40,009 nt of DNA. Source: a virus. The stretch is from positions 1-40,009 of IMG/VR virus record IMGVR_UViG_3300045110_000131, one strand, 5' to 3'. Under the pieces are notes generated by a model. It was not told the DNA's origin. It searched no databases and was given only the letters and a program-made list of their open reading frames with translations. Shown in pieces: positions 1 through 40,009 of this stretch (position 1 is its first letter; each line of letters starts with the position of its first letter). Position numbers and translations under genes: made by a program.

Positions 1-127
1 TTCCCTGAACATACTCAGCCGAGCGTTGATCGGCTATATTCTGAACGGCCTGTTTGGCTTGATTGAGTACGTCGGCTTGGCCAATGTTGCCGCGCATATT
101 GTCGGTGAAGGCGCGGCTTGCTGCCCC
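1..127. repeat. Terminal direct repeat, left copy
   Basis: Bases 1-127 are identical to 39883-40009. The repeat lies inside one open frame that stays in phase when the ends are joined. A length of exactly 127 equals a common maximum assembler k-mer, so it most probably marks circular closure of the contig and not a physical terminal repeat. Confidence 0.95.
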
Positions 128-787
128 GCCCTCCCTGCCCGCATTGACCGCTTCTCCAATGGTGGCGGCACTGGTACCCGTGGTAGCGCCTAGAACGGCC
201 TTTCCGAGCCCTCCTGCGGCCTTTCCAGCTATCATGGCGGCCTTGGCAGGGACCGTTAGCGGGTTCACAACCTTGGCCGCAGTTCCCATGACATCGGCAG
301 CTTTGGCAAGTCCGGGAATCCGAGCTGCAGCACCTTCGCCACCTGTCAGGACAGTCGCCAAATCACCAGCCACGCCTATCGGATCGCTTGCGACGGCATT
401 CTTGAGGCCTTGGACCGATCCATAGCGATCGGCATAGAACTGCCCCACGGCGCTCGCCTTGTCCATGGCGGGCTGACGCCTGATCTGCATGGAGTCAGGC
501 AGCACCATGTTGAGGCCATTAGCGATGCCTCCGGCCCCCACGTCGCCCAGAGTGTCGATAGTATCAAGCGGATGCATGACGGCCTGTCCGATGCCAGAGG
601 CGAAATTTCCGGCACTTTCAGGAATATTCTGAACTGCCTGTGAGGCCACATCGCCCCAAGTCGAGGGCGGCGCTGGAGCAGGCGCAGCCTTTTGCGGGAT
701 TAAGTCGCTGAACGTGATCGCATTGCGCTGTGGCGCCTGCTGGGGTGGCGCTCCGCCCTGTGGGATGAGATCGTCAAACATGCCCAT
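1..787 (-). CDS. Ejection-type internal virion protein, N-terminal part (gene continues across the contig join)
   Basis: The frame starts at an ATG at 787 (a second in-frame ATG lies at 781), is open to base 1 and continues in the same phase at 39882, ending at 39089, to give 526 residues. The N-terminus holds two copies of a short motif, FDDLIPQ and FSDLIPQ, in a proline-rich stretch. After this comes a long Ala/Gly-rich part with hydrophobic amphipathic segments. Such proteins next to two other Gln/Ala-rich virion proteins resemble the ejection proteins of P22-like podoviruses, which form the trans-envelope DNA channel; this role is inferred from position and composition. No lytic transglycosylase motif was recognised. 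It begins a few bases after the 387-aa gene ends. Confidence 0.6.
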   Translation of the reverse strand, partial: MGMFDDLIPQGGAPPQQAPQRNAITFSDLIPQKAAPAPAPPSTWGDVASQAVQNIPESAGNFASGIGQAVMHPLDTIDTLGDVGAGGIANGLNMVLPDSMQIRRQPAMDKASAVGQFYADRYGSVQGLKNAVASDPIGVAGDLATVLTGGEGAAARIPGLAKAADVMGTAAKVVNPLTVPAKAAMIAGKAAGGLGKAVLGATTGTSAATIGEAVNAGREGGAASRAFTDNMRGNIGQADVLNQAKQAVQNIADQRSAEYVQG

Positions 788-789
788 AG

Positions 790-1953
790 CTATAGTCCTG
801 AGGGATCAATGCCATTTTCAATGAGCCGCTGTTTGACGGCCTCGGGGTCCGCGCCTTGTGAAATCGCATCTCGCGCCGCTGAAATGGTGGCATCAGCGTC
901 AGGAGATGGAACGGGCTGCGCTGTCTCGGAAGTGACTTGCAACGCAGGGCCCGCCGAGCGATGCATGGCGGCAATCGCCGTCGCGCGGTTCTGGGCCTTC
1001 TGTTGGAGGACTTCCTTACTGTCACCCGGTTGCGGGAAATACTGCCTGCGGGCGTTTTCAAACTCGCCTTCACTAATCGCGGCGCCCGATTCCTTGCGCA
1101 GCACGGCGTTGACGAAATTGCGCGTGGCTTGGTCGAACTTCTGGTAATTTTCGGAGACCACATAATTTCCGGCACCGAATGGAAGTCGGGCAGCATTCTT
1201 TTCAATCAGCGACATACCTTCGGTGGCAATAGCAGGGTCCGACAATATTTTGTCCGCCTCGGTCATCCGGTCATAAAAGCCAGCGGCATTTGACTGATCT
1301 GTGGTGGGACGGAGATTGCGCACCGGAACTGGTCTATTGGGGTCTTGTGGACCTCCAGTAATGGGTATCCATGTCGGCCTGCCATTTGCGTCATTTGGAC
1401 CCTGAACGAATCCGGCTGACGGCTGACTGGTTTTTGAAGGCCCTGAGGCGATGACCTCGCCATTCGGGCCATAGCGCACCTGTCCTTCGCCCAGAGTAAA
1501 GGGATCGGGAGGCTTGGGCTGCGGAGCAGGGCCGCTCGCAATGACTTGGCCATTTGACCCATAGCGCACATCACCCGGACCCAAGGTGAAGGGATCGGGC
1601 GGCGGCGGATGTGCTATCTGGTATTGCTCCCGAGCCATGATAGCGGCCTGCGGGCTGACAAACGGGTCATTGAAGGCTGTCGCTAGCGCATTCGGGTCAT
1701 TGCCCTGCAACGCCGCCGCAAGCGCCTTATTGGCCCCGGAAATACCCTGCTGCTCCTGACTGTTGGCCCGGCCTTCATCTATGCCCCCCACTAGGCCCTG
1801 TGCGAGCCTTGCGACGGCCTGCCACGGAGATGCCACGGGCGAGGCATCTCCGGCCTGCTGAAGCAAGGCAGCCGCCAGACGGCGCCTCTGGGCAATCGTC
1901 GCGGGTGTTGCCTGACCATTGGGCGGAAGCATGAATGAAAGATTGAGCGCCAT
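790..1953 (-). CDS. Virion ejection-type protein with tandem PDPFTLG repeat
   Basis: 387 residues starting at an ATG 9 bp after the upstream gene. Around residues 115-170 a unit of about 28 residues occurs twice: PDPFTLG, then VRYG, a short spacer and VIASGP. The C-terminal half has a stretch common in phage ejection-type proteins, with RNFVNAVLRKESGAAIS followed by a Y-F-PQPGDS segment. It is Gln/Ala-rich, with no signal peptide or transmembrane segment. It lies between two other candidate ejection proteins, the arrangement of gp7/gp20/gp16-type genes in P22-like phages. The virion role is inferred from position and motif; enzymatic activity is not expected. Confidence 0.6.
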   Translation of the reverse strand: MALNLSFMLPPNGQATPATIAQRRRLAAALLQQAGDASPVASPWQAVARLAQGLVGGIDEGRANSQEQQGISGANKALAAALQGNDPNALATAFNDPFVSPQAAIMAREQYQIAHPPPPDPFTLGPGDVRYGSNGQVIASGPAPQPKPPDPFTLGEGQVRYGPNGEVIASGPSKTSQPSAGFVQGPNDANGRPTWIPITGGPQDPNRPVPVRNLRPTTDQSNAAGFYDRMTEADKILSDPAIATEGMSLIEKNAARLPFGAGNYVVSENYQKFDQATRNFVNAVLRKESGAAISEGEFENARRQYFPQPGDSKEVLQQKAQNRATAIAAMHRSAGPALQVTSETAQPVPSPDADATISAARDAISQGADPEAVKQRLIENGIDPSGL

Positions 1954-1962
1954 GATAATCTC

Positions 1963-2772
1963 CTATGCGAACGGACTACCAAATCCGCCGCTGGCCCAAC
2001 CGCCCAGCACTGTTCCACCGAGTGCCCCAAGCCCGCCCATCATTCCCTGATACTGGCCCAATTGGGATTGATAGTTGGCCTGCCTGAGCCCGGCAATATC
2101 GACGCCATTGACGCCCACCTGGGGCGTGGTCACCCAATTGGGTTGCTGGAGCTGCTGACCGTTCATAAGTGCCATGGTTTCGTTGATTGGCTGGTTGCGC
2201 TCAGTGAGTGCGGTCTGCTGGCCGGTCGTGTAGCTATTCAGGTCGAAGTTGTTCTTGGCGTAGGCCTGCTGTTCGGCAAGCCGTGCCATTTCGGAATTAT
2301 AGGCGTCCGAGCCGATGTTGATCCCCTTGTTGGCAAGATCGGTGGCGAGCGCATCCCGTGCCTGCTGGTTGTTCTTATCGTTGAGTGAACCATAAAGCTG
2401 ATCAGCCCATGCCATGTGTTCGGTTGGATCATACTTGAAGGGAGTTCCGAGCAAGTCCGCGATCTTGGCTTCCTGGGCGAGGGCAATATCATTCGCGCCC
2501 GCATCGAACTGATTGGTCTGTTCGAGCAGATGCTGCTGCTCAGGCGACAATGTTTGCGTCGAGGTATAACGGGGGTTTGTGATTGTCTTGCCTGTCGACG
2601 GGTCGACATAACTCCAGCTCCCATCCTGGCTGTAAACCAGATTTCCATAGGGTGTGAACTGATTGACCATGTTCATCTGTTGCTGGGTAATGGCAGTATC
2701 CCGATTCAGCCCCTGCTGAAGCGCCGCTGTCTTGCTGGGATTGGGAGCATTGGGAGGGTTGAACGTGTGCAT
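1963..2772 (-). CDS. Gln/Asn-rich virion protein, probable ejection or tail component
   Basis: 269 residues from an ATG 6 bp after the Gly-rich gene. The N-terminal quarter contains NQFTPYGNL and YVDPSTGK, a pattern seen in phage proteins encoded between tail and ejection genes. The middle is a charged, Gln/Ala-rich helical region. The C-terminus is a Gly-rich hydrophobic tail (GGLGALGGTVLGGW) that could insert in a membrane. It is the first of three consecutive proteins with this composition. A role in the ejectosome or tail tip is an inference; the family was not identified. Confidence 0.5.
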   Translation of the reverse strand: MHTFNPPNAPNPSKTAALQQGLNRDTAITQQQMNMVNQFTPYGNLVYSQDGSWSYVDPSTGKTITNPRYTSTQTLSPEQQHLLEQTNQFDAGANDIALAQEAKIADLLGTPFKYDPTEHMAWADQLYGSLNDKNNQQARDALATDLANKGINIGSDAYNSEMARLAEQQAYAKNNFDLNSYTTGQQTALTERNQPINETMALMNGQQLQQPNWVTTPQVGVNGVDIAGLRQANYQSQLGQYQGMMGGLGALGGTVLGGWASGGFGSPFA

Positions 2773-2778
2773 GGCTAT

Positions 2779-4083
2779 TTACCGTCCGTTCATCAATGCC
2801 CTGGCAAGCATGGAGTTATTGCCTCCATTCTGCCAGCCTCCCATGGGTTGACCGCCATTTCCGCCTCCATAAACGCCGTTGCCGGGGGCTAGGTGGTAGA
2901 AACGGTTGGGGCCAACATTGCCACCGTTGCTAGCGCCGCCATTGCTGATCGGAGGCCCTCCCCGCCAAGGCTGAATGCCGTTGCCATCATTGCCAGCACC
3001 GCCATTAATGTAATTGATCCCATTGGGCGGAATGCCATTGCCGCCGTTGCCAAACGGGGGTTGGCGCCATGGCGTAATTCCGTTTCCGCCATTGCCAACA
3101 TTGCCGCCATTGCCACCGTTGATATAGTTGATCCCATTGGGCGGAATGCCGTTTCCATTTCCTCCATTGGCAAGCGGCGGCCCGCCAAACCATGGCGTAG
3201 TTCCACCGCCGTTGCCAGCTCCACCGTTGCCGCCATTAACGTAGTTGATCCTCCCGGTTGGCTGAATGCCATTGCCAGCGCTGCCTATAGGATTGGGACC
3301 GTTGCTAGCACCGCCACCGTTCGTGATGTAATTGATGCCGTTTGGAGGAGTGCCATTGCCGTTATTGCCAACATTTCCGCCGCCGCCATTGCCGCCATTA
3401 CTGAGTGGAGGACCGCCAAACCACGGTGTTTGACCGCCGTTGCCATTATTTGGAATAATGGTCCCCGGACGGTCAGGAACGAAGGTTTCCGGGCCATTTT
3501 CGCCAACTGTAGCAGGCTGACCGACGGGCGGTCGCCCGCCATTGGCATATCCCCCATGAGGCGAATAGCGGGGGTCCCCTCCCCTCATCTCGCTTTTGCC
3601 GCTAGGAGGGCCTCCAGGATAATTATAGCCTCCAGGCCATCCCTTGCCGGGGCCGCTGTAGCTGCCGCCGCCGCTGAGGTCGCCGTAATAGCTTGACCCG
3701 CCTGTTTGAGGGTCCACGCCGCCCCAGTCAGAAGGAGCCCCACCGGGATAGTAGTAGTTGGGATGGGGAAAATTCATCCATGCTCCCGGCACCCGCGTGA
3801 TTGGGTAGGCCGTCGGATTGGCAATCGGTCCCGGATGGTAAATGGTTCCAGGACGGACAGCGCCGCCCATCGACGTGTACGGAGAATGGTAGGGCGTCGA
3901 ATAGCCGCCCGGCTGACCCGGTCTGCTATAGCCGGTATAACCGCTGGTGCCGTTATACATGCCGCCACCGCCACCGCCATGCCCAGCATAGCCGCCGCTC
4001 GAGCCGCCGCCGCCATAGCCGGGGCCACCGCCCGCGCGACCGCTGTAGCCATTGTTGTTCATGTCCTTCAATTCATTCGGCAT
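2779..4083 (-). CDS. Gly/Asn-rich low-complexity repeat protein, probable virion component
   Basis: 434 residues, dominated by Gly, Asn, Pro and Tyr, with no hydrophobic core segment. Residues 1-60 are Gly/Tyr-rich. Around residue 190 lies GENGPETFVPDRPGTI, a motif resembling the GE-GPE-FVP element of tape-measure and internal virion proteins. From about residue 220 a unit built on PPNGINYI followed by NGGNGG and a WxGGPP box recurs, giving an extended collagen-like or adhesive repeat. It overlaps the GNAT gene's end by 11 bp, so it is in the late operon. It may be a flexible tail appendage or an internal protein. The repeats make copy-number variation and assembly collapse plausible. Confidence 0.55.
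   Translation of the reverse strand: MPNELKDMNNNGYSGRAGGGPGYGGGGSSGGYAGHGGGGGGMYNGTSGYTGYSRPGQPGGYSTPYHSPYTSMGGAVRPGTIYHPGPIANPTAYPITRVPGAWMNFPHPNYYYPGGAPSDWGGVDPQTGGSSYYGDLSGGGSYSGPGKGWPGGYNYPGGPPSGKSEMRGGDPRYSPHGGYANGGRPPVGQPATVGENGPETFVPDRPGTIIPNNGNGGQTPWFGGPPLSNGGNGGGGNVGNNGNGTPPNGINYITNGGGASNGPNPIGSAGNGIQPTGRINYVNGGNGGAGNGGGTTPWFGGPPLANGGNGNGIPPNGINYINGGNGGNVGNGGNGITPWRQPPFGNGGNGIPPNGINYINGGAGNDGNGIQPWRGGPPISNGGASNGGNVGPNRFYHLAPGNGVYGGGNGGQPMGGWQNGGNNSMLARALMNGR
2890..3440 (-). repeat. Degenerate tandem repeats coding PPNGINYI/NGGNGG units
   Basis: On the - strand a segment reading about CCCAATGGGATCAA recurs near 3010-3030 and 3125-3145, with diverged versions near 3245 and 3330, separated by GCC/ATT-rich spacers. 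The units encode the repeats of the Gly-rich protein. They are imperfect and irregularly spaced. Confidence 0.7.
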
Positions 4084-4492
4084 GACTATTTCCTTTCAGA
4101 TAACGGCATTCCTCACGGAGAAGCCCATAGATTACAGCGTCATCGTCGGTAAACCAGCGCCGCAAGACGCCCTCTTGCCTGGCACCCATTTTCTTGATCA
4201 GCCCACGGATGAACCGATTTCGGCTCCGGGTTCTCACCGTCACCCGGTTGCATTTCAGCGTATCGAAACAGTAGACGGCGAGTTCCCGGCACACGCCCGC
4301 CTTAAGCAATCCCGGCCCCACGAAGGTCAGTTCTATATTGCGCTCGGCATAGTCATTCAGAATGATTGCGCCGGTCAGCCTTCCAAGCCTGTCGGTGATG
4401 CCCCAGGCCTCGAACGAAGGGGTAAAGACGCCACTGCCGAGATGAACCTCCGCCCATTTGGCGACTTCCTCACTGGCATTGCGGATGATCAA
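4073..4492 (-). CDS. GNAT-fold protein (internal virion or acetyltransferase-like)
   Basis: 139 residues. The order of a strand (FVGPGLLKAGV), a helix (CRELAVYCFDTLKCNRVTV) and a late basic helix ahead of a beta element (FIRGLIKKMGARQEGVLRRW) matches the Gcn5-related N-acetyltransferase fold. The canonical acetyl-CoA loop (R/Q-x-x-G-x-G/A) is not clear, so activity is doubtful. Phage T7 gp13, a small protein needed for assembly of its ejection proteins, has this fold. The position just before ejection-type genes suggests a similar structural role. The ATG lies directly next to the upstream stop at 4493. Confidence 0.6.
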   Translation of the reverse strand: MIIRNASEEVAKWAEVHLGSGVFTPSFEAWGITDRLGRLTGAIILNDYAERNIELTFVGPGLLKAGVCRELAVYCFDTLKCNRVTVRTRSRNRFIRGLIKKMGARQEGVLRRWFTDDDAVIYGLLREECRYLKGNSHAE

Positions 4493-4807
4493 CTATCGTC
4501 CCTTTAATAGGGCATTGATGAGTTGTGGCGAAACCTTGTGAGGAATGTACTGATCACCCTGCCACGTCCCGGCGAGTTCCGGTCGATCCTTCGCGTATTT
4601 GGAATAGACGCTGAATGTCGGATGGTTCGGCTTCTTGAATGTATCATCCCAGTGTCCATTTGCGGCAGGCTCTAGTCCAGCCTTGAAGGCTCCCCGCAAA
4701 TCATAATCGAGTCCGCTGTCATTTGGCGCGTTTATCCGCTTCCATTCCTGAAACAGGATTTCCTCGGTTGGGGTGAGCACCGTATCATAAGGCTGATAAT
4801 TGGGCAT
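4493..4807 (-). CDS. Conserved podovirus-type hypothetical protein
   Basis: 104 residues, start overlapping the last base of the gp10-like gene. It contains DYDLRGAFKAG and NGHWDDTFKKPNHPTFS, a pair of motifs I associate with a small protein conserved next to tail genes in many phages. Its C-terminus is basic. No enzyme motif or membrane segment is present. The function is unknown; position suggests a tail or assembly factor. Confidence 0.6.
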   Translation of the reverse strand: MPNYQPYDTVLTPTEEILFQEWKRINAPNDSGLDYDLRGAFKAGLEPAANGHWDDTFKKPNHPTFSVYSKYAKDRPELAGTWQGDQYIPHKVSPQLINALLKGR

Positions 4808-6438
4808 TATATCACCCCGCCCCGCTCATAGACGATGTCAAACGCGGTCAGGTCGAACTTGAACTCTGTCACCGGCAACGATGACCATGTGTCGGGGCCA
4901 TCCCAGAACGACACATCCCAGGTGAAATCCCCATCGGTCGATGCCTCGGCATCGATGCTCATGAAGATGTAGGGCGAAACCACCGTGCCAATGTTGCCAT
5001 TGCCGCGCCACGCGAGAGTAACCCTCGTGCCCGACCAGATGTCCGGGCCACCCCAAATCGATTCATCCCAAGTGAAAAGATGATCCTGGGAAATATCTTC
5101 GGTGGCACTGATGTCGGTAGGCGTCACATAGTCCACGGCGATCGCAATGCTGGGCACAAGATCGGTTATGTCCGTGGTGAAGATCGGGCGCACCGCGTGG
5201 ACCATTTTCAACTGGCCCGAGGCTTTCAGGTCCATGAAGGCTGGCAGCATGGCGGCAACGATGGCCTCCCCGTTATCGCTGGCGCCATATTCGGCGCGGT
5301 AAACCGCGCCGGTTCCGCCAAAATAGAGGCTGGTTTCAAACACGCCCCAGCAGATCGCATTCATGCCGATAAACGGCCCTCCCCATGCCCCGGTAAGAGT
5401 GTTGAAGGGGAATTGCTGGGTTGGCTGAGAACCAGCGGCGGGTATATTGAGGATGGCCATATTCTTCTTTGGAAATGAGAGAATTTGCCAGCCGAAAACT
5501 TCTCCTCCCCGCTGCACTGCGGCAATAAAGGCCTGCTGAATATTGCGTGTCAGCGCAATCGACTGAATAGCCCCCTGTTCGGTCTGGATGGCTTGGCTCA
5601 TCGGTACCACGCCATCCTCGGTCAGGATGGCCAGATCGCCGCCCACTTCGATGATGCAACGGCGCCCGATCGGTTTTCCCATATGAAAAACACCGATAAG
5701 GGACCATGTTGTGGATGAGGACGGGTCTATTCCCTGATAGACCGCAACTTCACCCTCCGACGTAACAATGGTCAACAGGTCGTCCATGCCAGCGCCAGAA
5801 TCACGGGTCCATGTGCCCAGCGCCATGACGAAGCCGCCCTTGCGGAATAAAGCTCCCACCGGAAAGGCAACCGCAGCCCCCGCAATGCTTTCGACGGGGA
5901 GATAGTAGATGGTCATCGAATTGACAGGAACGAACCAGAGCCGCTTCTGGTGGTTCATCAGGTTGATGAATGTCGAGGAAATCGCCCCGGTAATGACCGG
6001 CGTGGTCCATGTCGTTCCATTATAAATCCGCACATCATCGGCGCCATTACAGATGACGAGGAATTGCCCGCCCGAAGTGGCGAACATGATTTGCTGCCAC
6101 ATGCCATTGTTGAGGCCTGAGACTGCCGAAGTCCCAACCGGCCCACTATCGGTCACATCAAAGATATCGCTATCCGTGGCCGCGAACATTTTACTAGCGG
6201 AGGCGCTGGTGTAAGCCATAATTGTTGACACATCACCCAACATATCGGTTGCATGGGCTATATGGCCAAGCCTGACGCGCACCCGGTCAACCTCGGGAAA
6301 CCAGTTAGTCATAATGAGCGCCGTCCCCGGCGGGGCATTGACCGGGCTTTCCGTGGTCAAGCCCAATACCGGCGCTTTCACCTGAATGGTGCTGGAAACC
6401 ATGCGCCGTTGCGGGTTGGGGCGAAGCGCTTTTCTCAT
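4807..6438 (-). CDS. Tail stabilisation protein, P22 gp10-like
   Basis: 543 residues from the ATG at 6438, which overlaps the upstream TGA as ATGA; an extension to a TTG at 6459 is less likely. The N-terminus runs TTESPVNAPPGTALIMTNWFPE, the usual opening of P22 gp10-like proteins that plug the portal after DNA packaging. The rest is beta-rich with many short repeats (DITDL, FTWDESIWGGPD, FTWDVSFWDGPD) consistent with a propeller-like fold. It directly follows the gp4-like connector gene, as in P22-type tails. Assignment rests on N-terminal pattern, size and order. Confidence 0.75.
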   Translation of the reverse strand: MRKALRPNPQRRMVSSTIQVKAPVLGLTTESPVNAPPGTALIMTNWFPEVDRVRVRLGHIAHATDMLGDVSTIMAYTSASASKMFAATDSDIFDVTDSGPVGTSAVSGLNNGMWQQIMFATSGGQFLVICNGADDVRIYNGTTWTTPVITGAISSTFINLMNHQKRLWFVPVNSMTIYYLPVESIAGAAVAFPVGALFRKGGFVMALGTWTRDSGAGMDDLLTIVTSEGEVAVYQGIDPSSSTTWSLIGVFHMGKPIGRRCIIEVGGDLAILTEDGVVPMSQAIQTEQGAIQSIALTRNIQQAFIAAVQRGGEVFGWQILSFPKKNMAILNIPAAGSQPTQQFPFNTLTGAWGGPFIGMNAICWGVFETSLYFGGTGAVYRAEYGASDNGEAIVAAMLPAFMDLKASGQLKMVHAVRPIFTTDITDLVPSIAIAVDYVTPTDISATEDISQDHLFTWDESIWGGPDIWSGTRVTLAWRGNGNIGTVVSPYIFMSIDAEASTDGDFTWDVSFWDGPDTWSSLPVTEFKFDLTAFDIVYERGGVI

Positions 6439-7157
6439 GTCGAAATGACGCCCGGCCAATAGTTGTCGGGATATTTGCCCAGGAAGGCTTGCGTGGTTGA
6501 GACGCCATGCGGGCCTCGGTCGTCGCCAATCATCTTTTCCTTGGCTCCCTCGAATGTCGCCATATCCTCGGCATAGTCGAGGCCCTTGCTCTGTTTCCAG
6601 CGCCAGACGACGGAAAGGGTCAGGAGATCGGAAGGGATGATGGGAAAATCCGTGTCGATGGTAAACCTCGCCTTGTCATTGACGTTGGTAATTTCGTTGA
6701 TTGGCCTGATCCAGTTTTTCGAGACATACTCATAGCGGAAGGAATCGGTCACAGCGGGCGCCGCCAGAATGTTGATTACCCCCTGCTGCATGGACCAATA
6801 TTTCTGCACTGCCGTCACGGCCTGCACGGTCACCATTAGCCATTCGTCACTGTTGAGAGCGCCTATGACTGGGCGGCGCATCCCTACGTCCCATAGGTAG
6901 GTGTTGGGCGTGAAGCGGTCGAAGTCGGCAGGAGGTTGTCCTGTCTGGATTTGGCTTGCTATCCCTGGGAAAGTCTTAATATTACGAAGCATGGACCAGC
7001 TATGTTCGCCGGCAAGATCATTGCCCGCCGCCATGACAAGCCGCATGATCTGGTCCACCTTGGTATCGCTCGAATTGACGGCAACCGACGGGCTATCCAG
7101 CCCGATCTGGACGGAGATATCTTGAACGACTTGCAGGATGGTGTCGGTGGCGTACAT
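6435..7157 (-). CDS. Head-to-tail connector, P22 gp4-like
   Basis: 240 residues. Near the N-terminus a helical stretch ends in QIMRLVMAAGNDLAGEHSW, typical of gp4/gp11-type adaptors (usual form: a helix, then A-x-E-x-x-x-x-HDW). Later there is a beta strand block with FRYEYVSKNW, and a C-terminal region with LLTLSVVWRWKQSKGLDY found in this family. It would bind the portal ring and receive the gp10-like protein, which is encoded immediately downstream with an ATGA overlap. The start codon sits one base from the previous stop. Confidence 0.75.
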   Translation of the reverse strand: MYATDTILQVVQDISVQIGLDSPSVAVNSSDTKVDQIMRLVMAAGNDLAGEHSWSMLRNIKTFPGIASQIQTGQPPADFDRFTPNTYLWDVGMRRPVIGALNSDEWLMVTVQAVTAVQKYWSMQQGVINILAAPAVTDSFRYEYVSKNWIRPINEITNVNDKARFTIDTDFPIIPSDLLTLSVVWRWKQSKGLDYAEDMATFEGAKEKMIGDDRGPHGVSTTQAFLGKYPDNYWPGVIST

Positions 7158-7391
7158 TTAGGCGGCTTTCTTCGGTCGGCCGGGCTTGCGCTTCTCGGGC
7201 TCAGGCATTGGCGGGACTAATTGGTCACTATTGAATACTGCCAATGCTTCCTGGTATCTTGCCATATCAGCATCCGTCGCCTTGCGAGGCCCTATCTGAT
7301 TGCTGGCATCGACGCGATAGGCAAACATTACGGTTCCATCTTCGGCAGTGAAGAATGACGGTCCATGAGTGAAGATTGCTTCTCTTGTCAT
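7158..7391 (-). CDS. Small hypothetical protein with AT-hook-like C-terminus
   Basis: 77 residues. The first half (ATG at 7391, overlapping the upstream stop) has DGTVMFAYRVDASNQIG, and the C-terminus ends in KRKPGRPKKAA, where GRP flanked by basic residues is an AT-hook-like DNA-binding element. Genes of this size between head and connector genes are common in podoviruses. The role is unknown; binding to packaged DNA is a guess from the C-terminus. Confidence 0.55.
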   Translation of the reverse strand: MTREAIFTHGPSFFTAEDGTVMFAYRVDASNQIGPRKATDADMARYQEALAVFNSDQLVPPMPEPEKRKPGRPKKAA

Positions 7392-7966
7392 GCCGCTTGA
7401 TCCTTCTGTGCCGCCTCAAACCGGGCATTGAGTTTAGTGATCTGTTCCTTCATCGCCGCAATATCGCGGTCACGTTGTGCGAGCTCACTTTCAAGCCGGG
7501 TTACAATCTTCGAGCCCTCCGCCGCCTCCAGATAGCTCTTGGCCTTCTTGCGGAGTTCCACCATGCCCATCATGCGCTGGACTGCCGTATCCGGCGCATT
7601 CGCCAGATGCTCAAGCGTCAGAATGTTGATGCCCTGCAATTCCTTGATCTGTGAGGGAGCCAGAAAGGGCACCATCGAAAGCGGAGTTCCGTCTATTGGC
7701 TGCTGTTGCGTGGCTTTCCATCGGGCATACATGGCGCCCGTCCATGGATCGCGTTTGACTTTTTCATCCACCTCTTTGACAAATTCATCGCGCGAACCGG
7801 GATTGGTAATGGCTACCATGTCGCAATCCTCAAAGATTGGGCGCCCTTCCACTTGGGATTTTCCTGGCCGCTCCACCGGCTCGATGAAGAAGCGAAGAAT
7901 GGGACGCGGGCCGGATTGCGTCATGGGCTGGGGAAGGTCGAAGAAACTGGCGTCAGTAGGGTCCAT
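7388..7966 (-). CDS. Head-associated hypothetical protein with C-terminal coiled coil
   Basis: 192 residues. It starts with an acidic/proline region and RPILRFFIEPVERPGK, then a middle part where LQGINILTLEHLANAPD resembles a helix-hairpin-helix-like stretch. The last 50 residues form a strong heptad coiled coil (LESELAQRDRDIAAMKEQI and on). It lies between the glycosyltransferase fusion and the AT-hook protein and overlaps the latter by 4 bp. A structural or assembly role is inferred from position; no homologous family was named with confidence. Confidence 0.5.
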   Translation of the reverse strand: MDPTDASFFDLPQPMTQSGPRPILRFFIEPVERPGKSQVEGRPIFEDCDMVAITNPGSRDEFVKEVDEKVKRDPWTGAMYARWKATQQQPIDGTPLSMVPFLAPSQIKELQGINILTLEHLANAPDTAVQRMMGMVELRKKAKSYLEAAEGSKIVTRLESELAQRDRDIAAMKEQITKLNARFEAAQKDQAA

Positions 7967-7973
7967 TTTTCAC

Positions 7974-9944
7974 CTATTGATGGGTTAATGGTTTACGCAC
8001 GAACCATGTGTAATTGGCCCCAAACTCGACATGGGCGCCCACATGGGAAACAAACTCCTGCACAGCGCGGGTGACACCAAACGCCGGAAAATGCGGGTTG
8101 TCATAGTCATGGCCGCAAATCCATCCACCCTTCTTGACCTTCGGCAGCCAAGCCTCGATATCGGCCTTGCAGCCTTCATAGGAGTGATCGGCGTCGATGA
8201 ACACAAAGTCGAAGATGTCATCGACTTCGCGCTTCGATGCCGGGAGGCTGCGCTCGCGCTTCAGAACAGCGTGGCCATTGGCGAAGGAAACTGCCGACTT
8301 GGCCGCCTCATAGTTGGCCTCTTGGGCGGCATTGGACAAATTCATGTGCCAGTCTCCGGTTTTGTCCAAGTAGGCTTTGCCGTCGCCTTCCCAACTATCG
8401 ACCATGATCAATTCGAGGTCAGGCCGTTCTCGAAGCAGGGCCGCCGACATGGCGCCAGTGAATACGCCAACCTCAACGCCTTTTGGGTTTGGTGTGCCCT
8501 CGATCCTCGATAGCACCTCGTGCGCCCGCTGTTCGGCCGGAGACATGACCGGGTTGCGCTGCATGGCCCAGAGCATATCAGGAATGAGCCCTGATCCGTG
8601 AGCGGTCAGGGTGACGCCATGATCCATCATGAATTGCGCCAGCCCCTGAAACTCGTTGGCCTGCCCCGCCATCCAGGGAGCGCAGCGGTAATCCTTGTCA
8701 TTGAACATGACGTCGATGATGGGTTCGCCGTCATTGATCGCCTGGTGATAGGCGTGATGCCTATTCTCGTGATAGCAGCTGTCGAAGCCATAAAGATGGA
8801 TTTTGCGATAGCCTCGGAGATAGGCAAGCGATATGGCCAGAAGCCCCACCGTCGTGCCGCCGCCGATCAGGTGCACTGGCCTATACTTTTCGCCTGCCAG
8901 CCATTCCTGCATCCGGTCGATGTGGGGATGCCAAAGGGTGACCATTTCATCGGAACAGAAATCAAAGATCGACGGCGAACACTGAGAGGCAATCAGATAT
9001 TCGTTAGCGTTGTCCTCAATAAAAAATACCGTCTCGGATCGGGCATCAAGCAATACATGGACATTCACATGGGGAAGTAGTGCCGCAGTTCCATTAAGCG
9101 CCCAAATGTGCTGGCCCAAGCCTTGCCGCCACAGGATTTCATCCATCTGGCCCTTGAGCGATGGCCCACCGCCCACAATCACGCAATGCTTGTCATTGGC
9201 ACTGCCATCGAAGTCGAACCATGGCAGATCGCGGGCAATAGCCGCCTTCACATTGGCCTCGATCTTGGCCGAGTGGGTATTGCAGATTGCTGTCAGCTCC
9301 ATATTGGACAATCCCCCCACGCGCCAGACTTTGGGCACCCAGCCGGTCAGAACCTCGTGGGGGCGCGGTTTGCCATGGAACACAACCACCGCCGCTTTAT
9401 CAGGAGGGCCGGTGATTTGCTTGTAACTGACAAACATGCCGGGGAAGGCATCCTGTAGGCGGATGGCGCTTACGAGACGCCAACTCTCGATCCATGCCTG
9501 ATCGCCTCCCGAAACATTCGGAAATCCGGATTCAACATAGCTATTCCAAATCTCATCGAGATGCCCCGCGCCCGCTTCCCATGCCATGATAGCGGACTGG
9601 AGGCCCCCTGGGCGGTGGAAGTCACGGAGGATGGCAAAGGGGCCTTGATAGGCTGCGAGGGCGTCTATGGGGCCGCAAATTACGCTATCTAAGTCCAGAT
9701 ATAAAACCCTATCCCCCTTCGGGAACAGGTCATCCCGAAACAGAGCGCATTTTGACCACCAGCCCGGAAGATCGGCCGGCAGCGGGCGCTTGATAACACC
9801 ATCGGGCAGCGGGTCGTCCTGATCGGTGAAACAGGTAAAATCCCCATCGATCGGGTCAAGGTTTCTCATGACCATATCGAAGAGGTTGTGGACATAGGCT
9901 GGGGCGAACGCCGCCCCAGCCCGTATGCAGCAAATGTGCAGCAC
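7974..9944 (-). CDS. Three-domain protein: GT-A glycosyltransferase, DUF115-like domain, SAM methyltransferase
   Basis: 656 residues from a GTG at 9944 that overlaps the upstream TAG by one base. Residues 1-220 look like a nucleotide-sugar glycosyltransferase, with a DxD-type DLD at 84-86 and GGDQAWIES near 146-154. Residues 250-460 match the DUF115/MptE-like fold, seen in bacterial flagellin-glycosylation (Maf) proteins, with CVIVGGGPSLKG near 254 and IHLYGFDSCY near 382. Residues 485-656 are a class I methyltransferase with GVEVGVFTG (489-497) and FIDADHSYEG (582-591). The likely substrate is a cell-surface or virion glycan; this is inferred. It sits inside the head gene cluster, so late expression is expected. 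Such a triple fusion is uncommon to my knowledge. Confidence 0.7.
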   Translation of the reverse strand: MLHICCIRAGAAFAPAYVHNLFDMVMRNLDPIDGDFTCFTDQDDPLPDGVIKRPLPADLPGWWSKCALFRDDLFPKGDRVLYLDLDSVICGPIDALAAYQGPFAILRDFHRPGGLQSAIMAWEAGAGHLDEIWNSYVESGFPNVSGGDQAWIESWRLVSAIRLQDAFPGMFVSYKQITGPPDKAAVVVFHGKPRPHEVLTGWVPKVWRVGGLSNMELTAICNTHSAKIEANVKAAIARDLPWFDFDGSANDKHCVIVGGGPSLKGQMDEILWRQGLGQHIWALNGTAALLPHVNVHVLLDARSETVFFIEDNANEYLIASQCSPSIFDFCSDEMVTLWHPHIDRMQEWLAGEKYRPVHLIGGGTTVGLLAISLAYLRGYRKIHLYGFDSCYHENRHHAYHQAINDGEPIIDVMFNDKDYRCAPWMAGQANEFQGLAQFMMDHGVTLTAHGSGLIPDMLWAMQRNPVMSPAEQRAHEVLSRIEGTPNPKGVEVGVFTGAMSAALLRERPDLELIMVDSWEGDGKAYLDKTGDWHMNLSNAAQEANYEAAKSAVSFANGHAVLKRERSLPASKREVDDIFDFVFIDADHSYEGCKADIEAWLPKVKKGGWICGHDYDNPHFPAFGVTRAVQEFVSHVGAHVEFGANYTWFVRKPLTHQ

Positions 9945-10444
9945 TAGGTGATCTGCGTCTGCATTGACGGCCTTGCAATCGTAATCACGACAGTTGATGT
10001 CGTCGAGGTCACGGTTGTCAGGTTTGCCGTCTTGGCGCCGACAATCATCTTGCCGGAAGCCGACGTAGGCATGAGCCTGCCGGTCGTTGCCGACTGGTAG
10101 ACCTTGACCTGTGGCAGCACCTGAACGGCGGATTTCTTCACAACGGCATTGCCGCTGATCTGATACCAGCCGTACTGGCTCGCCACGTTGGCCGACATTG
10201 CGACCGCAATAGGCGCTTGGAATGACGCCGTATTGGGAGTGAGCGCAGTCTGCCAGGTTGTCGCATTGTAGGTAACAGTAAGTCCTACCACCGTATTGAT
10301 AACGCCCAACAGGTAGATGAACTCGCCGCCGCCGTAAGTCGGATCAACCGCATGAACAACGGTGCCCAGCGAATGAAGCGCCGTAGTCGAGGTATCCGCG
10401 ATCTGCTGCGACCCAATGAGCTGATTGGTGATCTTGTAAGTCAT
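9944..10444 (-). CDS. Head-associated structural protein, possible decoration protein
   Basis: 166 residues, rich in Thr, Ser, Val and Ala, with alternating beta-strand patterns and no membrane segment or enzyme motif. It follows the coat gene by 12 bp, the usual place for a head decoration or stabilising protein. GSQQIADTSTTALHSLGT near the N-terminus and QYGWYQISG in the middle resemble repeats in other phage proteins found next to coat genes. The decoration role is inferred from composition and position. Confidence 0.55.
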   Translation of the reverse strand: MTYKITNQLIGSQQIADTSTTALHSLGTVVHAVDPTYGGGEFIYLLGVINTVVGLTVTYNATTWQTALTPNTASFQAPIAVAMSANVASQYGWYQISGNAVVKKSAVQVLPQVKVYQSATTGRLMPTSASGKMIVGAKTANLTTVTSTTSTVVITIARPSMQTQIT

Positions 10445-10456
10445 TTTTCAGCCCTC

Positions 10457-11425
10457 CTACAGGTAATGGACGCCCTGCAAAGACCGATTGGAAACGGTCA
10501 TATTGCCCGCCCATCCAATCAGTTTCACAATGGCGTCTTGGTTGGTGTTCATGCGATCCCCGCCGATTGGCACCATATTACGGTCCGAATGAGGACGATA
10601 AAAGATGTAATCGGTATTGAGGAAGTAGGCTGTAGTGGTTGGCGCAGCACCGCCGACGCCGCCATCCAGCACCACATCCGCTTCCATGAACTTCAGGTTG
10701 GTGAACCCGAGTTGTCCAAGGTCAGGATTGGTGATGCGCTGGATGGTCTGCAATGACCCGAGATAGAAGAGCCATTCGTTGTTGTCCACCATGATCAGGT
10801 CCGGCTTATCCGCGCCGCGCACCAACTGCGCGTACATGGTGTTCCATTCCGACTGGATGGTGGTGGCCGAAAGCGTGACCGAATTGCCGACCGCGCTCCG
10901 GGTGATGTTGCGCCAGAACGTATAGGTGCCCTGGTTGATGCCGCCCACCGTGCCGGAAGTAACGGTTTTGGCCACGAGGAGTTGAAGTCCCCCCATCTCC
11001 TTGCCGCCGGTTCCGGTGCCATCAGCATAGCAGCCGATGGCAATGTCGTTCATCATGGTTTTTTCCATGTTACCAATGCGGGCATCGAGAAGGTCGATAA
11101 TCTTCTCCTTACCGGCATTCTGGAGCTGCTCGAGGCCGCTGATGGTAACGGCGCCCGCATATTGCTTCCAGTCGAACTCAGCCCCAGTCAGAACGTCCGA
11201 CTGCGACACGTTCAAAGGCTCATAGCCCGAATACCACCCACCAGTGACGTTCTGGGCATATTCGAGTTCCTGCACGAGGGTACGTCCGCCCGAAGCCGGT
11301 TTAGCCTTGCCACGTGCCTTGAGACGCGAAAGAAGCGCGTTATTCTTGGTCACGTTATCGGCAAGTTTTCCGGTTCTGTTGCGGAGGGTCGTGGTGATGA
11401 TTTCGCTAAGATTGGGCGAAGCCAT
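10457..11425 (-). CDS. Major capsid (coat) protein
   Basis: 322 residues, ATG at 11425 preceded by a strong AAGGAG site about 8 bases upstream. The N-terminal helix region is followed by GGRTLVQELEYAQN, a segment typical of the N-arm and E-loop of phage coat proteins. Next come QYAGAVTISGLEQLQN, KEKIIDLLDARI and a C-terminal DAIVKLIGWAGNMTVSNR, a pattern conserved in this coat family (HK97-type fold expected). It lies directly after the scaffold gene and before a decoration-type gene. Size and order fit a T=7-class podovirus head. Confidence 0.85.
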   Translation of the reverse strand: MASPNLSEIITTTLRNRTGKLADNVTKNNALLSRLKARGKAKPASGGRTLVQELEYAQNVTGGWYSGYEPLNVSQSDVLTGAEFDWKQYAGAVTISGLEQLQNAGKEKIIDLLDARIGNMEKTMMNDIAIGCYADGTGTGGKEMGGLQLLVAKTVTSGTVGGINQGTYTFWRNITRSAVGNSVTLSATTIQSEWNTMYAQLVRGADKPDLIMVDNNEWLFYLGSLQTIQRITNPDLGQLGFTNLKFMEADVVLDGGVGGAAPTTTAYFLNTDYIFYRPHSDRNMVPIGGDRMNTNQDAIVKLIGWAGNMTVSNRSLQGVHYL

Positions 11426-11438
11426 AACCTATCTCCTT

Positions 11439-12503
11439 TCAGATGGCGCCGCCTTGTTCGGACCATGCCTGTTCAAGGGCGTCGCGGATTGAGGAAGGCT
11501 CGTCCCTACCATTCGCCTGGGCGCCTGGGATGGGTGAACCAAGTGGAATGCTCCCCGAAGCGCGGCGGGCCTGATTGACCGCCTGCCTCTGCTGGGCCTG
11601 CTTTGGCATCTGTGCTTCCTTGAGTTGAAGCGCGTAGATTTCATCATCCATGCGACAAGCTTTCGTGTATGCGCCCTCCATGTCCTGGGCCTGCCCCGAT
11701 CGAAGAAGGAGGCCCATGGTCTGGCGGACGTTCTCGAAATACTTGTGGGCAGGGTCGGCGGCAAAGCTGGCAATCTGGCCGTTGACGGCCTCCTGCTCGC
11801 CTGTTTCGCGTTCCTGCCGGATGTTTGCCAATTCGGCACTGAGAGCCGACATTTGCTGATACACAGGATCAAGGGGACTTGATTGCCGGGGCTGTTGATT
11901 GCCCTGCTGTCCGCTCAAAATCTGTGCCAATGCTGCCGGATGCACATTGTACATCTGGCAAAGGCTGAGAACTCCTTGAGGGAAATTCTCGGCCAATAGT
12001 TGTTCGGCCGCCATATAGCGGTCGAGAATCTGTGGAAGGTTTGAGCCTACGGAGCGAGCCTGCTCCACGTAGGGGTCAAGCCCCTTGTATTCGGTGAGTT
12101 TGGCAAAGCCCTTGTTGATTTCCGTTTCACGTGAAACAATCGCATCCTTGACGGGCTGCGGGAGCCTGTCAAATTCCGCCTTGGCGGCGACGGGCCAGCC
12201 GGGAGGCGGGCCTGCGGGAGCGGCTTGGATGGGCTGTTGCTGGCCTTCCTGAGGCTGCTGGGCGGGTTTAGCCGTCCCGGGCGCCGCTTCTATCTTGGCT
12301 TCCTTGGCGGCTTCCTGCTTGGCAAATCGCCCTTGTTCGTCTCGGGCTCGCTGGGCCGTGGCTTCGGGGGTTTCCGGTCCCTTTGCCTCCGGCTCTGCCA
12401 GGGTCGCCGGGGCCTCTTCAATCGGAGTTTCATTCCATGCCGCCTCAAGATCGGCCCGCACATCATCTTCGACCGGCATTGATACCGGGTTTTCGATAGC
12501 CAT
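11439..12503 (-). CDS. Scaffolding protein
   Basis: 354 residues. The first 120 are acidic, Pro/Ala/Gln-rich and disordered. The centre contains FDRLPQPVKDAIVSRETEINKG, a helical block characteristic of phage scaffold proteins (usual form: W-x-x-L-P-x-x-V-Q-x-x-I-x-x-R-E). The C-terminal third is helical and Gln-rich. It lies immediately before the coat gene, the standard position. It would direct procapsid assembly and leave before DNA packaging. ATG at 12503, with AAGGAAAC upstream. Confidence 0.8.
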   Translation of the reverse strand: MAIENPVSMPVEDDVRADLEAAWNETPIEEAPATLAEPEAKGPETPEATAQRARDEQGRFAKQEAAKEAKIEAAPGTAKPAQQPQEGQQQPIQAAPAGPPPGWPVAAKAEFDRLPQPVKDAIVSRETEINKGFAKLTEYKGLDPYVEQARSVGSNLPQILDRYMAAEQLLAENFPQGVLSLCQMYNVHPAALAQILSGQQGNQQPRQSSPLDPVYQQMSALSAELANIRQERETGEQEAVNGQIASFAADPAHKYFENVRQTMGLLLRSGQAQDMEGAYTKACRMDDEIYALQLKEAQMPKQAQQRQAVNQARRASGSIPLGSPIPGAQANGRDEPSSIRDALEQAWSEQGGAI

Positions 12504-12518
12504 TGGAGTTTCCTTCTG

Positions 12519-12803
12519 TCAGGTGGTTTGATCCCAGGCCATGGCAATGTCCTCTTTCAGGCCGGGAGGGGTTGTTATTTCCTTAGGCTTGGCGTTGACG
12601 ATGGAGCTGTCATTGCCCGCAATCTCGCATCCCATCGCCCTCACGTCGCGCTCAAAAGCCCTCATGCAAGTGTATTCCTTGCCGTTGATCGGATTGCGTG
12701 TCGGCTCCATGCTGGTTTTCATCACCATGGGCGCGGGGAAATGATCGGACCCCTTGTCATGCGAGGGCTTGGGGGCGTGTGACCAGCGATAGACGATTGC
12801 CAT
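12519..12803 (-). CDS. Small hypothetical protein between tailspike and scaffold
   Basis: 94 residues, start overlapping the preceding gene's TAA (TAATG). It has FPAPMVMKTSMEPTRNPI, NGKEYTCMRAFERDVRAMG and a C-terminal MAWDQ, a layout seen in small phage proteins beside portal and scaffold genes. No membrane segment or catalytic motif is visible. The function is unknown. Confidence 0.55.
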   Translation of the reverse strand: MAIVYRWSHAPKPSHDKGSDHFPAPMVMKTSMEPTRNPINGKEYTCMRAFERDVRAMGCEIAGNDSSIVNAKPKEITTPPGLKEDIAMAWDQTT

Positions 12804-12982
12804 TACGGGACCGGAGCTAATTTTGGTTTTGGCTGCACGGCGGGGTCGAGATTCCGAAATTCCTCGACCGATTGCAACGCGGCGATGATGTTCACCACTT
12901 CCCGGTATGGCCTGGCGGCGAGATACGTCGCGATGCCCTGCAGGACGGACTCGGAAATAAGAAACTGTTTTTCATCCGGCAT
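12803..12982 (-). CDS. Small hypothetical protein (59 aa)
   Basis: A 59-residue frame from the ATG at 12982, two bases after the tailspike stop. It begins MPDEKQFLIS and continues as a helical, hydrophobic-patterned chain (VLQGIATYLAARPYREVV), ending in a Pro/Lys-rich tail. Both neighbours overlap or abut it, which fits the late operon's continuous coding and supports it as real. The function is unknown. Confidence 0.6.
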   Translation of the reverse strand: MPDEKQFLISESVLQGIATYLAARPYREVVNIIAALQSVEEFRNLDPAVQPKPKLAPVP

Positions 12983-12984
12983 GT

Positions 12985-15960
12985 TTACGCTCCAATGAGG
13001 CCATGAGTGGTGAGCGCTATCTGAATTGATGAAACGCGCTCTGCCAATTGGGCAAGAGTAATTGTACTTGGGTCATATGCCGTTGCTTTATTGGTAGCCC
13101 CGGTAAAGGCAGTCCATCCGGTGGACCTAGCGTCCACAACCTTTGTGCCATTCACGAAATACTGCCCGGCGATATTGATCGTTCCGACGCCTTTGTAACT
13201 GCCTGTCGGGCTTCCGGACTTGATGCCATCTGAAATGCTGAAATTCTGGACGGCGGCACCGGCGTTGTAGGGGGTAAACACGAACTCGCCAGCTTCGGCG
13301 CCAGGCGTGACGTTGCTTGATATGAATTTCATCAAGCCGAAAATAATGTCTGTTCCGGCGGTGTTTTTCGCCTGCGCGGAAACATTGAAAATGTTCTGGG
13401 CGGCGCCAGGGACATCGTATCTGTTAGCAAATAGCGTCGCATTGTCGGCCGCAGCGGTTATGTTGACCCTGCCAAGAGGATCGATTTCAACCCCATCCTT
13501 GTGCAGACCGGCGGTTCCCTTGCCGACCATCGTGTAGCCAGTGCGGTCCACCTCGAACAGCAAGGGCAATTTGAGAAACCGCGACACAGGGTCGTCTACT
13601 AGGGCATCCTGCTTGGCATATAGGCCATAATAGAAGCCATTTCCCTCCGCATTATTGTCGGTTCCGGAACCAAAACCGTAGGCGTAAGTACAAGCCCCGC
13701 TTTTCGTGACGATCTTGATGCCTACCTTCTGAAAGTCGGCTGTAAGATCGGAAACAGCGGCCCCGCCGTTATCAAGGTCTATTTCCAGGCCGGTGCCATG
13801 GCCCTCGGCACCAGTCGGAATTGTCGCTTCCAGAAGCCCGGCCCATATTCTTCCGGTCATATTGCCAACGGCCACCCGACCGTCAACCCTCAACCCGACC
13901 GCCGCCTTGGTTACGGTTGTTCCGACCCCGCCGTTACCAGTGCCGGAGGATGGGTCTTCGGTTTCGACACCGATCCACCAGCTATGCGCCTCATAACCAG
14001 AGGTCGCCCCGGTGACGCCGATCCGGTAGGACGAAAACAGCAGACTGCTGATACCGGCAACTGTCGTGCCGCCGATAATGTTCATTACCGCCGATTCCGG
14101 GCCGCCGACTTTGAAAGGCTTGGCCCGGCCCACAAACAAATTCCGACTGGATGTGGCATCAATTACCGCCCCCGGCTCAAGCACCCACGTCGGGTTTTTG
14201 CTGGTTTGGGTAACCGCTGAATTTACCAGATAGGTTCCGGGCCGCAGGCGCATGATTTCGCTCTGCGCTACAGCGGCCACCGATGTCAGAAGCGTTGCAG
14301 CCGCATCCGTCCCATCGTTGGGAACTTGATAGGTTGTGCCGATCCACTTGGAAAACTGACGACCCAGGGCGCCAATGTCATTGCCTGCAACCGTCAACTG
14401 TCCATTGTTTATGATAGTGGATGCAGCCGAGGACGGCGGAAAATCCGCGCCGGTATATGACGTGTCCATGTCTCCCCAAAAGACATGGCGGCCTTTGTGA
14501 TATTCTGAGCCCGTGTTAACGATGGAGTTGGCGTTGCGATAGGAGCCCTTGGGGTAGACGGTGGTTGCCAACGTGGCTGATCTCGGGAAGAAATCCCCGG
14601 ACATATAGAAACCGGTGTCATTGATGACCGGGCCTCCCGAAGAAATTGGCAGTTTCATATAGCCGGTGGTGGCGATTCGGAAGGCGGTTCCGGGATAGAA
14701 AATACCAAGGTCTGGGGCGCCGCCATCAGGGACAGCATCGGAACCATGAAACGAGTCCACATTCATGTGGAGACCGCGAAAGACGATCCTTGAGTTGGCG
14801 GGGAACAAATCCGACATGCGAAACAGGGCTTCGTCAGCGGCGGATTTGTTCTCAATCCAGGTGAAGTTGTCGGCGGTCAGAGCGATAAGGGTGCCGCCAT
14901 TATCGTCCTGCGGAACATACCGGAAAGCGTTCCGGAACGTTGTGGTTTCGTCAGTCGAATCGGCCTCGATGTGCAGATTGAGGTTCCACGTAGAGGACGT
15001 GGTTCGATAGTTGGCACCTCCGTCAGCGTTGTAACGATTGCACCCGATGATGACCGCATCGCCATTGATGCATGCGGCGTAGCAGCCGGTCATGGTGACC
15101 CGGCCCTGGGCGAAGGACATATAGAGGGGCGAACCGCCCAGAATCCTGCGGAAACTGCAACTAATGAAAGTTTGGTTCAGGAATGAATTTTCACCGCCAA
15201 CCGGCTGCGTGACAGTTACATAATCCGATTGCACATTGAAATGGTTTCCGCTGTCCGAGATGTGGGAGAACGGCGACGCAAGAACTTCGTCGTAAGACGC
15301 GAGGACGCCCTCGATTGGTACGATTACTGACGAATCATTGTACCAGTTGCATCCTATTTCGAGAGAAACCTCGGACGCGTTGTTATACTTGCCCGCCCCG
15401 GTGAAGGTTCCTTCCGAACCGCAGTGCAAGAAAGTGTTGCCGCCCGCGCTTGTGGCCCTGTAGGTGCCTGCTCCTCCTATTAGGTGATATCTGCCGATCT
15501 GGAAGCCAAAGCGGGGCGTGGCGACAGGATCGCCTACCGCAAGGATGCCCGCGACGGTCAGATTTGATGACCCCAGGCAATCGAAGATGGCCTTGCCAGT
15601 ACATTTACCGATTACGCGAGCCCCGCTCCCTAGTAAAAATGTCTTTTTTGGCCCGCTGGGTGCCATCGCAGTGAAGTTGAGGGATTGGGTCGTGACGTAA
15701 TCTAAATCCAGAAAATCCAGGGAGGCGCGATTACCGGAGGCGATCTGATCCCGAAGCCAGTCAGCCGCCCGATTCAACGCAGCGCCGTCATCGGTTACGC
15801 CATCACCAACGGCGCCGAAGTCGATAACACTCCTGGTTATCCCCGTTGCGCTAATCGTCAGTTCCCGATTATCCCCACCAACCTGTGACAGGCCGATGCC
15901 GACCCCCTCCCGGAGATAGTTGAAGTTGCGGAAAACTGTCTCGCCGAATGGGCCGCTCAT
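12985..15960 (-). CDS. Tailspike with pectate-lyase-like beta-helix
   Basis: 991 residues. A short N-terminal segment (1-40) should be the particle-binding part. Residues 45-69 carry VIDFGAVGDGVTDD and an AL-RA-D helix, the classic start of phage tailspikes and pectin-lyase-fold enzymes. A long Asn/Gly/Ser/Val-rich parallel beta-helix follows, and the C-terminus ends in a helical ITLAQLAERVSSIQIAL. Such spikes bind and often cleave surface polysaccharide. Catalytic residues cannot be read from sequence alone. The start overlaps the portal's end by 4 bp. Its place between portal and scaffold, away from the tail genes, is unusual. Confidence 0.8.
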   Translation of the reverse strand: MSGPFGETVFRNFNYLREGVGIGLSQVGGDNRELTISATGITRSVIDFGAVGDGVTDDGAALNRAADWLRDQIASGNRASLDFLDLDYVTTQSLNFTAMAPSGPKKTFLLGSGARVIGKCTGKAIFDCLGSSNLTVAGILAVGDPVATPRFGFQIGRYHLIGGAGTYRATSAGGNTFLHCGSEGTFTGAGKYNNASEVSLEIGCNWYNDSSVIVPIEGVLASYDEVLASPFSHISDSGNHFNVQSDYVTVTQPVGGENSFLNQTFISCSFRRILGGSPLYMSFAQGRVTMTGCYAACINGDAVIIGCNRYNADGGANYRTTSSTWNLNLHIEADSTDETTTFRNAFRYVPQDDNGGTLIALTADNFTWIENKSAADEALFRMSDLFPANSRIVFRGLHMNVDSFHGSDAVPDGGAPDLGIFYPGTAFRIATTGYMKLPISSGGPVINDTGFYMSGDFFPRSATLATTVYPKGSYRNANSIVNTGSEYHKGRHVFWGDMDTSYTGADFPPSSAASTIINNGQLTVAGNDIGALGRQFSKWIGTTYQVPNDGTDAAATLLTSVAAVAQSEIMRLRPGTYLVNSAVTQTSKNPTWVLEPGAVIDATSSRNLFVGRAKPFKVGGPESAVMNIIGGTTVAGISSLLFSSYRIGVTGATSGYEAHSWWIGVETEDPSSGTGNGGVGTTVTKAAVGLRVDGRVAVGNMTGRIWAGLLEATIPTGAEGHGTGLEIDLDNGGAAVSDLTADFQKVGIKIVTKSGACTYAYGFGSGTDNNAEGNGFYYGLYAKQDALVDDPVSRFLKLPLLFEVDRTGYTMVGKGTAGLHKDGVEIDPLGRVNITAAADNATLFANRYDVPGAAQNIFNVSAQAKNTAGTDIIFGLMKFISSNVTPGAEAGEFVFTPYNAGAAVQNFSISDGIKSGSPTGSYKGVGTINIAGQYFVNGTKVVDARSTGWTAFTGATNKATAYDPSTITLAQLAERVSSIQIALTTHGLIGA

Positions 15961-18233
15961 TGGGTCGGTGCCCTGTCAGCTTGCGCGCGGCGCGCCTGGG
16001 CCTCCTGGAAGCCCCGGGCAATGTCGGCGTTCTGTTTCTGCTGCTGCAATTGCAGATCGGAAACCACCTTGAATTGCTGAAGGCCGAAGTTAGCCTTAGC
16101 CTCTTGCGCCTTCAAAGCCATGTCGGCCTGCGAGGTCTGTTGCTTGAGGCCTAATTCCGCTTGGGCTTTTTGCCCATCCATTTGCAGTTTCTGGCCCTGA
16201 ATCTGGGTGTCGGCTTGGGCCTTCTGCTGCGCTATCTGGGCTTGAGCCTTCATGGCCTCGGCCTTGGGATCGGGTGGCGGGCCTGCCTGCTGCTGTTGGG
16301 TCAGGCGTTTCTTCATGGCCTCCATGCCCTGCTCGATTGCATCTTCCAATGTCCGACCGGCACGGAAGCCGCGAACCGTGAAAATCAGGATTTCCCCGAG
16401 CATGTCGGACAGTTCAGGCGCTACTTGAATAACCGGTAGCGCCTGTTGCATGAGCCCGCCCACCGCGGTCACAAATTCAACGCGGCGGCTTTTCTCGGCA
16501 TCCTCATCCGGCTGGATGGTCGAATCGGTTTCAATGTCGATGCGAAAGCCACGCAGCTTTTCGTCCTTGAGCAGCTTGAAAGCCGCCTCCAACTCCATCA
16601 CTTTTTTCTGGTGCTCGATCATGGCCGGATCGGGTGGCGGAGGCTGCATTGACCCCGCCATCTGGAGTGGAGACGAAGGCTGCTGCATAGGAGGCACGCC
16701 GCCCGGAGGTGTGGGCACAGGCGGCGCCCCCATTTGCGCCATGGAGTCCATAGGTGGACCGCCATTGTGGCCTAACATGGCTGTCGGCCGGGGAGGCGGC
16801 GGTGGCACCATGTTGGCCATCTGCATGACGCGCATTGGATCGAAATGCTCGGCTATAATTTCAGAAATCAGCCGAATGCAGTCGCGGCTGAACCTTGCCA
16901 TTTCCTGCTGGCGATCGCGGATGCGGGCTGAGCCATATTGGCTCTTGAGCTGCTGGGCGCCAAGGGTTTCATTGGGGTCCGTGGCGCCGCGCATCACATC
17001 GCCAATGCCGGAAATCTGGTAAACATCCTGCACAAGCTGGTTGCGGAGTTCGATGCAAGCGCGGATGGCTTCCACCACCTGAACGATCGGCAGCCATTCA
17101 ATTGAGCCCTTGCCGCCCTTCTCGCTGAATGCGGCCCATGAACTGACCGGGATCATGAGGTTCTGAGTGGAGGGGCTTAGCGCCTTCTCCATGGCAGTAG
17201 AGACATCCTCGGGGCCGCCAGCCGGATAGAAGCCCACCAGCTTGAGGCCATCTTGCAGGGCCGCAATACGGTTGGTCAGGTCGTTTATCTCTTCGGCTTG
17301 GTCCAAATAATAGGCGTAATCCGGGATTGGGATCAGGCTGTCGGTGGTGATAGTCGCATAGACCGGGGGCGGACATGGCCAGAAGCCGTCGAAGTTGAGC
17401 GGCGGAGGGCCTTCCTCGAGAACGTCGGGCGCCGACTTGGCTATGAAATGCACCTTCTGGGTGCGCTTGCACCAGATTTCATAGACGGTCGCCTTGGACT
17501 TTAGACCTTTCTCGACTGCCTGCTCATCCTGGAAGCCATTCTCTTTGGATGTGGCGCCATGATCGAGCGCAACATCCTTCCACCTGTCACCAAACCGCTT
17601 CTTGCCCGCTTCCTCGGACATATAGCTGATCTTGGCAACCCATGGCACTTCGTCCCATGTCCGGGCCGGTCCATGCAGGAACTGGCGCCATGGCACATAG
17701 TCGATGCATGTGCGCTGCCCGCTGATCGAAGGGACCGCAGGCGGCGGATATTCCTCTGTGTTAGGCGTGTCGGAAACATCCTCGCCCGGGTCATCGACCT
17801 CTTCAATATCCGCTTCATAGCGAGCCCAGCATATGCCTCGGCCGGGCAGCAGAACGTCATCCCGGACATTGCGCAGCTTCGCGTCAAGGTTCATGCGCTC
17901 GCATTCGTAGGTTGCTGCCCGCTCCAGAAGCTCCGAAGCCGTGCGCCCTATCGGATCGCGGTCACGGAATCGCCGTGAAACCTGGGGTTTAGGCGCCCTT
18001 GCATAGATCGAGGGTTTCAGAACTTCCGTATTGGCCCATAGCATGGAGTATTGACGCGTCGTGCTTTCAGCGTCACGCTGCTTGCGGTAGAGGCGCAATA
18101 GCTTGTTGCCGCGCTCTATCCATTTCTCGAAATGCCGCTCAGCCCGCTTTACCTCCGCAAGCCAATAGGCTTGGGAACGCTGGGACGGTGTCAGGTCTTT
18201 GCTGCTTTGAGAAAGATAGGCGGGCGAAGCCAT
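15957..18233 (-). CDS. Portal protein
   Basis: 758 residues, close to P22 gp1 (725). It contains helices opening with YWLAEVKRAERHFEKWIERG and PQVSRRFRDRDPIGRTASELLER, both typical of P22-type portals. A WRQFLHGPARTWDEVPWVAK motif and ISGIGDVMRGATDPNETLGAQ (about residues 395-420) also belong to this family. The last 130 residues are Gln/Ala/Lys-rich with heptad repeats, like the portal barrel. It would form the dodecameric DNA channel and bind terminase. It lies two genes after terminase and two small structural genes. Confidence 0.88.
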   Translation of the reverse strand: MASPAYLSQSSKDLTPSQRSQAYWLAEVKRAERHFEKWIERGNKLLRLYRKQRDAESTTRQYSMLWANTEVLKPSIYARAPKPQVSRRFRDRDPIGRTASELLERAATYECERMNLDAKLRNVRDDVLLPGRGICWARYEADIEEVDDPGEDVSDTPNTEEYPPPAVPSISGQRTCIDYVPWRQFLHGPARTWDEVPWVAKISYMSEEAGKKRFGDRWKDVALDHGATSKENGFQDEQAVEKGLKSKATVYEIWCKRTQKVHFIAKSAPDVLEEGPPPLNFDGFWPCPPPVYATITTDSLIPIPDYAYYLDQAEEINDLTNRIAALQDGLKLVGFYPAGGPEDVSTAMEKALSPSTQNLMIPVSSWAAFSEKGGKGSIEWLPIVQVVEAIRACIELRNQLVQDVYQISGIGDVMRGATDPNETLGAQQLKSQYGSARIRDRQQEMARFSRDCIRLISEIIAEHFDPMRVMQMANMVPPPPPRPTAMLGHNGGPPMDSMAQMGAPPVPTPPGGVPPMQQPSSPLQMAGSMQPPPPDPAMIEHQKKVMELEAAFKLLKDEKLRGFRIDIETDSTIQPDEDAEKSRRVEFVTAVGGLMQQALPVIQVAPELSDMLGEILIFTVRGFRAGRTLEDAIEQGMEAMKKRLTQQQQAGPPPDPKAEAMKAQAQIAQQKAQADTQIQGQKLQMDGQKAQAELGLKQQTSQADMALKAQEAKANFGLQQFKVVSDLQLQQQKQNADIARGFQEAQARRAQADRAPTQ

Positions 18234-18234
18234 G

Positions 18235-18813
18235 TCAGGTAGCCAGGAACATCATTGGAATGACCGCCCCGGGGAATGTGAACGTGGCGGCCTCTGCAAT
18301 GGTAGGCATGGCGTTGCTGTAGGTGTCGGCGAAGCCGAGGAACGTCGAATTTATCGCGGACGCGCTCGGAAGACCGACGATGAACTGGGCGTTGATAGTC
18401 TTTGCGTCAAACCCGAGCATGACCGGCAATGTGCCGGTGTATTTGCTGCCGAACCAGTAGGTAACGCCAGCTGATAGTGTGCCGGCGCCGATGGCGAGCG
18501 TGACATCAGTTGTGTTCGCTTGCGTAGTGACGCCCGTATTGTCGGCAAAAAGCGGAGCGCCAAGCGGGCGCATCGATACGGGAGAATTGGCCCAGATGCC
18601 AGCCTTCACTGACGAACCCGCGCCCAGGGTCTGGACGCGCATCTTGCCTCCGGTGAAGGTGATGTTGGCTGGAGGAACCCACGGATAGAAATAAATGATG
18701 TCAATCGCCGAAGGGGCCGTTGCGGTCTGCAGCGAGGCGGCGCCGCTGGTGGGGTAAATCCTGCCTGCGATATAGCCGGGATGCTGACGAGGCGTCTGGG
18801 GAAAGAGGGGCAT
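18235..18813 (-). CDS. Hypothetical beta-rich virion protein (192 aa)
   Basis: 192 residues, Ala/Thr/Gly-rich, with strands such as KMRVQTLGAGSSVKAGIWAN and TLSAGVTYWFGSKYTGT. No signal peptide or enzyme motif. It stands between a second beta-rich gene and the portal, one base from the portal's start. These features fit a small structural protein, perhaps a receptor-binding or decoration component. The family was not identified. Confidence 0.5.
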   Translation of the reverse strand: MPLFPQTPRQHPGYIAGRIYPTSGAASLQTATAPSAIDIIYFYPWVPPANITFTGGKMRVQTLGAGSSVKAGIWANSPVSMRPLGAPLFADNTGVTTQANTTDVTLAIGAGTLSAGVTYWFGSKYTGTLPVMLGFDAKTINAQFIVGLPSASAINSTFLGFADTYSNAMPTIAEAATFTFPGAVIPMMFLAT

Positions 18814-18814
18814 G

Positions 18815-19264
18815 TCAGGTCCACTCCGTTACGCGGGCGCTGCCCGTAGCCGAGGCCCACATGCCAGCCAGAATGACGGTGGGAACGCCGCCGGTACAAA
18901 GGGGTAATTCGTAGTATTGGCCGCCCGCAAGCTGAACCGTGTGGACTGTTGCCGAGCAGGTGCCGGAGCCTACGAGAAGATAAAGCAGGGCCGAGGAATC
19001 GTTGAAAACCGCCGCACCCTTGCGGCTGGCGTTGGCAGCCAGGATCGTAACGGGCGTTGCTGAACCGGCGACAATAGACTGAGTGCCGGTGGAGGGTGCC
19101 TGATCAGTAGCTATTGTTACCGATACAGAACCCGCTTTCGTGGTTGCACCAAGCGCCGCCGGAAGTTGGGTAGTGGTAACGGATGCGGCGACACCGCCGC
19201 TAAGCCCTTCGACCCTAAGCGCGGTTTGGGCATCATTGGACGGAAGGCCTTGAATGGTTGCCAT
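18815..19264 (-). CDS. Beta-sandwich-type virion protein (149 aa)
   Basis: 149 residues. The C-terminal 85 residues have ILAANASRKGAAVFNDSSALLYLLVGSG, then a YYELP strand, and end in GSARVTEWT. This pattern recurs in many phage structural proteins of unknown role (usual core: LLAAN-R-G--IYN-S---L-V-LG). The N-terminal half is Ala/Thr/Ser-rich and low-complexity. It sits between terminase and portal. The assignment as a virion protein is by pattern and position. Confidence 0.55.
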   Translation of the reverse strand: MATIQGLPSNDAQTALRVEGLSGGVAASVTTTQLPAALGATTKAGSVSVTIATDQAPSTGTQSIVAGSATPVTILAANASRKGAAVFNDSSALLYLLVGSGTCSATVHTVQLAGGQYYELPLCTGGVPTVILAGMWASATGSARVTEWT

Positions 19265-19273
19265 GTGCTATTC

Positions 19274-19501
19274 CTATCCTGCTGTCGGTGGCATCTGTTG
19301 CCGGTTCTGCATCATCGCGCCCATCCGTGATAGCCCGCCGCCCATTCCGCCGGGCATGGTTGGGCCAAAGCTAAGGGTGGGATTGGGCATACCAGGCGCC
19401 CATTGGCCAGCGCCATTAGCACCGCCGATAAGCTGTTCAATCAAGGCCATGAATTGGGCTTGGGTTATTGGGCCGTGCGGTTGGCCAGGAGCGTCTATCA
19501 T
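19274..19501 (-). CDS. Small Met/Gly/Pro-rich hypothetical protein
   Basis: 75 residues from the ATG at 19501, which overlaps the terminase stop as ATGA; an upstream ATG at 19537 would overlap terminase by 40 bp and is less likely. It opens with GPITQAQFMALIEQLIGG, a helical stretch, then becomes Met/Gly/Pro-rich (PGGMGGGLSRMGAMMQ). The function is unknown. Confidence 0.55.
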   Translation of the reverse strand: MIDAPGQPHGPITQAQFMALIEQLIGGANGAGQWAPGMPNPTLSFGPTMPGGMGGGLSRMGAMMQNRQQMPPTAG

Positions 19502-20874
19502 ATCCGGATCGAGCCTTTCTTCGGAAGCAATGCCCAAGCTTCCTCAAGTGTCATTTCATGGATAGTCCTGCCTTTGGGCTTGGGCGGAGGATCGGTCGCT
19601 ATCGTGCGCCAGGCCATGACCAGATACCGAAAGGCATCCGAGTAGTGCGAGGTCCAATCATGCAAGGGATTGTCTTTGAAGCACTTCTTGTCATCGTCCC
19701 ATTCAGCACGATAGCCGCGGAGCGCCTCGAGCCCATCCGCACATGCCACCTCGTCAAACCAGCAAATCGGCATGGCCTGGCGAACCGCATTGATACCGTC
19801 GTCGATCTTGTGCCCGGGCACGAGAACCGGCTTCCGCTTCAATGTGTTGAGAACCTCAACGCGCGTCTTGCCTGTGCCGATTTCAGCCACGCGGGCGTCG
19901 TGGGGCACATAGTCATTGCCCCAAGTATACGGGTACTGTTCCAGCTTCTTGACCAATTCCGGGATGGCGTCACTATGGGCGCCTGCCAGACAGCCGATGA
20001 CGCGGATTTCATTGGCTACCACCTGAAACAGCCAGATGGCCATATTGACGCCCTTGCCCAAGTCCCAGGCGGTGTGGACGGGCAGGAGTGGCTCATAGGG
20101 GACGCTGCGAATCCGGCCAGCCTTGGCGGCGCGTGCCAGCACCTTGCCATAGTAAGAGCCCAGAATAGCGGCCTCGAATGAGCACCAATATTCCTGCTCG
20201 ATCAGCGCGTCGCCTTCATCCTCGCCATAGAGCGCGTGGTATTCCTTGCGCTGTTCCTCAATCGATTCGAGCGGGAAACCCGTATTGTCGGGCGTCAGGA
20301 CTTCGGAAAACCAGCCCTTGGGGTTAGCAAGGCTCCAAGGATTGCTTCTCGCCATACCCAGCATTCGATAGGCATGGTTTTTGCCGCGCGGCGTGGTGAT
20401 AAAGGAAGCCCATCCACCGTTTTCGAGGAGCACCGGTGCCAGGTACGCCCAAGCTCCGGGGTTACTCAGTGCCCATTCCGAGAAGGTCAGCCCGACCGGT
20501 GGAGCGCCAACCAGAGAGTTCGGATTGTCCGAGCCAACAACCTTCCAAATAGACCCCGATTGCAGTTCAATCGTCATGTCCGAGTTATTGATGCGCTTGC
20601 GTATTTCGGGCGGGAAAGCCTCGTCTATGCGGCGCTTCTCGGTATGCGGGTTGATGGCCTCCCAGATCGCCTTGCGAGCCTGCTCGTACATGGGCAGACA
20701 ATGCCAATAGTTCCCGATGCGCTCATGGGCGGCCACGGCCGTCTTGTGGAGCTGTACATCATCCTTGCCTGCCCTGCGGTGCCATACCAGCAGTTCCCGC
20801 TTGCAACCATCCTGCCAGGCGCGCCATGAGGGAAGCTGATAGTCGCGGGGGTTCCAGTTGTTGGGAAGGCGAAT
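19498..20874 (-). CDS. Terminase large subunit (probable ATT start)
   Basis: Packaging ATPase and nuclease. The frame is open from 20916; its first ordinary start, GTG 20736, would remove the ATPase P-loop. Read from ATT 20874 the protein has 458 residues and opens IRLPNNWNPRDYQ, the usual terminase N-terminus. The Walker A-like WHRRAGKD lies at residues 31-38, Walker B at GLTFSEWA, nuclease acidic residues at TAWDLGKG, and a C-terminal HDWTSHYSDAFRY. The ATT lies two bases after the stop of a small upstream frame, as expected for coupled translation in this operon, with AGGCG 8 bases before it. A sequencing or assembly indel is the alternative. The small subunit lies upstream. Confidence 0.85.
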   Translation of the reverse strand: MRLPNNWNPRDYQLPSWRAWQDGCKRELLVWHRRAGKDDVQLHKTAVAAHERIGNYWHCLPMYEQARKAIWEAINPHTEKRRIDEAFPPEIRKRINNSDMTIELQSGSIWKVVGSDNPNSLVGAPPVGLTFSEWALSNPGAWAYLAPVLLENGGWASFITTPRGKNHAYRMLGMARSNPWSLANPKGWFSEVLTPDNTGFPLESIEEQRKEYHALYGEDEGDALIEQEYWCSFEAAILGSYYGKVLARAAKAGRIRSVPYEPLLPVHTAWDLGKGVNMAIWLFQVVANEIRVIGCLAGAHSDAIPELVKKLEQYPYTWGNDYVPHDARVAEIGTGKTRVEVLNTLKRKPVLVPGHKIDDGINAVRQAMPICWFDEVACADGLEALRGYRAEWDDDKKCFKDNPLHDWTSHYSDAFRYLVMAWRTIATDPPPKPKGRTIHEMTLEEAWALLPKKGSIRI

Positions 20875-20876
20875 GT

Positions 20877-21026
20877 CTATCGCCTGGTTCCAATATATAG
20901 AAGCGCCAGCCCATATCTAATAAGCATTCTCCGCCATAGCCTACGTTTTGGAGCATGAAGTGCGGATGCTTCGGAAGCAGTCAGAGGAACAATAGGCTTC
21001 CCCTCCAATTCGGACACCAAAAGCAT
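20877..21026 (-). CDS. Small ORF (49 aa) upstream of terminase, uncertain
   Basis: 49 residues from ATG 21026, immediately after the previous TGA and with AAGGAG 6 bases upstream. It starts MLLVSELEGKPIVPL and ends in a basic, hydrophobic tail. Its stop is two bases before the presumed ATT start of terminase, so it could couple terminase translation. A competing frame with a Cys-rich reading overlaps it (20941-21069). No function recognised. Confidence 0.4.
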   Translation of the reverse strand: MLLVSELEGKPIVPLTASEASALHAPKRRLWRRMLIRYGLALLYIGTRR

Positions 21027-21197
21027 TCAGCTCTCCTTTGAACCCTGTTTTATGGCATCGATCAAGCGCTTATGTCCCAGAATAGTCCCAATTAATCGGC
21101 GTGAGAACGGTGTGGGGAGTTCGTCGGAATCCTCATAGCGCACTATCATATAGCGCACTGCTTCCACTAGCTCATCGATAGCGTCGACCTGTCCCAT
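21027..21197 (-). CDS. Small hypothetical protein (56 aa)
   Basis: 56 residues from ATG 21197, five bases after the terminase small-subunit stop. The sequence is helical and charged, with DAIDELVEAVRYMIVR and RRLIGTILGHKRLIDAI. Its position between the two terminase genes is common for small unknown phage genes. No motif is recognised. Confidence 0.55.
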   Translation of the reverse strand: MGQVDAIDELVEAVRYMIVRYEDSDELPTPFSRRLIGTILGHKRLIDAIKQGSKES

Positions 21198-21202
21198 ATG
21201 CG

Positions 21203-21490
21203 TCAATACTTTACGAGGGTTATGTTCAGCGTGGCGTCGACATTGGCATTCACTATTTGCGCTGGCTTGCCATAAGCGCGATCGAGCAAGGCTTGGGCGG
21301 CCGATACCCTAGCCGAATCGCTTTGGGAACTGCCGGCAATCTTGCTCAGCGTATCAATGGCCATTGGCGCATAAACGCGGGCCAATTCTCCTATGTCGGC
21401 CCGTTGTTCCTTCGTAACGCGGAGCTTGCCGGCCGATTGTCCTCTTTTGCGCCCTGCGCCGGGGCGGGCTCCCCCTCGTCTATGGGCCAT
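21203..21490 (-). CDS. Terminase small subunit candidate
   Basis: 95 residues. The N-terminus is GGARPGAGRKRG, the basic Gly/Arg motif found at the start of many terminase small subunits and related phage proteins. It is followed by a helical region ending in VSAAQALLDRAYGKP, typical of that group. It would bind the packaging site and the large subunit, whose gene lies two small frames downstream. No full HTH is clear. The 110-base gap upstream is AT-rich and could hold late regulatory DNA. Confidence 0.65.
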   Translation of the reverse strand: MAHRRGGARPGAGRKRGQSAGKLRVTKEQRADIGELARVYAPMAIDTLSKIAGSSQSDSARVSAAQALLDRAYGKPAQIVNANVDATLNITLVKY

Positions 21491-21601
21491 TGATAGCCTT
21501 TGAATATTTGAATTATTTTGATTTCAGCCAATATTATTCAATTCGGCTGTAAACCGGGCGCTGGGTCGGCGAAGCACAACCACTATGCGGCCGATGGTAT
21601 G
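21491..21601 (-). other. AT-rich leader before the packaging and virion genes
   Basis: About 110 bases without a gene. It is richer in A+T than its neighbours near 21500-21545, where TTGAAT and its complement recur as an imperfect inverted pair (about 21508-21513 and 21537-21542). It is the likely untranslated leader for late genes. No strong Rho-independent terminator was seen. Confidence 0.4.
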
Positions 21602-21628
21602 ATTATACCTCATTTTGTGTTTCAGCAA
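21602..21628 (-). promoter_or_regulatory. Candidate late promoter (TATAAT box)
   Basis: On the - strand a perfect TATAAT occupies 21607-21602, overlapping the TAA stop of the NusG-like gene. TTGCTG at 21628-21623 is a possible -35 with a 15-base spacer. It reads toward the terminase and virion genes. The short spacer lowers confidence. Confidence 0.4.
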
Positions 21629-22052
21629 GGCTTGCTTTACGCTCAAGCGCCGCTCTCAGTTCATCGAAGCCTTGGTAACGTTCTGGCTTTTTTGAAAGTT
21701 TACCTTGGCAGAGGCGATGAAAATAGCGTTGAAGTCCGACGTTTCTAGCCTCGATCTCAGCCATGAAGCGTGAAATGTCACTATCGGGCACAGGAAGGGC
21801 TACAGCGGCTTCGTCGCGCCAGATGGTGTCAAACCCTTGGATGGCATTGAGAAGCCTGTGGGCGGGGCTAGGAATGGCGGCAAATAGGGTTTGGGGGAGG
21901 ATGGGGACATGCCATGTGCGGGCAGGGGCTCGCCGACGCTCAAGGCGGAAGTGAAATTCCTCGGGGAGCCAAACAAGGTGGCCAGCGCGGGTGATCTCGT
22001 GGGCTACCCTGCGCTCCATGTGGCGATCGGTTGAGAGGCAGTACCAGGTCAT
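21603..22052 (-). CDS. NusG-like (NGN domain) transcription factor, putative late antiterminator
   Basis: 149 residues. The first 90 match the NusG N-terminal domain: MTWYCLSTDRHMERRVAHEI, then WLPEEFHFR, a basic loop and ILPQTLFAAIP in place of the usual LFPGYLF. PVPDSDISRFM follows, as in alphaproteobacterial and phage NusG paralogues. No KOW domain is seen; the C-terminus is helical and basic. NGN domains bind RNA polymerase and alter pausing or termination. The gene ends just before the terminase leader, which suggests control of late transcription. The start overlaps the upstream stop as ATGA. Confidence 0.65.
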   Translation of the reverse strand: MTWYCLSTDRHMERRVAHEITRAGHLVWLPEEFHFRLERRRAPARTWHVPILPQTLFAAIPSPAHRLLNAIQGFDTIWRDEAAVALPVPDSDISRFMAEIEARNVGLQRYFHRLCQGKLSKKPERYQGFDELRAALERKASLAETQNEV

Positions 22053-22249
22053 GCCTCGCCTTTCTCGATCTTGTCGGCAAGCGATAGGATTTCCTGTGGT
22101 TTTGCGATTTGGGCCGCCTCCCGCAATCCATTGACTTTGCCGAGTAAATACCCCGCAACTCTAGCGTTGTGGTCAATATTATAAAGCGCCTGAGCAAGGT
22201 CGCCGTCCAATAGTTTAATCTCCTCGGCAACTTTTTCCCAATCCGTCAT
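22049..22249 (-). CDS. Small protein of the MSDW/MTDW paralogue pair (copy 2)
   Basis: 66 residues beginning MTDW and ending LADKIEKGEA, with GLREAAQIA in between. These three elements also occur in the 81-aa protein at 22903-23148, so the two are paralogues with different middles. Both ends overlap neighbours by 4 bp (ATGA). It is predicted all-helical and soluble. The function is unknown. Confidence 0.65.
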   Translation of the reverse strand: MTDWEKVAEEIKLLDGDLAQALYNIDHNARVAGYLLGKVNGLREAAQIAKPQEILSLADKIEKGEA

Positions 22250-22473
22250 GATTGGCCTCGCTTCGCGGGGGGTATTTCGCTGTAGCGTTTGTGCAGCACC
22301 CAGCCTCCCTCCATGCCTTTCCAGAATCGATCTTCAAGTTCTTGTGATAGCTCTTTGGCAGAGATCGGTCTGGCCAAAAGCCGCTCTGCGGCTGCAATGG
22401 ATGAGTTTTCATGCGCCTTATTCGCCGCTATCGTCGCAGCCAATTCCTCGGGGTCTACTGGCGGGGGGCTCAT
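22246..22473 (-). CDS. Small protein of the VDPEELAATIAANKA paralogue pair (copy 2)
   Basis: 75 residues, about three-quarters identical to the 73-aa protein at 22685-22906: both have VDPEELAATIAANKA, a SISAKEL or PISAKEL segment and DRFWKG-EGGWVLHKRY. The DNA is also closely similar, so this is a recent duplication. Helical and acidic, no cysteines or membrane segment. It overlaps both neighbours by 4 bp. The function is unknown. Confidence 0.7.
   Translation of the reverse strand: MSPPPVDPEELAATIAANKAHENSSIAAAERLLARPISAKELSQELEDRFWKGMEGGWVLHKRYSEIPPAKRGQS
22283..22473. repeat. Duplicated about 190-bp segment, copy 2
   Basis: Closely similar, in the same orientation, to 22713-22906, with scattered mostly third-position changes and one codon difference in length. 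It contains most of the 75-aa gene. Confidence 0.85.
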
Positions 22474-22688
22474 TTGCCGCGCCGTCTTGGATGTGCGCCG
22501 GGGTTAATGTAGTTCCGCTTATGGGTATGGATTGCCACTTGTCGAGCTGGCCTAAACCATGAAGGCAATCCCCGGATAATCCAGTGAAACCATAATCCAA
22601 AGCTGGCGGTTACAGTTTGCGGGTAGGCGGTTCGCTTCCCCCAGGCCAGTGCGATCAATCTCCGATTGTCGGTGGTTATTGAAATCAT
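22470..22688 (-). CDS. Hypothetical basic protein between the duplicated genes (72 aa)
   Basis: 72 residues, strongly basic and Trp/His/Arg-rich (GLWFHWIIRGLPSWFRPARQ, then KRNYINPGAH). It overlaps each of the two duplicated genes by 4 bp, so it is the centre of a mirrored five-gene set. No match to a known family was recognised. The Trp-rich central segment could be amphipathic. Coding status rests on the perfect overlaps. Confidence 0.55.
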   Translation of the reverse strand: MISITTDNRRLIALAWGKRTAYPQTVTASFGLWFHWIIRGLPSWFRPARQVAIHTHKRNYINPGAHPRRRGK

Positions 22689-22906
22689 GCTCCTCCCCCT
22701 GTAACTTCCATATAGCGTTTGTGAAGCACCCAGCCCCCCTCTATGCCTTTCCAGAATCGATCTTCAAGTTCTTGTGCTAGTTCTTTGGCGGATATTGATT
22801 TGGCTAAAAGCAGCTCGGCCGCGGCGACGGATGAATTTTCAAGCGCCTTGTTCGCAGCTATTGTTGCAGCCAATTCCTCGGGGTCTACCGGCCGGGGACG
22901 GCTCAT
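22685..22906 (-). CDS. Small protein of the VDPEELAATIAANKA paralogue pair (copy 1)
   Basis: 73 residues, paralogue of the 75-aa protein at 22246-22473. The C-terminal tails differ (MEVTGGGA here, SEIPPAKRGQS there). It follows the MSDW-type gene with an ATGA overlap, whereas copy 2 precedes its MTDW-type partner. The function is unknown. Confidence 0.7.
   Translation of the reverse strand: MSRPRPVDPEELAATIAANKALENSSVAAAELLLAKSISAKELAQELEDRFWKGIEGGWVLHKRYMEVTGGGA
22713..22906. repeat. Duplicated about 190-bp segment, copy 1
   Basis: Direct repeat partner of 22283-22473. Long identical runs include the stretch coding for the DRFWKG box. The intervening 240 bp hold an unrelated gene. Confidence 0.85.
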
Positions 22907-23148
22907 GCGTTGCCTTTCTCGATTTTATCGGCGAGAGAGCGGAGGTCATCTTCGATTATCCACCCCTCACATTTGCTGCCATGGAGCCGCGCAATTGTTG
23001 CAGCCTCTCTCATTCCATCGGCCTTGGCGCGGTCTAAAGCTGTTTCAACAAATGCCTGAACATTCGCCTGGGAGAGGGTCGGCATTGAACCGTCTTGAGG
23101 CAATATTTCAATGACGCCTTTTGCGACTTTACGCGCCCAATCGCTCAT
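22903..23148 (-). CDS. Small protein of the MSDW/MTDW paralogue pair (copy 1)
   Basis: 81 residues from the ATG at 23148, which has AGGAG eight bases upstream. It starts MSDWARKVAKGV, has GMREAATIA and ends SLADKIEKGNA. The end and the REAA box match the 66-aa protein at 22049-22249. A longer reading from 23433 would overlap the upstream gene by about 250 bp and is rejected. The function is unknown; such helical proteins are common in phage early regions. Confidence 0.65.
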   Translation of the reverse strand: MSDWARKVAKGVIEILPQDGSMPTLSQANVQAFVETALDRAKADGMREAATIARLHGSKCEGWIIEDDLRSLADKIEKGNA

Positions 23149-23176
23149 GCTGGTTGCTCCTGTGGGGTTGGGGCGG

Positions 23177-23728
23177 TCATCTGAGATAGGTTTCTCCTGC
23201 GTCCTGACGGGCAAGCAGAGCCTTGAGGTATTTCGAGGCTGGCCGCGGAGGCGTCTTGAGAGGTGGCGGCTTGCCTTGGGCCACGGCCTCGTCCATGCGC
23301 TCGACGGCAGCCGTGGCAGCGGCAACCTCCTCTGCCGAGGGTTTGTATTTGCCGCGATTGTCCTCGGGGTCATAGCCCAGCTCGCGCATAACCTGCTCTT
23401 TGCGGGTTTCGGGTGGTGGCATTGGTGGGTCATTGTCGAAATCGAAGCGCCGGTAAGTCGTATGAGCCGACTTGAATTGGTTCTTGCGGTTTCTTTCCTC
23501 CTCGAGCCGATCAGCCTCGGCTTTCAGACAATCGACAATATCGGCGATCGAGGGGAGAAACTTGCACCGCGCAGCCACGCCGGTTCGTGGATTGATGACG
23601 ATTTCGAGTTCACCGAATGAAAGACCAGCCAGATATTCCGCGAAGGCCAGCAAATATTCAGGGGATGCCTTGCCGTAATCGGGGTAATTCGACAATATTC
23701 GCTTGGCCATTTCTTTCGCGCCCTTCAT
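23177..23728 (-). CDS. Replication-associated hypothetical protein, possible loader
   Basis: 183 residues from ATG 23728 (in-frame ATGs at 23821 and 23710 are alternatives; the first would overlap the upstream gene by 164 bp). The middle contains LAGLSFGELEIVINPRTGV, then CKFLPSIADIVDCL, a block I know from proteins next to phage replication initiators in alphaproteobacterial phages. A charged coiled segment (ADRLEEERNRKN) and a Pro-rich C-terminus follow. Role as a helicase-loader partner is inferred from context. Confidence 0.5.
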   Translation of the reverse strand: MKGAKEMAKRILSNYPDYGKASPEYLLAFAEYLAGLSFGELEIVINPRTGVAARCKFLPSIADIVDCLKAEADRLEEERNRKNQFKSAHTTYRRFDFDNDPPMPPPETRKEQVMRELGYDPEDNRGKYKPSAEEVAAATAAVERMDEAVAQGKPPPLKTPPRPASKYLKALLARQDAGETYLR

Positions 23729-24353
23729 TTTCTCGGCGTTCGGCCTCGGCAATGACGGCATCGACTTTAGCCCATCCGTCGGCAATTGACCCTGGTTTGT
23801 GACCGTTGGGAGCTTGTCCATTGGTGTGACCTTTCATGCGCCGAAGCTGGTTGCGGAATGTGGCTTGCCAGTCGAGTTTGGTCCCACGAGATCCAGGAAC
23901 GCCCCGCCAGTAATCACAGAACTCCTCGAAGGCCTGTTGGGAAGCGGCCCGTGAAAGCAGCAGTTTTTCTGCTAGTTCGGCGCAACTGGCGTCTGGCTCG
24001 AAGTCGATCGGCAATCGTGTTCCCCTAGAAGGAAGGGGTTTTGAGGCGATGGGGGGTGGGGGGGTTCTTTCTTCCTTTCTTTCTAAACCTTCTCCAGAAG
24101 TAAGAGAAGAAAGGGTATTATCCTCTACGCGCGAGAGCGTTATATCGGCGTTACTGTAACGCCTTTGTAACGTCTCTGTAACGTCATTGTCGCCGTTACG
24201 GTGACGCTCTCTGTAACGTCTTTGTCGCTCGGCTGTGACCGATCGGCGCCTCTCCAATCCTTGAAGCTCAGCAGCAAGGAAAAGTATCGCTTCTCTCATA
24301 GCCGGTTCGGGCATACGGGCGATACGTTGGAGGGTTTCGGCGTCTAGGGGCAT
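23658..24353 (-). CDS. Replisome organiser-like DNA replication protein
   Basis: 231 residues from ATG 24353; the longer frame to 24587 would overlap the GcrA gene and starts with a poor sequence. The N-terminus (PLDAETLQRIARMPEPAMREA) is helical. A basic RQRRYRERHRNG region follows, then a disordered linker, then FCDYWRGVPGSRGTKLDWQA and FRNQLRR. The last block (usual form: F-DYW---PG--G-KLDW-ATWRNW-R) is typical of the C-terminal part of phage replication initiators such as DnaT-like proteins. It should recruit the host helicase to the phage origin; no origin was identified. Confidence 0.65.
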   Translation of the reverse strand: MPLDAETLQRIARMPEPAMREAILFLAAELQGLERRRSVTAERQRRYRERHRNGDNDVTETLQRRYSNADITLSRVEDNTLSSLTSGEGLERKEERTPPPPIASKPLPSRGTRLPIDFEPDASCAELAEKLLLSRAASQQAFEEFCDYWRGVPGSRGTKLDWQATFRNQLRRMKGHTNGQAPNGHKPGSIADGWAKVDAVIAEAERRENEGRERNGQANIVELPRLRQGIP

Positions 24354-24444
24354 TAGTCCGTCTTTCTGCCGTTCATGGCCTAGCTCGGACGGAATACGAG
24401 CAGGGGGATCAGACCTTTTCGGCCAGAACGGTTTGATATTGCTA

Positions 24445-25008
24445 TCATGGCGGGGGCCGTTTTGCAAGAGGCTGAAACACCCGCAAGGCATGTGCAGCAC
24501 ACCATGAGGAGAAGCCTTGAACCGGAGCGCCGCAGAACAGATGATGGTCACCGCTGGAGCTGGTGGCAAACCGGCATTGCCTGTCATTCAGATCCAGAAT
24601 ATGGAATGCCCCGCCAAGGGCCTTGGGAGGCTCAGGAATGGCCTTGGGCTTTCTGGGCTTGCGAGGCCTTGGGGCTGCTATGGAGCCGTCCAGCGAGGCC
24701 AGGGAGGGCGTCTCGCGCCTGCTGGGGGAGGGGCGGAAGTGGGAGGGCGGAGGGCGGCGCATTCCGAGCTTGATCCGGGCGCGGTGAACCATGCCACAGA
24801 CCGCATTGCGGGTAATGTGAAACCGTAGCGCAATGGTCGAGGAAGAGAGGCCTTCCTTGTCCTGCAGGGTGACGAAATGCTTGGCCAGCTCGAGGCATTC
24901 GGCCTTGTTCCTAGGCTTGAACTCACCCGAAAGAACGCCAGCCTTGCGCTTCTCGGCTATGGCGAGGTCATATGAAGCCTTGGCGTCCTGTTCCCAGTCG
25001 TAGGTCAT
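24445..25008 (-). CDS. GcrA-like transcriptional regulator
   Basis: 187 residues. Residues 53-84 form a helix-turn-helix (LSSSTIALRFHITRNAVCGMV) followed by HRARIKLG, matching the GcrA N-terminal domain. Residues 137-181 carry LDLNDRQCRF, FCGAPV, WCAAH and VFQP, with Cys145, Cys159, Cys170 and His173 placed as in the GcrA C-terminal domain. In Caulobacter, GcrA binds DNA methylated at GANTC and sigma-70 RNA polymerase. A Pro-rich linker joins the two parts. The ATG overlaps the methyltransferase stop as ATGA, so the two are translationally coupled. Confidence 0.75.
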   Translation of the reverse strand: MTYDWEQDAKASYDLAIAEKRKAGVLSGEFKPRNKAECLELAKHFVTLQDKEGLSSSTIALRFHITRNAVCGMVHRARIKLGMRRPPPSHFRPSPSRRETPSLASLDGSIAAPRPRKPRKPKAIPEPPKALGGAFHILDLNDRQCRFATSSSGDHHLFCGAPVQGFSSWCAAHALRVFQPLAKRPPP

Positions 25009-25901
25009 TCGGCCGCCTCGAGCATGTCGAACAGTCCGACGCCATCAGCCTCAACCGATTGCAAATGTCTGACTGCGTGTTGCCAGTAGGTTTCTTTCAG
25101 CTCGATCCCGATAAATCGGCGCTTGAGTTTCGTGGCGATATATCCCTCGCTGCCAATGCCCATGAATGGGCTCAGAACTACATCTTTGGGGTTACTCCAG
25201 AGGATGACGGCCCGCTCGATCAGGTCGATTTGCAGTGGACAAAGATGGCGCTCATCCTTGGCTTCCTTGGCCATGCGCACGTTGAGCGTGTTAGTCTGAT
25301 TGATGTCCATCCAGACCGGCGAGGCCCACTTTTGCCATTGCGTGACGGGAAATTCGGCTGGCTTCTGGCCGACTGGTTCGGTGTTCTCGCCCTCATTGCG
25401 GAATACCAGCAAGTAATCCGGCATTCCGGCGCGGCTTTTGGTGCTGTCCTTCTGCAATTGCTTGTAAAGCAGCCCGAGCGCCTTGGTTCGGGTCATTTCG
25501 ACTACGGGGTCTTTCCAGACTGTAATCCGACTATGAAGGGTCCAACCATGTTCCTCATGGGCGCGGATAATGTCGCCGGAAAAATCCCGAATGCCTAGCT
25601 TGCCGTCCTTCCACTTACGAAATGGAAGATCGGAGCAATGAACCGCCGAAAGCCGCCCAGGCTTAGTGACGCGAGCCATTTCCTTGATCAGGAATTTGTA
25701 ATGCTCGAAGAACTGGCCATCCGATGAACTATTGCCCATGTCGGCTTCCGAATCGGAATAGACGAAAAGATCACCGAAAGGCGGGCTATAAACGCTGAAT
25801 CCTATCGAGGCGTCCGGCAATTGCCGCGCCACGTCGACGCAATCTCCGTGAAATGCCGTAAACCTGTCGCCCGATACTTGCCCCAGACATTTCACAACCA
25901 T
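25005..25901 (-). CDS. DNA methyltransferase with SPPF motif (N4-cytosine or N6-adenine)
   Basis: 298 residues. The catalytic motif IV, YSPPFG, is at 38-43 and the SAM-binding FMGIGS at 246-251. Motif IV before motif I is the beta-class order. SPP-type motifs are more usual in N4-cytosine enzymes than the DPPY of N6-adenine enzymes such as CcrM, so this is unlikely to be a CcrM copy. No nuclease gene lies beside it. It overlaps the helicase gene by 10 bp and the GcrA gene by 4 bp. The role could be protection from host restriction or marking of phage DNA for regulation. Confidence 0.8.
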   Translation of the reverse strand: MVVKCLGQVSGDRFTAFHGDCVDVARQLPDASIGFSVYSPPFGDLFVYSDSEADMGNSSSDGQFFEHYKFLIKEMARVTKPGRLSAVHCSDLPFRKWKDGKLGIRDFSGDIIRAHEEHGWTLHSRITVWKDPVVEMTRTKALGLLYKQLQKDSTKSRAGMPDYLLVFRNEGENTEPVGQKPAEFPVTQWQKWASPVWMDINQTNTLNVRMAKEAKDERHLCPLQIDLIERAVILWSNPKDVVLSPFMGIGSEGYIATKLKRRFIGIELKETYWQHAVRHLQSVEADGVGLFDMLEAAE

Positions 25902-27253
25902 GATGGCAATTCCCCCTCGAATGTTGGATTATAGGCGATCTTCTTGGCGCTCGCCCGGCCCACGTTGCGTTGCATCGCGGTGGCCATGGCGTATTTCATG
26001 CGGGCATGATCGGCGGCCTTGCGGTCGATGACCCGCCCGATCTGATCCTCGCCCTCGGCCACGATCACATGGACGTTGACGGGCTTGTGCTGCCCGAAGC
26101 GCCAGCAGCGCCTAACCGATTGATACCATGCCTCGTAAGAGAACGTCCGGCCCACATAAGCCATGTTGTGGCAGTGCTGCAGGTTGAGCCCTTGGCCGCC
26201 GATCGACGGCTTGGTGATCATGATGCGGGCGTGACCCAAGGCGAAGCTTTCTAGCGCATCTTCCTTTTTCTCGATCGGCATCGAGCCCCGGACCTCGACG
26301 GCGCCGGGCAAGCGCTTCTTGAGCGCGTCGGCTTCGAGATCGGTATCGCACCAGAACAGCCAATAGTCGTCGGTGAGCAAAGATGCCGCGAGATCGGCGC
26401 GCGCCTCCGTGGTCTGCCGTTTGATGTCAAACATATTCGTTGCCGAAACGTCAGTCACGAATAGCGAGCCGTCCATGGGTTTGATCGTGGTGCCGTAGGT
26501 TCTGTGGCGGACGATATTGAGCGGCGGCAGATTGTAGCTATCGCCCGGAAATCCCAAGTCCTCGGGATGCTGCGCCATGCGGGACCATGAGGCCATCCAG
26601 TCCCAGAAGTCCTGCTCGGCGTGTTTCTTGAGCCGCCACTGTTGCGAGGCCTCGGCGGTGTCGTTGATAAACCAGCGCATGAGCATTTCGTTGGCTGGCA
26701 TGATCCCAAGGAAATCCGATTGCTGGCCCAATTCCATATGGTCGTTCGGCGCCGGCGTAGCGGTGGCGCACATGCGGAAGCGATGGGCGGCAAAAGCGTC
26801 TATCAGGGCGCCGGCCATCTTGCCGCCGAAGCTCTTGAGAATGCCCGCCTCATCGAGGGAAACCACTCCAAACGCATCGGGGTCCAGCTTTTCGAGGCGA
26901 TCGTAATTGCAGATGTTGATCCCTGGCTTGGCTTGTGCCTGGTCACGGATCACGCGGGCATCATAGCCAAGATGCAGGGCCTCCCGCTCGATCTGGCGGG
27001 CAACGGCGAGCGGTGTTAGAATAAGCGCCATGCCATTCGATTGTTCCGCGCATTGCTTGGCCCATTCGAGCTGGCAGCGGGTTTTCCCAAGGCCGGTATC
27101 GAGATAGAGGCCAGTGCGTCCCTGTCGAATTGCAAAGGCCACGCAAGCCTGTTGGAAGTTGGCAAGGTGATCGGGGAGGGGAGACGGCTCAAAACCGCTA
27201 GCATGGGCGCGAGGGGCCTTGGCGGCCAGGAACCTGCTATATTCCGGGTTCAT
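25892..27253 (-). CDS. SNF2/DEAD-type DNA helicase
   Basis: 453 residues from ATG 27253, overlapping the HTH stop as ATGA (a TTG at 27280 is an unlikely longer start). Walker A is TGLGKT at 53-58, Walker B DEAG at 134-137, motif III-like ATATPAPN near 163-170, and the helicase C-terminal lobe ends with QSVRRCWRFGQ at 378-388, the SNF2-type motif VI. It should be a double-stranded DNA translocase or remodeller used in phage replication. Similar helicase-methyltransferase pairs occur in other phages. Confidence 0.8.
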   Translation of the reverse strand: MNPEYSRFLAAKAPRAHASGFEPSPLPDHLANFQQACVAFAIRQGRTGLYLDTGLGKTRCQLEWAKQCAEQSNGMALILTPLAVARQIEREALHLGYDARVIRDQAQAKPGINICNYDRLEKLDPDAFGVVSLDEAGILKSFGGKMAGALIDAFAAHRFRMCATATPAPNDHMELGQQSDFLGIMPANEMLMRWFINDTAEASQQWRLKKHAEQDFWDWMASWSRMAQHPEDLGFPGDSYNLPPLNIVRHRTYGTTIKPMDGSLFVTDVSATNMFDIKRQTTEARADLAASLLTDDYWLFWCDTDLEADALKKRLPGAVEVRGSMPIEKKEDALESFALGHARIMITKPSIGGQGLNLQHCHNMAYVGRTFSYEAWYQSVRRCWRFGQHKPVNVHVIVAEGEDQIGRVIDRKAADHARMKYAMATAMQRNVGRASAKKIAYNPTFEGELPSWL

Positions 27254-27453
27254 GACGCCATTTTCCTCTTGCTCACCCAATCAGTGAGGGAAACAGCCCC
27301 TTGGGTGAACTGTTGGATTTTGAGAATGATCCGCGCCGAGGGGATATATTCTCCGTGGCGGTATCTGGTTACCAGCGACCGATCAATGTCGATTGCATCC
27401 GCCAGCTCGCGGTCTGTGAGGTTGTTGGCTTCCATGTAGATGCGGAGGTTCAT
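27250..27453 (-). CDS. Small HTH protein, Cro/repressor-like
   Basis: 67 residues from ATG 27453 (a GTG at 27489 would add 12 residues; neither has a clear ribosome site). It is nearly all helix-turn-helix: NNLTDRELADAIDIDRSLVTRY, then RHGEYIPSARI and QQFTQGAVSLTDW, the layout of XRE-family phage regulators. It is divergent from the + strand block and adjacent to palindromic sites, so it probably binds them. No second repressor or integrase is present. Confidence 0.7.
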   Translation of the reverse strand: MNLRIYMEANNLTDRELADAIDIDRSLVTRYRHGEYIPSARIILKIQQFTQGAVSLTDWVSKRKMAS

Positions 27454-27483
27454 TTCACGATACTGGCAAATTATTTCGTGCTT

Positions 27484-27537
27484 GTCCACACTTTTTTATT
27501 GACGGGCCATGGGAAAGGTGTAGTGTGGGGTCACACA
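27484..27537 (+). promoter_or_regulatory. Divergent control region: promoter and putative operators
   Basis: TTGACG at 27499-27504 and TAGTGT at 27521-27526 (16-base spacer) form a weak sigma-70-like promoter reading into the + strand genes. GTGTG-GGGT-CACAC at 27524-27537 is a perfect 5-bp inverted repeat over the -10 and start point. The motif AGTGTGG recurs in inverted orientation at 27486-27492, just before the HTH gene. Two related sites flanking a promoter suggest repressor binding. No equally good - strand promoter was seen. Confidence 0.5.
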
Positions 27538-27551
27538 AGAGGGAACACGCC

Positions 27552-27707
27552 ATGACACAGAAAGAAAGATTGATCGGCGCTCTAGCTCATGCGCTTGATG
27601 AAATTCATAATCCGGGAGCGGCTCACGCCCAAGGCGTGGACATATTGAAGATGATTAATACCGTGCTTTATGAAGCAACCAAACTGCCGCAATTCAAGCA
27701 GGAATAA
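27552..27707 (+). CDS. Small hypothetical protein, first gene of the + strand block
   Basis: 51 residues from ATG 27552, with GAGGGAAC upstream. It starts MTQKERLIGALAHALDEIH and is helical, with no motif recognised. An in-frame GTG at 27525 lies inside the putative operator and is unlikely. As the first gene after the promoter it is the most likely to be expressed at once on infection. The function is unknown. Confidence 0.6.
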   Translation: MTQKERLIGALAHALDEIHNPGAAHAQGVDILKMINTVLYEATKLPQFKQE

Positions 27708-27709
27708 TC

Positions 27710-28483
27710 ATGACCATGCAATTCGAGATCACCCCGACAATCGCCGCCAAGGTTCTGGAAGTCGTAGACGCTGGCCTTGTGAGTGGCGTCGGTGAACCGG
27801 TCCCCGGTCAGATGTGCGTCGAAGCCGCCGTATGTTACGCCATGGGGCTGCCTCACGGCGATGACCCAGAGTGTGTGTCTCGCGCTTTGCGGTCACTCAA
27901 GATCAAACTTAACGATAGCAACTGGTCATCCGATGCAATGCGGGCCAAGGGGCTCCGTCGTCTCGCGCTGATCCAGCTTGGCAGCCGTAATGCGCTTGAT
28001 GACAAGGAGTTTGTCCGCCGCCTAGTCAAGTTGGCAATCGGCAAACAGGTTCCTATCGCGCTCCGGGCAGCCGCTTCAATTCATCCCGATAGCAACCATA
28101 AAGCTGCGCTTCTTAATGCGGCGGCCCGCTGCGAGAAGGAAAAGACGAGAGCCGCCGCCGCCGCCGCCTACGCCGCCGCCGACGCCGCCTACGCCGCCGA
28201 CGCCGCCTACGCCGCCTACGCCGCCGACGCCGCCTACGCCGCCGCCGACGCCGCCGCCTACGCCGCCGACGCCGCCGACGCCGCCTACGCCGCCGACGCC
28301 GCCGACGCCGCCGCCGACGCCGCCGCCGACGCCGCCTACACCGCCGCCGCCGTCGCCGCCGACGGCGACGCCGCCGCTCGTGACAAAATTCTTTCCGAAT
28401 TTGCCGAGGACGTTGTGCAAATCCTCATCGCCATGAATGTCCCAGGCGTTCAATGGCTCGAACTCGCTCCATTGGCAGCTTGA
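27710..28483 (+). CDS. Phage protein with conserved N-domain and Ala-rich repeat tail
   Basis: 257 residues. The first 140 form a conserved domain I recognise from early regions of many phages and prophages: AGLVSGVGEPVPGQMCVEAA, CYAMGLPHGDDP and GLRRLALIQLGS. Residues 148-220 are almost only Ala with regularly placed Tyr and Asp (AAYAADAA units), from a GCC-rich tract. The last 35 residues are ordinary sequence. The frame is right because the conserved domain and the tail share it. Function unknown. The tract may vary in copy number. Confidence 0.75.
   Translation: MTMQFEITPTIAAKVLEVVDAGLVSGVGEPVPGQMCVEAAVCYAMGLPHGDDPECVSRALRSLKIKLNDSNWSSDAMRAKGLRRLALIQLGSRNALDDKEFVRRLVKLAIGKQVPIALRAAASIHPDSNHKAALLNAAARCEKEKTRAAAAAAYAAADAAYAADAAYAAYAADAAYAAADAAAYAADAADAAYAADAADAAADAAADAAYTAAAVAADGDAAARDKILSEFAEDVVQILIAMNVPGVQWLELAPLAA
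28151..28376 (+). repeat. GCC-rich tandem repeat array (Ala/Asp/Tyr codons)
   Basis: About 225 bp made almost wholly of GCC, GAC and TAC codons in irregular 12-15-base units. It reads as Ala-rich, Pro/Thr-rich or (antisense) Gly/Val-rich protein in different frames. Slippage is likely and short-read assembly may have misjudged its length. Confidence 0.9.
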
Positions 28484-28491
28484 GGCACACC

Positions 28492-28827
28492 ATGACAATG
28501 CAAATCGACTTGGAGCTCGACCTCGAACTGAAGCGCGGGGATAACGTCACACTCATGCAGGGCGAGGCAACAGTGACCATTGAATATGACTATGACGGCG
28601 GTTCACTCGATTGGGAGCCCATACAGTTCGTATTCGAGGAAGGCCGCGCTCCCTTCCCCGTTCGCAAGGTTTTCATCGAGCGCGGTGATCCGTTATTCGG
28701 CGTGTTCAAGGATTGCCTTGATCGTGAGCGCATCGAGCAGAAGATTTGGGAAGAGAACGAGGCATATCAGGCCGAATGCCGAGCTGAAGGTCGGCAGGCT
28801 GACAATGATTATGAATGGAGCCGCTGA
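28492..28827 (+). CDS. Acidic hypothetical protein (111 aa)
   Basis: 111 residues from ATG 28492, eight bases after the previous stop. It begins with an acidic beta pattern (IDLELDLELKRGDNVTLMQG) and ends in an acidic helical tail with paired Glu, Asp and Arg. No cysteine cluster, membrane segment or enzyme motif. Very acidic small early proteins often bind host nucleic-acid-handling proteins, but nothing here proves it. Confidence 0.6.
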   Translation: MTMQIDLELDLELKRGDNVTLMQGEATVTIEYDYDGGSLDWEPIQFVFEEGRAPFPVRKVFIERGDPLFGVFKDCLDRERIEQKIWEENEAYQAECRAEGRQADNDYEWSR

Positions 28828-28828
28828 C

Positions 28829-29170
28829 ATGACCGCCTCTCTCACCCCAGACGAGATTGCCGAACTCGAACAGATCAGCTTGAAGCTCGGAGACATCGCC
28901 AAACGGCTGTTGATCATCGGCAAGAATAACGAATTTCCATCCGTGGCGGGCCTCCTCGCCACGGTAACCGGCGGGTCGCCCCCCAGTACCGCGTCTGCGG
29001 CTCGCCGGTCCCCTTTAGATGATCTCGCGGAGCGGATGATGGGGCCAAGGGAAAACCCGCTTCATCCGATGTTCCGCGATCACAATTGTTGGCGATGCGA
29101 CAGCGGCAAAACACGGTGTGTCGTCGGAAATCCCAGCAATTGCGAATATCCACATGCAAGGAACGATTAG
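28829..29170 (+). CDS. Hypothetical protein with Cys-rich C-terminus (113 aa)
   Basis: 113 residues from ATG 28829, one base after the previous stop. The N-terminal half is helical (TPDEIAELEQISLKLGDIAK). The C-terminus has CWRCDSGKTRC and NCEYPH, enough Cys and His to bind one zinc ion. An upstream start at 28580 would overlap the previous gene fully and is rejected. The function is unknown. Confidence 0.55.
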   Translation: MTASLTPDEIAELEQISLKLGDIAKRLLIIGKNNEFPSVAGLLATVTGGSPPSTASAARRSPLDDLAERMMGPRENPLHPMFRDHNCWRCDSGKTRCVVGNPSNCEYPHARND

Positions 29171-29173
29171 ACC

Positions 29174-29341
29174 ATGGCCGCAAATCTTGTCCAGATCGCC
29201 GCTGTTCTTACCCCGGTTTCAGCGGCCTATGATTACCTCATTCAGGCTGAGGTAATGAACGGAGACGAACGACAGCGCCATTTCGACAAGGCGGTTTCCT
29301 GTCTTAGAAGTGCAATTGAGAATGCGGAGAAGCAGTCATGA
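29174..29341 (+). CDS. Small helical hypothetical protein (55 aa)
   Basis: 55 residues from ATG 29174 to a TGA that overlaps the next gene's ATG (ATGA). It is Ala-rich and helical (LVQIAAVLTPVSAAYDYL), with a charged C-terminal half. The tight spacing on both sides is the main evidence. The function is unknown. Confidence 0.55.
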   Translation: MAANLVQIAAVLTPVSAAYDYLIQAEVMNGDERQRHFDKAVSCLRSAIENAEKQS

Positions 29342-30009
29342 CCGCCGAGAATACCAAAATCTGGGACCAGCTCAAGCGTGTTCCTCCCGAGCATCTGAAA
29401 GGCTTTCAGCGCAGCGGAGGCTTCCGAGGGACGGCTATCAAGCCAATGTGGACTATCCACAAGATGACGGAAGTATTTGGCCCCTGTGGCAAGGGCTGGG
29501 GTGTCGATAGGCCAGAGTTTCAAATTGTCACGGCTGGAAATGAACTTCTGGTATTTTGCACCGTAGCTCTTTGGCACGGTAACGTTGATGGACCTCGCAC
29601 TTATGGCGTGGGCGGCGACAAGGTATGCGTTGTGCAGTCAAACGGCCCACGCAACGACGACGAAGCCTTCAAGAAGGCCTACACTGACGCCATCACCAAC
29701 GCCTGCAAGATGATTGGTGCGGGCGCTGACGTACACATGGGCCTTTGGGACGGCAACAAATATGCCGACGACGTTAGCTCCGACATGGGCCTTGTCAATG
29801 GCACTCAGGGCACATCGAAGGCCGCCAGCCGCGATGATTATGCCAGACACGTCAAGGCTATTGAAAACTGCATGACGGTGACGGCTTTGCAGGCTTGGTT
29901 CAAAAATAATGGCGCCGAGGTGGACAAGCTGCCGACCGATTGGGTTGATGAACTGCGGATTGAATATTCCGATCGGATGAGCGAACTCAAGAAGCGAGCC
30001 GCCGCATGA
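29338..30009 (+). CDS. Candidate single-strand annealing or recombination protein
   Basis: 223 residues. It opens KIWDQLKRVPPEHLKGF, then RSGGFRGTAIKPMW, and has YGVGGDKV, DDEAFKKAYTDAITNACK and GADVHMGLWDGNKY. I associate this order (aromatic-rich beta region, then DEAFKKA-TDA-TNA) with phage DNA recombination proteins of the Rad52/ERF-like groups encoded beside NinB and single-strand-binding genes. A C-terminal helical segment follows. It lies three genes before a NinB-like gene. A precise subfamily could not be fixed. Confidence 0.55.
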   Translation: MTAENTKIWDQLKRVPPEHLKGFQRSGGFRGTAIKPMWTIHKMTEVFGPCGKGWGVDRPEFQIVTAGNELLVFCTVALWHGNVDGPRTYGVGGDKVCVVQSNGPRNDDEAFKKAYTDAITNACKMIGAGADVHMGLWDGNKYADDVSSDMGLVNGTQGTSKAASRDDYARHVKAIENCMTVTALQAWFKNNGAEVDKLPTDWVDELRIEYSDRMSELKKRAAA

Positions 30010-30173
30010 CGCATTATCTCACCAAAGGCCAATGGCTTCGCGCCGTCTATCTCTGGCATGGAGGCTGCGACACGTTCGAAATTGCCGAAGCCTTCGACGT
30101 ACCGGAAACGTTGATCTATTCCAAACTGCCAAAATGGCGGGAGCAGTTTCCAAATATCAGAGAAGCAGCATGA
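30006..30173 (+). CDS. Small HTH-like hypothetical protein (55 aa)
   Basis: 55 residues, ATGA overlap with the annealing-protein stop and again with the next gene. A possible helix-turn-helix spans YLWHGGCDTFEIAEAFDVPE followed by TLIYSKL. This pattern (a 'when to act' HTH like those of small phage or transposase accessory proteins) suggests DNA binding. No closer family identified. Confidence 0.55.
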   Translation: MTHYLTKGQWLRAVYLWHGGCDTFEIAEAFDVPETLIYSKLPKWREQFPNIREAA

Positions 30174-30349
30174 CCCCCGCAGCCTGCATCGCCGTGGTCT
30201 GCCTCGTGGCACCATCCGCGCCCGCTCCGAACCAATGGGAGCCACCACGGACATTCACCATCGTCACAGAGGTTCCGAAGGTGACAAATCCTAACTATGG
30301 CTGCACTTGGAACGCAAAAACCAAACTCTGGAGGGTGTGCCACAAATGA
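30170..30349 (+). CDS. Small secreted or membrane-anchored protein (59 aa)
   Basis: 59 residues. The N-terminus MTPAACIAVVCLVAPSAPAP resembles a short signal peptide with a hydrophobic core but few basic residues. The remaining part has two Cys (CTWNAKTKLWRVC) that could pair outside the cytoplasm. It overlaps both neighbours by 4 bp. An envelope role such as blocking superinfection is possible but unproven. Confidence 0.55.
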   Translation: MTPAACIAVVCLVAPSAPAPNQWEPPRTFTIVTEVPKVTNPNYGCTWNAKTKLWRVCHK

Positions 30350-30747
30350 GCCGAGCCGTTTTCTTCCTCGTGAGCAACGCGATCCGCTCGCACGTCAAGG
30401 AGCTGATCGACAAGCTCCCACATGATGCCCGCGTTGAAATGAAGATGCCCAAGCGCACCATTCCCCAGAATGACCGCATGTGGGCTATGCTGACGGACGT
30501 TTCCAGACAGGTGAAGCACCTGGGCCGCGTTTACAGGCCGGAAACCTGGAAGGCGCTTTTTATGGCGGACATGGGCCAGCAATGCCAATTCGTCCCGGCG
30601 CTCGATGGCAGTACGGTCATTCCGCTGGGCTATCGGTCGAGCGACCTTGGGGTTGCGGAAATGGCGGAATTGATAACGGCTATCGAGGAGTATGGCGTCA
30701 GACATGGTGTAATTTTCCATGAGCCGAAGATCGAGGGGGCTGCGTGA
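30346..30747 (+). CDS. ninB: NinB-like recombination protein
   Basis: 133 residues from ATG 30346. It contains KRTIPQNDRMWAMLTDVSRQ, then YRPETWKALFMADM and a C-terminal MAELITAIEEYGVRHGVIF. These are the conserved blocks of lambda NinB (Orf), which binds single-stranded DNA and helps recombination by replacing RecFOR. The length fits (about 140). It follows the annealing-type gene, forming a recombination module. It overlaps the GTG start of the next gene by 4 bp. Confidence 0.8.
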   Translation: MSRAVFFLVSNAIRSHVKELIDKLPHDARVEMKMPKRTIPQNDRMWAMLTDVSRQVKHLGRVYRPETWKALFMADMGQQCQFVPALDGSTVIPLGYRSSDLGVAEMAELITAIEEYGVRHGVIFHEPKIEGAA

Positions 30748-31085
30748 GGCACGACTTTTCTGCGCCCGTCCAACGCGCCGCCAGAAAGCGAGCCAATGGC
30801 TTTTGCGAGGGCTGCGGGCTTCCCACAGGCCCGCACAACCCGCCCGAGGTTGATCATGACAAGGAAGATTGGGAAGGGGGCTTGCCAACGCTTGAGAATG
30901 CCAAGGTGCTTGGCCGCAAGTGCTGCCACAGGTTCAAGACAGCAGCGGCAACGACACGCCGCGCCAAGGCCGACAGGGCGGGGAACAAGCATTTGGACAT
31001 CAAGCCCAGGCGCCAGATCATTCCCGGCTCGAGGGCATCGCCATTCAAGAAGAAACTAGACGGAACAACAGAAAGGAGAAGCTGA
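30744..31085 (+). CDS. HNH-like zinc endonuclease (113 aa)
   Basis: 113 residues, GTG start overlapping the ninB stop. FCEGCG (CxxC) near residue 20, EVDHDK with the catalytic-type His-Asp, a downstream Asn (LENAKVL) and CCHRFKT resemble a small HNH nuclease with a Cys-based zinc site. The C-terminus is basic. It stands in the same position as small HNH or NinG-like nucleases in lambda-type recombination blocks. The exact active site cannot be confirmed by eye. Confidence 0.6.
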   Translation: MRHDFSAPVQRAARKRANGFCEGCGLPTGPHNPPEVDHDKEDWEGGLPTLENAKVLGRKCCHRFKTAAATTRRAKADRAGNKHLDIKPRRQIIPGSRASPFKKKLDGTTERRS

Positions 31086-31107
31086 TAGCCGTTCGATCAA
31101 TTCAACA

Positions 31108-31135
31108 GGGCGGCGAGTGTGATAGCCCGCCGCCC
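31108..31135 (+). other. GC-rich hairpin in an intergenic gap
   Basis: GGGCGGCG at 31108-31115 pairs perfectly with CGCCGCCC at 31128-31135 across a 12-base loop. No T-run follows, so it is not a classical terminator; it could stabilise mRNA or limit read-through. It lies in a 70-base gap, unusually long for this block. Confidence 0.5.
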
Positions 31136-31155
31136 AATCCCAGCAAGGAATCACC

Positions 31156-31323
31156 ATGATCCCCGTCCTCCTACTCGGCATCCTGTTCGGCATTCCCCTC
31201 GGCTGGATCGCTTGCGCATTGGTCGCCACGGCCAGGGAAGCCAACGACAGCGAGCCGATGGAGCATGAGCCGCCGCGCGTGTTTACACAAATTTGGTCAG
31301 ATCATATTTACAAGGGAGAATGA
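31156..31323 (+). CDS. Small one-TM membrane protein (55 aa)
   Basis: 55 residues from ATG 31156, with AAGGAATCACC upstream. The first 24 residues are a hydrophobic membrane segment (IPVLLLGILFGIPLGWIACA), followed by an acidic soluble tail. It could be an inner-membrane protein acting early, for example against superinfection. The sequence offers no function. Confidence 0.6.
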   Translation: MIPVLLLGILFGIPLGWIACALVATAREANDSEPMEHEPPRVFTQIWSDHIYKGE

Positions 31324-31327
31324 AACC

Positions 31328-31576
31328 ATGACCGCACCAACAGTTACCGAACTTATTGCCATGGCCACGCACGTTAAGAATGGTTTGGCCGAAGAGAACT
31401 CAATCAGCACGGCAAATGAAAGAGACATTACCGCCGCCATCGACAGAGCAGAGCAAGGGATCAAGGTTTTGCTGGGAGAAGTCCGCGCCGCCATTGCCAT
31501 TGCTTTTGAGGATCGACGCAAGGTGCTGACGGTGATGATGGGCGAGCCAGAGCCCAACCGGCAGGCTGCGGAGTAG
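31328..31576 (+). CDS. Small helical hypothetical protein (82 aa)
   Basis: 82 residues from ATG 31328; a start upstream at 31265 would overlap the membrane-protein gene. It is helical and acidic, with TVTELIAMATHVKNGLAEEN and a long amphipathic segment. No motif was recognised. Confidence 0.55.
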   Translation: MTAPTVTELIAMATHVKNGLAEENSISTANERDITAAIDRAEQGIKVLLGEVRAAIAIAFEDRRKVLTVMMGEPEPNRQAAE

Positions 31577-31579
31577 GCG

Positions 31580-31735
31580 ATGACCCATGTGTGGTGGTGG
31601 AAATCCGTTCTGCCCGAACGCAAGGGCCAGCCATGCCGGGTACTGGTTCGCGGCAAGATGAACTCGATCCTGGTTGAGTTCGAGGACGGCTTCAAGGTTG
31701 TGACAAGCCGCTATGCAGTGAGGAAACGTACATGA
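31580..31735 (+). CDS. Small basic hypothetical protein (51 aa)
   Basis: 51 residues from ATG 31580, three bases after the previous stop. It starts MTHVWWWKSVLPERKGQPC and has a beta pattern (RVLVRGKMNSILVEFEDG) resembling a small SH3-like or OB-like barrel. It ends in an ATGA overlap with the next gene. The function is unknown. Confidence 0.6.
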   Translation: MTHVWWWKSVLPERKGQPCRVLVRGKMNSILVEFEDGFKVVTSRYAVRKRT

Positions 31736-32040
31736 GCGACCTAGTCAAACGTTGCCAAGACGCACAAAAGCGAGTCGCAGCCGGTTCCCTCGATCTGCGT
31801 GACGTTGGAAAGGTGTTATTTGGAATATGGGATCAAGACTTAATTGCCGAACTGGTGACCACTCCCGACCGCATCGAGGCCCTAAAGCTGGAAAACAAGA
31901 GGCTAAGGGAGGCGCTGAAAACGGCAAGACAGTTTATCCAGAATAGCATCGAGGTTGGCTATCTTCGGATGCCCGATGGGGACGATCCTGCATCCCAATT
32001 GCCCGACCTAATCAACGCCGCGCTAGGAGACGAGACATGA
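31732..32040 (+). CDS. Hypothetical protein with DRIEAL coiled-coil box (102 aa)
   Basis: 102 residues. The middle holds TPDRIEALKLENKRLREALK, a coiled coil. The same DRIEAL box recurs in the next protein (ADRIEALERELAEAK), so the two appear distantly related. Starts and ends with 4-bp overlaps. The function is unknown. Confidence 0.6.
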   Translation: MSDLVKRCQDAQKRVAAGSLDLRDVGKVLFGIWDQDLIAELVTTPDRIEALKLENKRLREALKTARQFIQNSIEVGYLRMPDGDDPASQLPDLINAALGDET

Positions 32041-32369
32041 GCGCCATCGCGAAAGAACTGATCGACTACTGGTGTAACAACAAAGGCGGTTACGGCATAT
32101 ATGCCGCCTGTAAAGCGGGAGCCGACCGCATCGAGGCCCTTGAGCGGGAATTGGCAGAAGCGAAGGCCGAGGCTCAAACTATGAAGCAAGAGATAAACGA
32201 AGGCATTAGTTTGCTTACTGACGCGGCCCACAATGTCGCCATCGAGGAATGCGCGAAGGTGGCTCTTGCAAAGCGGCGTGGACCAGAACACTTGGAATGG
32301 AATGGCGCGTGTAATGAAATTTACCGCGCCACGGTCGCCCTAGCAAAGGAGCCGGCGACAAATGGATGA
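32037..32369 (+). CDS. Hypothetical coiled-coil protein (110 aa)
   Basis: 110 residues. The N-terminus has YWCNNKGGYGIYAACKAGAD, then the coiled coil DRIEALERELAEAKAEA, then a helical CAKVALAKRRG region. The Cys-containing C-terminal half resembles small phage proteins of the 'EAA...R' type often attached to early genes. Function unknown. Confidence 0.6.
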   Translation: MSAIAKELIDYWCNNKGGYGIYAACKAGADRIEALERELAEAKAEAQTMKQEINEGISLLTDAAHNVAIEECAKVALAKRRGPEHLEWNGACNEIYRATVALAKEPATNG

Positions 32370-32586
32370 TAATAAATACAAAGCAGCGCTCAAGAAACTC
32401 ATACAAAACAAGATGAAAATCTACGCCAGCACAAAGCCGATGCAATACCTCGGAAACTATCCAACGCTACCCAATCATGTGGGGCATGATATAATGAAAC
32501 GGGCCGGGAGCGTTGTAAGCGCTTCGACCGGCCCTGACCTGAACCCAGTGAGAGGTCCAAGCTATGAGGAAGATATGCGAGGTTGA
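32362..32586 (+). CDS. Small hypothetical protein (74 aa)
   Basis: 74 residues, basic N-terminal half (NKYKAALKKLIQNKMKI) and an unstructured Pro/Gly-rich remainder. It overlaps the preceding gene by 8 bp and the next by 23 bp. The long overlap with an HNH gene that has its own ribosome site (GAGAGGTCC upstream of 32564) makes its C-terminus uncertain. Confidence 0.5.
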   Translation: MDDNKYKAALKKLIQNKMKIYASTKPMQYLGNYPTLPNHVGHDIMKRAGSVVSASTGPDLNPVRGPSYEEDMRG

Positions 32587-33130
32587 AGGCTGCGGCAAGA
32601 AACACTTTGGCCGGGGCTGGTGTCACGCTCATTGGTATCGCTGGTCGAAGCATGGATCACCGTTTGGCGGAAGGACATTTCGCGGTAATCTGCCAAAATG
32701 GATCATGGAGCATGTGGGCTATTCTGGCGACGATTGCCTTAAATGGCCGTTTGGAAAGGGTTCAAGAGGCTATGGGTCCATCATTTGGGATGGGAAACTT
32801 CAATACGCGACAAGAGTAATGCTGACCCTCACGGCAGGACCGCCCCCATCTCCCGACCATGAGGCTGCGCATTCCTGTGGCCGGGGTCACGAAGGATGTG
32901 TGAACCCAAAACATCTTCGGTGGGCAACTCACAAGGAAAATCAAGCGGACAAAGAAGGTCATGGAACCATTCTTAGGGGCGAGCAACACCCCGCCGCGAA
33001 ACTTTCCGAAGCAGACGTTCTGGAGATCAGAGCATCGAGCGATACTATTGCAAATCTAGCCGCGCAATTTGATGTGACGCCTAGAAACATACGCCACATC
33101 AAGCAGCATACAAGTTGGGTCCGGGTCTAA
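32564..33130 (+). CDS. HNH homing-type endonuclease with N-terminal zinc module and C-terminal HTH
   Basis: 188 residues. A Cys/His-rich N-terminus (CEVEGCG and WCHAHWYRW) comes first. The HNH_3 core has HEAAHSCGRGHEGCVNPKHL and RWATHKENQADK near residues 100-130. A C-terminal HTH (LSEADVLEIRASSDTIANLA then QFDVTPRNI) follows, as in free-standing phage homing nucleases. Such enzymes cut related genomes to spread. The stop TAA shares bases with the convergent glycosidase stop. Confidence 0.8.
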   Translation: MRKICEVEGCGKKHFGRGWCHAHWYRWSKHGSPFGGRTFRGNLPKWIMEHVGYSGDDCLKWPFGKGSRGYGSIIWDGKLQYATRVMLTLTAGPPPSPDHEAAHSCGRGHEGCVNPKHLRWATHKENQADKEGHGTILRGEQHPAAKLSEADVLEIRASSDTIANLAAQFDVTPRNIRHIKQHTSWVRV

Positions 33131-34422
33131 TTGATGGCATACAGATGGATCGCCAATCCATCCTGAAATGAGTCACTAAATTTTCCACCCACGATAGGAA
33201 GTGAACGGCTTTCACCAATCACTGTCACTGTTCCGGTAGTGACGCCTGAAAGCGTAAACGTCGCGGTCGATGCCGTGTTTTCCTTCGCGCCCGCGAAAAT
33301 TGTATACTTGCCGCCGCTGAATTTGCTCATGACGCGCACGTCTGGCGTGGCGGTGCAATAGCTTGGCGCAGTAGGTGAATTTAGAACCGGAGCGAGCGCC
33401 TTGATCTGCGCGTTGACCGACTTCACGACCGCCCTTTGTGCTGCATAGGCGGGTTCCCTAAGGCAGTGAGCTGAAATGTTCGGGCCGGCAAAGCTATGGT
33501 TGAAATAAATCACCCCGCGAGCCCCGGCGATGATCGAGTGCCATACCGCCGCGCGGATTTGCGGAGGCGTGATAGATGGCTCCGTCGCCCTGTCTGACGG
33601 ATGCCCAACCTCCACAAAATTCCATGCGGGCTTGATCTTGCCATCTACCGTGTCGAGGTTTCTGACGTGATCGACTATCACGCCATAGTTGGATGCGCGA
33701 AAGCCTTCGGCCGGCGTCATGGGGCGGCCTAGCTTGAAAAATTCGCCGCCCTGCCATCTGGTTTGCAAATCGCTGTCGGTGAACCAGTAGTTATCAAGCG
33801 ATTGCAAGTGAGAAAAGTCGTTCCAGTATTGCTCCTGGTCGGCGGGTAAATTCCAGACCGTGACCCCTTTCCCAAAATTTATATATCTGGCGCGGCCATC
33901 CGGCGGCAGTGCCGCCAACTTCTTTTCAAGGTCGGCCCTGGCAATCGCCGCCCCGTCTGGATTTGCTTGAGCCATGTCTGGCTCGTCGGCCACCACCCAG
34001 CCGGCGAAGGCCGGGTTGGTGGCGACTGGCTTGGCCATCCAGTCCGCCTGTAGCAGCGCCCGCATCCCCGCGGCCTGGATCAAATCCATGCGGCTGTCCG
34101 TGGTGAGATAGACATAGAGGTTCAAGCCGCAGTCCTTGTCGAGATCGACGTGGCTTTGCTCGATGACGCCCTCATACCAGACGCCGATTGGGAAATAAGA
34201 CGGATCATCCGATAGCGGATAAGAGAACTGTCCATAGTATTTCGTGCCGCCGTCTATCTCGATGAGGTCGGTGGGCGGCGGGTTGATCGGGGGAGGCGTC
34301 ACCGTGACATCGTACTCGTTGGCGGCGATCCAGGTCTTTAGCTCCTTGCTCCTTCTATTGGGAGGAACGAAGATAGCGTCAATCTCAGCGTTCAGTGGAG
34401 CGGACTGTACGATCTTGGTCAT
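33127..34422 (-). CDS. Glycoside-hydrolase-like (TIM-barrel) phage protein
   Basis: 431 residues from ATG 34422. A Pro-rich linker (residues 40-52) leads to YFPIGVWYEG and an internal GWVVADEPDMAQ (Asp146-Glu147), where the DEP(D) box matches a group of TIM-barrel glycosidases in which the acidic residue is catalytic. YINFGKGVTVW and a YWFTDSDL box follow. The last 90 residues look like an immunoglobulin-like or beta-sandwich domain. It could digest host polysaccharide, either tail-attached or released at lysis. It is the last gene of the late unit, after the lysis cassette. Confidence 0.6.
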   Translation of the reverse strand: MTKIVQSAPLNAEIDAIFVPPNRRSKELKTWIAANEYDVTVTPPPINPPPTDLIEIDGGTKYYGQFSYPLSDDPSYFPIGVWYEGVIEQSHVDLDKDCGLNLYVYLTTDSRMDLIQAAGMRALLQADWMAKPVATNPAFAGWVVADEPDMAQANPDGAAIARADLEKKLAALPPDGRARYINFGKGVTVWNLPADQEQYWNDFSHLQSLDNYWFTDSDLQTRWQGGEFFKLGRPMTPAEGFRASNYGVIVDHVRNLDTVDGKIKPAWNFVEVGHPSDRATEPSITPPQIRAAVWHSIIAGARGVIYFNHSFAGPNISAHCLREPAYAAQRAVVKSVNAQIKALAPVLNSPTAPSYCTATPDVRVMSKFSGGKYTIFAGAKENTASTATFTLSGVTTGTVTVIGESRSLPIVGGKFSDSFQDGLAIHLYAIN

Positions 34423-34540
34423 TCTTGCATTCCTCAAGGTAGGCGTTCAGTAACGCAAACAACTTCTCAGCCTTGTCCGTCTGCCCGTCGATGAGCAGAT
34501 ATTGGGCGAGGTGAGAGGCGGAATCGATGAAGCGGTCCAT
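34385..34540 (-). CDS. Tiny helical protein (51 aa)
   Basis: 51 residues from ATG 34540 (TGATG overlap). It begins MDRFIDSASHLAQYLLIDG, then a helical KAEKLFALLNAYLEECK, an N-terminal pattern of small helix-pair proteins. It overlaps the glycosidase start by 38 bp, which weakens it, but the upstream overlap is exact. Function unknown. Confidence 0.45.
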   Translation of the reverse strand: MDRFIDSASHLAQYLLIDGQTDKAEKLFALLNAYLEECKNDQDRTVRSTER

Positions 34541-34698
34541 CACCGGCCCCACATATTAGGATGATGGTTCAGTGCGTTCCAATAGCGACCGCACTTAGGA
34601 CAGCGGCCATAATAGTCATAGGAAAAATCCTGATCCGCACCCCGGCCAAAAATCCAGTAGTCTCGGTGAAACAGGTTGCAAATCAGCCAGCGGAACAT
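34540..34698 (-). CDS. Tiny Trp/Tyr-rich protein with CPKC motif (52 aa)
   Basis: 52 residues from ATG 34698. It is rich in Trp, Tyr, Phe and His, with CPKCGRYW, a half zinc-ribbon. The second pair of ligands could be His-His (NHHP) but this is not a known fold. It overlaps the next two small frames at ATG/TGA junctions. Confidence 0.45.
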   Translation of the reverse strand: MFRWLICNLFHRDYWIFGRGADQDFSYDYYGRCPKCGRYWNALNHHPNMWGR

Positions 34699-34820
34699 CA
34701 ATGCCGTGGCTCCGTGTCCTCGCCTCGCCGCGTCCGCTCCTGCTTCCTGATCCTCTCAGCCCTCGCCTTGGCGAGTGCCTCAGCGAAGGCGTTGAAGAGG
34801 TCAACCAGAAAGCGGATCAC
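34698..34820 (-). CDS. Tiny basic protein (40 aa)
   Basis: 40 residues from GTG 34820, overlapping the holin-candidate stop (GTGA). The first half is a helical amphipath (FLVDLFNAFAEALAKARAER), the second highly basic (RIRKQERTRRGE). It could be an extra lysis peptide or leader. The only evidence is the tight overlap on both ends. Confidence 0.4.
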   Translation of the reverse strand: MIRFLVDLFNAFAEALAKARAERIRKQERTRRGEDTEPRH

Positions 34821-35128
34821 TTGGGCGGACCCTCCCTAACTTGCTGGGGCGTGGCCGTGCCCGATGCACCGCTCGTGCTAACCACCACTGTCTGCGCCAC
34901 AAGCCCAGCCCCGAACACGCCACCCTGTTGCGCCTTCAATAGCTGATTGAGAAGCAACATCGCCGTGGAAACGATAGTAGCGTACTTGGGATCAAGCCAT
35001 GAAGCGGAACAAAATATCGCCCCGCTTGCCAAATCCGAACAGCCCAAAGCGAAGGAAGCTATGAGATAGGCCATAGACGTCCACGTCAGGGCCGAACGGA
35101 TCAGGTTCTTATTGAGCCAGCTCGGCAT
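34817..35128 (-). CDS. Holin candidate (two TM segments)
   Basis: 103 residues from ATG 35128, overlapping the endolysin stop (TGATG). Two hydrophobic segments, about 12-30 (RSALTWTSMAYLIASFALGC) and 50-66 (YATIVSTAMLLLNQLLK), with a Ser/Gly/Thr-rich tail. Two-TM proteins directly after an endolysin are typical class II holins, which time the pore for endolysin release. The exact family was not recognised, so spanin or antiholin is possible. Confidence 0.55.
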   Translation of the reverse strand: MPSWLNKNLIRSALTWTSMAYLIASFALGCSDLASGAIFCSASWLDPKYATIVSTAMLLLNQLLKAQQGGVFGAGLVAQTVVVSTSGASGTATPQQVREGPPK

Positions 35129-36105
35129 CACGGAGCCGGGGGCGTTTTGACCGTGCAGCTACTCTTGTACATCTGATCACCCACGGCCTCCAGGGCGGAA
35201 ATCACCATAGCGGCGCCGGGAAAGAACCAGTTGGCAAAGCCCTTGACGCCATCAAGAAGCGCCTTGTCTGCGGTCCATGAGGCACAGAAACCGCCTTTCA
35301 GATCAGGCATGGTGAACGCCATTGGGGCGGCTGTCATGCCCGCCTTTACGGCTTTGTCCTGGTCGGATTTCAGCGTGGAGAGATGCCCGCCCTTGGCGCC
35401 GTCATAGGCCTGTAGAAGTGCAGTGAAGGGGGCTGGATCAGTCGCCGGAGCGACAACGGGAGCGGGGGCGGTAGCAATAGGCTTTGGCTCGGGCGCGGGT
35501 GCTGGTTTCGGTGTGATGGCCATTGTCGTTCCTTTCACGGTTTGCCCGGAAACCGCCGGGACGGGGAAAGCGTTGGGTGTGACGATCTTGGTTTCTTCGA
35601 GCGTCAGGGCAGGATCCCAATGGACATTCTCGGGGACATGCTCATGGCCGAAGTAGCCGCCCTTGAGCCAGCCCTCAACGCTGCGATTGTGCTTGTTGCC
35701 ATCCTTGCCGTTCACAGCGGGCACACAGAGGCCGTTCGGCCATACCTGGGGCACATGATGCTCTGCCTCGATCCAGCGGCACAGGCGAGCCACGTTAGCG
35801 AGCATAGCAAGGTTTTTGGGCTTGCCTGCGAACCCCACCATTTCGATCTGGATGGCCGATAGCCGGTTTGTCTCCGGCGAGCCCTTGTGCCGCATCGCAG
35901 CCCCCGCAATGCTCGTATCGAGAAGCTGATAAATGGCACCTTCATTCACCACAAAATGCGGCGCATACTCGGTCTTGAACTCATCAATGGCAGACTTGGC
36001 GCTTGACCCCTCTGTCGTGTGAAGCACGATGCGAAACGGCCCGCCGGTATAGGCGCCGCCATTATAGCCAACCTTCTTGTTCGTCGCGAATGGACACCAG
36101 CTCAT
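35128..36105 (-). CDS. Endolysin: N-acetylmuramoyl-L-alanine amidase (Amidase_2) with C-terminal extension
   Basis: 325 residues. The amidase core (1-180) has IVLHTTEG with the first zinc-ligand-type His, YAPHFVVNEGAIYQLLDTSI, RHKGSPETN, IQIEMVGFAG and a closing GHEHVPENVHWDP with the second His and Asp, the layout of zinc amidases that cut the glycan-peptide bond. Residues 195-225 are a Pro/Ala linker. The C-terminus has a hydrophobic FANWFFPGAAMVISALEA segment. Linker residue Met195 has its own strong ribosome site, so a shorter product may also be made. It is in a lysis cassette with overlaps on both ends. Confidence 0.82.
   Translation of the reverse strand: MSWCPFATNKKVGYNGGAYTGGPFRIVLHTTEGSSAKSAIDEFKTEYAPHFVVNEGAIYQLLDTSIAGAAMRHKGSPETNRLSAIQIEMVGFAGKPKNLAMLANVARLCRWIEAEHHVPQVWPNGLCVPAVNGKDGNKHNRSVEGWLKGGYFGHEHVPENVHWDPALTLEETKIVTPNAFPVPAVSGQTVKGTTMAITPKPAPAPEPKPIATAPAPVVAPATDPAPFTALLQAYDGAKGGHLSTLKSDQDKAVKAGMTAAPMAFTMPDLKGGFCASWTADKALLDGVKGFANWFFPGAAMVISALEAVGDQMYKSSCTVKTPPAP
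35521..35535 (-). promoter_or_regulatory. Internal ribosome binding site and start inside the endolysin
   Basis: AAAGGAAC (- strand) ends about five bases before ATG 35523, which is codon 195 and in frame. The product would be the 131-aa C-terminal part (starting MAITPKPAPAPEP). Several endolysins are known to make such in-frame secondary products that assemble with the full-length enzyme. Confidence 0.5.
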
Positions 36106-36200
36106 AGCGGCGATCCGTTGCGCTCAACCCAGAGGCAGACGATGCCGAGGATGATACCGGCGCTAAGGGGAATTATAGGCCACCATTGGGCGATGTTCAT
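36102..36200 (-). CDS. Tiny one-TM protein of the lysis cassette (32 aa)
   Basis: 32 residues: MNIAQWWPIIPLSAGIILGI followed by a hydrophobic turn and a short charged tail. One membrane segment. It overlaps the upstream and downstream genes by 4 bp. It may be a holin-like or spanin-like helper of the endolysin encoded next. Confidence 0.6.
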   Translation of the reverse strand: MNIAQWWPIIPLSAGIILGIVCLWVERNGSPL

Positions 36201-36487
36201 TGGCACCCCGGCAACATAGAGGGAGGATAGCCCAATGTCTGTCCCGCATGACAGAGCTGCAGTTGTTCATCGGTCGTGAGCCCGCCGCGCTTCTGTTTCT
36301 CAAGAAGGAAATTCACCCACAATTGCAGTTCAGATTTTGAAATCTGCTCTAGCTGGGTCTGGACTTGTTCCACATCGCGGATGAGCGCCGGCGTTGTGTG
36401 GGTATAGATAAGAAACGCCCATACCGGGGCCACAATCACGCCCATGGCTCCGATCATGGCGGCAAATCCTTTCAGCATGGCGATCAT
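36197..36487 (-). CDS. One-TM coiled-coil protein, possible i-spanin
   Basis: 96 residues from ATG 36487 (a longer start at 36574 overlaps the upstream gene). A hydrophobic segment (about 6-27, FAAMIGAMGVIVAPVWAFLI) is followed by a coiled coil (DVEQVQTQLEQISKSELQLW) in the expected periplasm, an arrangement found in Rz-type spanins. It ends with Cys, Pro and Gly residues. It directly precedes the amidase cassette. The spanin assignment is by topology only. Confidence 0.55.
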   Translation of the reverse strand: MIAMLKGFAAMIGAMGVIVAPVWAFLIYTHTTPALIRDVEQVQTQLEQISKSELQLWVNFLLEKQKRGGLTTDEQLQLCHAGQTLGYPPSMLPGCQ

Positions 36488-36533
36488 TGCCAGCACCCTA
36501 GAGGGAGGATGCTGGCCATTGGTGTGGGATGGA

Positions 36534-36845
36534 TCACGGAGCCGCGGGAGTGTTGGCTGCAACCGCCGCCGCAAGCGCGTCCGTCTTGGCCGTCAGTTCA
36601 TCCGATAGTGCCGTCAACGCGGCGGGATCAGCGCCAGCAGCAATCAAGTCGGCCAATTGCTTTGCGATGCCCTGAATCAACAGGACCGCGCTATCTTCCA
36701 CATCACTGTTGCGTTTTACCGCAGCCGTGAGGGTATCCATTACAGCAGACATTTTTATACTCCACATTAAGAGCGTATCAATTTTCCAGTGAAGGAAATT
36801 CAGGGAACGCTCGACACCCCGAATGTGCTGCCCCAGATTGTCCAT
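36534..36845 (-). CDS. Helical Ala-rich hypothetical protein (103 aa)
   Basis: 103 residues from ATG 36845, with AAGGAG five bases upstream. The N-terminal half (residues 1-34) is amphipathic. A helical Ala-rich region (IAKQLADLIAAGADPAALTA) closes it. This type of small protein is frequent in phage tail-to-lysis intervals and is of unknown role. Confidence 0.6.
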   Translation of the reverse strand: MDNLGQHIRGVERSLNFLHWKIDTLLMWSIKMSAVMDTLTAAVKRNSDVEDSAVLLIQGIAKQLADLIAAGADPAALTALSDELTAKTDALAAAVAANTPAAP

Positions 36846-36855
36846 GCTGTCTCCT

Positions 36856-37200
36856 TCAAGTGCCTCTATCGTGGGTTTTCGGCCTCACATAAGCCTGCGT
36901 CTGGTAGTCGTCACCTGAAGCCAACATGCAAATGAAGCCTCCCGGTCTGACAATCATGATGGACCATGTTCCGGTTTCCGGATTGGCAAGCACCATGAGG
37001 GCCGTCGTTCCGTCGCTTGCGGTGCCGTTCATGATTTCCGCCTCTCCGTATTTTGCGGCGAGGGCGTCAAGGAAATCTTTCTTCGAGGCACAGATTGATT
37101 GCGCCGACGCGGGCGGTACTATCAACACTAGCACACAAAGCACCAGCGCCGCCAGCATGGCGATAACTAGAGCAATGGCGGTGAGGCGGTTTGGTCTCAC
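36856..37200 (-). CDS. Exported protein with signal peptide (114 aa)
   Basis: 114 residues, GTG start at 37200. The first 33 residues are a signal sequence: basic MRPNRLT, hydrophobic ALVIAMLAALVLCVLVLIV, then ASAQ as cleavage site. The mature part has Cys residues near its two ends (SICASKK, GGFICM) that could form a disulfide, and GEAEIMNGTASDGTTALMVL. It should be periplasmic or outer-membrane bound. Function unknown; it lies among lysis genes. Confidence 0.65.
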   Translation of the reverse strand: MRPNRLTAIALVIAMLAALVLCVLVLIVPPASAQSICASKKDFLDALAAKYGEAEIMNGTASDGTTALMVLANPETGTWSIMIVRPGGFICMLASGDDYQTQAYVRPKTHDRGT

Positions 37201-37204
37201 CCCA

Positions 37205-37375
37205 TCAGATATGGCCTAGCGACACGCCACTTACGTTGAGCGCGATGACAATCACGATCACCAACAAAAGGCCATATAATCCCCAAGTGATGGGCTGGGG
37301 AAAACCAGCTTGCTGGATGATCCAGACGCCTATGCAGATTAAAACGAGGATAGCGAATAGACCGATGATGCTCAT
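37205..37375 (-). CDS. Small two-TM membrane protein (56 aa)
   Basis: 56 residues from ATG 37375. Two hydrophobic segments, 3-20 (IIGLFAILVLICIGVW) and 33-48 (LYGLLLVIVIVIAL), with a short loop QQAGFPQPI between. It resembles the small two-TM proteins of unknown role found in many bacteria and phages. It could be a holin. Confidence 0.6.
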   Translation of the reverse strand: MSIIGLFAILVLICIGVWIIQQAGFPQPITWGLYGLLLVIVIVIALNVSGVSLGHI

Positions 37376-37641
37376 GGATTTGATTCCTTCTGTTGTCCCT
37401 GCATTACGCCTTGCGCCAAGGTGGCAGCGGTAGCGGCCCCCTCGGCACGGCCTTCTTCACGGCCTTCTGCGTGGGCGCTTAATTTGGTGGCGGCGACCAG
37501 CGCATCCTTCATGGAATTGGTATTGAGTTCGGTTTTCTGGACAGTCGCCATGACCCTCTGCCCATAGTACAGCAGAATGACCGTGTTTACGAGCCCAAGG
37601 GCATTGGCTCCAAACTTCAACATGGCGTCAGTATCAATCAT
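37372..37641 (-). CDS. Small membrane protein with charged C-tail (89 aa)
   Basis: 89 residues from ATG 37641, overlapping the tail-fibre stop by one base; a longer frame to 37785 overlaps that gene fully and is rejected. One hydrophobic segment (FGANALGLVNTVILLYYGQR) is followed by a helical soluble tail with EGREEGRAEG. It overlaps the next gene by 4 bp. The function is unknown. Confidence 0.55.
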   Translation of the reverse strand: MIDTDAMLKFGANALGLVNTVILLYYGQRVMATVQKTELNTNSMKDALVAATKLSAHAEGREEGRAEGAATAATLAQGVMQGQQKESNP

Positions 37642-39005
37642 TACGCGATCTTCCAGATTTTGACAGTCGTATAGATTTCCGTTCCGAACGACCCTGCCTT
37701 TCCAAACCCGGTGGTTGCAACGGTAGTCTGACAGCGATGGCGGATTTCCAGGGCTACGGTTCCAGCCAATGTCGCGGTATGACAACCGACTGCAAACTTT
37801 TGCGAGCTGGTTGTTTCCTCGCTGACACCGCGCTTCAAGACAGCGGTGTTCGTTACATCATAGAGAAGCGTTTGATTCATATCGACGCCTCTCGCGGGTG
37901 CCATCCACTCAAAATAATAGGTTCCGGCGGGAAGCGTGATCTGGTTGCTTGCCAATGCCGCCAGAGTGTTCACATTGCGGGTAAGTGTGTTGAGAACGCG
38001 CGTCCGATCAGCACCGTTGGTGAATGTGCCTGCATCCGTTCCGCTGGTCTGCTGTTCCTCGACAATGACATCGGGGCCGCCGCCGCCACCAGCATAGGGC
38101 CGCACCGAACCAACGGTGTACCACTCGCAAACCACATTGCCGGAGCCCAGCGACCGGAATTGCGCAATGTCGCCTTGTGCCGTGGTGATATTGGCGCCAC
38201 CTGGCAGGACAAGAGCAGTTCCATCATGGGTGAGCGTCCGAGCGGTATTGAACCGGCAACGGAAGGTGCGTCCGATCTTATCAGTGGTGATTACAAACGA
38301 TGTGATGGCCGTGGTTGATGTGGTGAGGTTGAAATATCCGCCCTCACCGATAGTGATTGCCGCGCCATCGGTAACGTTGCCACCCGACTCCCAGAGTGCA
38401 GAAACAGAATCCGGCGTTGAAAACACCACCGCCGATGTACCGGTGAGCTGCTGGGTCGTGGTTGCGGCCGAATTTGCCGACGCCGCCGGATTAAGGAGAA
38501 TAACATCTGTTCCGTTATAAATAGCATCACAGATATATCCAACGGCGCCAATGTCGCCATCCGCGAGCGCTGCCGACGCGCCCTTCTTGATGGTCTTTGG
38601 TCCCAGGCTGTCAACGCTGATGGTTGGAGCGGCGGCGGTGTTTGCTCCCGTACTTGTCCAGCGAAAGCGCATCTTTGCGGTGTAGGCTGTGAACACCGGG
38701 GAAAACGTCGCCGTGATGGCATTAACGGACCCGGCGACTGCCGTGGCGTGGGAGTAGACTGCGCCTTGAGCCTGGGTGAGGCTAACGCTGTCTGTGCCCG
38801 CATCGCCCGCCGCAAGACCGGTCAGCTTGTGGCTTCCCATCGGCTGGTTTGCTTCCCATGCCTTGGTGCCATCCTTGTTGATGGATTCCGTCAGCCCGTT
38901 GGCAATATCATCCATCGTGGCGTTGATGTTGGTGGAATTGTTCTTCTGGCCGGGAGGGGCCACGGTGTTGAGAAGGCTGAATGTGCCGCTGCCGTTTCTA
39001 GCCAT
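37641..39005 (-). CDS. Tail fibre-like protein
   Basis: 454 residues, ATG 39005 with AAGGAAAC upstream. The N-terminus (NNSTNINATMDDIANGL) and GSHKLTGLAAG are typical of the shaft-attachment region of podovirus tail fibres. A beta-rich Thr/Ala-rich middle follows. The C-terminal third (from about residue 305: DVIVEEQQTSGTD and onward) resembles a receptor-binding tip of C1q/TNF-like beta type. It lies right after the ejection genes. Confidence 0.7.
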   Translation of the reverse strand: MARNGSGTFSLLNTVAPPGQKNNSTNINATMDDIANGLTESINKDGTKAWEANQPMGSHKLTGLAAGDAGTDSVSLTQAQGAVYSHATAVAGSVNAITATFSPVFTAYTAKMRFRWTSTGANTAAAPTISVDSLGPKTIKKGASAALADGDIGAVGYICDAIYNGTDVILLNPAASANSAATTTQQLTGTSAVVFSTPDSVSALWESGGNVTDGAAITIGEGGYFNLTTSTTAITSFVITTDKIGRTFRCRFNTARTLTHDGTALVLPGGANITTAQGDIAQFRSLGSGNVVCEWYTVGSVRPYAGGGGGPDVIVEEQQTSGTDAGTFTNGADRTRVLNTLTRNVNTLAALASNQITLPAGTYYFEWMAPARGVDMNQTLLYDVTNTAVLKRGVSEETTSSQKFAVGCHTATLAGTVALEIRHRCQTTVATTGFGKAGSFGTEIYTTVKIWKIA

Positions 39006-39088
39006 GGGAGTTTCCTTGTGTTAGAATGGTGGGATGACAGAATGGTGGGTCATTCCGGCGTTGATCTTTTGGGCGCTGATCCTGGTGG
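39006..39088 (-). repeat. Short gap with an 11-bp direct repeat before the tail-fibre gene
   Basis: The 83-base gap contains CCCACCATTCT twice, about 16 bases apart. No terminator or clear promoter is seen. The second copy lies just before the fibre gene's ribosome site. Confidence 0.5.
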
Positions 39089-40009
39089 CTACCGTGGTCC
39101 AGGCTGCAAGGGACCGCCTAGGAGTCTTGCCAGCAAGAGATTACGTGCTGAGACCGGGTGAGGCACATGACTGGCCAGCCTTCGGCCGACGCCTGCTAAA
39201 TGAGACGCTTCGCCTACTAGACGTGGAGATGCGGGAGCCATCGCGGCCCAATAAGCCGGATTGAAGAACTGGCCCAATGCCAGTCCGCCGCCAGCAATAA
39301 TCGGCCCCATCAAACCCCTCGGGACCAGCGTATTAAGCGCCTGCCCCGCCAGTGAAGGCATGAGATTGGGAGCGCCAGCATCTGCAAGCACTTTGGCGCT
39401 TTGCATCCGGCTTCCATAATTCGTGTTGGCATTGTTGCGGGTGAGAGATTGCAGCTTGCGCAGAGCGCTATCAGCAGTCGCCTTTTTGCCGAGCGACAAT
39501 GACCGCTCAATTTCAGTTTGCAGACCTTTCGCTTCCTCGTAATTTTTCATCACTGAGGCATATTCTGGAACTTGCTGAACGATGGTGTTTTTGACTGCGT
39601 TGCGCATTGTGGTCACCGCGCGGGCAGCTTGGGCATTATCAGGGCCGAAGGCGGGCATATAGTCATCAAGGCGCTTTTTGAGTGCGTCGAAACCGGTCGC
39701 CGTATGCATGGACGGGTCGGCCTGCCATTCTTGCAAAACCTGACCGATCTCCCGCAGTTTATTGACGGTCTGCTCCTTGACCGTCCAATGATTGCCCTCG
39801 CGCATGGTACCAACGAGATCGCCCATCGCCTTGTCTATCGGCGTAAAATCCAATGGCACATTGGCCCCCTTGATAGGAGCCATTCCCTGAACATACTCAG
39901 CCGAGCGTTGATCGGCTATATTCTGAACGGCCTGTTTGGCTTGATTGAGTACGTCGGCTTGGCCAATGTTGCCGCGCATATTGTCGGTGAAGGCGCGGCT
40001 TGCTGCCCC
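39089..40009 (-). CDS. Ejection-type internal virion protein, C-terminal part (joins 1-787)
   Basis: Open from the window end to the TAG/TGA at 39089 and in phase with the frame at 1-787, giving one 526-residue protein. This part is helical and charged (IDKAMGDLVGTMREGNHW, DAQAARAVTTMRNAV type segments), with a LARLLGGPLQPG C-terminus. An internal ATG at 39979 gives a 296-aa frame only because of the contig cut. It precedes the tail-fibre gene by 83 bp. Its function is inferred from position and composition. Confidence 0.6.
   Translation of the reverse strand, partial: GAASRAFTDNMRGNIGQADVLNQAKQAVQNIADQRSAEYVQGMAPIKGANVPLDFTPIDKAMGDLVGTMREGNHWTVKEQTVNKLREIGQVLQEWQADPSMHTATGFDALKKRLDDYMPAFGPDNAQAARAVTTMRNAVKNTIVQQVPEYASVMKNYEEAKGLQTEIERSLSLGKKATADSALRKLQSLTRNNANTNYGSRMQSAKVLADAGAPNLMPSLAGQALNTLVPRGLMGPIIAGGGLALGQFFNPAYWAAMAPASPRLVGEASHLAGVGRRLASHVPHPVSARNLLLARLLGGPLQPGPR
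39883..40009. repeat. Terminal direct repeat, right copy
   Basis: Exact copy of 1-127. See the left copy; removing one gives the 39,882-bp circle. Confidence 0.95.

Follow-up and report, generated by a model that had tools for sequence, protein, structure and literature searches.

A GcrA-like gene coupled to a helicase–methylase dyad in a probable early replication operon of an alphaproteobacterial virus

Few bacterial systems that gate transcription by methylation have been studied as well as GcrA/CcrM. GcrA of Caulobacter crescentus is a sigma70 cofactor (PDB 7ye1, 7ye2, 5yix, 5yiu; PMC7403470, PMC3667746) that binds domain 2 of sigma70 (PMC7403470), and in hosts with CcrM, whose mark is GANTC, this sequence is depleted at least two-fold genome-wide (PMC3973325). 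The 216 kb siphophage phiCbK encodes a GcrA homologue, gp222, that was proposed without proof to act on the host replication programme (PMC3556154). DNA methylases of phages and mobile elements also occur in dyads with a helicase; the archetype is P1 DarB, and an early or invasion-linked function has been proposed (PMC5512222). Phages of alphaproteobacteria carry, in addition, GANTC-specific methylases of the PhiLM21 p027 type, which have an NPPY/F/W motif (PMC5537653). Phage GcrA homologues and methylase–helicase dyads have each been published separately. What is new here is a coupled arrangement of the two and a purge of GANTC in certain GcrA-bearing phages, and the purge is the more interesting lead.

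The window, meaning the whole stretch of DNA analysed, comprises 40,009 bp and is a single virus record from IMG/VR. The features of the operon and its surroundings are:

27490–27709, no strand: gap between the minus-strand operon and a divergent plus-strand block (from gene calls), GANTC count 0, presumed early control region
27250–27489, minus: HTH regulator, Cro/CII-like (PF01381, 33.8 bits; CII-like phrog_4836), heads the coupled run
25892–27253, minus: SF2/SNF2-like helicase (phrog_62, 1.5e-51; Helicase_C PF00271, 27 bits), half of the dyad
25005–25901, minus: beta-class DNA methyltransferase (PF01555, N6_N4_Mtase, 73.1 bits; motif IV SPPF; motif I SPFMGIGS)
24445–25008, minus: GcrA-like protein, 187 aa (PF07750, 54.4 bits; profile, AlphaFold/Foldseek and invariant residues)
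23658–24353, minus: DnaT-like replisome organizer (PF17948, 26.2 bits; phrog_1408, 3.5e-14; synteny), with 24353 as an estimate of the likely start
21603–22052, minus: NusG/RfaH-like protein (PF02357, 23.6 bits; phrog_6386 antiterminator), precedes the terminase genes
21203–21490, same direction as the operon: small conserved ORF in the small-terminase position

The helicase runs from an ATG at 27253 to a stop at 25892 and overlaps the methylase gene (25901–25005) by 10 bp, and the methylase gene in turn overlaps the GcrA-like gene (25008–24445) by 4 bp (ATGA). An earlier note, written from the sequence alone, had placed these three genes and their overlaps exactly. It described a run of three, however, and the coupled minus-strand run is one of four genes, head to tail: the HTH regulator, which the note missed, overlaps the helicase gene by 4 bp. 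The note also missed the replisome organizer, which starts about 90 bp past the GcrA-like gene; synteny shows an organizer after GcrA in the window and in two other loci (L107 and L200). Past the organizer, the NusG/RfaH-like gene, the small ORF, the large terminase, the portal and other virion genes continue in the same direction. The window encodes a tail needle-like protein as well as the portal and terminase, and its divergent plus strand holds exonuclease, NinB and HNH genes. The same plan is found in the circular podovirus record MW202785.1, with GcrA-like, replisome organizer, RfaH-like and large terminase genes on one strand and Erf, NinB and HNH on the other. The early operon of EBPR podovirus 1 (JF412294.1) has Cro, helicase, methylase, TerS and TerL in the order seen in the window, but GcrA is undetected there and GANTC is not depleted. 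The minus-strand genes are best explained as an operon for early replication in a podophage-like alphaproteobacterial virus, made up of the HTH regulator, the dyad, the GcrA-like gene and the replisome organizer. The overlapping four-gene run was not met elsewhere in this analysis and looks like a set of independent neighbours brought together in one early operon. A promoter scan of the window gave an uninformative 9 sites against 5.4 expected, and its Rfam and tRNA scans were empty.

The whole-protein score of the GcrA-like protein against PF07750 is 54.4 bits over a cut-off of 26.9, and it scores 38.1 bits against the host GcrA equivalog NF050816, for which the cut-off is 280; it is thus a divergent member and not the host protein. 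A helix-turn-helix at about residues 35–80 is followed by a linker and by a C-terminal domain of the sigma-interacting type at about 134–180 that contains C145, C159, C170 and H173. The (T/S)RNA..GK.HR helix appears at 66–78 as ITRNAVCGMVHRA, where GM replaces GK; ITRNAV is retained in the DNA-binding half, into which about 30 residues are inserted near the start. An AlphaFold model built from 16 phage sequences (pLDDT 77) places N-terminal helices at 35–52, 56–63 and 67–76. When the model was compared with the PDB by Foldseek, GcrA structures took the top three places at E-values of 0.07–0.4, which are weak by themselves, and the C-terminal domain matched the sigma-interacting domain 5yix_B (prob 0.97, TMt 0.68). 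The best seven matches in a viral library were all named phage GcrA. A profile built on nine phage members of the family, among them the window protein, recovers C. crescentus GcrA at full length (7ye1_G, 3e-36) and also its two domains on their own, 5yiu (DNA-binding) and 5yix (sigma-interacting). We accept the identification because rank, profile and residues agree, rather than on the PDB E-values. The earlier note's name for the protein, GcrA-like, is borne out by sequence and fold, and the structure prediction that it proposed gives a C-terminal fold that best matches C. crescentus GcrA. A mis-called ORF was considered and rejected, since Pfam, NCBIfam, profile and fold agree.

On sequence and predicted structure, then, the protein is a GcrA by family, with caveats. 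It resembles C. crescentus GcrA in its two-domain layout, the recognition helix ITRNAV, the C-terminal C-C-C-H domain and the predicted fold of that domain; it differs in its low overall similarity, its insert, its place far under the NCBI equivalog cut-off and its being encoded by a phage. Because of this distance from the host equivalog, and because the insert and the GM for GK both fall in the DNA-binding half, the protein may fail altogether to read methylated GANTC. It shares with phiCbK gp222 a phage-encoded PF07750 domain, although gp222 has no methylase neighbour and the window gene is coupled to the dyad.

Phage GcrA sequences are only about 20–30% identical to each other. The window protein is too divergent to have returned any match by tblastn against phage records or by a direct scan of viral contigs, and no part of an alignment of phage GcrAs was conserved well enough to scan contigs with. 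The matches in DMCA, RHph_X2_24, Yong-M4-211 and phiCbK began as leads from an approximate C. crescentus GcrA query and were re-scored with a locus-derived profile. Throughout all aligned phage GcrAs the C-C-C-H residues are invariant and the DNA-binding half is variable. This pattern would suit a competitor that occupies sigma70 domain 2, displaces host GcrA and shuts down the methylation-dependent regulon while activating nothing, and sigma-directed proteins are often phage-encoded (PMC7403470). A pure competitor would have no need of a DNA-binding helix, however, and nearly all phage copies keep theirs, so we regard this explanation as unlikely. In the protein of RHph_X2_24 the recognition helix is altered and the C-terminal domain is intact.

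The methylase was described in the earlier note as not CcrM-like, and its SPPF motif IV bears that description out. CcrM is distinguished by DPPY and by its equivalog NF050803, against which the window enzyme scores 48.4 bits with a cut-off of 830. The enzyme shares with PhiLM21 p027 a place in the replication module of an alphaproteobacterial phage, but has SPPF where that type has NPPY/F/W. Assignment to CcrM or to the PhiLM21 type was rejected on these grounds. The nearest fold matches (TTHA0409, a rotifer m4C enzyme, CcrM and M.PvuII) include both m4C and m6A enzymes. SPPF is found in 79 of 80 methylase relatives as well as in the window, and the motifs overall are kept in 79–80 of the 80. 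The methylase has relatives in 359 phage records, with Mycobacterium, Flavobacterium and Arthrobacter among the hosts, and the family is very conserved, its putative target-recognition region included, across phages of unrelated hosts, among them hosts that have no GcrA.

The steady partner of this methylase is the helicase. In 78 of 80 viral contigs the methylase has a helicase relative as its direct neighbour: the helicase lies no more than 400 bp upstream in 72 of them, mostly with overlaps of 4–25 bp, and the order is reversed in 6. Of the other two contigs, one has its helicase about 740 bp away (L039) and one ends just upstream of the methylase (L076). The helicase and methylase are a stable dyad. 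Like that of P1 DarB, the window dyad couples an SNF2-like helicase to a DNA methylase, here through the 10 bp overlap; DarB is a single polypeptide with a fused EcoKI/TaqI-like adenine methylase, whereas the window has two genes and a beta-class PF01555 enzyme with SPPF. Our literature search found no paper on the SPPF methylase–helicase pair as such.

GcrA keeps no such company. It is present in 23 of the 80 methylase-bearing contigs (PF07750, E <= 0.01), with the C-terminal residue pattern in 14 of the 80; the other matches are HTH-only or degenerate. Its position relative to the dyad ranges from -4.5 kb to +4.2 kb, and among the loci measured a true overlap with the methylase occurs in the window only. 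The slot after the methylase is taken by different genes in different relatives. As a sample free of selection on the methylase, 43 contigs were picked by terminase; 7 had GcrA, 7 had a PF01555 methylase and 1 had both (Fisher p = 1). Absence counts in the contig samples are soft, since many contigs are fragments. Searches of the GcrA-bearing contigs in the terminase sample found no D12-type methylase, and there was one C5 methylase among the 33 proteins around GcrA in five of them. These distributions suggest that GcrA and the dyad are independent neighbours, and they caution that the neighbourhood of a GcrA and a methylase need not mean a functional pair.

The first of two ideas in the earlier note was a methylation-timed switch, in which the phage's own methylase would tag newly made phage DNA and the tag would be read by the GcrA-like protein. 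The 4 bp overlap of the two genes speaks for it, as do the closest methylase relative (L002), in which a GcrA gene is also next, and the Caulobacter phage DMCA, whose GcrA and adenine methylase genes share an operon. Timing by the phage's own methylase is nevertheless unsupported, because GcrA and the methylase are independently distributed, the methylase is tied to the helicase, and its family is conserved, putative target-recognition region and all, in phages of unrelated hosts including those without GcrA. The shifting position of GcrA relative to the dyad and an enzyme that is neither CcrM nor a known GANTC type weigh further against the switch, which we consider very unlikely. DMCA itself (L233, PQ480021.1; 5971–8817) is a temperate phage of C. 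crescentus whose GcrA and DPPY adenine methylase genes lie about 870 bp apart in a replication operon. Isolates of DMCA and RHph_X2_24 are on record, and DMCA is a laboratory-tractable case.

One thing about the placement of GcrA is constant: the gene is on the dyad strand in 20 of 20 measurable loci, which amount to about a dozen lineages once near-duplicates are removed. This bears on the idea that the gene is carried along as a mere passenger and does not affect the phage cycle. The great divergence between phages is what such a gene might show, but the invariant residues survive that divergence and the gene keeps to the operon strand, and a passenger is accordingly the most improbable of the explanations weighed here.

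GANTC itself points to the host and, in other phages, to the role of the protein. The window has 44 GANTC sites against 105 expected under a maximal-order Markov model (o/e 0.42), the lowest ratio among 16 comparable palindromes and yet not a purge beyond the normal host level. Terminase relatives of the window occur in Inquilinus, Hyphomonadaceae and Mesorhizobium; given these taxa and the depletion, the host is likely alphaproteobacterial and of the CcrM type. The replication and recombination block (22.8–31.7 kb) has 3 sites against 24. Only two lie between 22755 and 31147, both within the methylase gene, and the gap at 27490–27709 has none. The earlier note had suggested a search of phage promoters for GANTC. 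A few sites are upstream of genes (12850 and 12948 before 12519–12803; 34521 before 33127–34437), but 10 of the 44 are intergenic where 21% of the sequence is intergenic by a crude gene caller, which is no enrichment, and the extended GcrA motif YGAKTCG is absent from the obvious promoter gaps of the window.

More extreme cases exist among other GcrA-bearing phages. Observed against expected GANTC counts are 0/33, 1/64 and 6/52 in three of them (G101, G100 and G093), all with an intact recognition helix. The Sinorhizobium phage RHph_X2_24 (MW960031.1; L239+L232+L240), a 55.7 kb GcrA-bearing phage with no annotated methylase, has 4/166. Since the first three keep the helix and almost no GANTC, phage-borne GANTC cannot be the general target of phage GcrA. 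GcrA-bearing contigs are somewhat more depleted than others (medians 0.37 vs 0.54, p 0.037; 0.08 vs 0.71, p 0.043), a weak association because zero-GANTC contigs without GcrA also occur and host identity and kinship are uncontrolled. We searched the literature specifically for a GANTC purge in phages with GcrA and met no account of one, though such an account may exist. Phages that have kept the reader and nearly erased the mark offer a direct handle on the role of phage GcrA.

These counts also bear on whether the protein activates the phage's own promoters, tethering host sigma70 polymerase at the remaining CcrM-methylated GANTC sites or, through its divergent HTH, at a different sequence. 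The window retains 44 sites with some upstream of genes, the gene sits in the early operon as that of a phage activator would, and RHph_X2_24 combines an altered recognition helix with an intact C-terminal domain. On the other side stand the GANTC-free gap, the near-empty stretch around it, the lack of YGAKTCG and of intergenic enrichment, and GcrA-bearing phages with 0–6 sites. We find this explanation possible but doubtful.

The reading that we favor, tentatively and at a little less than an even chance, is that the early replication operon holds two separate tools, the dyad and the GcrA-like protein. The dyad would most likely modify phage DNA, either to counter restriction or in connection with replication, as has been suggested for dyads in other phages. 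The GcrA-like protein, by analogy with C. crescentus, would dock through its C-terminal domain on domain 2 of host sigma70 and redirect host RNA polymerase, most probably at promoters of replication-phase genes methylated by host CcrM. Redirection of this kind is suggested by a sigma-binding domain that is kept while GANTC is depleted. Host promoters are preferred over the phage's own because the obvious promoter gaps lack the extended motif and because GcrA is found in phages with 0–1 GANTC. Capture of host methylation-dependent transcription, the second idea of the earlier note, is thus the better of its two. A broader proposal is more speculative, and we would not bet on it: a class of alphaproteobacterial phages may purge GANTC so that their DNA is invisible to host methylation-gated transcription, while a GcrA-like sigma70 adapter drives or jams the host promoters gated in this way. 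The window phage would then be a less extreme example, its adapter firmly wired into the replication operon.

Several further observations concern phage GcrA and the window more generally. Two phages deposited as Synechococcus phages (L234, OM868079.1; PP438432.1) carry a typical GcrA gene; because GcrA is an alphaproteobacterial protein, their true host may be a culture companion. The NusG/RfaH-like protein (21603–22052) is a second polymerase-directed protein of the window phage and a candidate late antiterminator, and an "RfaH factor" occupies the equivalent place in the related podovirus MW202785.1. The large-terminase frame (19498–20910, minus) stays open upstream of 20736, where its first usual start codon lies, as far as about 20910; the extension contains a Walker A-like RRAGKDD without an ATG, GTG or TTG, so an unusual start codon or a sequence error is indicated. 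The small ORFs at 22246–22473 and 22685–22906 (minus) form a pair of near copies, and ...SLADKIEKG.A is shared by the ORFs that follow them, which end at 22049 and near 22903; a two-gene cassette has apparently been duplicated in tandem. The protein encoded at 27710–28483 (plus), close to where the divergent plus-strand block begins, has a long low-complexity Ala/Tyr/Asp repeat (AAYAADAA) and had no match in the family searches of window proteins. Finally, a large protein at 7974–9944 (minus) has glycosyltransferase and methyltransferase matches (phrog_1962, phrog_2675) and perhaps acts on surface sugars, not DNA.
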